Below are positions 1 through 48,098 of a DNA stretch of 48,098 bases, piece by piece. This DNA comes from Candidatus Gastranaerophilales bacterium (GTDB taxonomy: Bacteria > Cyanobacteriota > Vampirovibrionia > Gastranaerophilales > Gastranaerophilaceae), in NCBI GenBank assembly GCA_947624645.1, contig CANQLG010000014.1:1-48098 (forward strand), given 5' to 3'. Made by a program: the position numbers and the translations under genes. The stretch's first letter is position 1; each line of letters begins with the position of its first letter. The notes under the pieces were generated by a model. That model did no database searches, was not told where the DNA came from, and worked only from the letters and a program-made list of their open reading frames with translations.

Positions 1-383
1 GTAGTCCTGATGGAACATATTTTTTCATTGTTCTCAATTTTTTTTATCAGGTCAGGAAGTTCATAAATGTTATGAGTACCGAATATTAAATCTACATATG
101 GCGCACGTTTTTTGATATTATCTTTATCTTGTTGTGCTACACATCCGCATATACCAATTTTAATTTCCGGTCGGGATTTTTTTAGTTTTCCCCATACCCC
201 AAGTTGACTGTATGCTTTGTCTGCCGATAATTGTCTTATTGAACAGGTATTTATTATGAATAAATCAGCTTCTTTTTCAATATTTGTTTCAACATAACCG
301 TATTGAGAAAGAATACCGGCTATTCTTTCACTGTCTGATTTATTCATTTGGCATCCGAGTGTTTCAATATATAATTTTTTCAT
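1..383 (-). CDS. miaB: tRNA-2-methylthio-N6-dimethylallyladenosine synthase MiaB, N-terminal part (cut by window start)
   Basis: Reading leftward from the ATG at 383-381, the protein begins MKKLYIETLGCQMNKSDSE, the classic N-terminus of the methylthiotransferase (UPF0004) domain of MiaB/RimO enzymes. Cysteines that would bind the auxiliary 4Fe-4S cluster are visible: C11 (TLGCQMN), the Cys of IINTCSIR and the Cys pair of GICGCVAQ. MiaB adds a methylthio group to position 2 of i6A37 in tRNAs reading UNN codons. CSIR rather than another sequence after the second Cys fits MiaB better than MtaB or RimO. Only about 127 residues are in the window; the radical SAM and TRAM domains lie outside. The gene begins 27 bp downstream of the preceding minus-strand gene, so the two may be co-transcribed. 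Seen: motif set. Inferred: MiaB rather than a paralogue. Confidence 0.9.
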   Translation of the reverse strand, partial: MKKLYIETLGCQMNKSDSERIAGILSQYGYVETNIEKEADLFIINTCSIRQLSADKAYSQLGVWGKLKKSRPEIKIGICGCVAQQDKDNIKKRAPYVDLIFGTHNIYELPDLIKKIENNEKICSIRT

Positions 384-410
384 GATTTTATTATACTTGA
401 AATATAATAA

Positions 411-1322
411 TTACAGTGATTTTTTATTATTAGGATTTTCTCTTAATAATCCTCGTTTATCAAGTTCTCTGATTAGAAGAAAGTTGTACATTTGGGATGT
501 AGTAGTGCTAAATTTTTTGCATTTTTTTATATCCCGAAGATTTTCTATATTTAGTTCACTTATTCCTCCGAATTTTTCTATGCCGGAATGAATAAGGTAT
601 TTTGATAAATAATAATTAAATTCCCTATGTGTCTTTACATCTTCATATGTTATAGGGTCTAATCTTTTGTTAAGACTTATAAAACGCATATTAGGCTGAT
701 TAATATCATAGTATTTTCTAATCAATTCTTCATATAATTTTAATGTTGTTCCTTTATATGTATAGTCAAAAAATAAGTATTGCTTTTCAGAATTGCCGAT
801 ATCTTTATTAGAAATACCCTGTGAATTAAGGAATTTGCCATATTCATTCAAACCTTTAGCCCCTGCAACTAACATACCGTAATAGGGGTAGTTTCTTAAT
901 CCGCTAATCGGAAGATATTTCGTTTCTGTTCCCATAAATTCAAATGCTCTTGCAATACCGGTCGGAGATCTTCCGATTGAAACAAAAACATAATTATTTT
1001 TCCCGTATTGTTCATCAAGACTGTCTTTTAAAATAAGGGCCATATCCAAATTTTCTTTGACGGCTTCTTTTATTGCTTTATCGGAATTACAAAGTATCTC
1101 TAATGTTTCAATTTCTATGGGTAAAAGTTTTTTATATTGTTTAATTCCGAATTTACCTTTTCCGTTAAATATGTTTGTACTTATTTCTCTGCCAAAACTC
1201 ACTTCAAAAGTATCGCAGGATAAACCGGATGTTTTTATAATAGGGTTTGTTGATTTATTTGCGATTCTGTTAATTGATTGTACGGGGGAAGTATAATATT
1301 GTTGTATGCCTTTTATATTCAT
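411..1322 (-). CDS. hypothetical protein with phosphoribosyltransferase-like core
   Basis: A 303-residue protein I cannot name. Residues 1-50 are low-complexity and contain the motif EVSFGRE. The middle contains FVSIGRSPTGIARAFEFMG (about 112-130), a glycine-rich turn after a hydrophobic strand. It is followed by YLFFDYTYKGTTLKLYEEL (about 181-199), which resembles the hydrophobic-strand/acidic/(K,T)G(T)T PRPP loop of type I phosphoribosyltransferases. The PRTase-like fold is inference from these two loops only; the catalytic function is unknown. No signal peptide or membrane segment is evident. The ATG at 1322 has no clear Shine-Dalgarno sequence, so the start is uncertain. It runs divergently from the parvulin operon, with about 76 bp between start codons, and precedes miaB on the same strand. 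Confidence 0.6.
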   Translation of the reverse strand: MNIKGIQQYYTSPVQSINRIANKSTNPIIKTSGLSCDTFEVSFGREISTNIFNGKGKFGIKQYKKLLPIEIETLEILCNSDKAIKEAVKENLDMALILKDSLDEQYGKNNYVFVSIGRSPTGIARAFEFMGTETKYLPISGLRNYPYYGMLVAGAKGLNEYGKFLNSQGISNKDIGNSEKQYLFFDYTYKGTTLKLYEELIRKYYDINQPNMRFISLNKRLDPITYEDVKTHREFNYYLSKYLIHSGIEKFGGISELNIENLRDIKKCKKFSTTTSQMYNFLLIRELDKRGLLRENPNNKKSL

Positions 1323-1351
1323 ATTTTATTTAAAACATCTGAAGAAAATTT

Positions 1352-1380
1352 TTGCCTGTATAAACATTACGTGATATACT
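1352..1380 (+). promoter_or_regulatory. sigma70-type promoter of the parvulin-pepP-trmH operon
   Basis: TTGCCT at 1352-1357 and TATACT at 1375-1380 are separated by exactly 17 bp, close to the TTGACA/TATAAT consensus. The site ends 18 bp before the ATG at 1399, giving a short leader that holds only the AAAGGAG ribosome-binding site. Confidence 0.6.
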
Positions 1381-1398
1381 TCTTTGAAAGGAGATATT

Positions 1399-1686
1399 AT
1401 GAGTGTTTATGTTAAAGCAAGCCACCTTTTGGTAAATACTGAAGAGGAAGCTAGATTACTAAAAGAACAAATTGATTCAGGTAAAGATTTTGCTCAGGCG
1501 GCAAGAGAAGTTTCACTTTGTCCTTCCGGCCAAAACGGCGGTGATCTCGGATATTTTACAAAAGGTGAAATGGTAAAAGAATTTGAGGATGCTGCTTTCT
1601 CTATGCAAATTGGTGAAGTGTCTAATCCTATTAAAACTCAATTCGGTTATCATTTAATATATTTAACTGATAAAAAAGAATCATGA
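1399..1686 (+). CDS. parvulin-type peptidyl-prolyl cis-trans isomerase
   Basis: A 95-residue single-domain rotamase. It opens VKASHLLVNTEEEA, continues with PSGQNGGDLGYF, and ends with PIKTQFGYHLIYLTDKK, which are the three signature blocks of the PpiC/parvulin fold, including the two active-site histidines (ASH and GYH). It catalyses cis-trans isomerisation of Xaa-Pro bonds. There is no signal peptide, so it is cytosolic, unlike PrsA or SurA. I chose the ATG at 1399 because AAAGGAG lies 6 bp upstream; an in-frame TTG at 1384 would absorb that site. Its stop overlaps the start of the next gene (ATGA), showing translational coupling to the Xaa-Pro aminopeptidase, a pairing that fits a shared role at proline peptide bonds. 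Confidence 0.88.
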   Translation: MSVYVKASHLLVNTEEEARLLKEQIDSGKDFAQAAREVSLCPSGQNGGDLGYFTKGEMVKEFEDAAFSMQIGEVSNPIKTQFGYHLIYLTDKKES

Positions 1687-3335
1687 ATACTGAATTAATT
1701 ATATATTTAAAAGATTTCATAGAAAAAAACAATATAGATGGTTTAATCGTTAATTCCACCAATGAGTTTTTGGTCGAATATAATTTGTTGCAATTAAACT
1801 CAAGATATCATTTAACAGGTTTTACTGGTTCTGCCGGTGAGGTGCTTTTTACTAAAGATAAAATATACCTTTTTGTGGACCCGAGATATCATCAGCAGGC
1901 TTCTAGTCAGGTTGATAATGAACTTATAGAAGTTATAAAACTTCCGCTTGATAAAACATATTTTTCAGCTTTAGCCGAACTTCTTCCCTCATATTTCAAA
2001 CTTGGTATGGTCTCTTATAAAACTTCCAAAAAATTTTATGATGAATTATCAAAGAATTTACAGTCAAAAAATTCTATTATAAAACTGTTTAATTATGACC
2101 CTGTTATTGAATATGTAAAAAATTCAATTCAACCTATTAATTATAAAGTGTTTTCTGTCGACATTCAAATAGCAGGAAAAACTCCCGACGAAAAATTTGA
2201 AGAAATAAAAGCCTGCGCCGATGGTAAATTTAATATACTTGTTACTTCACTTGATGATATTGCTTATTTAACAAATTTACGCTCTTATGATTTTGAATAT
2301 TCTTCTGTTTTTCCTGCAAAGGCAGTAATAAGTGATGAAGAAGTTAAAATATATACAGATTGTGCTTTGCCCTATATAGGTGAAAAATTTAAAGTTTTTC
2401 CTATGTCGGAATATGAGAACACTGTTAAACAAATTGATAAAACGGATTTATTTATAGATGAATCTCAGTTATCAATATATGATTATAAATTAATAAATGC
2501 TTCCAATAAAATATTCTCAAGTCAATTAAAATTAATAAAAACAATTAAAAACGAAAATGAAATTAACCATTTAAAAAAATGTTTTGAGCGTGCGGATAAT
2601 GCATTAAGAGTAGTGTACGATATGTTGGAATCAGATACGATATACTCGGAATATGATTATTATGAAGCACTGATAAAATCAATGAAAGATAACGGCGCAT
2701 TATCACTGAGTTTTAAACCGATAGTTGCAGCCGGAGATAATACTTCCGTTGTACATTATTCAAATCCATCTAAAGAAAAATTAGTTCAAAACGGTGATAT
2801 GTTATTGATAGACTATGGCGGATATTATGAGGGCGGTTATGCAACAGACACCACGAGAACATTTGTAAAAGGTGACCCGTCTTCGGAACAAAAACACGCT
2901 TATACTGCCGTTTTAAAAGCATTTTTAAATGCATATTATAATAACTATGATAAAAAGGCTGCATATTCAAATATTGATAAAATAGCAAGAGAAACAATAA
3001 AAAAATCGATATCGGATGATTATGCATTTTCTCATTCGACAGGTCATGGTGTAGGTATAAATGTACATGAAATTCCGCCAAGGGTATCTTCTTCTGATGC
3101 TGCTAAGTCAAGAATAAAAGAAAATACGGTTTTTTCTATTGAACCTGGTGTATATAAAGAAGGTTGGGGCGGCATTAGGTTGGAAAATACGGTTTATGCT
3201 TCCATAAATGAAGATAAAATTGTAATGAACAGTTTTTCGCATTTTCCGTTTGAAATTAAACTGGTTGAACTATCCGCACTAAATGATTATGAAAAATACT
3301 ATTATATGAAATGGCAAGCTGGAGCTTGTTTGTAA
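1683..3335 (+). CDS. pepP: Xaa-Pro aminopeptidase (M24B metallopeptidase)
   Basis: 550 residues. The N-terminal half carries a creatinase/prolidase N domain (LTGFTGSAGEVLF near 48-60 is typical). The C-terminal half is the pita-bread M24 catalytic domain. The dinuclear metal ligands are visible: Asp in LLIDYGG, Asp in ATDTTRTF, His in STGHGVGINVHE, Glu in SIEPGVY and Glu in IRLENTV. The enzyme removes N-terminal residues preceding proline and is expected to be cytosolic, since no leader is present. It starts 4 bp inside the parvulin gene and its TAA shares a base with the ATG of the downstream methyltransferase. The layout with two N-terminal creatinase-like lobes matches the long (about 550-600 aa) APP1-like form rather than short PepQ-type prolidases. 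Confidence 0.93.
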   Translation: MNTELIIYLKDFIEKNNIDGLIVNSTNEFLVEYNLLQLNSRYHLTGFTGSAGEVLFTKDKIYLFVDPRYHQQASSQVDNELIEVIKLPLDKTYFSALAELLPSYFKLGMVSYKTSKKFYDELSKNLQSKNSIIKLFNYDPVIEYVKNSIQPINYKVFSVDIQIAGKTPDEKFEEIKACADGKFNILVTSLDDIAYLTNLRSYDFEYSSVFPAKAVISDEEVKIYTDCALPYIGEKFKVFPMSEYENTVKQIDKTDLFIDESQLSIYDYKLINASNKIFSSQLKLIKTIKNENEINHLKKCFERADNALRVVYDMLESDTIYSEYDYYEALIKSMKDNGALSLSFKPIVAAGDNTSVVHYSNPSKEKLVQNGDMLLIDYGGYYEGGYATDTTRTFVKGDPSSEQKHAYTAVLKAFLNAYYNNYDKKAAYSNIDKIARETIKKSISDDYAFSHSTGHGVGINVHEIPPRVSSSDAAKSRIKENTVFSIEPGVYKEGWGGIRLENTVYASINEDKIVMNSFSHFPFEIKLVELSALNDYEKYYYMKWQAGACL

Positions 3336-4072
3336 TGCAAAATCTTTCTAATAATAAAATTAAAGAGATTAAGAAATTGCATCTTAAAAAATACAGGGAT
3401 GAATCGGGCTTTTTTATGGCTGAAGGTGAAAAACCTTTAGAGGAAATACTTAACTCAAATATTGAAATCATTGATATATATTCAGTAAAAAAATTGAATA
3501 TTAATTTACCTAAAATTAAATATATATCTGAAGAAGAAATGAAAAAAATTTCAACAACATCTTCAGTTTGCGAAGTTCTTACAATAGCTAAACAAAAATA
3601 CGTAAATAAAAAAGATTTTTTTAAACTTAATAAAATAGCGCTTATTGAAAATATATCCGACCCGGGAAATTTGGGAACAATAATAAGGAGCGCATGTGCA
3701 TTTGGTATTGAAGGAATTATATTATTTGGTGACTGTGTAGAATTATATTCACCCAAAGTAATACGTTCAAGTGCGGGAAATTTTTTTAAAATTCCTGTTG
3801 CACAAATAAAAAATATTTCAGATATTAAAGAAAATTTTCCTCAGCATGCGATAATTTCCACTTCACCGGCGAATAAAAATAATATTAACATGCCGGATTG
3901 TGCAAAAATAAATAAATGTATAATTATGTTTGGCTCGGAGGCTAAAGGACTTAGTGAAAACATACTTAAAATTGCTGATAAAAATATAAGTTTAAAAATG
4001 TGTAATAATGTAGAATCTTTAAATTTGGCAGTATGTGCTTCAATTATATTTTATGAGCTTCAATTTAAATAA
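3335..4072 (+). CDS. TrmH/SpoU family RNA methyltransferase
   Basis: 245 residues. The N-terminal part (NKIKEIKKLHLKKYRD) resembles the substrate-binding domain of 23S rRNA 2'-O-methyltransferases of the RlmB/TsnR type. The C-terminal SPOUT knot domain shows motif 1 IENISDPGNLGTIIRSACAF, motif 2 FGSEAKGLS and motif 3 SLNLAVCASIIFYEL. It uses S-adenosylmethionine to methylate a ribose 2'-OH in rRNA or tRNA; the substrate cannot be decided here. I take the ATG at 3335, which overlaps the pepP stop (TAATG) and has GGAG 10 bp upstream. An ATG at 3311 inside pepP is possible but lacks a ribosome-binding site. It is the last gene of the operon and is followed by a hairpin with a T-tract. Confidence 0.9.
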   Translation: MQNLSNNKIKEIKKLHLKKYRDESGFFMAEGEKPLEEILNSNIEIIDIYSVKKLNINLPKIKYISEEEMKKISTTSSVCEVLTIAKQKYVNKKDFFKLNKIALIENISDPGNLGTIIRSACAFGIEGIILFGDCVELYSPKVIRSSAGNFFKIPVAQIKNISDIKENFPQHAIISTSPANKNNINMPDCAKINKCIIMFGSEAKGLSENILKIADKNISLKMCNNVESLNLAVCASIIFYELQFK

Positions 4073-4108
4073 TAAGTACAAAATTTTATAAATTGGAAAT
4101 ATAAATGT

Positions 4109-4146
4109 AAACTTTTTTTAACATAACTAAAGTTTTATTTTTTTTT
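4109..4146 (+). terminator. likely rho-independent terminator after trmH-like gene
   Basis: AAACTTT (4109-4115) pairs with AAAGTTT (4129-4135) and is followed by a run of nine T at 4138-4146. The stem is short and AT-rich, so strength is uncertain, but position and T-tract fit the operon end. Confidence 0.5.
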
Positions 4147-4183
4147 GTCGATAGAAAAAGTATCAGATTGAAGGAGTGTAGTT

Positions 4184-4306
4184 ATGAATGAAAATTTAGC
4201 TTTGAATCAAAGCGTTGTTTCGGAAGTTAGGAAAATGCTGGAGAACATTGACAATATTATTGTCGAATCAGATTTATTTTCTTCTATTGTTGAACTCCAG
4301 TTTTAA
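4184..4306 (+). CDS. small hypothetical protein, 40 aa
   Basis: A short reading frame starting MNENLALNQSVVSEVRKMLE and ending SIVELQF. Support for a real gene is contextual: GAAGGAG sits 7 bp before the ATG, and a clean hairpin with a U-rich tail (4328-4370) follows the stop within 25 bp. That gives a free-standing transcription unit between two terminators. The peptide is acidic and amphipathic-helical in character, with no cysteines, signal peptide or membrane span. I do not recognise a family. It could be a small regulatory or accessory peptide specific to this lineage; no function is claimed. Confidence 0.5.
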   Translation: MNENLALNQSVVSEVRKMLENIDNIIVESDLFSSIVELQF

Positions 4307-4327
4307 AAAATTTTCTTAAAAAATAAA

Positions 4328-4370
4328 TTCCCTAATGTTAAAAAAACAATTATTAGGGAATTTATTTATT
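4328..4370 (+). terminator. rho-independent terminator after the 40-aa ORF
   Basis: TTCCCTAAT (4328-4336) pairs perfectly with ATTAGGGAA (4352-4360) around a 15-nt loop. The stem extends through flanking AAATAAA / TTTATTT and runs into TTTATTTATT. The A-rich left flank means it could also act on the opposite strand. Confidence 0.7.
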
Positions 4371-4393
4371 GTAAGGAAAAAAAACACGAGGAT

Positions 4394-4540
4394 ATGATGG
4401 AAACGGAAACTATATTATCGGAAGATACAATAGAAAAATTGAAGTATCTTCTTGGCGGATTTAATACATTTGGAAGTAATATTGATGTATATTCCATTTG
4501 TATAAAAAAAGCATTGGAAGAACGAATGGCACAATGCTAG
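4394..4540 (+). CDS. small hypothetical protein, 48 aa
   Basis: Frame from ATG 4394 (a second ATG follows directly at 4397): begins MMETETILSEDTIEKLKYLL, contains GGFNTFGSNIDVY and ends EERMAQC. A weak GAGG lies a few bases upstream. It sits between a terminator and the inverted repeat that covers the argS start, so it may be the leader reading frame of the argS transcript or a small independent gene. No family is recognised. Because the region upstream of argS otherwise has no argS Shine-Dalgarno, coupling of this ORF to argS translation is worth considering (inference). Confidence 0.42.
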   Translation: MMETETILSEDTIEKLKYLLGGFNTFGSNIDVYSICIKKALEERMAQC

Positions 4541-4542
4541 AC

Positions 4543-4599
4543 AAACATGTTTTTGATATCATTAATGTGTAAATTACATTAATGGTATCAATCATGTTT
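4543..4599 (+). promoter_or_regulatory. large inverted repeat covering the argS start codon
   Basis: TGATATCATTAATGT (4554-4568) is complementary to ACATTAATGGTATCA (4576-4590) with one G-T wobble. AAACATG (4543-4549) pairs with CATGTTT (4593-4599) outside it, leaving a small internal loop. Both candidate argS start codons (4582 and 4594) lie inside the right arm. No T-tract follows, so it is not a standard terminator. It could be an RNA hairpin that hides the start or a DNA operator; this is inference. Confidence 0.6.
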
Positions 4600-6366
4600 A
4601 AAGAATATTTTTTAAATATAGTAAAAAACAGTATAGATGACTTAATAAAATTGTCTGCGCTCGGAAGTATGAGCGAGAGTGATAAGTATGAGCTTCAAAC
4701 AGAGATTCCAAAGAATATTCAGTTTGGAGATTTCGCTGTAAACGTATCATCATTAGCAAGATATGCAAAGCTTGCGCCTGCTGTTATTGCACAAAAAATT
4801 GCAGATAATATAAAAAAGAATAATTTTGGAATAAACGTAGCGGCAGGGTTTATTAATTTTAAAATTGATAATGCCATGCTGAATAGTGTTTTGACTGAAA
4901 TATTGGATAAAAAACTAGATTATGCAAAAAATAATCAGGGAAAAGGTCAAAAGGTAATTTTGGAGTATGTAAGTGCAAACCCCACAGGTCCGTTTCATAT
5001 CGGGCATGGAAGATGGGCAGCAATGGGCAGTGCATTGGCAAATGTTATGAAATATTCCGGTTATGATGTGTATCAGGAATTTTATATTAATGATGCGGGC
5101 AGCCAGATACAAAAACTGGGAAAATCATTGTATATAAGGATTTTGAAAGAATTAAATGTTGATATAGATTTTCCTTTTGATGAAGAAGAAGCAAAAAATT
5201 TTTATACGGGCGAATATTTAATTCCGACAGCAAAAGAATTTATAGCTCAAGAGCCCGATAAAGCAAGAAATATCAAAGAGGCATATAACGGGCATTTTGA
5301 TGAAGAAACACTAAAATATCTGTCAAAATATGCAAGATTAAAGATGTTGAGTATGCAGCAAAAATTGTTGGAAAAATTCAACACTCATTTTGATAATTAT
5401 TTTAGTGAATTAACGCTTCATGAATCGGGTCAGGTTGAAGCGTGTATCAATAAACTTAAGGAACTTGGTGTTTTATACGAAAAAGACGGAGCCGTATGGT
5501 TTGCCTCATCAAAATACGGAGATGACCAAGACCGAGTAATAAAAAAATCAGACGGTTTATATACGTATTTAACGGCAGATATTGCATATCATTATAATAA
5601 ACTTCAACGAGGATTTGAACTGTTATTAAATATATGGGGCGCAGATCACCATGGATATATTCCGAGGATGAAAGCTGCCATAGAAGTTTTAGGCTATAAT
5701 CCCGATTCATTGGAGGTGTTATTGGGTCAGCTTGTTAACCTCGTTATGAACGGTGAACAGGTCAGAATGGGCAAAAGAACTAAAATGATAACGCTTGATG
5801 ATTTGATAGAAGAAGTTGGGGTTGATGCTACAAGATATTGGATGATAATGAGAAGTATAGATACAACATTGGATTTTGATGTGGAATTAGCCAAATCAAA
5901 AACCGATGATAATCCCGTATTCTATGTTCAATATGCACATGCCAGAGGTTGTTCAATCCTAAGACATGCTATCAGCCAAAAATTTGATATAGTAAATCAA
6001 AAAATTGTACAAGAGCAAAAACAAATATCATTAGATGATATATTTGAAAGCTTAAAGAAAGAAGATTTTGATATTTTATGGTCACAAAATGATGATAAAT
6101 CAATTGAAACAGCTAAAAAATTGATATTAAAACTTGAAGAATATAAATCTGTTGTACAAAATTCTGCAAAGAATAAAACTCCATACTTAATAACCAAATA
6201 TTTACAGGAGCTGGCAGCTAATTTTCATCAGTTTTATACATTTTCAAAAGTACTAGTAGAAAATGAGAAATTGATGTATGCGAGATTGGCAATTGTAAAA
6301 GCTGTAACAATAATATTAAAATCAGCCATGAATCTTATAGCTGTTGAAGCACCGGAAAAAATGTAA
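4594..6366 (+). CDS. argS: arginine--tRNA ligase
   Basis: 590 residues, normal for class I ArgRS. Order: N-terminal Add1-like tRNA D-loop binding domain (about 1-110); the Rossmann catalytic core with EYVSANPTGPFHIGHGR (HIGH at about 135-138); the MGKRTK stretch that stands in for KMSKS in ArgRS; then the helical DALR anticodon-binding domain at the C-terminus (QYAHARGCSILRH, ending NLIAVEAPEKM). It charges tRNA-Arg with arginine in the cytosol. The start is ambiguous: ATG 4582 would add MVSI. I prefer ATG 4594 because the homologous N-terminus begins about there. Neither has a Shine-Dalgarno and both lie in the inverted repeat described separately, suggesting translational control. accD follows after about 106 bp of A/T-rich DNA with several TATAAT-like hexamers. 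Confidence 0.95.
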   Translation: MFKEYFLNIVKNSIDDLIKLSALGSMSESDKYELQTEIPKNIQFGDFAVNVSSLARYAKLAPAVIAQKIADNIKKNNFGINVAAGFINFKIDNAMLNSVLTEILDKKLDYAKNNQGKGQKVILEYVSANPTGPFHIGHGRWAAMGSALANVMKYSGYDVYQEFYINDAGSQIQKLGKSLYIRILKELNVDIDFPFDEEEAKNFYTGEYLIPTAKEFIAQEPDKARNIKEAYNGHFDEETLKYLSKYARLKMLSMQQKLLEKFNTHFDNYFSELTLHESGQVEACINKLKELGVLYEKDGAVWFASSKYGDDQDRVIKKSDGLYTYLTADIAYHYNKLQRGFELLLNIWGADHHGYIPRMKAAIEVLGYNPDSLEVLLGQLVNLVMNGEQVRMGKRTKMITLDDLIEEVGVDATRYWMIMRSIDTTLDFDVELAKSKTDDNPVFYVQYAHARGCSILRHAISQKFDIVNQKIVQEQKQISLDDIFESLKKEDFDILWSQNDDKSIETAKKLILKLEEYKSVVQNSAKNKTPYLITKYLQELAANFHQFYTFSKVLVENEKLMYARLAIVKAVTIILKSAMNLIAVEAPEKM

Positions 6367-6472
6367 ATAATCAAGTATAATCGATTGTATAATGTATAAT
6401 ATAATAAACTTTGATGTATAATAAATATAATAATTGTGCCGAGCACAAGTAGATTAGCGGAGGAAATCTTTT

Positions 6473-7345
6473 ATGACGGTAAAGGATTGGTTCGAACAAA
6501 GAAAAGAAATGCAAATTGCAAGAAGGGATCAAGACCCGCAAATAGATGACAGTATAGGTAAATTATGGGTTAAATGTTACAGTTGTAATGCTCAACTTTT
6601 GAGGAAAGAAGTAGAAGAAAATTTGGAAGTATGTCCAAAATGCGGATATCATTTCAGAATAAATGCCCGAACCCGAATAAACCAACTGTTTGATGAAAAT
6701 ACTTTTGAAGAATTATTTGATAATATAACCACGGCAGATCCGTTGGATTTTACGGATACAGAGCCGTATAAGAAGCGAATAGCGCAGGCAAAAGCCAAGA
6801 CTAATATGACTGAAGCGGTAATAGTCGGAGTCGGAAAAATTGAGGGGCATAGCGTATCAGCCGCCGTAATGGATTTTGATTTTATGGGCGGTTCAATGGG
6901 CAGTGTAGTCGGAGAAAAGGTTACACTGGCTATGGAAGAAGCATTAAAAAGAAAAATCCCTATGCTTGTTGTAACTGCATCAGGCGGCGCTAGAATGCAG
7001 GAAAGTATATTAAGCTTAATGCAGATGGCAAAAACCAGCTGCGCAGTTGCAAAATTAAATGAAGCGGGTTTATTGTATATAACAGTTCTTACCGAGCCTA
7101 CATTTGGCGGTGTAACTGCAAGTTTTGCGACATTGGGTGATATTATAATAGCCGAACAAGATGCCAGAATCGGTTTTGCAGGCAGAAGAGTTATAGAACA
7201 GACTATAAGGCAGAGTTTACCTGCTGATTTCCAAACCGCAAATTATTTAATGAAATACGGTCAAATAGATATGATATCTTCGAGGGCAGATTTAAAATCA
7301 ACAATAGCAAAATTATTAGATTTGCATAAATGCGAGGAGAATTAA
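6473..7345 (+). CDS. accD: acetyl-CoA carboxylase carboxyltransferase subunit beta
   Basis: 290 residues, the usual size. A zinc finger is formed by C35, C38, C54 and C57 (CYSC...CPKC). The crotonase-like carboxyltransferase domain follows, with MDFDFMGGSMGSVVGEK, TASGGARMQE and PTFGGVTASFATLGD, where backbone oxyanion holes bind carboxybiotin and acetyl-CoA. Together with AccA it transfers CO2 from biotin to acetyl-CoA to give malonyl-CoA for fatty acid synthesis. GGAGGAAA lies just upstream of the ATG. accA follows after 3 bp, so the two subunits are translationally linked for equimolar output. AccB and AccC are not in the window. Confidence 0.96.
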   Translation: MTVKDWFEQRKEMQIARRDQDPQIDDSIGKLWVKCYSCNAQLLRKEVEENLEVCPKCGYHFRINARTRINQLFDENTFEELFDNITTADPLDFTDTEPYKKRIAQAKAKTNMTEAVIVGVGKIEGHSVSAAVMDFDFMGGSMGSVVGEKVTLAMEEALKRKIPMLVVTASGGARMQESILSLMQMAKTSCAVAKLNEAGLLYITVLTEPTFGGVTASFATLGDIIIAEQDARIGFAGRRVIEQTIRQSLPADFQTANYLMKYGQIDMISSRADLKSTIAKLLDLHKCEEN

Positions 7346-7348
7346 TTT

Positions 7349-8299
7349 ATGACGATACTGGAATTTGAGAAACCGTTATATGAAATAGAAGAAAAAATTA
7401 AAGAATTAAAAGAAATAAGTGAGTCATCAGGTATGGACGTATCAAATCAAATAGAAACATTTGAAAAACAAGCCCAAGAGTATAAAAAAGAGTTGTATGC
7501 AAATTTAACTCCTGCGCAAAGATTGCAAATAGCAAGGCATTCTGATAGACCTACTTTTCTTGACTATGTAAAATTAATGACAACGGATTTTATAGAACTC
7601 CACGGAGACAGAGAAGGCACGGATGATAGAGCAATTATTGGCGGTATTGCCAAGATTGACGGTCAAAGTGTAGTTATTATCGGTACTCAAAAAGGTAAAA
7701 ATACCAAAGAAAATTTAATATATAATTTTGGAATGCCTCAGCCTCAAGGATACAGAAAAGCCCTGAGATTGTTTTATCATGCAAATAAATTTAATCTTCC
7801 GATAGTTACGTTAATTGATACCCCGGGGGCATATCCGGGTATGAAAGCTGAAGAAACGGCACAAGGTACTGCAATTGCAGTAAATTTAAGAGAAATGGCA
7901 AAATTAAATGTTCCTATTATTGCCGTTATTACGGGTGAGGGATGTTCCGGAGGTGCTTTGGGTCTGGCTGTTGCCGATAGAGTTTATATGCTGGAACACT
8001 CTTATTATACGGTAATATCTCCCGAGGGCTGTGCTTCCATATTGTGGAGAGATGCTTCAAAAGCCGATATTGCGGCTGAAGCGCTTAAAATTACCAGTGA
8101 AGATTTACTTAAACTGGATATAATTGACGGTATAATAAAAGAACCGTTAGGCGGTGCTCATTGTGATTATGAAATGATGTCTAATGAGCTAAAATCTACA
8201 ATAATGTCAGCTATAAAAAAACTTAAGAAAATTTCTCCCGATAAATTAAGAGAGCAAAGATATAATAAATTTAGGAAAATGGGTGTATTTTGTCAGTAA
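7349..8299 (+). CDS. accA: acetyl-CoA carboxylase carboxyltransferase subunit alpha
   Basis: 316 residues, typical AccA length. The N-terminal helical segment (FEKPLYEIEEKIKELKEI) and RLQIARHSDRPTFLDYV are family hallmarks. The crotonase fold carries IGTQKGKNTKEN, NFGMPQPQGYRKALRL, TLIDTPGAYPGMKAEETAQG and ITGEGCSGGALGLA. It pairs with AccD to form the alpha2-beta2 carboxyltransferase. AGGAG precedes the ATG. Its 3' end overlaps the TTG start of prmA by 10 bp. The accD-accA adjacency is common in low-GC bacteria; the further link to prmA and kdsB connects lipid precursor supply with ribosome modification and LPS in one directon. Confidence 0.96.
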   Translation: MTILEFEKPLYEIEEKIKELKEISESSGMDVSNQIETFEKQAQEYKKELYANLTPAQRLQIARHSDRPTFLDYVKLMTTDFIELHGDREGTDDRAIIGGIAKIDGQSVVIIGTQKGKNTKENLIYNFGMPQPQGYRKALRLFYHANKFNLPIVTLIDTPGAYPGMKAEETAQGTAIAVNLREMAKLNVPIIAVITGEGCSGGALGLAVADRVYMLEHSYYTVISPEGCASILWRDASKADIAAEALKITSEDLLKLDIIDGIIKEPLGGAHCDYEMMSNELKSTIMSAIKKLKKISPDKLREQRYNKFRKMGVFCQ

Positions 8300-9213
8300 G
8301 TGATAAAACATATTGGGAAGTATGTATTGAAATAAATCCCGTTTGCGCTGATATATTGTGTGATATAATCCAATCCGAATATGAGTGTGAGGGGATAGTT
8401 ACGGCAGAAGAAACATATAAAAACCTTGAGCTTGTATCTACGACTGAAAATATGCTTAAGGCGTATATAGTTTCGGATAATCTTGATATTAATGAAGTAA
8501 AAAATTTCATAAAACAAAAACGTCAGGAATTAATAAACCGACAAGCATTTAATGAAGATATAGGCAGTTGGCAGGTAACCGTAAAAAAACAGGAAAATGT
8601 GGATTGGTCTAAAAAATGGAAAGAACATTGGAAACCGTCTAAAATTTCAGATAGGATTGTTATTTGCCCAAGCTGGGAAAAATATGATTCAAAAGATAAT
8701 GAAATTATAATAAACATAGACCCGGGTAATGCTTTTGGAACAGGTACGCATGCTACTACTCAATTATGTGTAAAAGCTTGTGAAAAATACATGAATAAAG
8801 GTTCATATACGGCAGATATAGGTACAGGGTCAGGCATATTAGCAATATGTGCAAAAAAGTTAAGTGCCGAATTTGTTGATGCCGTTGATAATGATGATAC
8901 TGCGATTCAAACGGCAAAAAAGAATGCAATTATAAACGGAGAAAATGATATTAAATTTCACACCGCAACATCTGATGTATTACCTTCAAATACTTATGAT
9001 TTTGTTTTTGCAAATATTTTACATAATATATTGGCTCAAATTATGCCGGATTTAAAACGAATAATGAAAAAAAATGCTAAAATAGTTTTAAGCGGAATAC
9101 TTGAGGGTAAAGAACAAGTTGTAACAGATGCTGTAAAAAACAATAATATGAAAATTATAGAAGAAATGCATCAGAAAGAGTGGATAGCTTTTGTTGTTCA
9201 AAAGGAGGATTAA
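8290..9213 (+). CDS. prmA: ribosomal protein L11 methyltransferase
   Basis: 307 residues. The N-terminal recognition domain (about 1-100) is followed by the linker VDWSKKWKEHWKPSKISDR and the SAM-binding Rossmann domain with DPGNAFGTGTHATTQL, DIGTGSGILAICAKK (about 176-190) and the catalytic-site motif FANILHNIL. PrmA trimethylates lysines and the N-terminus of ribosomal protein L11. The start is a TTG at 8290 inside the end of accA, because there is no in-frame ATG before the conserved N-terminal strand YWEVCIEINP. That implies translational coupling to accA. The stop is immediately followed by the kdsB ATG, with AAAGGAGG for kdsB lying inside the prmA end. Confidence 0.93.
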   Translation: MSVSDKTYWEVCIEINPVCADILCDIIQSEYECEGIVTAEETYKNLELVSTTENMLKAYIVSDNLDINEVKNFIKQKRQELINRQAFNEDIGSWQVTVKKQENVDWSKKWKEHWKPSKISDRIVICPSWEKYDSKDNEIIINIDPGNAFGTGTHATTQLCVKACEKYMNKGSYTADIGTGSGILAICAKKLSAEFVDAVDNDDTAIQTAKKNAIINGENDIKFHTATSDVLPSNTYDFVFANILHNILAQIMPDLKRIMKKNAKIVLSGILEGKEQVVTDAVKNNNMKIIEEMHQKEWIAFVVQKED

Positions 9214-9945
9214 ATGTCAAAGACAGCTATAATAATACCTGCAAGATATAATTCAAAAAGATTGCAGGGAAAACCTTTAATAAAAGTATTAGATAAACCG
9301 ATAATTCAATGGGTATGGGAACGGGCAATAAAGGTTAAGTCAGCTGAGAGTGTAATTATAGCAACTGATAATCAAGAAATATATAATTGTGCAAAATCTT
9401 TTGGCGCACAGGTTGAAATGACATCAGAAAATCATAAATGCGGAAGTGACAGAATTGTAGAGGTTGCTCAAAAATATCCGGAATTTTCGTATATTATAAA
9501 TCTTCAGGGTGATGAACCAATGATTAGTGTTGATTGTGTTGAAGAGGTTATCAAATTAATTAAAGAAGATTCAAATGCGGATATTTCTACATTGCTTTCC
9601 GAAATTACTCCCGAAACGGATTTAGACGACCCGAATATGGTAAAATGCGTAAAAGATGTTAACGGATATGCGCTTTATTTTTCACGTTCAAAAATTCCTT
9701 ATGAAAGAAATAAAGGTATAGCTAAATTTTATAAACACATCGGAATATACGGATATAAAAGGGAGTCTTTGTTTAAAATGACAAAACTTGCTCAAAGTGA
9801 TATAGAAAAGGCAGAAAGTTTGGAACAACTTCGGGCTTTATATTACGGTATGAAAATAAAAACATCAGTAGTTGAATATAATTCTGTTGGTATAGATACA
9901 ATAGAAGATTTAAACAAATTTAAAAAGATAGTCGAGGCTAAATAA
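9214..9945 (+). CDS. kdsB: 3-deoxy-manno-octulosonate cytidylyltransferase
   Basis: 243 residues, standard for KdsB (CMP-Kdo synthetase). N-terminal nucleotide-binding signature IIPARYNSKRLQGKP; ATDNQEI; EMTSENHKCGSDRI; the LQGDEPMI motif with metal-binding Asp; and YFSRSKIPYER. It activates Kdo with CTP for addition to lipid A, so an LPS-containing outer membrane is implied; lptB and an LptF/G permease occur further along. It is butted directly against prmA (upstream) and the first CDF transporter (downstream, ATG two bases after the stop), an operon with no spacing. The other Kdo genes (kdsA, kdsC/D, waaA) are not in this window. Confidence 0.95.
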   Translation: MSKTAIIIPARYNSKRLQGKPLIKVLDKPIIQWVWERAIKVKSAESVIIATDNQEIYNCAKSFGAQVEMTSENHKCGSDRIVEVAQKYPEFSYIINLQGDEPMISVDCVEEVIKLIKEDSNADISTLLSEITPETDLDDPNMVKCVKDVNGYALYFSRSKIPYERNKGIAKFYKHIGIYGYKRESLFKMTKLAQSDIEKAESLEQLRALYYGMKIKTSVVEYNSVGIDTIEDLNKFKKIVEAK

Positions 9946-10632
9946 ATGGAAGATATTGATATACATGAGCACAAACATTTAACTAACGAAAAAAAGACCC
10001 TGATTGTAATACTGTGTACAATTGTTGCAATGGTATTTGAAATATTTTTCGGTTATGCAACAAAATCGATGGCATTGTTGGCAGAGGGTTATCATATGGG
10101 AACGCATGTCTTGACCTTAGGCTTAACTTATATAGCATATATATTGGCAAGAAAATTTGAGGGTTCACCTAAATTTCCGTCAGGAACATATAAAATAAGT
10201 ACATTAGCAGCATATACAAGTGCTATGCTCCTTGGGTTTGCAGGCTTTTGGATTGCGGTTGAGTCCGTTCAAAGATTTTTTAAACCCGAGAATATTGATT
10301 TTTCTGATGCTATATTAATAGCTGTAATATGTCTTGTGGTCAATGGTATATGTTTATTTGTTATGAAAGACCATCATTTCCATGTTCATAATAGTGGAGA
10401 GCATTCCCATAATGAAGGTCAAAAAGAAGATTATAACTATAAGGCAGTATACTATCATATTGCTGCGGATTTATTAACTTCTGTATTAACAATCATTGTT
10501 TTAATATTGGGTAAAATATATAATTGCATTCATCTTGATGCAATGGTCGGTATTATATGCGGTATAATTATATTCAGGTGGTCGCTCATCCTTTTGAAAC
10601 ATACGGTTAAAATACTCATTGATATGAAATAA
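9946..10632 (+). CDS. CDF-family cation efflux protein, short form (copy 1)
   Basis: 228 residues with six predicted membrane helices and a short His-rich loop (HHFHVHNSGEHSHNEG) between helices 4 and 5. Helix 2 carries LLAEGYHMGTHVL and helix 5 YYHIAADLL (HxxxD), the metal-site positions of cation diffusion facilitators. The HMGTH signature resembles the DmeF (Co/Ni) subgroup. It would export divalent metal across the inner membrane in exchange for protons. It ends only about 15 residues after helix 6, so the usual cytoplasmic C-terminal dimerisation domain is missing. Its tandem paralogue starts 8 bp downstream. Metal specificity is inference. Cotranscription with kdsB is implied by the zero spacing. 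Confidence 0.85.
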   Translation: MEDIDIHEHKHLTNEKKTLIVILCTIVAMVFEIFFGYATKSMALLAEGYHMGTHVLTLGLTYIAYILARKFEGSPKFPSGTYKISTLAAYTSAMLLGFAGFWIAVESVQRFFKPENIDFSDAILIAVICLVVNGICLFVMKDHHFHVHNSGEHSHNEGQKEDYNYKAVYYHIAADLLTSVLTIIVLILGKIYNCIHLDAMVGIICGIIIFRWSLILLKHTVKILIDMK

Positions 10633-10640
10633 GGATAAAA

Positions 10641-11339
10641 ATGCAAGAAGTTAATCATAAGTTAACGAATGAGAATGAAAAGAAAACTTTAATTGTTATT
10701 ATATTTACCTTGATAGCAATGTTTGCCGAGATTATATACGGGTATATAACAAATTCTATGGCATTATTGGCTGACGGGTATCATATGGGTACTCATGCGC
10801 TTGCATTATTATTAACTTATATAGCTTATGTATTAACAAGGAAATTTGAGGGCTCTGATAAATTTACTAATGGGACGGATAAAATAGGAACAATAGCCGC
10901 ATATACAAGTTCTTTGTTTTTGGCATTTACAGGGGTGTGGATAATCTATGAAGCACTTACAAGGTTAATGCATCCGTTAAAAATACAATTTGATGAAGCT
11001 ATAATTGTTGCAATAATCGGATTAATAGTAAATGCTTCCTGTATATTGATAATGGAGCATAAACACTGTAAAGATAACGGGCATGAACATCACCATTGCA
11101 ATGGTTGTGAACATTCAAATGATGATTCATGCAAGGATTATAATTTTAAAGCGGCATATTATCATATTTTAGCTGATGCAATGACCTCTATATTTGCGAT
11201 AATAGCATTAATTGCAGGAAAATTGTATGGAATAACCTGTTTAGATTCATTAATAGGAATACTTGGCGGAATATTAATATTAAGGTGGGCATTAGGGCTT
11301 ATAAAACATACCGTCAAGATACTGATTGATATGAAATAA
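10641..11339 (+). CDS. CDF-family cation efflux protein, short form (copy 2)
   Basis: 232 residues, clearly paralogous to the gene just upstream: same start of helix 1 (KKTLIVII), same LLADGYHMGTHAL in helix 2, same YYHILADAM in helix 5 and an identical ending HTVKILIDMK. The loop between helices 4 and 5 is richer in metal ligands (HKHCKDNGHEHHHCNGCEH), mixing His and Cys, which suggests a different or tighter metal-sensing loop than in copy 1. It too lacks the C-terminal cytoplasmic domain. AAGGAT lies 6 bp before the ATG. The two may form a heterodimer, as some CDF pairs do (inference). It is convergent with, and directly abuts, the next gene. Confidence 0.85.
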   Translation: MQEVNHKLTNENEKKTLIVIIFTLIAMFAEIIYGYITNSMALLADGYHMGTHALALLLTYIAYVLTRKFEGSDKFTNGTDKIGTIAAYTSSLFLAFTGVWIIYEALTRLMHPLKIQFDEAIIVAIIGLIVNASCILIMEHKHCKDNGHEHHHCNGCEHSNDDSCKDYNFKAAYYHILADAMTSIFAIIALIAGKLYGITCLDSLIGILGGILILRWALGLIKHTVKILIDMK

Positions 11340-11597
11340 TTACATAAATTGTTCTTCTTGCAGAGCAAGGGCGCAAATTTGTGCAGCTTGAATGCTGACT
11401 TTTTTAATCGGCCCGAGAGTATTTTTTTCGATAAGCTTAGGTGTATTTGAATTAAGTTTCAATATTTGATTAAGTTCTTCATATAATTCTATGGGATTAT
11501 CAACGTATAGAACGAGCGGTGCTGTTGTACCCTTTAAAAAAACAAGCACAGATAATCGTTTTTTTATTTGATTTCCTTGTGAAAAAGGCTGTGACAT
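11340..11597 (-). CDS. hypothetical protein, 85 aa
   Basis: A small protein beginning MSQPFSQGNQIKKRLSVLVF and ending ALALQEEQFM. The middle TAPLVLYVDNPIELYEELNQ alternates strand and helix, so a compact alpha/beta fold is likely; no catalytic motif is apparent. I place the start at the ATG at 11597 because GGAG precedes it by 5 bp; an in-frame ATG at 11612 lies upstream of that site. A near-consensus promoter (11625-11653) serves it. Its stop codon directly abuts the stop of the second CDF gene on the other strand. I do not recognise a family; it reads like a conserved lineage-specific small protein. Confidence 0.65.
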   Translation of the reverse strand: MSQPFSQGNQIKKRLSVLVFLKGTTAPLVLYVDNPIELYEELNQILKLNSNTPKLIEKNTLGPIKKVSIQAAQICALALQEEQFM

Positions 11598-11624
11598 ATT
11601 TTCTCCAATCATAGTATTAGTTAT

Positions 11625-11653
11625 ATACTAATAAATTAAATAAAAAAGGTCAA
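11625..11653 (-). promoter_or_regulatory. promoter of the 85-aa gene, overlapped by an inverted repeat
   Basis: On the minus strand TTGACC (11653-11648) and TAGTAT (11630-11625) are exactly 17 bp apart. The -10 box falls inside an inverted repeat, TATTAGT (11615-11621) / ACTAATA (11627-11633), a plausible operator. Confidence 0.6.
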
Positions 11654-11679
11654 TATGTCTTTTTGTTACCAGAAATTTA

Positions 11680-11895
11680 TTAAATATCCAAAATTTGTTC
11701 AATTTCGTCAAAATTAGTTTTTGCAGACTTAATCATATTTCTGATAACTATTGTGAGGTTAGCCAAATCGTGATTTGTAAGGTCAAATTTATCTTCTATT
11801 CCGAGGTTTAAAAAGCATATAAGGCTGTCAATAATAGAGATATCTGTTGAGATAGAAACAATTTGATTTTCGATTTCTTCGGTATTAATTTTCAT
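11680..11895 (-). CDS. hypothetical protein, 71 aa, all-helical
   Basis: Begins MKINTEEIENQIVSISTDIS and ends DEIEQILDI; predicted to be two or three amphipathic helices, strongly acidic, with the segment DLANLTIVIRNMIKSA. No cysteine clusters, signal peptide or transmembrane span. AGGAG lies 6 bp before the ATG at 11895, supporting translation. It is monocistronic or weakly linked to the 85-aa gene downstream (which has its own promoter). Length and composition recall phage or regulatory helical bundle proteins, but no family can be named. Confidence 0.55.
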   Translation of the reverse strand: MKINTEEIENQIVSISTDISIIDSLICFLNLGIEDKFDLTNHDLANLTIVIRNMIKSAKTNFDEIEQILDI

Positions 11896-12035
11896 AATTT
11901 TCTCCTATATTATTTTATTAAATACTAACATATATTCCTATATTATTCAAGCAATTTTTTATATTTATTTACATAATATTTTATGGAATGATATTAAAAG
12001 GTATTATTAATAGGTAGATATAGAGAGGGAAAAAA

Positions 12036-12833
12036 ATGATAAAAGTCGGAGTTGTAGGCGCCTTGGGAAAAATGGGCAGAGAGGTTATAAAAGCGGTAAT
12101 AAATGCCGAGGATATGCAGCTTGTTATGGCTGTTGATATTGTCGGAATCGGGCAAGACGCAGGATTGAGTGCGTGTTCCGTTAAAACTGATGTTTTAATT
12201 GAAAATGATATTCAAAATGCACTGACATCCAAACGACCTGATGTTGTTATTGATTTTACGCAGCCACAGGGAATTTTTGAACATGTTAGTTTATATTTAA
12301 AAAACAAAATTAAGTCGGTAATTGGTACAACAGGACTTAGTGATAAGAATATAGCCGATTTAAAAGAATTATCAAAGATAAATAATACGGGCGTAATAAT
12401 TGCACCGAATTTTTCGACAGGTGCGGTATTATTGATGATGTTTGCTCAGCAAGCAGCTAAATATTTTAAAAATGCAGAGATTATTGAACTTCATCATAAT
12501 CAAAAAAAAGATGCGCCATCAGGTACGGCAGTGAAAACAGCACAGATGATGGCTCAAGTCAATCCTGATTTTATGAAAGGTAATTGTGCGGAAACGGAAC
12601 TTATACAAGGTTCAAGGGGCGGAATGGCTCAGGGTAATATTCACATTCATTCCGTAAGAATGCCCGGATATATTGCATCTCAAGAAGTAATATTCGGTTC
12701 TTCGGGGCAAATATTAAAACTGTCGCATCATACTATGGAACGCTCATGTTATATGGATGGTGTACTTTTAGCTGTAAGATATATTTTTGATAAAAATGAA
12801 TTTGTATACGGACTTGATAATATAATGGGTTAA
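12036..12833 (+). CDS. dapB: 4-hydroxy-tetrahydrodipicolinate reductase
   Basis: 265 residues. N-terminal dinucleotide-binding VGVVGALGKMGREV; VIDFTQPQG; VIGTTGLS; the substrate-site block IIELHHNQKKDAPSGTAVKT with the catalytic His and Lys; and the C-terminal IHSVRMPGYIASQEVIFGS. It reduces the dapA product with NAD(P)H in the diaminopimelate/lysine pathway, so it supplies both peptidoglycan mDAP and lysA, which lies at 22.7 kb here. AGAGAGG precedes the ATG. It stands alone in its direction; its last 4 bp overlap the end of the convergent anmK gene. Confidence 0.96.
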   Translation: MIKVGVVGALGKMGREVIKAVINAEDMQLVMAVDIVGIGQDAGLSACSVKTDVLIENDIQNALTSKRPDVVIDFTQPQGIFEHVSLYLKNKIKSVIGTTGLSDKNIADLKELSKINNTGVIIAPNFSTGAVLLMMFAQQAAKYFKNAEIIELHHNQKKDAPSGTAVKTAQMMAQVNPDFMKGNCAETELIQGSRGGMAQGNIHIHSVRMPGYIASQEVIFGSSGQILKLSHHTMERSCYMDGVLLAVRYIFDKNEFVYGLDNIMG

Positions 12834-13933
12834 TACGATATTTTACCCAAGATAACTGAACTTTCAGCTCCCGTACAAGAGGGAATATTATTAGGCTGCT
12901 TATTTACCGTATAATATCCCAGATAAGCAAAAGCTATACATTCTTTCAATTTGTTGGGAATATTATAATCTTCATGAGTTTTTATTTGTATATCAGGCAG
13001 ATAATTATGCAAAAATTTTATAATTGCATTATTATATGCACCGCCGCCGCCCAAAACTATTTCATCGGGTTTGACTTTTGGGAAAATAAAGTTTATATAA
13101 GAGTCTGCAATTGTTTTTGCAGTTAACGCAGTTACGGTAGCAATAATATCATATTTATTTTTCGGCGCAATTTTATATATTTTTTCGGCATATTCTGAAT
13201 TAAACAGTTCTCTTCCCGTTGATTTTGGCGGAATTATCGAATAATAAGGGTTTGTTAGAAGTTTATTCAGCCATATTTCATCTATGAGTCCTTTAAGTGC
13301 AATTTCTCCGTCTTTATCATAAGGTAAATTAAATAGCTTATTCATAAAATAATCAATAAGCATATTCCCCGGCCCATTATCAAAGGCAAATATTTCACAT
13401 TTATTTGAAAGAACTGTCACATTTGAAATTCCGCCTATATTTTGTATAAGCCTGCCTTTATCTGTTCCGAAAAGGATTTTATCGGCAAAAGGAACCAAAG
13501 GAGCACCTTGTCCGTTCGCAGCCATATCTTTTGGTCTGAAATCACCTATTGTCATAATCCCTGTTTTATATGATATAACCGAAATATCTCCGATTTGAAG
13601 AGTTGATTTTTTATCCGGCAGATGGCAGATTGTCTGACCATGACTTGAAATAAAATCGATTTGTTCTTTTTTCAATCCGCTTTTTTTAATAAGAGAATTT
13701 GCACATTTTGCAAATAATTCCCCGACAACCGTATTCATAAGGCATACATCTTTTACAGAGCCTGTATTATTTGCTAAATTAAAAAGTTTATCTCTGATTT
13801 CATCAGGATACTCAAGAGAGTAACTGTCAATAACCTCGAAAGTTAAATCTTCAAATATTTTAACCAAACAAGCATCAATACTGTCTATGGATGTTCCTGA
13901 CATTAGAGAAATAACTGTTTTATAACTTTTCAT
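12830..13933 (-). CDS. anmK: anhydro-N-acetylmuramic acid kinase
   Basis: 367 residues. Begins with the ASKHA-type phosphate-binding motif SLMSGTSIDSIDACLV, then FISSHGQTICHLP, TIGDFRPKDMAANGQGAPLV, NIGGISNVTVL, FDNGPGNMLID and VLGGGGAYNN, all typical of AnmK. It phosphorylates and opens 1,6-anhydroMurNAc from recycled peptidoglycan to MurNAc-6-P. Its presence means that lytic-transglycosylase-type wall turnover products are reused. I use the ATG at 13933; a TTG at 13948 further upstream is in frame but less likely. Neither has a clear Shine-Dalgarno. It is divergent from manC across a palindromic promoter region. Confidence 0.94.
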   Translation of the reverse strand: MKSYKTVISLMSGTSIDSIDACLVKIFEDLTFEVIDSYSLEYPDEIRDKLFNLANNTGSVKDVCLMNTVVGELFAKCANSLIKKSGLKKEQIDFISSHGQTICHLPDKKSTLQIGDISVISYKTGIMTIGDFRPKDMAANGQGAPLVPFADKILFGTDKGRLIQNIGGISNVTVLSNKCEIFAFDNGPGNMLIDYFMNKLFNLPYDKDGEIALKGLIDEIWLNKLLTNPYYSIIPPKSTGRELFNSEYAEKIYKIAPKNKYDIIATVTALTAKTIADSYINFIFPKVKPDEIVLGGGGAYNNAIIKFLHNYLPDIQIKTHEDYNIPNKLKECIAFAYLGYYTVNKQPNNIPSCTGAESSVILGKISY

Positions 13934-13939
13934 AAAGTC

Positions 13940-13970
13940 ATTATACAACTAAATCAATTTAGTGTATAAT
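13940..13970. promoter_or_regulatory. symmetrical divergent promoter/operator between anmK and manC
   Basis: ATTATAC at 13940-13946 and GTATAAT at 13964-13970 bracket ACTAAAT/ATTTAGT, making a nearly perfect palindrome of 31 bp (one unpaired base). Each outer arm reads TATAAT for the gene it faces, so the -10 boxes of anmK and manC are the two arms of one inverted repeat. A protein bound at the centre could control both genes. Confidence 0.55.
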
Positions 13971-13992
13971 TAAAGTCTGTAAGAGGATAGTT

Positions 13993-15435
13993 ATGGCAAT
14001 ACTGTATTCGGTAATACTTGCAGGCGGGGCGGGAAAACGACTTTGGCCTTTATCAAGAGAAATGTTTCCAAAACAAATGCTTAAATTGGATGATGAATAT
14101 ACTCTGTTTCAAAGGACATTTCTTAATATAGCAACCATTATTGATGATAAAAATATATTAACGTCAACTAATGTAAAATATTTATCCTCAATACAGGAGC
14201 AATTAAAAACTTTAAGTCAAAAATTCTGCCGTAAATCGGGATATAAAGTCTTATCCGAGCCGGTATTTAAAAATACCGCACCTGCACTAACAATGGCAGT
14301 AAAATATATTAAAGACAAAACCGATATTTATAATACCGAAACAATTGTGCTGGCAGTACCGTCAGATCAAATTATTGCAGACAGAATAGAATATACTTCA
14401 TTGCTTTCAAAAGGTATTGAACTTGCCAAATCAGGATATATAGTTGCTTTCGGTACTCCATCTTCAGATATTACAGATAAGTTTGGTTATATAAAAACGA
14501 GAAAAAATACCAAAATATCAGAGCTTGAACCATCGGCATTAAAGGCTACAAATTTTATAGAAAAACCGTCCGATAATGATGCTAAAAAAATATTAAAAGG
14601 TAATATCTATGTAAATTCAGGTATATATATGTTTAGTGTAAATACTTATATGTCCGAATTGAAAAAACACGCACCCGAAATTTACCAAAAGCTTGCTTTG
14701 AATAATTATGATGATGAAATTCCGTCAATACCATTAAGTGATTATGAACAAGTAGAAGATATATCAATAGATTATGCATTGATGGAAAAAACAAACAAAA
14801 TGGTATTGATTCCGTTTGAGACAAATTGGAAAGATGTTGGTACATGGGATACTTTATATGAGATTTCAAAAAAAGATAAAAAAGGTAACGCATTTATAGG
14901 CAAAACCATTGATTTGGGCTCTGAAAATTCTATGGTTTATTCTACATCAAAACTTGTTGCAACAATAGGATTGAAAGATACAATAGTTGTTGAAACGGAA
15001 GATGCGGTATTTGTAACCGATAAAAATAATACCGAGGGAGTAAAAAATATATATAAAAAATTGAACGGAAAAAATTCCAAGACAAAAGAAATACATAAAA
15101 CCGTATACAGACCATGGGGATATTATACTGTTTTAGATATAGGAGAGGGATTTTTAACCAAATGTATAACAGTCAATCCTAAAGCAAAACTGAGCGTTCA
15201 AAAACATCATTACAGAAGTGAACATTGGATAATTCTTGAGGGTGAAGCAACCGTTATAAAAGGTGATAATATTATAAAATTGAATTCCGGTGAAAGTGTA
15301 GATATTAATATGGAAGAAATTCATTCACTTCAAAATCTGTCAGATTCCCAGTTAAAAGTTTTGGAAGTTCAACAGGGTGAAATCCTTGATGAAAATGATA
15401 TTGTAAGAATAGAAGATATATATGGCAGAGTGTAG
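13993..15435 (+). CDS. manC: mannose-1-phosphate guanylyltransferase / mannose-6-phosphate isomerase (type II)
   Basis: 480 residues, the size of bifunctional ManC/AlgA. The N-terminal nucleotidyltransferase domain starts VILAGGAGKRLWPLSREMFPK, with FIEKPSDNDA and NSGIYMF further on and the VPFETNWKDVGTWD-like block (IPFETNWKDVGTWDTL). The C-terminal cupin isomerase domain begins TVYRPWGYYTVLD and includes KAKLSVQKHHYRSEHWI with its metal-binding His residues. It makes GDP-mannose for surface polysaccharide. GAGGA lies 7 bp before the ATG. The gene's end overlaps the dxr start by 14 bp. Whether both activities are kept cannot be told from sequence alone, but no key residue appears missing. 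Confidence 0.92.
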   Translation: MAILYSVILAGGAGKRLWPLSREMFPKQMLKLDDEYTLFQRTFLNIATIIDDKNILTSTNVKYLSSIQEQLKTLSQKFCRKSGYKVLSEPVFKNTAPALTMAVKYIKDKTDIYNTETIVLAVPSDQIIADRIEYTSLLSKGIELAKSGYIVAFGTPSSDITDKFGYIKTRKNTKISELEPSALKATNFIEKPSDNDAKKILKGNIYVNSGIYMFSVNTYMSELKKHAPEIYQKLALNNYDDEIPSIPLSDYEQVEDISIDYALMEKTNKMVLIPFETNWKDVGTWDTLYEISKKDKKGNAFIGKTIDLGSENSMVYSTSKLVATIGLKDTIVVETEDAVFVTDKNNTEGVKNIYKKLNGKNSKTKEIHKTVYRPWGYYTVLDIGEGFLTKCITVNPKAKLSVQKHHYRSEHWIILEGEATVIKGDNIIKLNSGESVDINMEEIHSLQNLSDSQLKVLEVQQGEILDENDIVRIEDIYGRV

Positions 15436-16585
15436 AAATAAAAAAAGACTTACCATATTAGGCTCAACGGGGTCAATCGGAACTCAGGCGCTTGAAGTTA
15501 TTTCAAAGCTAAAAGACAGATTTGAAGTAATAGCATTAAGTGCAGGCTCAAATATTGAGTTGTTAAAAAAACAAATAGAAATATATAAACCCAAATATGT
15601 ATGTATAAATGATGAAAAAGATGCCGTAAATATAGCTAAAACATATAAAATAACCGTATATAGCGGTTCTCAAGGATTAATTAAACTTGCGCAATTACCT
15701 GAAGTTGATATGGTATTAGTGGCAGTTTCGGGAAAAATCGGTTTAATCCCGACAATTGAAGCAATAAAAAATAAAAAAGATATAGCGCTTGCAAATAAAG
15801 AAACACTTGTTATGGCAGGTGATATCGTAGTGAAATCGGTAAAAGAAAACAATGTAAAATTATTGCCTGTTGATAGCGAACATTCTGCAATATTTCAATG
15901 TATATCAAATAGAGAGTACGTAAAAAATCTTATAATAACAGCTTCCGGAGGCCCGTTTAGGAATTGTTCCGTTCAAGAGATGGAAAATGCCGATTTAAAG
16001 AGTACCCTATCTCACCCCAGATGGAAAATGGGTAAAAAAATAACTGTTGATTCCGCAACATTGATGAATAAAGGCTTGGAAGTTATAGAGGCTCATCATC
16101 TTTTTGATATTAACTATAATGACATAAAAGTTGTAATACATCCTCAAAGCTACATACATAGTGCCGTGGAATATAAAGACGGAAGTATTATTGCACAAAT
16201 CGGTATACCTAGTATGCATATACCGATTCAATATGCACTATGTTTTCCTGAAAGATTAAAAGGTATAGAAACAGAGAGTTTTGACTTTATTAAAGCATCA
16301 AAATTTGAATTTTATGCGCCTGACTATGAAAAATTTCCCTCTTTAAAACTTGCGATAGAAGCGGGAAAAACAGGCGGAACCGCAACGGTATGCTTAAATG
16401 CCGCTAATGAAGAAGCTGTTTTCGCATTTTTGTCAGGTCAAATATCGTTTACGGATATATATAAATATACAAAAAAAGTGTATGATTCTTATAAGCCTAT
16501 AAAAAATCCGTCACTCGAACAAATTCTCTCCGAGGATGATAAAATAAGACAACAAACACGCAGCTTGATTAAGGAAAAGGTATAA
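15422..16585 (+). CDS. dxr: 1-deoxy-D-xylulose 5-phosphate reductoisomerase
   Basis: 387 residues. NADPH-binding [17 protein letters not shown] at the N-terminus, [27 protein letters not shown] (metal-binding DSE), [27 protein letters not shown] and EVIEAHHLF. These are all hallmark blocks of Dxr/IspC. It converts DXP to MEP, so isoprenoids come from the MEP pathway; a UbiA-type prenyltransferase that consumes such products is encoded at 20.9 kb. The only plausible start is the ATG at 15422, 14 bp inside manC, so translation is coupled. aroQ follows after 2 bp. Confidence 0.96.
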
Positions 16586-16587
16586 AT

Positions 16588-17034
16588 ATGAAAATATTAT
16601 TTTTAAACGGCCCCAATTTAAATCTTTTAGGAACCAGAGAGCCTGATAAATACGGAACTCTGACTTTAGATAATATCCAAACTTTTGTAGGTCAGGAAGC
16701 CGATAAACTGAATGTTGAGGTTGATTTCTATCAAACAAATATAGAAGGCGAGCTTGTTGATAAAATCCAACAGGCAAAAGGAAAATATGATGGAATAGTC
16801 ATTAATCCGGCTGCATATACACATACAAGCGTTGCAATACGGGATGCTATTTTAGCGGTTGAGATTCCTGCCGTTGAAATACATTTATCAAACATACAAA
16901 AAAGAGAAGAATTTAGAACAATCTCACTGACTGCTCCTGCTTGCATAGGTCAAATTGCGGGATTCGGAGCATTCAGCTATAAACTCGGATTAATTGCAAT
17001 TGTCGATTACATAAAATCACTTGAACAAGACTAA
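16588..17034 (+). CDS. aroQ: 3-dehydroquinate dehydratase, type II
   Basis: 148 residues, the dodecameric type II enzyme. It opens [20 protein letters not shown], where the Arg and Tyr of the mobile active-site loop are visible. [17 protein letters not shown] and VEIHLSN carry the conserved Asn, His and substrate-binding residues. It dehydrates 3-dehydroquinate in the shikimate pathway. AAGG precedes the ATG, which lies 2 bp after the dxr stop. The last 18 bp overlap the 3' end of the convergent NAGPA-like gene. Confidence 0.96.
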
Positions 17035-17838
17035 AAAGGATTTTAACTTTCTTGCCTGATTATCCTTTTCACTTATAATATGCAGTTTTTTGGAATCAAA
17101 AGAAGTTGAACCGCCTCCGTCAAAAGCCATAGCTTTTTCCATTCCCCATTCTTTTGTCAGATTTGCAACTTCTTCCAATTTCATAGGATTATCATTTGTT
17201 ATTATAAATAAATAAATATTATTCTCTCTTATGCCTATTGCGGTTCTTGCAAATTTATGAAGAGCTGATGCGGATTCACTGACAATTTTTCCGTTTCTCA
17301 TAATAACAAAAAATTCTTTTTCTAACCTTAAATCAGGTAATAACATAGGGCCTGCCTGTATTGCGTGTTTAATAATATAATCTTCGGGAGCCGGCTCATT
17401 ATGTGGAGCAATATCATATATAATCTTACCTTTTTTATCAGTTAAAATTCGAAATTCACTTCTGTTTAGAATTTTTTCCATATAAGGTTTAAGTGCTTCA
17501 TTTTCTATAAGATTTTCATTTTGAAGCGGATCCGCAATTAAATTTTCATCAATAGTAACATAAGAAACAGTTTTTTGATTTTTAGGATCAAAAAAACCTG
17601 CATTAACAACGAGCTTTGCTTTCAAACGTTTATAAACACTTTGATTCTCTTCAAGTTCACTGACGACAACCGGTCTGATTTTATTTTTTATTTTTTTTGT
17701 ATTTATTTCAATAACATAAACTCCATCAGGGTCTTCAACGATTCTGTATGCATTATTAAAGAAGAAAGCTTTAGCACTTAGAGGAAAAGAAAATAAAAAA
17801 CAGAAAACGCCGATAATTAATAATAAAAGTTTTTTCAT
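17017..17838 (-). CDS. secreted phosphodiester glycosidase (NAGPA-like domain) protein
   Basis: 273 residues with an N-terminal signal peptide (hydrophobic 2-20, then AKA-F near residue 24). The rest is one NAGPA/DUF2233-type domain: [30 protein letters not shown] and the C-terminal [13 protein letters not shown]. Family members cleave phosphodiester-linked sugars; in bacteria the substrate is usually unknown, with wall or surface glycans as candidates. It starts with TAATG overlap on the LptF/G-type permease gene, so it belongs to the lptB-permease operon and is likely periplasmic. A role in trimming envelope glycans fits this context but is inference. Confidence 0.82.
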
Positions 17839-18941
17839 TATACATCCTTTATTCTTTTTAAAACAGCAATAACAATTATAACCCCGACAGGAGCAATCAT
17901 AGAAGTTACAAATGGTGATAAAACTGCTTTTTCTGCCAATAAATCAAAAAACGGCATCGTTATATAATATAAAAATATAACTCCGACAGCAATAAGCATT
18001 CCTATGAATTTTTGTTCTCTGGGTTTAGAAAAACCTAATAGGCAGCCTAAAACGGCAAAAAGTATACACATAAATGAATGAGCATATCGTTGAATATATT
18101 TATTTAGCATAAATCTGTATTCATCATCCATTCTTTCTCTTTTTAAAAGTTTAATGTATTCTGAAATCTGCGAATTTGTAAGTTCTCTATCTCTGTTGAT
18201 TGAATATTTCATAAGTTTATAAGCATTTTGGGCGCTGTCGTTTTTAAGAATAACAAGATTATTTTCTTGCCCGATTTGTTCAAAAATTCCTTTTTCAGAA
18301 ATTAAATATTTCTTTGCACTATTGATAGTCCACGTAGAATAGTTATATTTAACAAAATCTGATATTAAAATACTGGATAATAAACTGGAACCTTTTTCGC
18401 TTTTATTATAAAAATTTAAAACTATAACATCTCTGATATTATTATCATCAAAATTAGGCACAATTATAATTTTGTTCATGGAATTATCGGGATTTTTAAC
18501 AGGAAAAACAAATTGAGAGACTCTGCTGTCTCCTTTTATAATTTTTAATTTACAGGCACTTATCGGAAGAAGTTTAGAACCGACAAAAAAAGTAAAAAAA
18601 CAGGCAAAAATACTGATAATAATAACAGATGCAATAATTCTTGTAAATTTAAATCCGGAACCTCTCATAACAGTGATTTCGGAATCTTTGCTGAGTTTAT
18701 CAAAAGTAATAATCGTACCTAAGAGCATGCCGACAGGAAGTGCAATATTAAGCACTTTAGGGAGCTCATACAGTAAAATTTTAGAGGCCATTACAATGGT
18801 ATAGTCGCCGGAAATAGTTCTTTGAACTGTTTTTAAAAATATTTCAGGCATAATCCAAATAATCATAAAAATGAATATACAAGCAAAGCAAGCCCAAAAA
18901 ACTTGAGAAAAAATATATTTATCAAGTAATTTGATTTTCAT
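17838..18941 (-). CDS. LptF/LptG (YjgP/YjgQ) family permease
   Basis: 367 residues. The three N-terminal helices (FWACFACIFIFMIIWIMPEI; VLNIALPVGMLLGTIITF; FACFFTFFVG) and three C-terminal helices flank a large periplasmic beta-jellyroll region (about 125-265). The conserved LPVGMLLGTIITFDKLSKDSE block and the coupling-helix region FDKLSKDSEITVMRGSG are present. With LptB it extracts LPS from the inner membrane and hands it to the periplasmic bridge. The gene starts one base inside lptB. Only one permease lies here; either the partner is elsewhere or, as I recall for cyanobacteria, one type of permease serves both positions. F and G cannot be told apart from sequence inspection. Confidence 0.88.
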   Translation of the reverse strand: MKIKLLDKYIFSQVFWACFACIFIFMIIWIMPEIFLKTVQRTISGDYTIVMASKILLYELPKVLNIALPVGMLLGTIITFDKLSKDSEITVMRGSGFKFTRIIASVIIISIFACFFTFFVGSKLLPISACKLKIIKGDSRVSQFVFPVKNPDNSMNKIIIVPNFDDNNIRDVIVLNFYNKSEKGSSLLSSILISDFVKYNYSTWTINSAKKYLISEKGIFEQIGQENNLVILKNDSAQNAYKLMKYSINRDRELTNSQISEYIKLLKRERMDDEYRFMLNKYIQRYAHSFMCILFAVLGCLLGFSKPREQKFIGMLIAVGVIFLYYITMPFFDLLAEKAVLSPFVTSMIAPVGVIIVIAVLKRIKDV

Positions 18942-19663
18942 CAGAGCGAGAAATCCTTTCCTAAATAGAATTCTTTAGCTACACTGTCATTAGCAATTTC
19001 ATTTTTTGTACCTTGAATTTTAATTTTACCGTCGAAAATAACGTAGGCTCTGTCTGTAATGGAAAGAGTAGCCTTGGGATTATGGTCGGTAATAAGTACT
19101 CCCAGCCCTCTATCTGAAAGAAGTTTAATATTATCCTTAATTTCACCGATAGCAATAGGGTCAATACCTGCAAAAGGTTCATCAAGTAAAATAAATTCAG
19201 GACTTGCAGCAAGCGCTCTTGCTATTTCAACACGGCGTCTTTCACCGCCAGATAGTGATACGGCTGAAGTATCACGAAGTTTTTTTATACTGAATTCTTC
19301 AAGAAGTTCTTCCAGTTTATCCTTTTTTTCCTGTTCATTTAGTTTATCATTGAGTTCAAGTACAAGTTTAATATTATCTTCGACAGATAATTTTCTAAAA
19401 ATGGAAGCCTCCTGAGGCAGATATCCGATACCATGTTTTGCACGCTTATCCATTGTCATATCGGTTAGTTCCGTATCATCAATAAAAATTTTACCGCTGT
19501 TAGGTTTAATCAAACCTACAACCATATAGAAAGTTGTTGTTTTACCCGCACCATTGGGACCCAAAAGCCCGACTACCTCACCTTTATTAACTTCAATTGA
19601 TATATCGTTAACAACAGTTCTGTCATTATATATTTTAACTAAATTTTCCGTTCTTATTTTCAT
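18941..19663 (-). CDS. lptB: LPS export ABC transporter ATP-binding protein LptB
   Basis: 240 residues, the size of LptB. Walker A GPNGAGKT (35-42), Q-loop YLPQEASIFRKLSVEDN (the LPQEASIFR form is diagnostic for LptB), signature LSGGERRRVEIARAL, Walker B FILLDEPFAGIDPIA and switch His in ITDHNPKATL. It powers LPS transport with the LptF/G-type permease whose start overlaps its stop (TGATG). The gene stands downstream of a strong terminator that closes the HEAT-repeat gene, so its promoter must lie in the short 19664-19690 interval or be read-through. Confidence 0.95.
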   Translation of the reverse strand: MKIRTENLVKIYNDRTVVNDISIEVNKGEVVGLLGPNGAGKTTTFYMVVGLIKPNSGKIFIDDTELTDMTMDKRAKHGIGYLPQEASIFRKLSVEDNIKLVLELNDKLNEQEKKDKLEELLEEFSIKKLRDTSAVSLSGGERRRVEIARALAASPEFILLDEPFAGIDPIAIGEIKDNIKLLSDRGLGVLITDHNPKATLSITDRAYVIFDGKIKIQGTKNEIANDSVAKEFYLGKDFSL

Positions 19664-19690
19664 ATCCTAACCCCAATTTAATATTAACAC

Positions 19691-19720
19691 AAAAAAGCCC
19701 GTTTACAAAACGGGCTTTTA
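19691..19720 (-). terminator. strong rho-independent terminator of the HEAT-repeat gene
   Basis: AAAAAAGCCCGTTT and AAACGGGCTTTT flank a 3-nt loop; on the minus strand the GC-rich stem is followed by TTTTTT. It begins 20 bp after the stop of the HEAT-repeat gene. A-tracts on both sides make it potentially bidirectional. Confidence 0.88.
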
Positions 19721-19739
19721 ATATATTTAAATCTTAATG

Positions 19740-20582
19740 TTAGGCATTAACTTTTTTAGGATCGTTAACCGGTTTCCAGTTAGCTGCCATAATTTTTTTG
19801 AAAGATTTGAGAGCTGTATCTTCAAGTTCACCGAGTTCTTCAGCTTTAACGATTAATTCTCTTAAAGGTAAAAGTGCTCTTTGGTCACGAAGTACACCTA
19901 ATGCAGCAGCTGCACCGGCTCTTACCAAATCATTTTCTTTTTCATTCTTCATAACTTCTATTAAAGAAGGTACTGCTTTTGTATCATTTAATTTACCTAA
20001 AGAAGTAACGGCATAAATTCTAACGTTTACCCATTCATCTTTAAGCATTTTAATAATATAATCAACAGATTTCGGGTTGCCGATTTCACCGAGAGCTCTT
20101 GTAGCATCGCATCTTACATTAACTTTTTCGCTGTCTAAAGATTCAATTAATGCATCGGTTGCTACATCGCCGATTTCGATTAAAGCATCGGTAGCAGTAA
20201 TACAAACTTGAGGATTTTCATCATTTAATGCTTCAACTAACGGTTCAACAACTTCTCTGCCGCCTAAACGACCTAAAGCTCTTGCTGCACGTACTCTTAC
20301 ATCAACATTTCTGTCTTCTCTCAGAGATTCAATTAGAGGAATTGTTGCGGAAATTTCGCCCAATTCACCTAAAGCTCTTGCAGCATATAAACGGACTGAA
20401 CCGTTTCTGTCATTTTTTAATACATCTATTAATGGTTCAACTGCGCTGGCGTCACCCATTTCTCCAAGTACTCTTGCAGCATTATATCTTACTTTTTCGG
20501 AATTGCTTGTTCTTAAATCATTTAACAATTCATCAAAGGATTTTTTTGCCTGCTTCTTTCTAGAGTTTACACTTATTGTCAT
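19740..20582 (-). CDS. HEAT-repeat protein (PBS-lyase-type HEAT repeats)
   Basis: 280 residues made almost entirely of about seven 31-residue HEAT units. Each carries the V(R/N)(V/R)xAARALGE(L/I)G turn, for example VRYNAARVLGEMGDASAVEP, VRLYAARALGELG and VRVRAARALGRLG. The array forms a right-handed solenoid used for protein binding. PBS-lyase-like HEAT proteins are abundant in cyanobacteria, where some handle bilin chromophores. Nothing here indicates bilin chemistry and no phycobiliprotein gene is nearby, so a scaffold role is more cautious. GGAGGAA lies just before the ATG, and the gene is followed by a strong terminator, suggesting a well-expressed single-gene unit. Confidence 0.85.
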   Translation of the reverse strand: MTISVNSRKKQAKKSFDELLNDLRTSNSEKVRYNAARVLGEMGDASAVEPLIDVLKNDRNGSVRLYAARALGELGEISATIPLIESLREDRNVDVRVRAARALGRLGGREVVEPLVEALNDENPQVCITATDALIEIGDVATDALIESLDSEKVNVRCDATRALGEIGNPKSVDYIIKMLKDEWVNVRIYAVTSLGKLNDTKAVPSLIEVMKNEKENDLVRAGAAAALGVLRDQRALLPLRELIVKAEELGELEDTALKSFKKIMAANWKPVNDPKKVNA

Positions 20583-20916
20583 TCTTCCTCCGACAAAACT
20601 TTACTAACTTACTTACCTTACTTATATAAAAAACTTTTCTTTCTATTTATTGCTACTTATTAAATATTTTGTAAAAAATTTTTAATAATTTTTACTTGGA
20701 TTATAAAATGTACTTTTAACACTTTATCGTTAATTGTTTTATAATATTACCATGCTTTTTTAATTTTTAAAATAGTTTGTTGTTTATAATTATACAATTA
20801 TTTTTTTAATATTAAGTCACATTAAATTATATTTGAGTAAAAAATTTAATAAAAATTTACAATTAAGTATTTTTTTTGGGCTATGATTATAGTATCTTGG
20901 TGAGGTTTGTTTTTTT
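20583..20916. other. 334-bp divergent intergenic region, no gene seen
   Basis: Very AT-rich and without a convincing reading frame on either strand. Next to the HEAT gene it holds a short imperfect tandem repeat of ACTTACTT/ACCTTACTT type (about 20600-20625), within the likely 5' leader. Near the other end TTTACA and TATGAT upstream of the UbiA-family gene are 20 bp apart, too wide for a confident promoter. No tRNA or riboswitch-like structure is apparent. Confidence 0.5.
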
Positions 20917-21843
20917 ATGGCTGTATCTAATAATGTTTTTATGACTTTTTTTACCGCAACAAGAGCTTATTCATTGCCAATTTCCATAATGTCTTGGTTT
21001 GTACCGTTTTTATTGGGAATATTTTCAGGCGGAAATGTTTATTACGGTTTAGTTTCTTTGTTCGGTATTATAGTATTGCATCTTGCCACTAATATCTTTG
21101 ATGATGCGATTGATTATACAAGAGAAAAAAAACTTATTGATTTAAAAATCAAAAATAAATTCAATTTCCAAGCGGGAAAATGTGCTTGCATATTTGACGG
21201 TATTTTATCGTTGAAACAGTATTATATGATTTCGTTTGTATTATTTTTATTTTCTTTGCTCTTTGCTTTTGCATTTATGTATTTATGTGGTTTAAAATTG
21301 TTGTTTGTTATAATTCCTTGTATATTTATTTGTTTGCTTTATCCCGTATTGGGGTGTTTGGGGTTGGGTGAGGTGCTTGTTAGTATTGTTTTTTCTCCAT
21401 TAATATATTCCGGTGTTTATTATGTAATGACGGGTGTATATTCGTATGATATTCTGCTTTTGTCTATTTCAACGGGGCTATTAGCTGTTGCTGTTTTACA
21501 TAATCATATGTTACTTGATTTCAGGTTCGATTTAACTAATCGTAAAATTACATTATGCCGTTTGGTTGGCAGTGAAAAAAAAGCTTTGGTATTGCTTGGT
21601 ATATTTATTATACTGTCATATTTGAATTTAGTTTTTCTTGTATTTTTTAAAGATTTTTCGTTCTGGTATTTATTGCCTCTCATTACAATTTTTCAGGCAG
21701 TGAATTTAATTAAAGTTATGTATAATTATATTGGCAGTCCAAATAGTGAAAATTTTTTGAATAATTTTAAATTACCTCAAAATTTATTGACTTCTTTTAC
21801 AATTTTATTATGTATAGCAATAGTGGCAGATAAATGTATATAA
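20917..21843 (+). CDS. UbiA-family prenyltransferase (MenA-like)
   Basis: 308 residues with about eight or nine membrane helices. The first aspartate-rich motif is ATNIFDDAIDYTREKK (about 63-78) and the second is LLDFRFDLTNRKITLCRLVG, corresponding to the NDxxD and DxxxD prenyl-diphosphate/Mg sites of UbiA enzymes. The arrangement and the GKTTL-like RKITLCRL resemble 1,4-dihydroxy-2-naphthoate prenyltransferase (MenA) most, though other UbiA subfamilies (chlorophyll, homogentisate, heme) cannot be excluded. It would attach an isoprenoid tail to an aromatic acceptor at the membrane. No other menaquinone gene lies in the window. GAGG precedes the ATG, and the gene overlaps the next one by 10 bp. 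Confidence 0.75.
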   Translation: MAVSNNVFMTFFTATRAYSLPISIMSWFVPFLLGIFSGGNVYYGLVSLFGIIVLHLATNIFDDAIDYTREKKLIDLKIKNKFNFQAGKCACIFDGILSLKQYYMISFVLFLFSLLFAFAFMYLCGLKLLFVIIPCIFICLLYPVLGCLGLGEVLVSIVFSPLIYSGVYYVMTGVYSYDILLLSISTGLLAVAVLHNHMLLDFRFDLTNRKITLCRLVGSEKKALVLLGIFIILSYLNLVFLVFFKDFSFWYLLPLITIFQAVNLIKVMYNYIGSPNSENFLNNFKLPQNLLTSFTILLCIAIVADKCI

Positions 21844-22040
21844 TTGAAAAAATTATTAAATTATATTTAAAATTTAAGAAAAAGGATATAAAGTATATTC
21901 CTCCCGAGAATGAGGATATGTATAAGATTGAAGATGTTTTAACCTGTAAACATAACTTTATGCCCATAGATTCAACCGGTGAAATATTAGCGTGTTCAAA
22001 ATGCGGATATATGGTTAATAAAAAAAGGCTGAAGCGTTAG
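21834..22040 (+). CDS. small zinc-ribbon-like protein, 68 aa
   Basis: The ATG lies 10 bp before the end of the prenyltransferase gene in another frame, so the two are translationally coupled. The peptide begins MYIIEKIIKLYLKFKKKDIK (basic, amphipathic, possibly membrane-associating). It then has CKHNF about 38 residues in and CSKCGYM near 54-60, a C-x-H ... CxxC set that could bind one zinc. It ends KKRLKR. No named family is recognised. A role tied to the prenyltransferase is suggested only by the overlap. Confidence 0.65.
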   Translation: MYIIEKIIKLYLKFKKKDIKYIPPENEDMYKIEDVLTCKHNFMPIDSTGEILACSKCGYMVNKKRLKR

Positions 22041-22591
22041 TATGGAGTTCTTCTGAATAATAATGTAAATTTATCTTCGCCGTAATAAAGCGTCAAAATT
22101 ATATATTTGGAATTATAATCAATATTTACCAAAGAATTAGGCGGAGTTGAGCGCATGGAATCTTTTGCGGTATCATAGAATTTCTTTTTAACACCTGCCG
22201 TAAATTTCTGCCATTTTGTTTGTTTAATTTTGGGTGTATTGGCATTATAAAAATTCATAGGTGTAGCTTCTTTTTTTACTGCGGGAATTATAAACTGAAC
22301 TTTACCGTTCTGTTTAAACAGAACATAATATTCGCCTGAAAGCTTTCTTGGAGTTAAAGAATAATACCCGGGTTCAATTTTATAATCTTTGAAATATAAA
22401 TCAGCAGCAGTTCTGAACAACGGATACGGCGACCAGGCATATTTTATCATATCTTCATCTTCAAAAGGGTCTATGCCGTTGTATAATTTTGATTGAAACG
22501 GTTGTGCGGAATCGTACAGCATATCATAATCTTCATCTGCATATACGCCCATACCTATAAGTAAAATCAAACATAGCAAAAATTTTTTCAT
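22037..22591 (-). CDS. hypothetical exported protein, 184 aa
   Basis: The N-terminus MKKFLLCLILLIGMGVYADE is a signal peptide (a cysteine at residue 7 is not in a clear lipobox). The mature part has several aromatic-rich beta-type segments (KIEPGYYSLTPRKLSGEYY, YIILTLYYGEDKFTLLFRR) and a basic linker. It reads as a small envelope protein of unknown function. It is convergent with the zinc-ribbon gene (4-bp overlap) and divergent from lysA. The start is chosen because the hydrophobic leader begins at the first Met. Confidence 0.65.
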   Translation of the reverse strand: MKKFLLCLILLIGMGVYADEDYDMLYDSAQPFQSKLYNGIDPFEDEDMIKYAWSPYPLFRTAADLYFKDYKIEPGYYSLTPRKLSGEYYVLFKQNGKVQFIIPAVKKEATPMNFYNANTPKIKQTKWQKFTAGVKKKFYDTAKDSMRSTPPNSLVNIDYNSKYIILTLYYGEDKFTLLFRRTPY

Positions 22592-22673
22592 ACTTAATAT
22601 AATAATACATTTTCTTTAATTATCAATATTGTTATGTTAATCTTAACTTATTGTGAAAATACAAGGAGAGGAT

Positions 22674-23999
22674 ATGAAAACGCCGAATCAGGATATAAAA
22701 CCGATAACAACGAGGATAAATGAAAAAGGAAACATTGAAATAGGCGGTTGTGACTTAATAGAGCTTGCAAATATTTATTCTACGCCATTATATGTATTTG
22801 ATGAAGCTACAATCAGGTCTATGACTAAAGCCTATAAAGATGCATTTAAAAAATATCCTAAAATGATGATGATGTATGCGGCAAAAGCATTTATGACAAA
22901 AGCTATATGTAAAATCATGGAACAAGAGGGTTTCGGGTTGGATTTATGTTCGGGCGGAGAAATATATACAGCGAAAACCTCGGGTTTTGATATGTCAAAA
23001 ACCTTATTTAACGGTAATAATAAATCTTATGAAGATATTTGTATGGCAATAGATAGCGGAGTAGGAACTTTTTCGGTTGATAATTTCTTTGAACTTGCTC
23101 TTTTAGATAGTATAGCTGCTTCAAAAAATACAACCGTACAAATTCTTTTAAGAATAACTCCCGGTATAGAATGTCATACACATGAATATATTCAAACAGG
23201 GCATTTGGATTCTAAATTCGGATTTGATTTAACACAAATTGATTCCGCAATAGAACTTTTGATTGATGAATATAAAAACCTTAAATTAGTGGGTTTACAT
23301 GCTCATACAGGTTCTCAAATATTTGAAAAACAAGTATATTATGATGAAGTTGAAGTTATATTTAAGGAAATTAGAAGAATCAAAGATAAATACAATATAA
23401 TTTTAACTGAAGTCAATCTTGGCGGGGGACTCGGTATTAAATATACCGAGGATGATAAGCCTATTAGTGTATATGAAATAGCAGATACGATTATTGACTC
23501 AATAAAAATTAATTCTGAAAAATACAAAATAGAAGAACCCTATGTATTTATAGAACCGGGAAGAAGCATAATAGGTACTGCAGGCGTAACATTATATACG
23601 GCAGGAAGCTCAAAACAAGTTCCAAACGGCAGAAAATATCAGGCTGTTGACGGCGGAATGTCTGATAATGCACGTCCTAGCCTATATCAGGCAAAATATA
23701 CGGTTGAAATCGCAAATAATCCTCTTTCTGAAGAAAAAGAACAAGTTACAATAGCGGGCAAACATTGTGAATCAGGTGATATTTTAGCAAAAGATATACT
23801 TTTACCCGTAATAAATGAGGGTGATATAATCTGTTTTTATACTACGGGTGCATACGGATATTCAATGTCGAGCAATTATAACAGAGTATTAAAATCGGCT
23901 GCGGTACTTGTAAATAATGGAAATTCTGATATTATATTAAATAGACAGACTTATGAACAATTGTGTGAATCAGATGTAATTCCTGAAAGTATACTTTAG
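22674..23999 (+). CDS. lysA: diaminopimelate decarboxylase
   Basis: 441 residues. A PLP-dependent fold III enzyme: MMYAAKAFMTKAI holds the Schiff-base lysine (K71), with LDLCSGGEIYTA, LVGLHAHTGSQIF, VNLGGGLGI, YVFIEPGRSI, CESGDILAKD (the active-site Cys-Glu of the dimer partner) and TTGAYGYSMSSNYN after it. It decarboxylates meso-diaminopimelate to lysine, downstream of dapB. I start at ATG 22674 because AAGGAG lies 7 bp upstream; a GTG at 22653 is in frame but would include that site. It heads the lysA-cdaA-eda-gcvPB run with gaps of 6, 0 and 15 bp. Confidence 0.95.
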   Translation: MKTPNQDIKPITTRINEKGNIEIGGCDLIELANIYSTPLYVFDEATIRSMTKAYKDAFKKYPKMMMMYAAKAFMTKAICKIMEQEGFGLDLCSGGEIYTAKTSGFDMSKTLFNGNNKSYEDICMAIDSGVGTFSVDNFFELALLDSIAASKNTTVQILLRITPGIECHTHEYIQTGHLDSKFGFDLTQIDSAIELLIDEYKNLKLVGLHAHTGSQIFEKQVYYDEVEVIFKEIRRIKDKYNIILTEVNLGGGLGIKYTEDDKPISVYEIADTIIDSIKINSEKYKIEEPYVFIEPGRSIIGTAGVTLYTAGSSKQVPNGRKYQAVDGGMSDNARPSLYQAKYTVEIANNPLSEEKEQVTIAGKHCESGDILAKDILLPVINEGDIICFYTTGAYGYSMSSNYNRVLKSAAVLVNNGNSDIILNRQTYEQLCESDVIPESIL

Positions 24000-24005
24000 G
24001 TTAAA

Positions 24006-24908
24006 ATGATAGAAAAATTTTTAGAATTATATGGTAATTTTTTTGGTAAAGCAGAGCTTCTGAGTGATAATGTAACTTTTACCATGAAAAGTGGCTTGCA
24101 AATTTTATTGGTCATAATTGTTGTCATATATTTATATATGAGATTCATTAAAAATACTCAAGCGGAAAAACTTGTCAGAGGTATTTTATTCTTTATAATA
24201 TGCGCTTGGCTTTTTTCCGTAATATTAATAGCATTGGATTTTCAAATATTAGGACAAATTGCCCAAACGTTACTGACCGGTATTTTATTTTCTTTCGTTA
24301 TAGTATTCCAGCCGGAACTCAGAAGATTTTTGGTTCATTTGGGTCAAACCAAATTTGTTGCAAAAAATTTCTTATTCTTTAAAAAAGATTCTCACGAACA
24401 AAAAACGAATGTTGTAAAAGAACTTACGGAGGCAGTAAAGTATTGCAGCAGAGTTAAGCGAGGCGCATTAATCGTTATTCAAAAAGTTGAGGATAAATCT
24501 TTTTATAATGAAGTAGGAATATCAATAAATGCAGATATTACGGCAGAATTGATACTTACGATATTTTTCCCCAATACCCCGTTACATGACGGTGCATTGG
24601 TTATATATAACGATAAAATATTAGCTGCCGGAGTTTTATTACCGCTCACGGAAGACCCTAAATTAAGCTGGAGGTACGGAACAAGGCACAGGGCTGCAAT
24701 AGGTGCAAGTGAAATATCAGATTCGGCTTGTATTGTTGTTTCGGAAGAAACGGGTGATATATCTATTGCAATTGATGGTATTTTGAGAAAATATGAAGAT
24801 ATAACATCTTTTAAGGATGATTTGGAAAAAATAATCGGAAGCAGCGAACCTCAAAAAGTTGAAAATGTATTTATGCAAAATTTATTGAAATTAAGAAAGA
24901 GCAAATAA
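24006..24908 (+). CDS. cdaA: diadenylate cyclase CdaA
   Basis: 300 residues. Three N-terminal membrane helices (about 31-49, 57-79, 83-102) are followed by a DAC/DisA_N catalytic domain with PLHDGALVIYND (DGA at 195-197) and YGTRHRAAIG (RHR at 227-229), the two motifs required to join two ATP into c-di-AMP. It is the membrane-type synthase. In Firmicutes cdaA sits with cdaR and glmM; here it follows lysA by 6 bp, the arrangement I recall from cyanobacteria. c-di-AMP typically controls potassium and osmotic balance. No CdaR or c-di-AMP receptor is seen in the window. Confidence 0.93.
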   Translation: MIEKFLELYGNFFGKAELLSDNVTFTMKSGLQILLVIIVVIYLYMRFIKNTQAEKLVRGILFFIICAWLFSVILIALDFQILGQIAQTLLTGILFSFVIVFQPELRRFLVHLGQTKFVAKNFLFFKKDSHEQKTNVVKELTEAVKYCSRVKRGALIVIQKVEDKSFYNEVGISINADITAELILTIFFPNTPLHDGALVIYNDKILAAGVLLPLTEDPKLSWRYGTRHRAAIGASEISDSACIVVSEETGDISIAIDGILRKYEDITSFKDDLEKIIGSSEPQKVENVFMQNLLKLRKSK

Positions 24909-25523
24909 ATGAATCCCATAGAAGTAATAGCCGAGGAAAAAGTTTTTGCTGTATTAAGAAACAGACAGCCCGATGAAACCAAAAATATAATAAATGCGCT
25001 GATGCAAGGCGGACTTAAAGTTATAGAGATTGTAATCGAAACGCCGCAAACAGTCGGTGTAATAGAACATATAAAAAAACAAACTCAAAGACCCTTGATA
25101 ATGGCTGGCGGAATAATAACTCAACGTCAGGCTCAAATAGCAATAGATTCAGGTGCAGATGTTATAGTATCACCTGTTTTCCAAATGAATCTTGTAAGAT
25201 TATGTAAAAGTCAAAAGATTCCGCTTATAATGACTGCAACAACGCCAAATGAAGCATATTCCGCTTGGAAAGCAAGAACTCAGTTAATAAAAATTTCACC
25301 TGCAAATCCTATGGGCGGGGCTGAATATATAGAAGACATTTTACGTCCGATGAGATTTATTAATGTTATTGCGGCAGGCAGTATTAAAATTGATGATATT
25401 CCTGCATATTTAAAAGCAGGTGCAAAAGCTGTCGGTATCGGCAGAGCATTTTATAACGGCTTGAATTTATCTGAAATTACGGAAAGGGCAAAACTAGCCT
25501 GTTTAAAAGCTAAATCATTATAA
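24909..25523 (+). CDS. eda: KDPG/KHG aldolase family protein
   Basis: 204 residues, a single TIM barrel of the Eda family. VFAVLRNRQPDET, KVIEIVIETP (conserved Glu), AGGIITQRQAQIAIDSGAD, the Schiff-base strand LIKISPANPMGG with its Lys, and VIAAGSIKIDDIPAYLKAGA are visible. It would cleave 2-keto-3-deoxy-6-phosphogluconate (or 4-hydroxy-2-oxoglutarate) to pyruvate. The usual partner edd is not adjacent, so an Entner-Doudoroff role cannot be assumed; 4-hydroxy-2-oxoglutarate or another 2-keto acid may be the real substrate. It begins directly after the cdaA stop with no gap. Confidence 0.85.
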   Translation: MNPIEVIAEEKVFAVLRNRQPDETKNIINALMQGGLKVIEIVIETPQTVGVIEHIKKQTQRPLIMAGGIITQRQAQIAIDSGADVIVSPVFQMNLVRLCKSQKIPLIMTATTPNEAYSAWKARTQLIKISPANPMGGAEYIEDILRPMRFINVIAAGSIKIDDIPAYLKAGAKAVGIGRAFYNGLNLSEITERAKLACLKAKSL

Positions 25524-25538
25524 ATTGGAATAGGGGAT

Positions 25539-26978
25539 ATGATGACTAAATTAATATTTGAAAAATCTGATAACGGTGTTTGCGGGATAAATTTAACTGA
25601 TGAAAACTTGAACTTTGATTATATTGATGAAAAATATTTAAGCGGTTCAGATTCTACAATTTTACCCGAAATATCCGAATTAGAGGTAATGAGGCACTAT
25701 AAAGAGTTGTCTGATAAGAATTTCTGTATAGAAAAAGGCTTTTATCCTTTGGGCTCTTGTACAATGAAGTATAATCCTAAGGTTAATGAAATGTTAGCAG
25801 GATTGGAAAATTTTTGTGAACTCCATCCGCTTCAGGATGATGAAGATTCTCAAGGCGCTTTAAATTTAATGTATAATCTTCAGGAAGCTTTAAAAATAAT
25901 CAGCGGAATGGATGCAATAACACTTCAACCTGCAGCGGGCGCTCATGGCGAACTTACCGGAATGATGATTGTAAAAAAATATTTTGAAACAATCGGACAA
26001 AATAGGAAAAATGTTATTATTCCAGATTCCGCTCACGGAACAAATCCTGCCAGTGCCGCAATGTGCGGTTTTAATATTATTCAAATAAAGTCAGATTCAA
26101 ATGGTCTTGTAGATATTGAAAATTTAAAATCGGTATTAGACTCTGATACTGCTGCCATAATGTTGACCAATCCGAATACTTTAGGCTTATTCGAGGAAAA
26201 TATTCTTGAAATATCAAAACTTGTTCATGAAGCTGGCGCATTATTATATTATGACGGAGCTAACATGAATGCGATTATGGGCTATACAAATCCTCAATTA
26301 ATGGGATTTGATATAGTACATATGAACTTGCATAAAACTTTTTCAACTCCCCATGGAGGTGGAGGCCCGGGCAGCGGACCTGTCGGTGTTGTTCATAAAT
26401 TAAAAGAATTTTTGCCTGTTCCCGTTATTGATTTTGATGGCGAAAAATATTACAGAAACTTTGATTTAAAACACTCAATAGGTAAAGTTAAAGCTTTTTA
26501 CGGAAACTTTTCCGTTTTGGTCAGAGCATATGCTTATATACTTTCGATGGGAAATAAACTCAAGGAAGTAAGCGCTAATGCGGTATTAAATGCTAATTAT
26601 ATGATGAATAAACTAAAAAAGTATTATTTGCTGCCTTATAACAGAAAATGTATGCATGAATTTGTTCTTTCAGGCGAATGGCAAAAAGATGATGGTGTAA
26701 ATACATTGGCAATAGCAAAAAGTTTAATGGATTATAATTTCCATCCGCCGACCGTATATTTTCCTTTGATTGTGCATGAAGCAATAATGATAGAACCTAC
26801 TGAATCAGAAAATAAGCAAAGACTGGATAATTTTATAGATGTAATGGTTAATATTGCTAAAGAAGTAAAAGTAAATCCGCAAAATGTGTTGAATCATCCA
26901 ATCAATACGCCCGTTAAAAAAGTGGATGAAACACTTGCAGCTCGTAAACTTGATTTAGCATATAAACAAGAAGTATAA
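25539..26978 (+). CDS. gcvPB: glycine dehydrogenase (decarboxylating) subunit 2
   Basis: 479 residues, the length of the GcvPB half of split P-protein. The PLP lysine lies in HMNLHKTFSTPHGGGGPG (K266), preceded by IPDSAHGTNPASAAMCGF and LTNPNTLGLFEE, with YYDGANMNAIMGY between. It decarboxylates glycine and passes the aminomethyl group to H-protein. GGGGAT lies just before ATG 25539 (an ATG follows immediately at 25542). GcvPA, normally the preceding gene, is absent: the upstream gene is eda. The other subunits must lie elsewhere. It is convergent with metW, 9 bp away. Confidence 0.95.
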   Translation: MMTKLIFEKSDNGVCGINLTDENLNFDYIDEKYLSGSDSTILPEISELEVMRHYKELSDKNFCIEKGFYPLGSCTMKYNPKVNEMLAGLENFCELHPLQDDEDSQGALNLMYNLQEALKIISGMDAITLQPAAGAHGELTGMMIVKKYFETIGQNRKNVIIPDSAHGTNPASAAMCGFNIIQIKSDSNGLVDIENLKSVLDSDTAAIMLTNPNTLGLFEENILEISKLVHEAGALLYYDGANMNAIMGYTNPQLMGFDIVHMNLHKTFSTPHGGGGPGSGPVGVVHKLKEFLPVPVIDFDGEKYYRNFDLKHSIGKVKAFYGNFSVLVRAYAYILSMGNKLKEVSANAVLNANYMMNKLKKYYLLPYNRKCMHEFVLSGEWQKDDGVNTLAIAKSLMDYNFHPPTVYFPLIVHEAIMIEPTESENKQRLDNFIDVMVNIAKEVKVNPQNVLNHPINTPVKKVDETLAARKLDLAYKQEV

Positions 26979-26987
26979 AATTCAAGA

Positions 26988-27611
26988 TTATTTTGAAATG
27001 ACAAAAACAGCCTCTTCCGCAAAAAGATTGGAAAAGAAATTATATCTAAAATCTTTTTTGATGTTTGCTTTTGTTGTATAGATTTTTTGTAGAATTTTAA
27101 TATTGCGCTTATCAGTAAACTCAAAAAAATCTTTTATTGTTAAAAGGTGAATGTTGGGAGTATTATACCATTCAAAAGGCAAAACTTTTGATTTGGGCAT
27201 ATTACCTGAAAAAAAGAAATTAAATCTTACACGCCAATATGCAAAATTCGGAAAGCTTATAATACATTTTTTGCCGACTCTAAGCATTTCTTCAATGACG
27301 TAATCAGGATTTTTTGCGGACTGAAGAGTTTGATTTAAAATGACATAGTCATAAGATTTATCACTAAATTGCCTTAACCCCTCGTCAATATCGCCTTGAA
27401 TGACGGACAAACCTTTTTCAATACAAGAAATAACTTCTTTTTGTGAAATTTCAATGCCAAACCCTTTAACATTTTTTGTATCTTTAAGCAGTTTTAACAA
27501 ATAACCGTCCCCACAGCCTAAATCCAGAACTTTAGAATTATCTTCAACCATTTGAGAGATTAGAGAGTAATTAATGTGAAGCCCGTTTGATTGTGCATAA
27601 TGATTATTCAT
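26988..27611 (-). CDS. metW: methionine biosynthesis protein MetW
   Basis: 207 residues. SAM-type Rossmann fold with KVLDLGCGDGYLLKLLKDT (about 23-41), GFGIEISQ, VIQGDIDEGLRQF, YVILNQTLQ and KCIISFPNFAYWRVR. These match MetW, which partners MetX; in other bacteria the MetXW complex controls homoserine O-acylation. It overlaps metX by 8 bp at its start and is last in the metY-metX-metW operon, which supports this name over a generic methyltransferase. Confidence 0.9.
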   Translation of the reverse strand: MNNHYAQSNGLHINYSLISQMVEDNSKVLDLGCGDGYLLKLLKDTKNVKGFGIEISQKEVISCIEKGLSVIQGDIDEGLRQFSDKSYDYVILNQTLQSAKNPDYVIEEMLRVGKKCIISFPNFAYWRVRFNFFFSGNMPKSKVLPFEWYNTPNIHLLTIKDFFEFTDKRNIKILQKIYTTKANIKKDFRYNFFSNLFAEEAVFVISK

Positions 27612-28731
27612 TACTGTCTCCTTTTATTTGATTGTTTAAGAAACTCTTAATTATTTTAGACTGATTATCGTACTCAATTAAGAATGCATCGTGACCGCAG
27701 GGTGAATTTATTTCACAATAAGATACATCTTTATTAAGCTGCATAAGAGTATTAACAATTTCTTTTGCCTGATATGACGGAAATAACCAATCAGAATTAA
27801 AAGAGATAATAAGAAATTTTGCACTTGTTTTTTCAAAAGCATTTTTTAGTGAGCCGTATTTACTTGCGGGATCAAAGTAATCCATTGCTTTTGTAATATA
27901 AAGATAACTGTTAGCATCAAACCTATCAACAAAAATTTGTCCCTGATGCTGAAGATAACTTTCTACCTGAAAATCTATATCAAAATTAAAATCATAATGG
28001 TCTTTATTTTGCAGCTCTCGTCCGAATTTATTGTACATAGCTTCTTCACATAAGTATGTAATATGGCCTATCATTCTGGCAATAGATAAACCTCTGTCGG
28101 GTTTTTGAGCTTTATCATAGTAGTCGCCGTTGTTCCAATTCGGGTCGGAAATAATGGAATTTCTTCCGACAGCATTAAAAGCAATAGCTTGAGGAGATAA
28201 TCTGGAAGTTGTTGCAATAAGAATTGCGGATTTAACATAATCAGGATAAGAAATTACAAATTGAATCGCCTGCATACCGCCCATAGAACCGCCGGATACA
28301 GAGTATAATTGTTTAATTCCCAAATAATCCAAAAGCTTTTTTTGAACTTTTACTGTATCTTCTACCGTAAATACAGGGAAAGACAACCCGTATGGCTTAT
28401 CAGTGTTAGGATTAATGCTGGATGGTCCCGTTGTACCGCTGCATCCGCCCAGTATATTTGAACAGACGATAAAATATTTATTTGTATCAAATGCTTTATT
28501 TTCTCCTATCAGTTCATCCCACCAGCCGGGTTTCTTATCATTCTCAGACTTATACCCTGCTGCGTGTGCATCCCCCGTCAATGCATGTATTATTAATATC
28601 GCATTATCTTTATTATCGTTCAGTTTCCCGTATGTTTCATAAGCAACGGTTATGGGCGAAAATTCAATTCCGCTTTCAAATTTTATAGGTTCTTCTATTG
28701 TGTAGAATTTTGTTTCAACTATATTTTTCAT
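27604..28731 (-). CDS. metX: homoserine O-acetyltransferase
   Basis: 375 residues, alpha/beta-hydrolase fold. IIHALTGDAHAAG, GWWDELIGENKAFDT, SNILGGCSGTTGPSS, the nucleophile elbow SGGSMGGMQA (S149), then SDWLFPS (Asp) and CGHDAFLIEYD (His) complete the triad. It acylates homoserine with acetyl-CoA (acetyl or succinyl preference cannot be told by eye). The product feeds MetY, encoded by the upstream gene that overlaps it by 4 bp. MetW follows. Confidence 0.94.
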   Translation of the reverse strand: MKNIVETKFYTIEEPIKFESGIEFSPITVAYETYGKLNDNKDNAILIIHALTGDAHAAGYKSENDKKPGWWDELIGENKAFDTNKYFIVCSNILGGCSGTTGPSSINPNTDKPYGLSFPVFTVEDTVKVQKKLLDYLGIKQLYSVSGGSMGGMQAIQFVISYPDYVKSAILIATTSRLSPQAIAFNAVGRNSIISDPNWNNGDYYDKAQKPDRGLSIARMIGHITYLCEEAMYNKFGRELQNKDHYDFNFDIDFQVESYLQHQGQIFVDRFDANSYLYITKAMDYFDPASKYGSLKNAFEKTSAKFLIISFNSDWLFPSYQAKEIVNTLMQLNKDVSYCEINSPCGHDAFLIEYDNQSKIIKSFLNNQIKGDSNE

Positions 28732-29993
28732 TTTCTTGCAGCTTTAATTGCATTATCTATATCTTCAATTATATCTTCAATATTTTCTAACCCGACAGAG
28801 GCCCGCATATAGTCATTGGTTATACCTGCTTTTAGTTTTTGTTCATCCGACAACTGTCTGTGTGTTGTACCTGCCGGATAAGTGATTATTGAACGAACAT
28901 CTCCAAGATTTGTTGCATGAATAAAGAGTTTCAATGCTTCAATAAACTTGGTTCCGTTCCCGTCCACCCCAAAGCCTAAAAGAGACGATACGCCTTTGGG
29001 TAAATATTTCTTTGCCAATGTATAATCAGGACTGTTTTCTAAATACGGATATTTCACAAAATTGATATGAGGATGATTTTGCAGATGTTTTGCCAGTTTC
29101 AATGCGTTTTCACAGTGTCTGTCCATTCTGACATGTAAAGTTTCCAATCCTAACATCGTTAAATATGCGTTAAAAGGACTTTGACAGCAGCCTAAATCCC
29201 TTATTAAATGTGCTCTTGCTTTTGCTATAAAAGCCGCATTTTTAAATTCTTTTGTATAAATTATTCCGTGATAACTCTCATCAGGAGTTGTGAACATACT
29301 AAATTTATCGGTTTTTTCCCAATTAAATTTACCCGAATCAACTATAATACCTCCCATTGCATTACCGTGTCCCGATAAATATTTTGTCGTGGAATGTATT
29401 ATAATGTCTGCACCAAATTCAATCGGACGGCATAAATATGGCGTCGGTACAGTGTTATCCACTATCAAAGGTATTGAATATTTATGTGCAAGTTTAGCTA
29501 AATTTTCTATATCTGCTACTTTTATACTGGGATTACCTACTGATTCCGTATAAATGCATTTTGTCTTGTCATTTATCTCTTTTTCATAATCTTCTATATT
29601 ATCTGAATTTATAAATTTTACATTTATTCCCATTTGTTTAAACGTTTTAGCAAATAAATTATACGTGCCTCCGTAGATTTTATCCGAGGTAATAATTTCA
29701 TCTCCTGATTTTGCAATGTTTAATATAGAAATTAATATAGCAGCCTGTCCTGAAGAAACGGCTAGTGCACCAATACCTCCTTCAAGTGCTGCTATTCTTT
29801 TTTCTATCATTTCATTAGAAGGATTTGTTAATCTTGAATATATGTCACCTTCTACTTTTAAATCAAATAAATTAACTGCATGTTCAACACTGTCAAAACT
29901 GTATGCTGTTGTTGCATATATAGGCATTGATATAGCATGATTTTGTTTTCCCAAATCTATATATCCTTGAGTTGCAATTGTTTCAAATCTCAT
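28728..29993 (-). CDS. metY: O-acetylhomoserine sulfhydrylase
   Basis: 421 residues, a Cys/Met metabolism PLP enzyme with K204 in IIHSTTKYLSGHG. The start RFETIATQGYIDLGKQNHA, IYSRLTNPSN, SSGQAAILISI and SVGNPSIKVADIE fit the long MetY subgroup (about 420-430 aa) rather than MetB or MetC (about 380-400). It makes homocysteine from O-acetylhomoserine and sulfide, i.e. direct sulfhydrylation. GAGGGG lies 4 bp before the ATG. It leads the operon metY-metX-metW. The leader region (29994-30161) shows no SAM riboswitch pattern that I can recognise. Confidence 0.93.
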   Translation of the reverse strand: MRFETIATQGYIDLGKQNHAISMPIYATTAYSFDSVEHAVNLFDLKVEGDIYSRLTNPSNEMIEKRIAALEGGIGALAVSSGQAAILISILNIAKSGDEIITSDKIYGGTYNLFAKTFKQMGINVKFINSDNIEDYEKEINDKTKCIYTESVGNPSIKVADIENLAKLAHKYSIPLIVDNTVPTPYLCRPIEFGADIIIHSTTKYLSGHGNAMGGIIVDSGKFNWEKTDKFSMFTTPDESYHGIIYTKEFKNAAFIAKARAHLIRDLGCCQSPFNAYLTMLGLETLHVRMDRHCENALKLAKHLQNHPHINFVKYPYLENSPDYTLAKKYLPKGVSSLLGFGVDGNGTKFIEALKLFIHATNLGDVRSIITYPAGTTHRQLSDEQKLKAGITNDYMRASVGLENIEDIIEDIDNAIKAARK

Positions 29994-30161
29994 ATTTCCC
30001 CTCTTATTACAATAATATTTATATTATTAATTTTATCCTTAATTTGTAAATATAATATATTCTTTTATAAACTTTTATAAAGTTTTTTTCATAATCAGAA
30101 TTTTAATTAACAAATAATTTTATATTTGTTTTTTTCGAAAATTAAAAGTGAGGTATCGACT

Positions 30162-30902
30162 ATGAAAATTAATAAAGTTACACTAACAAATGCACAAAAA
30201 ATTCCTGCAAGAAATAATAATCTTAAACAGGGAAAAAAGCAGCAAGTAATTAAAAATACATTATTAGCAGCAGGATTTATGAGTGCCGGTGCTCTTATAG
30301 GCATTTTAATTGCAAATAAAAATATTTCTAAGAAAGCAGCAGGACTTTTAGGCGCAGGTACTTTTTCCGGTATTTTAGCTTCAAAAAAAGTCTCCGAAAC
30401 AGATGATTCCAATGATACAGAGTCTTTAAATCAGAATGCTGCTCAGGAACCTCTTCCTAAAATTGTTTCATTAAATTCAAATATCAATACTACTACCAGA
30501 GTTCTACCCTCAGGTATAATTGAAACAAAACAAAAAGAATCAGACTTAATGGGCGATTTAGAAACTTCTACTTTCTCTGAACCTATTAATGGTGTCAAAA
30601 AGATTGATATTTGGAGAGATGGTGGAAAAATTTCTCAAATTGATGCTTATGATGAATCAAATGAACTTATAAAATCAGTTGAAATACAAAGAAGATATTA
30701 TGATATAGATAAACCTTCGCATATTACAATATATGAAGGTGATAATCAAAAAGACATACATTATGATTTGACACGTGATCATAAACATATAAAAGGTTTA
30801 ATCATCTGTGATGATGATTGTTCGGAAGAGTATATAAAAATTCCCGTTAAATTTTCCGAAAGATTTGCACGTACTATGAATAAATTTAGAGTTATTATTT
30901 AA
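30162..30902 (+). CDS. hypothetical membrane-anchored protein, 246 aa
   Basis: Begins MKINKVTLTNAQKIPARNNN, a basic and Asn-rich segment. A hydrophobic, Gly/Ala-rich stretch (about 34-75: TLLAAGFMSAGALIGILIA, then AAGLLGAGTFSGILA) looks like a helical hairpin in the membrane. A linker and a C-terminal domain (about 140-246) follow, with beta-type repeats such as GVKKIDIWRDGGKISQIDAY and KPSHITIYEGDNQKDIHYD. No known family. I use ATG 30162, preceded by GAGG; an upstream TTG at 30126 is unlikely. A strong terminator closes the gene. Confidence 0.6.
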   Translation: MKINKVTLTNAQKIPARNNNLKQGKKQQVIKNTLLAAGFMSAGALIGILIANKNISKKAAGLLGAGTFSGILASKKVSETDDSNDTESLNQNAAQEPLPKIVSLNSNINTTTRVLPSGIIETKQKESDLMGDLETSTFSEPINGVKKIDIWRDGGKISQIDAYDESNELIKSVEIQRRYYDIDKPSHITIYEGDNQKDIHYDLTRDHKHIKGLIICDDDCSEEYIKIPVKFSERFARTMNKFRVII

Positions 30903-30931
30903 CTTTGACAATTTATTTCAGAAAAATATTT

Positions 30932-30965
30932 ATAGAGAGGTACATTATACCTCTCTATTTTTTTT
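30932..30965 (+). terminator. rho-independent terminator overlapping the convergent gene's stop
   Basis: ATAGAGAGGT (30932-30941) pairs perfectly with ACCTCTCTAT (30949-30958) around a 7-nt loop and is followed by eight T. The stop codon of the minus-strand DUF2207 gene (30945-30947) lies in the loop. Confidence 0.85.
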
Positions 30966-32771
30966 GTGTTTTTTTGTTGATTTTTCATTATTTTTTGTTG
31001 CTTTTTCTACCGAATTTGAAATATTATTTACTATATATTCGTTAAAATATTCTCCCTGATACCAATTCGGATGATAATCCTCATATCCTGTAAGAGTGTC
31101 GAATAAATGATTTTCAACGCCCAAAACATAAGCAAAAGGCAATATTTCGCTCACATAGTCAGGATTTTCTTTTATTGTGTTAAGTAGTCTTGATTTTTCA
31201 GCAACTTCTATGAATTTTTTTAATCCTAATACCTGACCAAGAAGAATCTTTCCTGTATGATTTCGTTTCGGCATATTTACAAGACAAATAATGCTGACAA
31301 TAATACATGCTATTTCCCAAAATATTATTGGTGCATTATTAACTATATTTGGGCAAGAAATAAATATAAATATTAACGGAGTACCTATAAACCCGAATCC
31401 AAAGAATAAAGCCAAACTTATTCTCTTGAGTTGTATTAGCCTTATTACTACACCAATACCGATTGTCATTATAAATATCATTGTTAGTACAAAAAATGGG
31501 TCATCAAACGGAGGTATATTAAAAGAATAATTTCCAAGAGTGTATAATAATAATGTAATTAACCCGAAAATGGAAATTATCATTATTGCTAATTTACCAA
31601 AACTGCATGATTCTTTAATAAACAAAAATCCTTTGATTTTTTCTAAACTTTGCTGAATTTTTTGACAATATATTTGAAAATTTATGCTGCATTCAAGTTC
31701 TAATTGGCTGATAGTTTCTTTATTTCCATCAAATAAGGCCTGCATCATTAATTTTTCAGTTAATTTTTTCCCGTCGTACGGCTTAATTTTTTTTAATGTA
31801 AAAGATATTCCGTTATCATCTATTTCTATGTATCCTTTGCTAGCCAAATAAAAAATTAAAGAAATAATACCTTTTAATGATGAATGCCCTTGATATTCAA
31901 CTTCTATTTCCGCACTGTTTTTCCCTTTTGGTGCATTAAAATTTACAATAGGAGTAACGGGATCATCTTTTCCAAATATATACCATATTATTACTGAAAG
32001 AACAGCTAAAATTAGGGAGTAAAGAGCTATATTATTTGATATATTTTTTCTACCTGTAAAGTATTTTGCAGGTAATTTAATTTGAATGGATATTCCTTCG
32101 TTAGGCTTAAGCGGTGTTGTAGTGTAACCTTTGATTGTATTACCGGAAATTTTATATCTTATATTAAGATCTTTACTGAGCAAACCATCTTTTACTTTGA
32201 AAAATTGAATATTATTATTTGTATCAAATATTTTCGGAAGAGTTATTGAGAAGTATGCTTGTTCTATTCCCCTGTCCCAATCAGTTCCGATAATATTATA
32301 ATAAAATACATCCGAATCTTTATTTTGGCTATTTGGCATATCGTATTTATAAGTAAGTGAATAAGTTTGTTTTCCCTTATTATGATTGTATAGATTCCCA
32401 AGCAGTATAATAAGTTCAAAATTTGCCTTTTCCTTTTTTATTAATTGCTCGGAATATATATCATATATATGGATATTCTCAATTTTGAATTTATTATTTT
32501 GTACTGATATATTTTTTATAGGAATAGTTCTTGTTATACTGGAAACCGGTGATTTAGATGTTACGGTAAAGTCTTCTGTTATTTTTGCTATTTTGTCTTC
32601 CGTAATATCCATTACAACATTATATTTGTCTATGTATAATTTTTCAGCTTGTATGTAATTTTGATAATCAATACTTTCAAATATTGGATATATTGTAGAC
32701 CAATTGCAAATAATAAAAATAATAAATAAAATAAAAGTCAATACAATTATAGATGAAATATTTTTTAACAT
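30945..32771 (-). CDS. DUF2207 family membrane protein (copy 2)
   Basis: 608 residues. An N-terminal membrane helix (about 4-24), then an extracytoplasmic DUF2207 beta domain (about 45-235; VVMDITEDKIAKITEDFTV, YNIIGTDWDRG). Two helices near 247-265 and 390-485 follow, with a cytoplasmic part (IEVEYQGHSSLKGIISL, LKKFIEVAEKSRL, LPFAYVLGVEN). It lacks the Gly/Ser/His-rich tail seen in its neighbour and ends in a Lys-rich tail (KKHKKNREV). DUF2207 proteins commonly sit next to LemA; function is unsettled, with envelope roles proposed. It is 31 bp downstream of its paralogue in the LemA operon. Confidence 0.85.
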   Translation of the reverse strand: MLKNISSIIVLTFILFIIFIICNWSTIYPIFESIDYQNYIQAEKLYIDKYNVVMDITEDKIAKITEDFTVTSKSPVSSITRTIPIKNISVQNNKFKIENIHIYDIYSEQLIKKEKANFELIILLGNLYNHNKGKQTYSLTYKYDMPNSQNKDSDVFYYNIIGTDWDRGIEQAYFSITLPKIFDTNNNIQFFKVKDGLLSKDLNIRYKISGNTIKGYTTTPLKPNEGISIQIKLPAKYFTGRKNISNNIALYSLILAVLSVIIWYIFGKDDPVTPIVNFNAPKGKNSAEIEVEYQGHSSLKGIISLIFYLASKGYIEIDDNGISFTLKKIKPYDGKKLTEKLMMQALFDGNKETISQLELECSINFQIYCQKIQQSLEKIKGFLFIKESCSFGKLAIMIISIFGLITLLLYTLGNYSFNIPPFDDPFFVLTMIFIMTIGIGVVIRLIQLKRISLALFFGFGFIGTPLIFIFISCPNIVNNAPIIFWEIACIIVSIICLVNMPKRNHTGKILLGQVLGLKKFIEVAEKSRLLNTIKENPDYVSEILPFAYVLGVENHLFDTLTGYEDYHPNWYQGEYFNEYIVNNISNSVEKATKNNEKSTKKHKKNREV

Positions 32772-32802
32772 TAAAATATAACCTTTTTATATTATTACCA
32801 AG

Positions 32803-34614
32803 TTACCAAGAGCCGCCTCCTCCGCCGCCGTGACCGCCACCGCTATGACCTCCGCCGCTATGACCGCTGCCTCCGGAATGTGAAGAACTTGGAGGAGATG
32901 CTGCTGTGCTTAAAGAACTTGAAATTTTTTCGAAACGACTGCTATTTAATCGTCTGCCATGATACCAAGTCGGCTGATAGTCATCATATTCTTCTATGCA
33001 GTCTAATAAATGATTTTCAACACCTAAAACATAAGCATACGGAAGTATTTCATTTACGTAATTCGGATTTTCTTGTATTAAAGCAAGTAATCTTGGCTTT
33101 TCAACGACTTCTATAAATTTTTTCAATCCTAAAACCTGCCCCAAAAGCATTCTTCCTTTAGTGTTTCTTTTTGGCATATTTACTAAACAAATAAAACTTA
33201 CAATCAAACAGGCAAGTTGCAATAACAATATCGGCGCATTATTGGATATATTCGGTGCTTCACTTATTATAAAACATAGTGGTATACCGCCAAATGGGAG
33301 TCCCCACGCCAAAGCAAAAATTATATTTTTCATTGATGCAGATATTAGTGAAGCCATTACTATAACAGCAATTACAGGAAATATAAATATAACTCCCTGT
33401 CCTCCGGATATCATACAAAACGAATAATCTCCCAGTGTATATATTAATAATCCCAATAAACCTATAATTGAGATTATTAATATCGCAATTTTACCGACAC
33501 TGCAAGAATCTTTTTCAAATAAAAATCCTCTGATTTTATTTAAACATTTTTGGATTCTTTGACAATATAAACGGAAAACAGAACTTACTGAAAGTTGTAT
33601 TTGGCTAACAGAATCTTTTTCTCCATAGAATAAAGCCTCCATCATTGCTTTTTCAGTTGATTTTGTTCCGTCATACGGTTTTAGTTTGTTAATTATAAAA
33701 TTTATACCGTCATCTTCTATTTCTATGTATCCTTTGCTTGCCAAATAAAATATCAAAGAAATTACACCTTTTGAGGAAGAATTTCCTTTATATTCAACTT
33801 CTATTTCAGCACTGTTTTTACCTTCAGGTGCACTAAAGTTTACTATTGGAGTAACAGGATCATCTTTTCCAAAAATATACCATATTACCAATGGAATTAT
33901 AGCCAAAACTACTGCAATAAGTGCTATATAGGTTTCAAAACCAATCTTAGGTGTAAAATAATTTTCGGGTAATTCAACTCTTATTGTTAATCCTTCATGT
34001 GGATTAAGAGTTGTTTTTGTATAGCCTGTAATAGTATTACCTGAAATTCTAAATTTTAAATCATCGGGATTGTATCCGACAGACCCATTAGTACCTAAAG
34101 AAAAACCGACTTTATTTGCATCAAATTCTTTTGGAAGAGTTATTGTAAAATATACTCGTCTGATTGTTGTGTCCCATTCTGTACCTATGATGTTAAAATA
34201 AAATTCATCGGCATCTTTAACTTTATCATTTCCCATATCATATTTGTAGGAGATTTTATATGATTGTTTCCCTTCTATTTTTAGATTGGGGTTACCCATT
34301 TTAAGAATAAGATAGCCGCGATCTATTTCTTTTCTGAATAGTTGGGTAGCAGAAATATCTGATATTCTTGCAGTTTCATTGTTTATTGTGCCGTCTTCTC
34401 TTGATATTGTATTTTTAAATGGAATATTTCTGAAAATACCATGAGAAGGATATGTAAACATTACGTCTATATCTTCTGTTATTTCTGCCGTCCTGTCTTC
34501 TGTTATATTCATTTTTACATTGTATGTATTGATATAGAAATTCTCTGCATTTGCAAAATTAGTTGTAAATAAACTAATTATAAATGCAGATAAAATTATA
34601 ATAAATTTCTTCAT
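32803..34614 (-). CDS. DUF2207 family membrane protein (copy 1)
   Basis: 603 residues with a cleavable signal peptide or anchor at 1-23 (SAFIISLFTTNFANA-E). The DUF2207 ectodomain, transmembrane helix near 226-245, cytoplasmic region and three or four further helices (about 370-460) follow the same order as in the downstream paralogue, with shared blocks such as WYIFGKDDPVTPIVNF and LPYAYVLGVENHLLD. The C-terminus is a Gly/His/Ser repeat tail (SGGGHSGGGHGGGGGGSW), a common end of this family. It overlaps the lemA stop by 1 bp, so LemA and this protein are translated as a pair. Confidence 0.88.
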   Translation of the reverse strand: MKKFIIILSAFIISLFTTNFANAENFYINTYNVKMNITEDRTAEITEDIDVMFTYPSHGIFRNIPFKNTISREDGTINNETARISDISATQLFRKEIDRGYLILKMGNPNLKIEGKQSYKISYKYDMGNDKVKDADEFYFNIIGTEWDTTIRRVYFTITLPKEFDANKVGFSLGTNGSVGYNPDDLKFRISGNTITGYTKTTLNPHEGLTIRVELPENYFTPKIGFETYIALIAVVLAIIPLVIWYIFGKDDPVTPIVNFSAPEGKNSAEIEVEYKGNSSSKGVISLIFYLASKGYIEIEDDGINFIINKLKPYDGTKSTEKAMMEALFYGEKDSVSQIQLSVSSVFRLYCQRIQKCLNKIRGFLFEKDSCSVGKIAILIISIIGLLGLLIYTLGDYSFCMISGGQGVIFIFPVIAVIVMASLISASMKNIIFALAWGLPFGGIPLCFIISEAPNISNNAPILLLQLACLIVSFICLVNMPKRNTKGRMLLGQVLGLKKFIEVVEKPRLLALIQENPNYVNEILPYAYVLGVENHLLDCIEEYDDYQPTWYHGRRLNSSRFEKISSSLSTAASPPSSSHSGGSGHSGGGHSGGGHGGGGGGSW

Positions 34615-35165
34615 TAAAATTGTACCTTTACGTTCTCTCTTTGTTCATTTTTAATTTCAAAAAGTTTTTCTTGTTTTATTCCAAAAAAACCGCAAATAAT
34701 ATTAGAAGGAAATATTTCGGTATATGTATTCAATTCTCTTACTGTACCGTTATAATATTTTCTTGAATCAGCTATTTCTCCTTCTATTGAAGAAAGTTCA
34801 CCCATAAGATTATTAAAACTTTCATTGGCTTTTAAATCAGGATAATTTTCAGCAACAGCAAGTAATTTTGCTATTCCAATATTAAGTCTTTGGTTAATAT
34901 CAATTTTTTGAGCCGAATTTAATCCGCCGTAATTAGAACTTCTTAATTTTGTTACTTCTTCAAAAACACCTTTTTCATGTGCTGCATAGCCTTTTACTGT
35001 TTCAAGTAAATTAGGAATCAAATCCCAACGCTTTTTCAAATATACATCCATTGTGGAAAATGCTTCCCGAACATAGTTACGTAGTACAATACCTTTATTG
35101 TATGCCGAAACAATCCAACCTATAAATAATATTGCAATAATACCAATAATAATTTGTCCTATCAT
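34614..35165 (-). CDS. lemA: LemA family protein
   Basis: 183 residues. One N-terminal membrane helix (IIGIIAILFIGWIVSAY) followed by the helical-bundle LemA domain: VREAFSTMDVYLKKRWDLIP, LLETVKGYAAHEKG, AVAENYPDLKANESFNNL and SRKYYNGTVRELNTY. These blocks are diagnostic. LemA proteins are membrane-anchored with a periplasmic or cytoplasmic bundle and co-occur with DUF2207 proteins; the function is not settled. It leads the lemA-DUF2207-DUF2207 operon and has a candidate promoter 38-66 bp upstream. Confidence 0.93.
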   Translation of the reverse strand: MIGQIIIGIIAILFIGWIVSAYNKGIVLRNYVREAFSTMDVYLKKRWDLIPNLLETVKGYAAHEKGVFEEVTKLRSSNYGGLNSAQKIDINQRLNIGIAKLLAVAENYPDLKANESFNNLMGELSSIEGEIADSRKYYNGTVRELNTYTEIFPSNIICGFFGIKQEKLFEIKNEQRENVKVQF

Positions 35166-35202
35166 TTAATATCCCTTTATATCCACTACTACCAACTCTG
35201 TT

Positions 35203-35231
35203 ATTTTATCAAATTTCAAATTATGTATCAA
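35203..35231 (-). promoter_or_regulatory. promoter of the lemA operon
   Basis: On the minus strand TTGATA (35231-35226) and TAAAAT (35208-35203) are separated by 17 bp, with the -10 about 38 bp before the lemA ATG. Confidence 0.5.
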
Positions 35232-35365
35232 CTTTATTAAATAAAATTACAAATTATTGGTAACCAGCTATTTAATATTGTCCGAGTATATTTCATTATA
35301 AATAGGGGATATTATATATTTTATTTGTTTTTACCGAATTCCCAATCGTGGAATTTCCGTATAAA

Positions 35366-37459
35366 TTAATAAAGGCTGCTTAAACTTCTATAAGAATCCG
35401 GATATACCGGATTAGTAAAGATTATTGTATTTTCAGGGAATAATTCATGCATTCTTTTGTATGTTGCATCAAGATCTATTCTGCCATTTGTATATACAGG
35501 AGGGAATCCTTTACATCCCCAAGTATGATTATTTGTCGTATAATGTACAACCGTACCTTTTGATAGAGCATTATCGTTTATTCCTTGTTCTAATCCGATA
35601 ATTTGTAATGCATATTTACCCATTGAATTAGAATAGTACTGCCCTCCTATTTTTTCAAATCCCGATAGAGTAGCATGTGAACCGCCCTTATTCGCATTGG
35701 TTATGTTGCTCATATCTCCTGAACCTATTTTAAGTACACTTCTTGCTACTACTTCAAAATTATTAAGATCCAACAGATAATATCTTTCTTTATCATCACT
35801 TTGTGTGGTATCAAAAATACCAAGATAACCGTTACCTTTATCTTCCAGATTGAGATATCCTTCCATTGCTAAACTGAATACATCAAAATTTAGCCCTTGT
35901 TCTTTAAGACCCATAGTTTCATATAATTTTTCATAATTTTCTAAATCATTAACAGAATATGTTCTTTCTGTTTGCTTAGCTTCTTTAACATTAATTGCTT
36001 CATTAATTTCTTGTAATGAATTTTCTGCTTCTGTTAATGTTGTTTGTGCCTTAGATAATTCTTCTGTCTTAGTGTCTTCCAGTTCTGTTTCCGCTTTATT
36101 AAAGTTTTCTAATGCTGTTTTTGTCTCATCGCTGCAATTTTCCAATATTTCATTTTCAATACTTTGACGTTCTTGTTCTAAGTCATCTAACTGACTTTCT
36201 TTTTCTTCTAAATCAGAGTTTAATTTATCAAGTTCTTCTTTTAGAGTTTCTAATTGTTCTTCATGCCTTTCTTTTTGCTCTTTTGCATCAGATAATTTTT
36301 GAGTTACTTCAGCTTTTTTTGCTGAAACTTCGGCTAGTTTTTCTTCATCATCGCTTGAAAAACTGTTTAATGAAGATAATGCAGACTCAAGTGCACTAAT
36401 ATTTGATTTATCAGCATTTATCAAACCTTCAGTATCAGATATTTCATTATTTTTATTATTTATCTCTATATTTAAATCATTAATTTCGCCTTTTGTTGTA
36501 TCTATTTCTTCTAATGTCTTTGATTCTTGTTCCTTTAATTCGTCTGATATGTTTTCATCATTTTCTAAGGCTGTTTTATATGCTTCTTCGGAAAGTTCGT
36601 ATTCTTTCTCTTTCGCTGCAACTTGAGCATTATTTCCATTATAAACATCATTTACAGCATTCCTTGCTTCCGAAACATTATTTTCTCTGGTGCTTTTTTC
36701 AGCCTTAAGCTCATCCAAAGACATATTATCCAGTGTCTTTTCATTATTATTTACAGTAGAATTTCCATCAACTCCGCCGCCGGAATAATTTGCCTGGTCA
36801 TATCCGCCGCCACTTGTTTTTGCAGCTCTTGACTGCGTATTATCTACACTGTTAGCTTCCTGTGTATCATCTGTTTTATTAAAATCAACTTTTTCGTCAT
36901 CAGGTATCTCTTCTTCTGACGGATATTTAAATACCCCATTTTGTATATCTTCATATACCTTTTCTATATCATCAACTGTTAATTCTTTTTTATTGCCTTT
37001 TATAAAATTTTCAAATACTTTTTTCTCTTCCTCACTAATTTCTCCGTCATTATCCAAATCGAGCATTTTTTGTGCAGAATCATTTTCATAAATTTTATTT
37101 AATGCCATTTTAATTTCATTATTTTCTTCGGTATTTTGTGTTTCATCTGTTGAAGTATTTATTTCGTCTGTACTAATTTCTTCATCACCTGAAATATTAA
37201 TACCTTTCTGTTCCATGCTCTCCAGCATATTTAAAAAAGCATTTATTTCTATTTCATCAAGTGTGTTATCTCCGTTTTCATCAAGTATTTTTACGAAAGA
37301 GTCATCTAATGCCATATTATTTAATTCATTTGAAAAATCTTGTACCTTTAGAAAAATACTTAAATCTTCAGGCAACATATTATTAGTTTCGCTCTGATTT
37401 TTATCATTTAAGTCTTTAATTGACTTTAATAATTTGATATAAATTGCCTGCAAATCCAT
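35366..37459 (-). CDS. EF-hand, coiled-coil and L,D-transpeptidase-like fusion protein
   Basis: 697 residues. Two canonical EF-hand calcium loops lie near the N-terminus: DENGDNTLDEIE (about 59-70) and DLDNDGEISEEE (about 136-147), with an acidic stretch between. A Ser/Gly-rich linker (about 200-240) leads to a long coiled coil (about 245-480). The C-terminal domain (about 500-697) has the blocks of the YkuD_2-type murein L,D-transpeptidase catalytic family: GKYALQIIGLEQGINDNALS then KGTVVHYTTNNHTWGCKG, where Cys649 would be the nucleophile and His639/His645 partners. SxGC is THTWGC here. No signal peptide is present, odd for a wall enzyme. Whether it is active, structural or exported by an unusual route is open. 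Confidence 0.78.
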   Translation of the reverse strand: MDLQAIYIKLLKSIKDLNDKNQSETNNMLPEDLSIFLKVQDFSNELNNMALDDSFVKILDENGDNTLDEIEINAFLNMLESMEQKGINISGDEEISTDEINTSTDETQNTEENNEIKMALNKIYENDSAQKMLDLDNDGEISEEEKKVFENFIKGNKKELTVDDIEKVYEDIQNGVFKYPSEEEIPDDEKVDFNKTDDTQEANSVDNTQSRAAKTSGGGYDQANYSGGGVDGNSTVNNNEKTLDNMSLDELKAEKSTRENNVSEARNAVNDVYNGNNAQVAAKEKEYELSEEAYKTALENDENISDELKEQESKTLEEIDTTKGEINDLNIEINNKNNEISDTEGLINADKSNISALESALSSLNSFSSDDEEKLAEVSAKKAEVTQKLSDAKEQKERHEEQLETLKEELDKLNSDLEEKESQLDDLEQERQSIENEILENCSDETKTALENFNKAETELEDTKTEELSKAQTTLTEAENSLQEINEAINVKEAKQTERTYSVNDLENYEKLYETMGLKEQGLNFDVFSLAMEGYLNLEDKGNGYLGIFDTTQSDDKERYYLLDLNNFEVVARSVLKIGSGDMSNITNANKGGSHATLSGFEKIGGQYYSNSMGKYALQIIGLEQGINDNALSKGTVVHYTTNNHTWGCKGFPPVYTNGRIDLDATYKRMHELFPENTIIFTNPVYPDSYRSLSSLY

Positions 37460-37523
37460 ATTTAACCCACTTCCTTTTTATACAAATGATATATCGGCAA
37501 TTTTTTTATTTTTTTTAGTCTTT

Positions 37524-37539
37524 ATTTACAATTGTAAAT
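37524..37539. promoter_or_regulatory. 16-bp perfect palindrome between divergent genes
   Basis: ATTTACAATTGTAAAT is its own reverse complement and lies midway between the EF-hand fusion gene (minus) and the radical SAM gene (plus). It is a candidate operator; in such AT-rich DNA chance palindromes are not negligible. Confidence 0.35.
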
Positions 37540-37664
37540 TTTTTGTTACAAAAATATCAAATAATGTTTAATTAAAATATCGAAAAAGATAAATGGTATT
37601 CAGACTTTTTTTAATATTTTTTTATTGTAAAATATAATTAAGTTTAAGCATATTTTAAGTATTT

Positions 37665-39344
37665 ATGAAAATTGAAAACAAAATATTATATAGATTTGGT
37701 TTAAAAAAGCAAATTAATTGTTTATTGGTCAGTCCTCCTTTACAGATGCCTGATTTTATTTATACGGCAGTTCCGATTTTAACGGGGCAGCTTGTTTCTA
37801 ATGCTATTAAGGCTAAAAATTTTGATTTAAATATTAAATTTTTCAAGACTGTTTTATCTGAAGAATATATAAATAAAACAATAGAATTGCTTAAATTAAA
37901 ACATATTGAGTATGACAAAGAAAAAGCCGATTATCTTTTAAATAATATTGAATCGACAGTTGAAAAATATAAGCAGAGTGATTATGGCTCTGAAGATTAT
38001 CTAAATGCCGAACAAGTTTTAAAGTCGGTGTTGAAATTTATTTCTCTTCCTTATCCCGAATTTAATTTAAATACAATTGATGCGGATTTTGGTGAAGCTT
38101 TCGGTAATAATAACAGAAGCTATAAAAATATTAAAGCAATGACATTTAATACAGAAAGCAATATTTTTATAGACTTTTTTGAAGATGTTATAAAAGAAAT
38201 AAAAAAACAAAAACTTGATTTTATCGGTATTACAATACCTTTCCCTGCAACTATAATACCTGCGTTGACTTTTGCAAGGTTATTAAAGGAAAAAACTGAT
38301 ATTACTGTTGTACTTGGAGGTAATTTTATTACAAGCAGCCGTATTCTGAATCATCCTGATATTTTAGATATTTATTGTGATTTTGTACTAATCGGCGACG
38401 GTGAAGAATCAATTGTAAAACTTGCTAAATCATTATATAACCGTGAAGAAAGGGAGAAAATTCCGGGATTAATATATAAAAACAAGAAAAAAGAAGTTTG
38501 TTTTAATGAACCCGAATTAATAACGAATATGGATAATATTGCAAATATTGTACTTGACGGTGTTAATTTTGAAGAATATCTTTCTAAGAATATTAATGTG
38601 AATATAATGATATCCAAAGGATGTTATTGGGGGAAATGTAATTTTTGCAGTATAGGCCCTAAATATAAGAGATATTGTATAAAATCACCGCAAAAAGTTG
38701 TTCGGGAAATAAAAGAAATAAAAGAAAAATATAATATAAACGGTTTATTCCAATTTCAAGATGATGCATTGGCTCCATTATATTTGGATAAATTGGCAGA
38801 TGAAATAATCAAAGAAAAATTAAATATAAATTATTATATATTTGGCAGACTTGAAAAAGAATTTACAAAGGACTTACTTGAAAAATTACACAAATCAGGA
38901 TTAACAACCGTTTTTTGGGGGTTGGAATCAGGTTGCCAAAATACATTAAATGCAATGAATAAAGGTATTGATATTAAATATGCCGAACGTATATTAAAGG
39001 ATGCCTATGATATTGGTATTTGTAATTCTGTCGGAGTTATTGTCAATTTCCCAAATGAAACTATTGATGATTTTAATGAAACCGTTAATTTCTTAAAAAA
39101 AGTAAAAAAGTATGTTATTTTACTGCCCGGTAGGTATACGGTAATGAGAGGCAGTATTATGGAGAAAGAAAGTGAAAGATTCGGGTTGAAAATATTTGAT
39201 TCGGATGAATTAGAGTTTAATTATTGCCCTGATTGGCAAGATACAAATATTTCCGATGAAGAAAAATCTAAAAGATGGGATTGTTTTTGTGAATTTGTAA
39301 AAAACGGTGATTATACATATAATCATATTAAAGAATTAAATTAA
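37665..39344 (+). CDS. B12-binding-domain radical SAM protein
   Basis: 559 residues. The N-terminal half (about 20-290) resembles a cobalamin-binding Rossmann domain (FIGITIPFPATIIPALTFAR, VVLGGNFIT, FVLIGDGEESIVKLAKSL). The radical SAM core starts at about 313 with SKGCYWGKCNFCS: C320, C325 and C328, a CX4CX2C spacing instead of CX3CX2C. VFWGLESGCQNTLNAMNKG and VIVNFPNETIDDF are further core blocks. There is no DXHXXG B12 His motif, so cobalamin use is uncertain, as in several subfamilies. The substrate is unknown. A nitroreductase gene follows after 43 bp. Confidence 0.82.
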   Translation: MKIENKILYRFGLKKQINCLLVSPPLQMPDFIYTAVPILTGQLVSNAIKAKNFDLNIKFFKTVLSEEYINKTIELLKLKHIEYDKEKADYLLNNIESTVEKYKQSDYGSEDYLNAEQVLKSVLKFISLPYPEFNLNTIDADFGEAFGNNNRSYKNIKAMTFNTESNIFIDFFEDVIKEIKKQKLDFIGITIPFPATIIPALTFARLLKEKTDITVVLGGNFITSSRILNHPDILDIYCDFVLIGDGEESIVKLAKSLYNREEREKIPGLIYKNKKKEVCFNEPELITNMDNIANIVLDGVNFEEYLSKNINVNIMISKGCYWGKCNFCSIGPKYKRYCIKSPQKVVREIKEIKEKYNINGLFQFQDDALAPLYLDKLADEIIKEKLNINYYIFGRLEKEFTKDLLEKLHKSGLTTVFWGLESGCQNTLNAMNKGIDIKYAERILKDAYDIGICNSVGVIVNFPNETIDDFNETVNFLKKVKKYVILLPGRYTVMRGSIMEKESERFGLKIFDSDELEFNYCPDWQDTNISDEEKSKRWDCFCEFVKNGDYTYNHIKELN

Positions 39345-39387
39345 AAATAGATTAGAATTATCTAAAATAAGGGCAAAGGAGTTTATT

Positions 39388-39894
39388 ATGTCATTTTTAG
39401 AATTAGCACGCAAAAGATATTCTTGCAGAAAGTTCACTGATAAACTAGTTGAACAGGATAAAATTAATGATATTCTTGAGGCAGGCAGATTAGCCCCGAC
39501 GGCTGTGAATTATCAGTCTCAAAGAGTTTTTGTTATTCAGGGAAAAGAAAGTCTTGAAAAATTAAAAACGGTTACTCCCTACCATTTTGATGCCCCTATT
39601 GCTTTTTTAATCTGCTATGATAGTACGTTAAGTTGGAAAAATCCTTTTAACAATTTTGATGAAGGAGTTGTTGATGCAAGTATTGTTACAACACATATGA
39701 TGTTAGAAGTTGCTGACTTGGGCTTGGGTTCGACTTGGGTCGGATATTTTGACCAAAAACTTGCATCAGAAACATTTAATTTACCGCAAAATATTATTCC
39801 TGTTGCAATACTGCCTGTCGGTTATCCTAATAAAGAACCATCTCCAATGCATAATAAAAGAAACGAATTATCTCAAACGGTTAAATATTTGTAA
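39388..39894 (+). CDS. nitroreductase-family flavoprotein
   Basis: 168 residues, short form. The signature starts FLELARKRYSCRKFTDK (FMN-phosphate-binding Arg residues), followed by ILEAGRLAPTAVNYQSQRV, ASIVTTHMMLEVADLGLGST and a C-terminal VAILPVGYP. FMN-dependent NAD(P)H oxidoreductases of this family reduce nitroaromatics, quinones or enones, or act in biosynthesis. AAAGGAG precedes the ATG. It lies just downstream of the radical SAM gene, but a separate function cannot be excluded. It is the last gene that looks native before the restriction cassette. Confidence 0.88.
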   Translation: MSFLELARKRYSCRKFTDKLVEQDKINDILEAGRLAPTAVNYQSQRVFVIQGKESLEKLKTVTPYHFDAPIAFLICYDSTLSWKNPFNNFDEGVVDASIVTTHMMLEVADLGLGSTWVGYFDQKLASETFNLPQNIIPVAILPVGYPNKEPSPMHNKRNELSQTVKYL

Positions 39895-40029
39895 TTATTA
39901 AATGATGAGTAATTTAGTCGTTATTTTTTCAAACAGTAGTGTTAATTTTTTGTAATTTTCAAATCTGGCTTTTTAGAAATAATCAGCTGACGCATATTGG
40001 CATATTGATTTTTCTTTCGGCAATCGTAA

Positions 40030-40044
40030 AAAGCCACTTAGTTT
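40030..40044 (+). repeat. left copy of a direct repeat flanking the restriction cassette
   Basis: AAAGCCACTTAGTTT matches AAAGCTACTTAGTTT at 43479-43493 in 14 of 15 positions, and TATTT follows in both after three bases. The two copies enclose the methylase, endonuclease and controller genes. Possible attachment-site or target-duplication remnants; this is inference. Confidence 0.4.
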
Positions 40045-40140
40045 GATTATTTGAATTTTCAATAATTTTAAAAGTTTTTAATTTTTTGAGCATTTCATAT
40101 GATTTTTTTAATAACTTTCTGGTTTTAAAAACTCAAAAAT

Positions 40141-40173
40141 TTTGCATATTTTTATATAAAATATTTATGCAAA
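40141..40173. promoter_or_regulatory. inverted repeat upstream of the methylase gene
   Basis: TTTGCATA (40141-40148) and TATGCAAA (40166-40173) are perfect 8-bp arms around a 17-bp AT-rich centre, about 70 bp before the methylase ATG. A candidate operator; the ATTTATGCAAAT part recurs upstream of the HsdR gene (near 44505). Confidence 0.4.
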
Positions 40174-40244
40174 TTGTGAATAAAGAATTATTTTCAAGTT
40201 AAAGTATTGTAATAAATTGAATATACATAAGGATTTATACTAGA

Positions 40245-42185
40245 ATGTATCAAGAGGATAAACTTGTGGTAATAGAAGAAAAAGAGTTAAGAAAAGCTAA
40301 GAAATATATAGATGAAGATTCTGATAGTAAAATTACATATACTTTATTATCACGATTAAATGATTCTAAAAATTCAAAAGTTGAACGTTTATACATTTAT
40401 AATTCTATTAAAAATAAACTCTCAAAATTTTCATACAATGATATTGAAAATGGTATAATGTTATATTGCTTAACTGATTATAATTGTAGTGTATCTTCCT
40501 ATGATGTCGAAAAAGCCAGAGAAGTTGCGAGAATACTAGCATCATCAAAACTTTCAACCGATTTAAAAACTATAATAGAATTTTTTGAGTCTTTATTGGA
40601 GCAAGATAGTAAAAATGAAAATGGAATAGTATTTACCCCACAATATATAGCGAAATACATAGTTAATGGGATACTTCCTACTATATTTTCAAGCAAAAAA
40701 TCACCTTCAATTATTGATCCCGGGTGTGGATGCGGTATATTTCTTGTTACAGCGGCGGAAATAATATTAAATACTACTAATAAATCCATTGACACAATCA
40801 TTAAAGATTGTATCTATGGTATTGATATTTTAGAAGATAATGTACGACGCTGTAAACTGGTACTTAAACTTTTAAGTGCAAAACATGGTGGTAACTTTGA
40901 GATTATTCAACCAAATATAATTTGCGAAGATAGTCTTAAGATTAATTGGAATAAAGTTTTTAATATAGAATCATTTGATTGTGTTATAGGAAATCCACCA
41001 TATGTAAACCCACATGATATGGATAAAGAAACGGTTAATTATTTAAAAAAGAATTTTTATTCAACACAAAGTGGTGTTTTTAATATCTTCTATGCCTTTA
41101 TAGAAAAAGGAATGAGTGAATTAAACCCCGAAGGTATGCTTAGTTATATAATTCCAAATAATTTTCTTACAATTAAATCTGCCATGAGATTACGTGAATA
41201 TCTCCAAAAAAATTTATTTATCAAAAGTATTCTTGATTTTGGGGACAATATGGTGTTTAAACCAGTTAGAACATATAATTGCATAGTCCAATTATGTAGA
41301 AAAAACAATACCGCTTTTGAATATTATGTACTCCCCAAAGTAGATAATGTGGAGATTGCAATTTCAAATATATTTTTTGATAGTATGGAAACGAATATAC
41401 TAGATAAAAACGGTTGGAAGCTTGTTGACAAAAAAACCCACAATAATTTACTGAAAATTGAAAATCAACTTGTATCTATAAAAAACTTTATACGTACAGG
41501 TATTGCAACGTTGTGTGATAATGCCTATATCGTAGAAAAAGATAACTTAGGATATTATAAAATAATAAATTCAAAAAAAATATATATTGAACCTGATTTA
41601 ATTAAAATATTATACAAAATTCCTGATTTAAAACTATACGATAATATAGAAGATGCAAAACGGTATATTATTTTCCCATACATAAAAACTAAAATTGGTT
41701 ATAAATTATTAAACGAGAAAATATTTCGTTCAAATTATCCAAAAACATACGAATGTCTTAAAAAACAACGTGATAAACTAGACTCTAGGGATAAAGGAAA
41801 AGGAGCACATCATGGTTGGTATGCATATGGAAGAACTCAAGGACTAAATAAATATGGAAAAAAATTATTATTTCCAACATTTGCCAATAAACCAAAGTTC
41901 ATGTATGCAGATAATGAAGACGCCTTATTTTGTAATGGATATGCAGTATTTGAAAATGAAAGATATGAACTTGACATATTATCTAAAGTATTAAATTCAA
42001 AAATAATGGATTATTACATTTCAAATACAAGTTATTCAATAGAAGGTGGATATTATTGTTATCAAAAAAAATATGTTGAACGGTTTTCATTACCTTGGCT
42101 TTCAGAAGATGATTTATCATTCATTCGCAAAGCATCAAAAGATAAATTAGATATATATCTGTGGAAATTATATGAACTCGAATAA
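40245..42185 (+). CDS. N6-adenine DNA methyltransferase, Eco57I/TaqI-like (restriction-modification)
   Basis: 646 residues. Motif X lies in VFTPQYIAKYIV; SAM-binding motif I is DPGCGCGIFLV (D158); the catalytic motif IV is GNPPY (N250-Y253); PEGMLSYIIPNNFL and FGDNMVFKPVRTYNC are typical of the Eco57I/gamma class. The C-terminal 250 residues (from FIRTGIATLCDNAYIVE, with FANKPKFMYADNE and LNSKIMDYYIS) form a TaqI-like target recognition domain. No PD-(D/E)XK or HSDR-like nuclease segment is fused, so it is a methylase rather than a type IIG fusion. The presumed endonuclease gene is convergent, 15 bp away. AAGGAT precedes the ATG. The recognition sequence cannot be predicted here. Confidence 0.88.
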   Translation: MYQEDKLVVIEEKELRKAKKYIDEDSDSKITYTLLSRLNDSKNSKVERLYIYNSIKNKLSKFSYNDIENGIMLYCLTDYNCSVSSYDVEKAREVARILASSKLSTDLKTIIEFFESLLEQDSKNENGIVFTPQYIAKYIVNGILPTIFSSKKSPSIIDPGCGCGIFLVTAAEIILNTTNKSIDTIIKDCIYGIDILEDNVRRCKLVLKLLSAKHGGNFEIIQPNIICEDSLKINWNKVFNIESFDCVIGNPPYVNPHDMDKETVNYLKKNFYSTQSGVFNIFYAFIEKGMSELNPEGMLSYIIPNNFLTIKSAMRLREYLQKNLFIKSILDFGDNMVFKPVRTYNCIVQLCRKNNTAFEYYVLPKVDNVEIAISNIFFDSMETNILDKNGWKLVDKKTHNNLLKIENQLVSIKNFIRTGIATLCDNAYIVEKDNLGYYKIINSKKIYIEPDLIKILYKIPDLKLYDNIEDAKRYIIFPYIKTKIGYKLLNEKIFRSNYPKTYECLKKQRDKLDSRDKGKGAHHGWYAYGRTQGLNKYGKKLLFPTFANKPKFMYADNEDALFCNGYAVFENERYELDILSKVLNSKIMDYYISNTSYSIEGGYYCYQKKYVERFSLPWLSEDDLSFIRKASKDKLDIYLWKLYELE

Positions 42186-42200
42186 ATAATTTACAATACT

Positions 42201-43022
42201 CTAGCAGATGTTATTAAAATTATATCGACATGAATAAATTTCTAAAATATCACTTACAAAAGTTTGAAAATTTAAATTAGCATATTCAATATCAAAATTT
42301 TTAGATATAAAACCAGCTTGTTTAAGTTCTGTACTATTTTTAAAAAGATATGGTTGAGGTTGATTAAAATCAACTATTAAGAGAGCACATCTCTCATATG
42401 CATAGTTTTCATCTCCAATATTTCTATTATTAATAGAATTGAAAAAACTTATATACTTTTCTATATTTGTTTGTTTCTTTTTAAAACCAACAATGTTACG
42501 TTTAACTAATTCATCATCATACTCATGAACTGGAATTAAATATACTTCACCCAAAACAATATTGGGATAACGCATGTGTAAGTTTTGTGCTTCAGCAAAG
42601 GTTCTTTCAAATAATGTATCTGAATTTTTTGCAAGACTACTCATCTGACTCCTAACATTAATTACTAATGTATTAGTTGTAAATTCAAAACCATATTCAT
42701 CAATTTTGTTTTCAAATGCTAAAGGTCCCCAGTTAATTGACGTTGAAATTTTTTGAATATTAGATGGTACAATGCATATATCCTGATCTTTCTGTTTTAA
42801 AAAACCGGCCATTTTTAATTCCGGTTTTGTGTCACCCAAATGAGGAAATATGTTCAATGGATTAACACCGGCTTCTATAAATGATTTTTTTACTGCATCA
42901 TGAATAAGGTTAATTAATGCAGATGATCTTATCATTGATTCTTTTCCTTGCATACCTCCACTAATAATAGAATCTTCTATTCGTTTTTTAAATTGAAATA
43001 ACTGTTCATCAATATATGTCAT
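42201..43022 (-). CDS. candidate type II restriction endonuclease
   Basis: 273 residues, not assigned to a named family. Evidence is context: directly convergent with a DNA methylase and 46 bp downstream of a controller-type HTH gene on the same strand, the standard C-R order. Possible PD-(D/E)XK elements are KQKDQDICIVP (about 75-85, an acidic residue before a hydrophobic strand) and a following strand TLVINVRSQ in place of the usual (D/E)xK. The N-terminal helices (QFKKRIEDSIISGGMQGKES) are charged. LGEVYLIPVHEYDDELV is a further acidic strand. It has no signal peptide or membrane span. Another cassette role, such as an accessory protein, is possible. Confidence 0.6.
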   Translation of the reverse strand: MTYIDEQLFQFKKRIEDSIISGGMQGKESMIRSSALINLIHDAVKKSFIEAGVNPLNIFPHLGDTKPELKMAGFLKQKDQDICIVPSNIQKISTSINWGPLAFENKIDEYGFEFTTNTLVINVRSQMSSLAKNSDTLFERTFAEAQNLHMRYPNIVLGEVYLIPVHEYDDELVKRNIVGFKKKQTNIEKYISFFNSINNRNIGDENYAYERCALLIVDFNQPQPYLFKNSTELKQAGFISKNFDIEYANLNFQTFVSDILEIYSCRYNFNNIC

Positions 43023-43068
43023 ATAAAATAGCTTTGCTCCAAGTATATTACGTTAATACATATAAAGC

Positions 43069-43275
43069 TTATAATCCTGTAAATAGCTCACTGATGGATA
43101 TCGAAAATCCATCGGCAATTTTTTTGATATTCACAATAGAAATGTTTCGTTTCCCATTTTCAACAGAAGCATAGTAAGTTCTATCCATACCAATTTTTAA
43201 TGCAAATTTTTCTTGACTTAATCCTGTATATTTTCTTAGTTTGCGTATACGATTGCCTAATTCTTGGGTAATCAT
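43069..43275 (-). CDS. XRE-family controller protein of the restriction-modification cassette
   Basis: 68 residues, one HTH_3 domain: LGNRIRKLRKYTGLSQEKFA, then the recognition helix region MDRTYYASVENGKRNISIVN. It matches in size and motif the C proteins that time endonuclease expression, which act as dimers on operators upstream of their own gene. AGAGGA lies 7 bp before the ATG. Its promoter (43298-43326) has a GTATAC-containing spacer related to further sites upstream (43366-43436). The putative endonuclease follows 46 bp downstream, probably in the same transcript. Expected behaviour: activation of C and R after a lag; not shown by sequence. Confidence 0.82.
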   Translation of the reverse strand: MITQELGNRIRKLRKYTGLSQEKFALKIGMDRTYYASVENGKRNISIVNIKKIADGFSISISELFTGL

Positions 43276-43297
43276 AGTTTATTCCTCTACTTAATTT

Positions 43298-43326
43298 ATT
43301 ATATGAGTATACGGTTTTTGTAACAA
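43298..43326 (-). promoter_or_regulatory. promoter of the controller/endonuclease operon
   Basis: On the minus strand TTGTTA (43326-43321) and TATAAT (43303-43298) are 17 bp apart. The spacer contains CCGTATAC, similar to the AAACGTA sites further upstream. A protein bound there would meet polymerase directly. Confidence 0.65.
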
Positions 43327-43365
43327 CGGATTATAAGTAACATGTTAAAAACAATATTTCTGTAA

Positions 43366-43436
43366 AAACGTATAGTTTGATTATTTTTAAAATTAAACGT
43401 ACAATTCAAAACATACAGTTCAAATATACTTAGTGA
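43366..43436. repeat. iterated operator-like sites upstream of the controller gene
   Basis: AAACGTATAGTTTGA (43366-43380), AAACGTACAATTCA (43395-43408) and AAACATACAGTTCA (43409-43422) share an AAACRTAYARTT core. The last two are adjacent in a 14-bp period with 12 of 14 identical, and a weaker third unit AATATACTTAGTGA follows to 43436. They lie 60-130 bp upstream of the controller promoter and may be its binding sites (inference). Confidence 0.4.
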
Positions 43437-43478
43437 AATAGTCAAAACCTAACTATCCGTATTGCACAAATTAATTGT

Positions 43479-43493
43479 AAAGCTACTTAGTTT
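43479..43493 (+). repeat. right copy of a direct repeat flanking the restriction cassette
   Basis: AAAGCTACTTAGTTT, matching the copy at 40030-40044 in 14 of 15 positions. It overlaps the stop codon of the LOG-family gene (43492-43494), as would be expected of an insertion at a gene's 3' end that leaves the gene intact. Confidence 0.4.
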
Positions 43494-44142
43494 AAGTATT
43501 TACAGTTTCGTTTTCATTAATTAAATTTAATAAATCGGATTCGTTGTCAACGGTTTTATATAAAGCTTCAGGCGGACATTTTATAAGTCCTGATTTATAT
43601 AATTTTTCATATTGAGTTGTAAGTCCTTTAAAAAATTCTTTCCCGACCAAAATCACCTGTTTTTTATTTTCCGGTTTCCCATAATAATTTTTAGCGATTA
43701 GTGTTGCTGCTTCTTGAATAGTAGATACACTACCGGGAAAAACAACAATAGTATTTGCTATATCAGCAAATTTTTCAATTCTTTCAGCTTCGCTATTAGT
43801 TGCTGTTAAGGGTATGCAATTTTCTAAATCCTCATCTCCCCAAAGGGGATTTGCGATGATTGCCAAATTCTGCAATGGTTTATTTTGCTCATCTCTTTTT
43901 GAATACTCTTGACCTGCTTTATATGCACTACCCATTATACCTGAATTTCCGCATCCATGTACTATGTTCTTTCCTGACAAAATAATTGCTTTTGTGATAT
44001 TAGAACACATTTCCATATATTTTAATATTTCATCATTGGATTTAGAACTGCCAAGAATTGCAATAGTATTGGCTTTTGATTGAGGCGAGTAATATTTTTC
44101 AGATATAGTTTTAGGTATATTTGCTTTAAATGAAATTTGCAT
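43492..44142 (-). CDS. LOG-family (TIGR00725-like) nucleotide-binding protein
   Basis: 216 residues. N-terminal MQISFKANIPKT is a lineage-style leader. Rossmann motifs follow: TIAILGSSKSNDE, VHGCGNSGIMGSAYKAG (normally GGGxxGxMG) and VVFPGSVSTIQEAA (normally PGGxGTxxE). These are the landmarks of LOG/lysine-decarboxylase-like phosphoribohydrolases and related predicted nucleotide-binding proteins. The changed glycines (PGSVST for PGGxGT) may mean altered or lost activity. AAAAGGG precedes the ATG at 44142. Flanked by the restriction cassette on one side and a tRNA fragment on the other, it is probably a remaining native gene between two insertions. Confidence 0.78.
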   Translation of the reverse strand: MQISFKANIPKTISEKYYSPQSKANTIAILGSSKSNDEILKYMEMCSNITKAIILSGKNIVHGCGNSGIMGSAYKAGQEYSKRDEQNKPLQNLAIIANPLWGDEDLENCIPLTATNSEAERIEKFADIANTIVVFPGSVSTIQEAATLIAKNYYGKPENKKQVILVGKEFFKGLTTQYEKLYKSGLIKCPPEALYKTVDNESDLLNLINENETVNT

Positions 44143-44197
44143 ATAGGAACCCTTTTCATTTTTATATTGAGATAAAACAAGAAATTAAATTTTTTTG

Positions 44198-44213
44198 ATA
44201 TAGATATCTATAT
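44198..44213. promoter_or_regulatory. 16-bp perfect palindrome upstream of the LOG-family gene
   Basis: ATATAGATATCTATAT, its own reverse complement, lies 56 bp before the ATG of the LOG-family gene and 64 bp from the tRNA fragment. Candidate operator or chance palindrome in AT-rich DNA. Confidence 0.3.
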
Positions 44214-44276
44214 GCAATCTGCCCATTAGAAGTAAAGAAACAACTACAATATGATTTATTTAAAACAATCAAAAAA

Positions 44277-44339
44277 CGGAAAAGGTGGGATTCGAACCCG
44301 CCGAATTTACTTGATTATATTGATACGACTGATTTCCAG
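44277..44339 (-). pseudogene. 3' fragment of tRNA-Ser(GGA), probable attachment-site copy
   Basis: On the minus strand the fragment starts in the anticodon loop (CTGGAAA, anticodon GGA), then TCAGT (3' half of the anticodon stem), a degenerate variable region, the T-arm GCGGGTTCGAATCCCAC (one C-A mismatch) and the acceptor strand CTTTTCC with G73, followed by T6. G73 and GGA indicate serine. The 5' half (a GGAAAAG strand, D-arm and 5' anticodon stem) is absent from the adjoining DNA. A break at the anticodon loop is typical of tyrosine-recombinase integration sites. Confidence 0.72.
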
Positions 44340-44552
44340 TTTTTTCGTATTAATATTAACTTTTTTTAAATCAAATTTCATGTGGCTTGAACCTGAAAAA
44401 AATTCCTAGATTTTATTTTTCAAGCTATATGGGTTTTGTTGACAGAAATAAAACTCTTTGAAGTGTATAGGCTATGATATTTGTCTCCTTTCTTTCAAGC
44501 TAAAATTTATGCAAATATTTATGTTATAATATTTCCAGCAAAAGGGTACGAA

Positions 44553-47264
44553 ATGACTCCGGAAGAAAAGGTAAGGATTGAGATTGATAAAATGCTTGAA
44601 CAAGCAGGCTGGGTTGTTCAAGACAGGTCTGAATTAAATATCAGAGCTTCATTGGGAGTCGCAATAAGAGAATTTGTTATGAAAGATAACGGTGAGTCAG
44701 ATTATCTTTTATTTGTAAACGGAAAAGCTGTCGGAGCTTTAGAGGCAAAAAAAGCAGGATATACACTAAGCGGTGTTGAAACCCAATCCCAAGGTTATGC
44801 GTGTAATTTACCTGAAGGTGTCAGATGTTATAGAATGCCTTTGCCCTTTGTATATGAAAGCAATGGTTCTGAAATTTATTTCAGGGATTGCAGAGATAAA
44901 ATTTGCCGTTCAAGAAAGCTTTTTGCTTTTCATAAGCCCGAAACACTTTTGGAACTGATAACAAATGAAGATACTTTAAGAAATACACTTATGACCTTAC
45001 CGGAATTGAATAAAGAAGGTTTAAGAAATTGCCAAATTGAGGCAATAGAAGGTCTTGAGAAATCCTTAAAAAACAACAAACCTCGTGCATTAATTCAAAT
45101 GGCGACAGGGGCAGGCAAAACTTTTACAACATGCAATTTTACATACAGATTACTTAAATACGCAAAAGCAAAAAGGATTTTGTTTTTAGTTGACAGAAAT
45201 AATTTAGGCGAACAAACGAAGAAAGAATATGAACAGTTTAAGCCAAAAGGCGAGAACAAAGCCTTTACTGATATCTATATAGTTCAACATTTGCAGCATA
45301 ATAAAATCGATAAAGATGCAAAAATTGTAATAACAACAATTCAAAGACTTTATTCTATGTTAAGAGGGGAAGAAGATTATGATGAAGCAAACGAAGAAAA
45401 TTCGGCTTTTGAATACAACTCATCTATCGGAAAACCGAAAGAGGTTACATATAATAAAAATTTACCAATAGAATTTTTTGATTTTATTGTTGTAGATGAG
45501 TGCCACAGGAGTATTTACGGTGATTGGCGTCAGGTTTTAGAATATTTTGATGCTTTTACAATAGGTCTTACGGCAACTCCATCAAAGCAAACTTTGGGAT
45601 ATTTTAACAGTAATTTGGTTTCGGAATATCCATATCAACGCTCCGTCGCAGATAAAGTAAACGTTGGATATGAAATATATTCTATTAGAACAGATGTAGG
45701 CGAAAATGGAGGAAAAATAAATAAAGGATTCAGCGTTCCTGTTCGCGATAAAAAGACACGAAAACAAACTTATGAAATGCTTGATGAAGATTTGGAGTAT
45801 AAAAAACCTGATTTAGACAGAACCGTTTTTGTACCCGACCATATAAGAGCGGTTATTCAATGTTATAAAGATACGATTTTCACCGAACTTTTTCCCGAAC
45901 GGGAGCAAACTTGGATTCCTAAAACATTGATATTTGCAAAAGATGACAGCCACGCAGAAGATATTGTAAGAATAACAAGGGAAGTTTTTAATAAAGGGAA
46001 CGATTTTTGCAAAAAAATTACTTACAATGTTTCCGGAATTAAAGCAAAAGATTTAATTGCCGAATTTAAAACATCACCTGATTTCAGAATAGCGGTTACT
46101 GTTGATATGATTGCAACGGGTACGGATATAAAACCGCTTGAAGTTGTAATGTTTATGAGAGATGTTCATTCAGAGCTGTATTTTGAGCAAATGAAAGGTA
46201 GAGGCTGCCGAACAATTAATAATACCGACTTACAGCAAGTTACTCCGAATGCTGAAGTTAAAAACAGATTTTATTTAATTGATGCAGTAGGTGTTACGGA
46301 AAGTAAAAAGTCAGCTTCGCAGCCTCTTGAAAGAAAAAGAACGGTATCTCTTAAAAAACTTATGGAAGATGTAGCGGTAGGAAAAGTCGATGATGACACA
46401 TTAAGCTCTTTAGCAGGCAGAATTTCAGCTATTAATGCAAATATAGATAGTGATGACAATAAAAAAGTTATTGAAATGACTGGAGGAAAAACACTTTCGG
46501 CTATTGCAAACGATATTTTAAATACCATTGATTTCGACAAAACAGAAAACATGAGCGAAGAGGAAATTCTGGATATTAAAGACGAGGCGGTTAAGCCGTT
46601 TTTTGAACCGGCATTCAGAAGACTTGTTCTTGAACTTAAAGATAAGTCTAAACTATATATAGATGAACTGACTCCTGCAGTTATTATTTCATCCGAATTT
46701 AGTGTTCAAAACGCAAACGAACTTACTACAAACTTTAGCTCATTTATACAGGCAAACAAAAATGAAATTGATGCCCTATCCATTATTTATAATAAACAAT
46801 ATAAAGAAAGACATCTTACTTATGAAAAAATAGAGGAATTGCATAATAAACTCTCTGCCCAAATGCCTCCTTTAGAAACCGTCAATTTGTGGAGAGCATA
46901 TCAACTTTTGCAAAAAGATAAAGTACAAAATGTCAAATCTCCCGAAAAACTTTTAACAAATATTGTTCAGCTAGTTCGCTTTGCGATAGGGCAAGATGAA
47001 AAACTTGAAGATTTTTCCTCTGTTGCAAATTCAAGATTTGAACTTTGGAAAGGAAGACAGATTAAAAGAGGAATTGAATTTACATCAGAGCAACAACAAT
47101 GGCTTGAAGAAATTAAAAATTATATTATTGCAAATGCATATATGCAATTAAATGACATTCAAGAATATATGGGCCATAAAGGCGGAATAATAAGAGCAAA
47201 ACAAGTTTTCGGAGCCGAACTTAATAATATTCTAGATGATTTATCAAATGCTTTAGTGGGATAA
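44553..47264 (+). CDS. hsdR: type I restriction endonuclease R subunit-like protein (DEAD/DEAH helicase)
   Basis: 903 residues. The N-terminal nuclease domain has ESDYLLFVNGKAVGALEAKK, with D50 and E64-x-K66 as the PD-(D/E)XK core. The SF2 translocase follows: Walker A MATGAGKTFTT (183-193), DECH (315-318), GLTATPS and motif VI EQMKGRGCRTI. The C-terminal region (about 640-903) is helical, as in the EcoEI/HsdR C-domain. It should cut or translocate unmethylated DNA with HsdM and HsdS, but neither is in the window. AAAGGG lies 6 bp before the chosen ATG; an upstream in-frame ATG at 44481 lacks a ribosome-binding site. It lies on the element side of the tRNA fragment. Confidence 0.9.
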   Translation: MTPEEKVRIEIDKMLEQAGWVVQDRSELNIRASLGVAIREFVMKDNGESDYLLFVNGKAVGALEAKKAGYTLSGVETQSQGYACNLPEGVRCYRMPLPFVYESNGSEIYFRDCRDKICRSRKLFAFHKPETLLELITNEDTLRNTLMTLPELNKEGLRNCQIEAIEGLEKSLKNNKPRALIQMATGAGKTFTTCNFTYRLLKYAKAKRILFLVDRNNLGEQTKKEYEQFKPKGENKAFTDIYIVQHLQHNKIDKDAKIVITTIQRLYSMLRGEEDYDEANEENSAFEYNSSIGKPKEVTYNKNLPIEFFDFIVVDECHRSIYGDWRQVLEYFDAFTIGLTATPSKQTLGYFNSNLVSEYPYQRSVADKVNVGYEIYSIRTDVGENGGKINKGFSVPVRDKKTRKQTYEMLDEDLEYKKPDLDRTVFVPDHIRAVIQCYKDTIFTELFPEREQTWIPKTLIFAKDDSHAEDIVRITREVFNKGNDFCKKITYNVSGIKAKDLIAEFKTSPDFRIAVTVDMIATGTDIKPLEVVMFMRDVHSELYFEQMKGRGCRTINNTDLQQVTPNAEVKNRFYLIDAVGVTESKKSASQPLERKRTVSLKKLMEDVAVGKVDDDTLSSLAGRISAINANIDSDDNKKVIEMTGGKTLSAIANDILNTIDFDKTENMSEEEILDIKDEAVKPFFEPAFRRLVLELKDKSKLYIDELTPAVIISSEFSVQNANELTTNFSSFIQANKNEIDALSIIYNKQYKERHLTYEKIEELHNKLSAQMPPLETVNLWRAYQLLQKDKVQNVKSPEKLLTNIVQLVRFAIGQDEKLEDFSSVANSRFELWKGRQIKRGIEFTSEQQQWLEEIKNYIIANAYMQLNDIQEYMGHKGGIIRAKQVFGAELNNILDDLSNALVG

Positions 47265-47301
47265 ATGTAAAAATAACTTTACATTATGATGTCGTTTTAT
47301 A

Positions 47302-47330
47302 TTGACATTGGGTTTTAAAAATGCTACAAT
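47302..47330 (+). promoter_or_regulatory. near-consensus promoter of the HTH-Panacea gene
   Basis: TTGACA (47302-47307), a 17-bp spacer and TACAAT (47325-47330): the best promoter match in the window. It is followed by AGGAGG at 47338-47343 and the ATG at 47350. Confidence 0.8.
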
Positions 47331-47349
47331 AATAATAGGAGGCTCCCCT

Positions 47350-48098
47350 ATGTATAAAATATTAAAAAAACTGCGTGAACAACGTAAATGTTCACAAGAA
47401 GAAGTTGCGGATGTTATAGGTATTTCAAGACAAACATATAATAAGTATGAAAAAAACGGCGGTATTTCCGATTTAACCGTAGTTATGAAACTTGCTGATT
47501 TTTTTGACGTTGATTACACCTGCATAATTGAAGATAAAATGCCGAAAAATACAACATATAATATTGTTGGAAAACAAGAACAAAACGAAGACAATGATAT
47601 AAGAATTGATATTCCGATTGAGAACATAGAAAAATTTAAACAGGTATTTTTATATATATTAAATAAAATCGGTGCAAAACCTAATGTCGGGCAAACAGTT
47701 CTTTATAAACTGTTATATTTCATTGATTTTGATTATTATGAACTTTTTGAAACTCAATTAATGGGATTAAAGTATATAAAAAATAATTTTGGTCCGACAC
47801 CTGTTGATTTCGCAAAAATAACAAAAGAAATGGAAAAAAACGGAGACATTGAAGAAATAAAAACAAAATACTTTAACAAAGATATGACAAAATATCTTCC
47901 TCTCTCCGAACCCGATTTAACGGTATTATCAGCAAGAGAACTTGCACATATTGATAATATTTTAGCAAAATATTCGGATAAAACGGCAAAAGAGTTGTCG
48001 GATTATTCTCATAAAGATATCCCGTGGATTGCAGCCAATGATAGGGAAATAATTGATTATGAAGCAGTATTTTACAGAAATGCCGATACTTCGGTAAG
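47350..48098 (+). CDS. HTH plus Panacea (SocA-like, DUF4065) antitoxin-type protein, cut by window end
   Basis: At least 249 residues, continuing beyond the window. Residues 1-60 are an HTH_3 DNA-binding domain (LKKLREQRKCSQEEVADVIG, SRQTYNKYEKNG). After a linker, the Panacea domain begins near residue 98: YILNKIGAKPNVGQTVLYKL, then YFIDFDYYELF and YIKNNFGPTPVDF, and LSEPDLTVLSARELAHID follows. In other systems Panacea proteins neutralise diverse toxins and may act with proteases (SocA). AGGAGG is 6 bp before the ATG. An HTH-Panacea antitoxin usually represses its own promoter. The toxin may follow past the window end; none is seen before it. Confidence 0.85.
   Translation, partial: MYKILKKLREQRKCSQEEVADVIGISRQTYNKYEKNGGISDLTVVMKLADFFDVDYTCIIEDKMPKNTTYNIVGKQEQNEDNDIRIDIPIENIEKFKQVFLYILNKIGAKPNVGQTVLYKLLYFIDFDYYELFETQLMGLKYIKNNFGPTPVDFAKITKEMEKNGDIEEIKTKYFNKDMTKYLPLSEPDLTVLSARELAHIDNILAKYSDKTAKELSDYSHKDIPWIAANDREIIDYEAVFYRNADTSV

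Follow-up and report, generated by a model that had tools for sequence, protein, structure and literature searches.

The stretch of DNA analysed here (the window, 48,098 bp, the whole of contig C14 of a Candidatus Gastranaerophilales genome) breaks off inside a type I restriction-modification (R-M) operon that carries toxin-antitoxin (TA) genes between its subunit genes. With a probability of roughly 0.7, the locus is a type IB-like R-M operon into which an autoregulated module of an HTH-Panacea antitoxin (PanA) and a HigB-like toxin is built; this module probably acts as a second, growth-arresting layer. The gene order, the HsdR and HsdM motifs, the pairing of PanA with the toxin, the predicted RelE/HigB fold of the toxin, the TA promoter together with the dyad of relatives, and the exchange of genes in this slot are all shown. 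A combination of type I restriction with a toxin-antitoxin layer had been proposed in a first-pass annotation of the window and is supported.

A type I operon across a contig boundary

The operon begins with hsdR (44553 to 47264, forward strand), which encodes a 903-residue EcoAI/EcoEI-like (type IB-like) protein with HSDR_N, ResIII and EcoEI_R_C domains. Its nuclease and helicase motifs (DYLLF..GALEAK, GAGKT, DECH, TATP and QMKGRGCR) are intact. The HTH-Panacea gene panA follows (47350 to 48098, forward strand), and domain matches bear out the original call of both genes. The window ends within panA. Its final 77 bp (48022 to 48098, forward strand) are identical, by sequence comparison, to the end of contig C39 (20043-19967, minus strand) in the same draft assembly of 71 contigs, an identity best taken as an assembler overlap. 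The Panacea reading frame continues unbroken across the join and reaches its stop codon 25 bp further on, in C39, where its homologues also terminate, giving a protein of 257 amino acids.

Four more genes follow on the minus strand of C39. A 125-residue toxin (C39:19958-19581) overlaps panA by 17 bp and precedes a 245-residue membrane protein with hydrophobic ends (C39:19584-18847), a 421-residue HsdS (C39:18862-17597; Methylase_S, E 1.9e-41) and a 484-residue HsdM (C39:17610-16156; N6_Mtase, E 5.2e-73). The full order is hsdR, panA, the gene of the RelE/HigB-fold toxin, the membrane protein gene, hsdS and hsdM, every gene being intact, and the HTH-Panacea/HigB-like module plus the membrane protein fill the cargo slot that separates hsdR from hsdS. 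The features that define type I R-M genes occur together in one operon: the HsdR motifs, DPACGTGG and NPPF in HsdM, and two target-recognition domains in HsdS. Judged by sequence, this is a complete type IB-like operon of the form hsdR-cargo-hsdS-hsdM, with translocation, cleavage and m6A methylation as its predicted activities. The toxin gene, membrane gene, hsdS and hsdM overlap in series (by 4, 16 and 14 bp), which suggests that hsdS and hsdM are probably co-transcribed from the TA promoter.

The reported lack of hsdM and hsdS was an artefact of the contig edge, since both genes follow on C39 after panA, the toxin gene and the membrane gene; the further reading advised for hsdM, hsdS and a toxin recovers all three past the window end. 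An hsdM-hsdS pair and a toxin directly downstream had been expected to reduce the locus to an ordinary mixed island. They are present, yet that description does not quite fit, because the TA genes are embedded between R and S inside the hsd operon and the content of the slot is swapped among relatives.

The join of C14 to C39 is based on the contig overlap, on relatives and on flanking repeats, not on reads. An assembly chimera, with C14 and C39 not adjacent and the operon artificial, could be suspected in a 71-contig draft whose break falls exactly here. It is nevertheless very improbable, given the exact 77-bp overlap that keeps panA in frame, the same gene order on a single contig in a genome of another genus (G139: hsdR-PanA-toxin-DUF2513-hsdS-198aa-hsdM), and direct repeats of 89 bp on either side of the operon, of which C14 and C39 have one each. 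The left repeat (44211 to 44299, minus strand) consists of a tRNA-Ser 3′ end and the 65 bp downstream of it, and the right repeat (C39:15835-15923) is the 3′ end of an intact tRNA-Ser(GCU) (L004:15725-15814). The two are identical at 88 of 89 positions, share the same orientation and lie outside both ends of the operon. They bound a 7.9-kb unit that contains the R-TA-S-M genes only, and no integrase lies between them. A search of relatives for an empty insertion site found none; there, the Log gene and tRNA-Ser occur in different surroundings.

Beside the left repeat, positions 44300-44390 look like an old tRNA remnant, for which ARAGORN makes no call; part of this segment (44318-44388) recurs at 83% identity upstream of the Log gene of genome G363. 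In the window, a Log-like gene (lysine decarboxylase fold) occupies 43492-44142, and several of its homologues in relatives contain one internal TAA. Just upstream, PADLOC models identify a type II R-M system (40245-43275) composed of a methylase (40245-42185, forward strand), a restriction enzyme (42201-43022, minus strand) and its own control (C) protein (43069-43275, minus strand).

The antitoxin, its promoter and the toxin

PanA contains an HTH_3 domain (E 1.3e-15) and a SocA_Panacea domain (PF13274, E 3.7e-18). Antitoxins of this kind, HTH-bearing Panacea (DUF4065) proteins, are known from PanAT systems (PMC8832971, PMC10440598), in which, as here, the HTH-Panacea antitoxin adjoins a small toxin gene. 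The present pair differs in being embedded in an hsd operon, and its HigB-like toxin may be among the 88 published toxin-Panacea combinations.

The promoter of panA (TTGACA-17-TACAAT, 47302 to 47330, forward strand) has a degraded dyad, TTTACATTATGATGTcgt, just upstream. It had been singled out as the best promoter in the window; it ranks first in the scanned region, whereas across the window it is one of five 11/12 matches. TTGACA is found upstream of PanA at 66 of 81 loci, where shuffling gives an expectation of 3.85. Relatives have the dyad TTTACAT-N4-ATGTAAA beside PanA; as TTTACA-N6-TGTAAA it is perfect at five loci, against none in 1620 shuffles that preserve base composition but not dinucleotides. 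Of the copies that are embedded or close, those of G208 and G123 match it fully and that of G139 has one mismatch; in this genome the right half is degraded (ATGTcgt). PanA autoregulation through its HTH and the dyad is likely. The spacing after hsdR follows the cargo: 84-89 bp for PanA cassettes, which have their own promoter, versus 1-9 bp for other cargos.

The partner of PanA emerges from a PanA-alignment scan of one genome per species, from which the best 80 loci were kept. These come from Gastranaerophilales, Spirochaetes, Patescibacteria, Nitrospirae, Elusimicrobia, Planctomycetes and others. Since a homologue of the 125-residue toxin lies directly downstream of PanA at 71 of these 80 loci, usually overlapping it by 8-35 bp, the 125-residue protein can be taken as the partner. 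There are 72 such toxin ORFs in all, one locus having two pairs. As in PanAT systems, a SocA_Panacea antitoxin and an adjacent small toxin gene are conserved together across lineages. A toxin beyond the window had been offered as one possible target of the Panacea protein, and the overlapping gene on C39 answers to it.

Searches with the toxin against Pfam, NCBIfam and PADLOC profiles gave no significant match, and a single-sequence search of the PDB returned nothing. A profile of 51 toxin sequences matched HigB-2 in the PDB (E=0.0014). The AlphaFold model (pLDDT 91, pTM 0.85) has RelE and HigB2 as its top Foldseek matches, and VIA-align superposes it on HigB2 (5mje) with Z 10.2 and an rmsd of 2.3 over 97 residues. 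The toxin is predicted to have a RelE/HigB fold, closest to HigB2, and a fold would now be assigned to a widespread Panacea-paired toxin missed by the three sets of profiles. Residues K67, R86, Y104 and K106 are invariant in the 51 homologues and would fit a basic RNase site. The predicted fold is shared with the toxins of HigBA2 and RelBE at identities of 10-20%, but the antitoxin here is an HTH-Panacea protein, not HigA or RelB.

Exchange of cargo among relatives

Relatives with close HsdR (66-97%) and HsdM (75-98%) retain the arrangement R, slot 1, S, slot 2, M, with different slot contents. Between hsdR and hsdS (slot 1), the PanA-toxin pair is found in this genome, G139 and G208; DUF2513 in G139 and G105; an AAA_15/OLD-like ATPase in G158; DUF2806 in G120, with a homologue in G240; a weak Abi_2-like match in G367; and DUF3800 with another protein in G294. 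Between hsdS and hsdM (slot 2) lie small proteins of 173-199 amino acids (G139, G158, G120), DUF2971 (G294) and, in a more distant operon, DUF6414 (G313). At the DNA level, this genome (G000) and G367, the closest of the relatives, are 93.7% identical as far as the hsdR stop codon, the cargo is unmatched, the match resumes in the middle of hsdS, and identity is 94.4% from the 3′ end of hsdS through hsdM. Recombination within hsdR, hsdS and hsdM appears to swap cargo and specificity together.

Variable ORFs in the R-S and S-M slots alongside conserved R and M genes recall Campylobacter. There, rlo ORFs between hsdR and hsdS and mlo ORFs between hsdS and hsdM were reported in C. jejuni in 2005, as described in PMC5183652, and they occupy the same two slots as the cargos of the Gastranaerophilales operons. 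The rlo genes belong to another phylum and, in the papers covered, include no Panacea/HigB-like pair. The Gastranaerophilales operons offer a natural cargo-swapping series in an uncultured gut lineage, with close hsdR and hsdM genes around at least six different cargos, and the other slot cargos are candidates for new defence genes.

The majority of PanA-toxin pairs do not lie beside hsd genes, so the TA module can do without a type I system. Where the two do meet, the association recurs: hsdS occurs within 4 kb of PanA at seven loci (G139 among them), against none in an equal length of farther flank. The arrangements vary, PanA and toxin preceding hsdM and then hsdS at L034 and L083, and following hsdS at L059 and L102. 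As far as these sequences go, the link between PanA-toxin pairs and type I operons is recurrent, not obligatory. In G208, the match to the toxin ends after about 78 residues (L113 9330-9593, G208:C109), hsdS and hsdM are absent, and an ORF for a transposition-protein-like ATPase comes next on the other strand, the result of either an insertion within the toxin gene or a chimeric assembly. PanA and hsdR remain there beside the broken toxin gene, and thus the toxin is not always kept.

Function of the module and known systems

In the preferred reading, PanA would bind and neutralise the toxin and would repress its own promoter through its HTH and the dyad. Loss or titration of PanA, on phage takeover or on loss of the locus, would free the toxin, which would then cleave mRNA on ribosomes and stop growth. 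The outcome would be a second, abortive layer behind restriction, together with addiction, which would keep the operon in the genome. The main competitor, less probable but to be taken seriously, grants the TA genes no defence role of their own: they would be selfish or neutral cargo that stabilises the hsd module by addiction, or that simply landed in a tolerant slot. The prevalence of pairs unlinked to hsd, the free exchange of slot content, the tRNA-Ser repeats that bound the module in the manner of a mobile unit, and the G208 locus with its broken toxin and retained panA are all consistent with such cargo; the proximity to hsdS that recurs in distant phyla, and the defence-like families (Abi_2-like, OLD-like ATPase) of the slot-mates in relatives, argue against it.

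Closer functional coupling to the R-M enzyme seems doubtful. The toxin or PanA might monitor the condition of the R-M complex, such as its inhibition by a phage anti-restriction protein, and the toxin might be released only then. Such a guard would accord with the location of PrrC inside an hsd operon (PMC12707154), with the proposal that Panacea is a sensor (PMC10440598) and with the recurrent closeness to hsdS and hsdM, but most genomes have the pair without hsd genes, and a module that has an antitoxin and a promoter of its own can stay silent without the R-M complex. Equally tentative is the idea that PanA is a built-in controller of R-M: with an autoregulated promoter placed after hsdR and before the overlapping genes that end in hsdS-hsdM, the levels of PanA and toxin would determine how much restriction there is relative to modification. 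If so, phage disturbance would both free an mRNA-cleaving toxin and alter methylation, one regulator coupling restriction to growth arrest. An HsdR without M and S that the Panacea protein keeps in check, the other target suggested at first, is favoured by adjacency within the window only and is improbable in the extreme. The downstream hsdS and hsdM stand against it (unless the contig join is wrong), as do the close HsdRs of G105, G158, G120, G367 and G240, which have no Panacea protein, and the fact that across phyla Panacea retains the toxin, not HsdR. HsdR alone as the Panacea target was rejected on account of these downstream genes and the conserved PanA-toxin pairing.

The locus joins a small set of toxins or TA pairs built into type I operons, so far DarTG2 and PrrC, and extends that set to Panacea/HigB. 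DarTG2 lies inside a type I R-M system of EPEC, in the RptR-RMS-DarTG-M48 island (PMC12255303). As here, a complete TA lies between type I subunit genes, and the site has been described as a possible hotspot for the recombination of defence systems (PMC12255303). It differs in that the TA does not have a RelE/HigB fold and is located between hsdS and hsdR, and in that the regulator RptR lies upstream of the entire island, whereas the antitoxin HTH and promoter are internal here. PrrC in EcoprrI (type IC) is likewise a toxin gene within a type I hsd locus and a second line of defence (PMC12707154). PrrC, however, is one anticodon nuclease that the R-M complex itself keeps silent, in contrast to the separate antitoxin with its own promoter found here. 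A PrrC-type anticodon nuclease was considered and rejected for the present pair: PanA and the toxin lack ABC-ATPase and anticodon-nuclease domains, and a separate antitoxin is present.

The first-pass suggestion that the combination is perhaps undescribed holds at most for the type of TA in this slot and for the lineage, since TA pairs or toxins inside type I operons were already known (PMC12255303, PMC12707154, PMC5183652). A search for literature on Gastranaerophilales with R-M or TA systems returned nothing on point. As far as the literature was searched, two things are new: a Panacea/HigB-like pair placed between R and S, and the series of cargos in Gastranaerophilales.

Beyond cellular genomes, a plasmid search with the toxin gave no match, and one with PanA gave only one 21%-identical MqsA-type protein. 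An archaeal gut virus of Methanobacteriales (BK063677.1) carries, at L171 1605-2490, a distant toxin homologue (34%) overlapped by a 170-residue gene (phrog_1281), close to the integrase; these genes are possibly the same sort of pair on a provirus.
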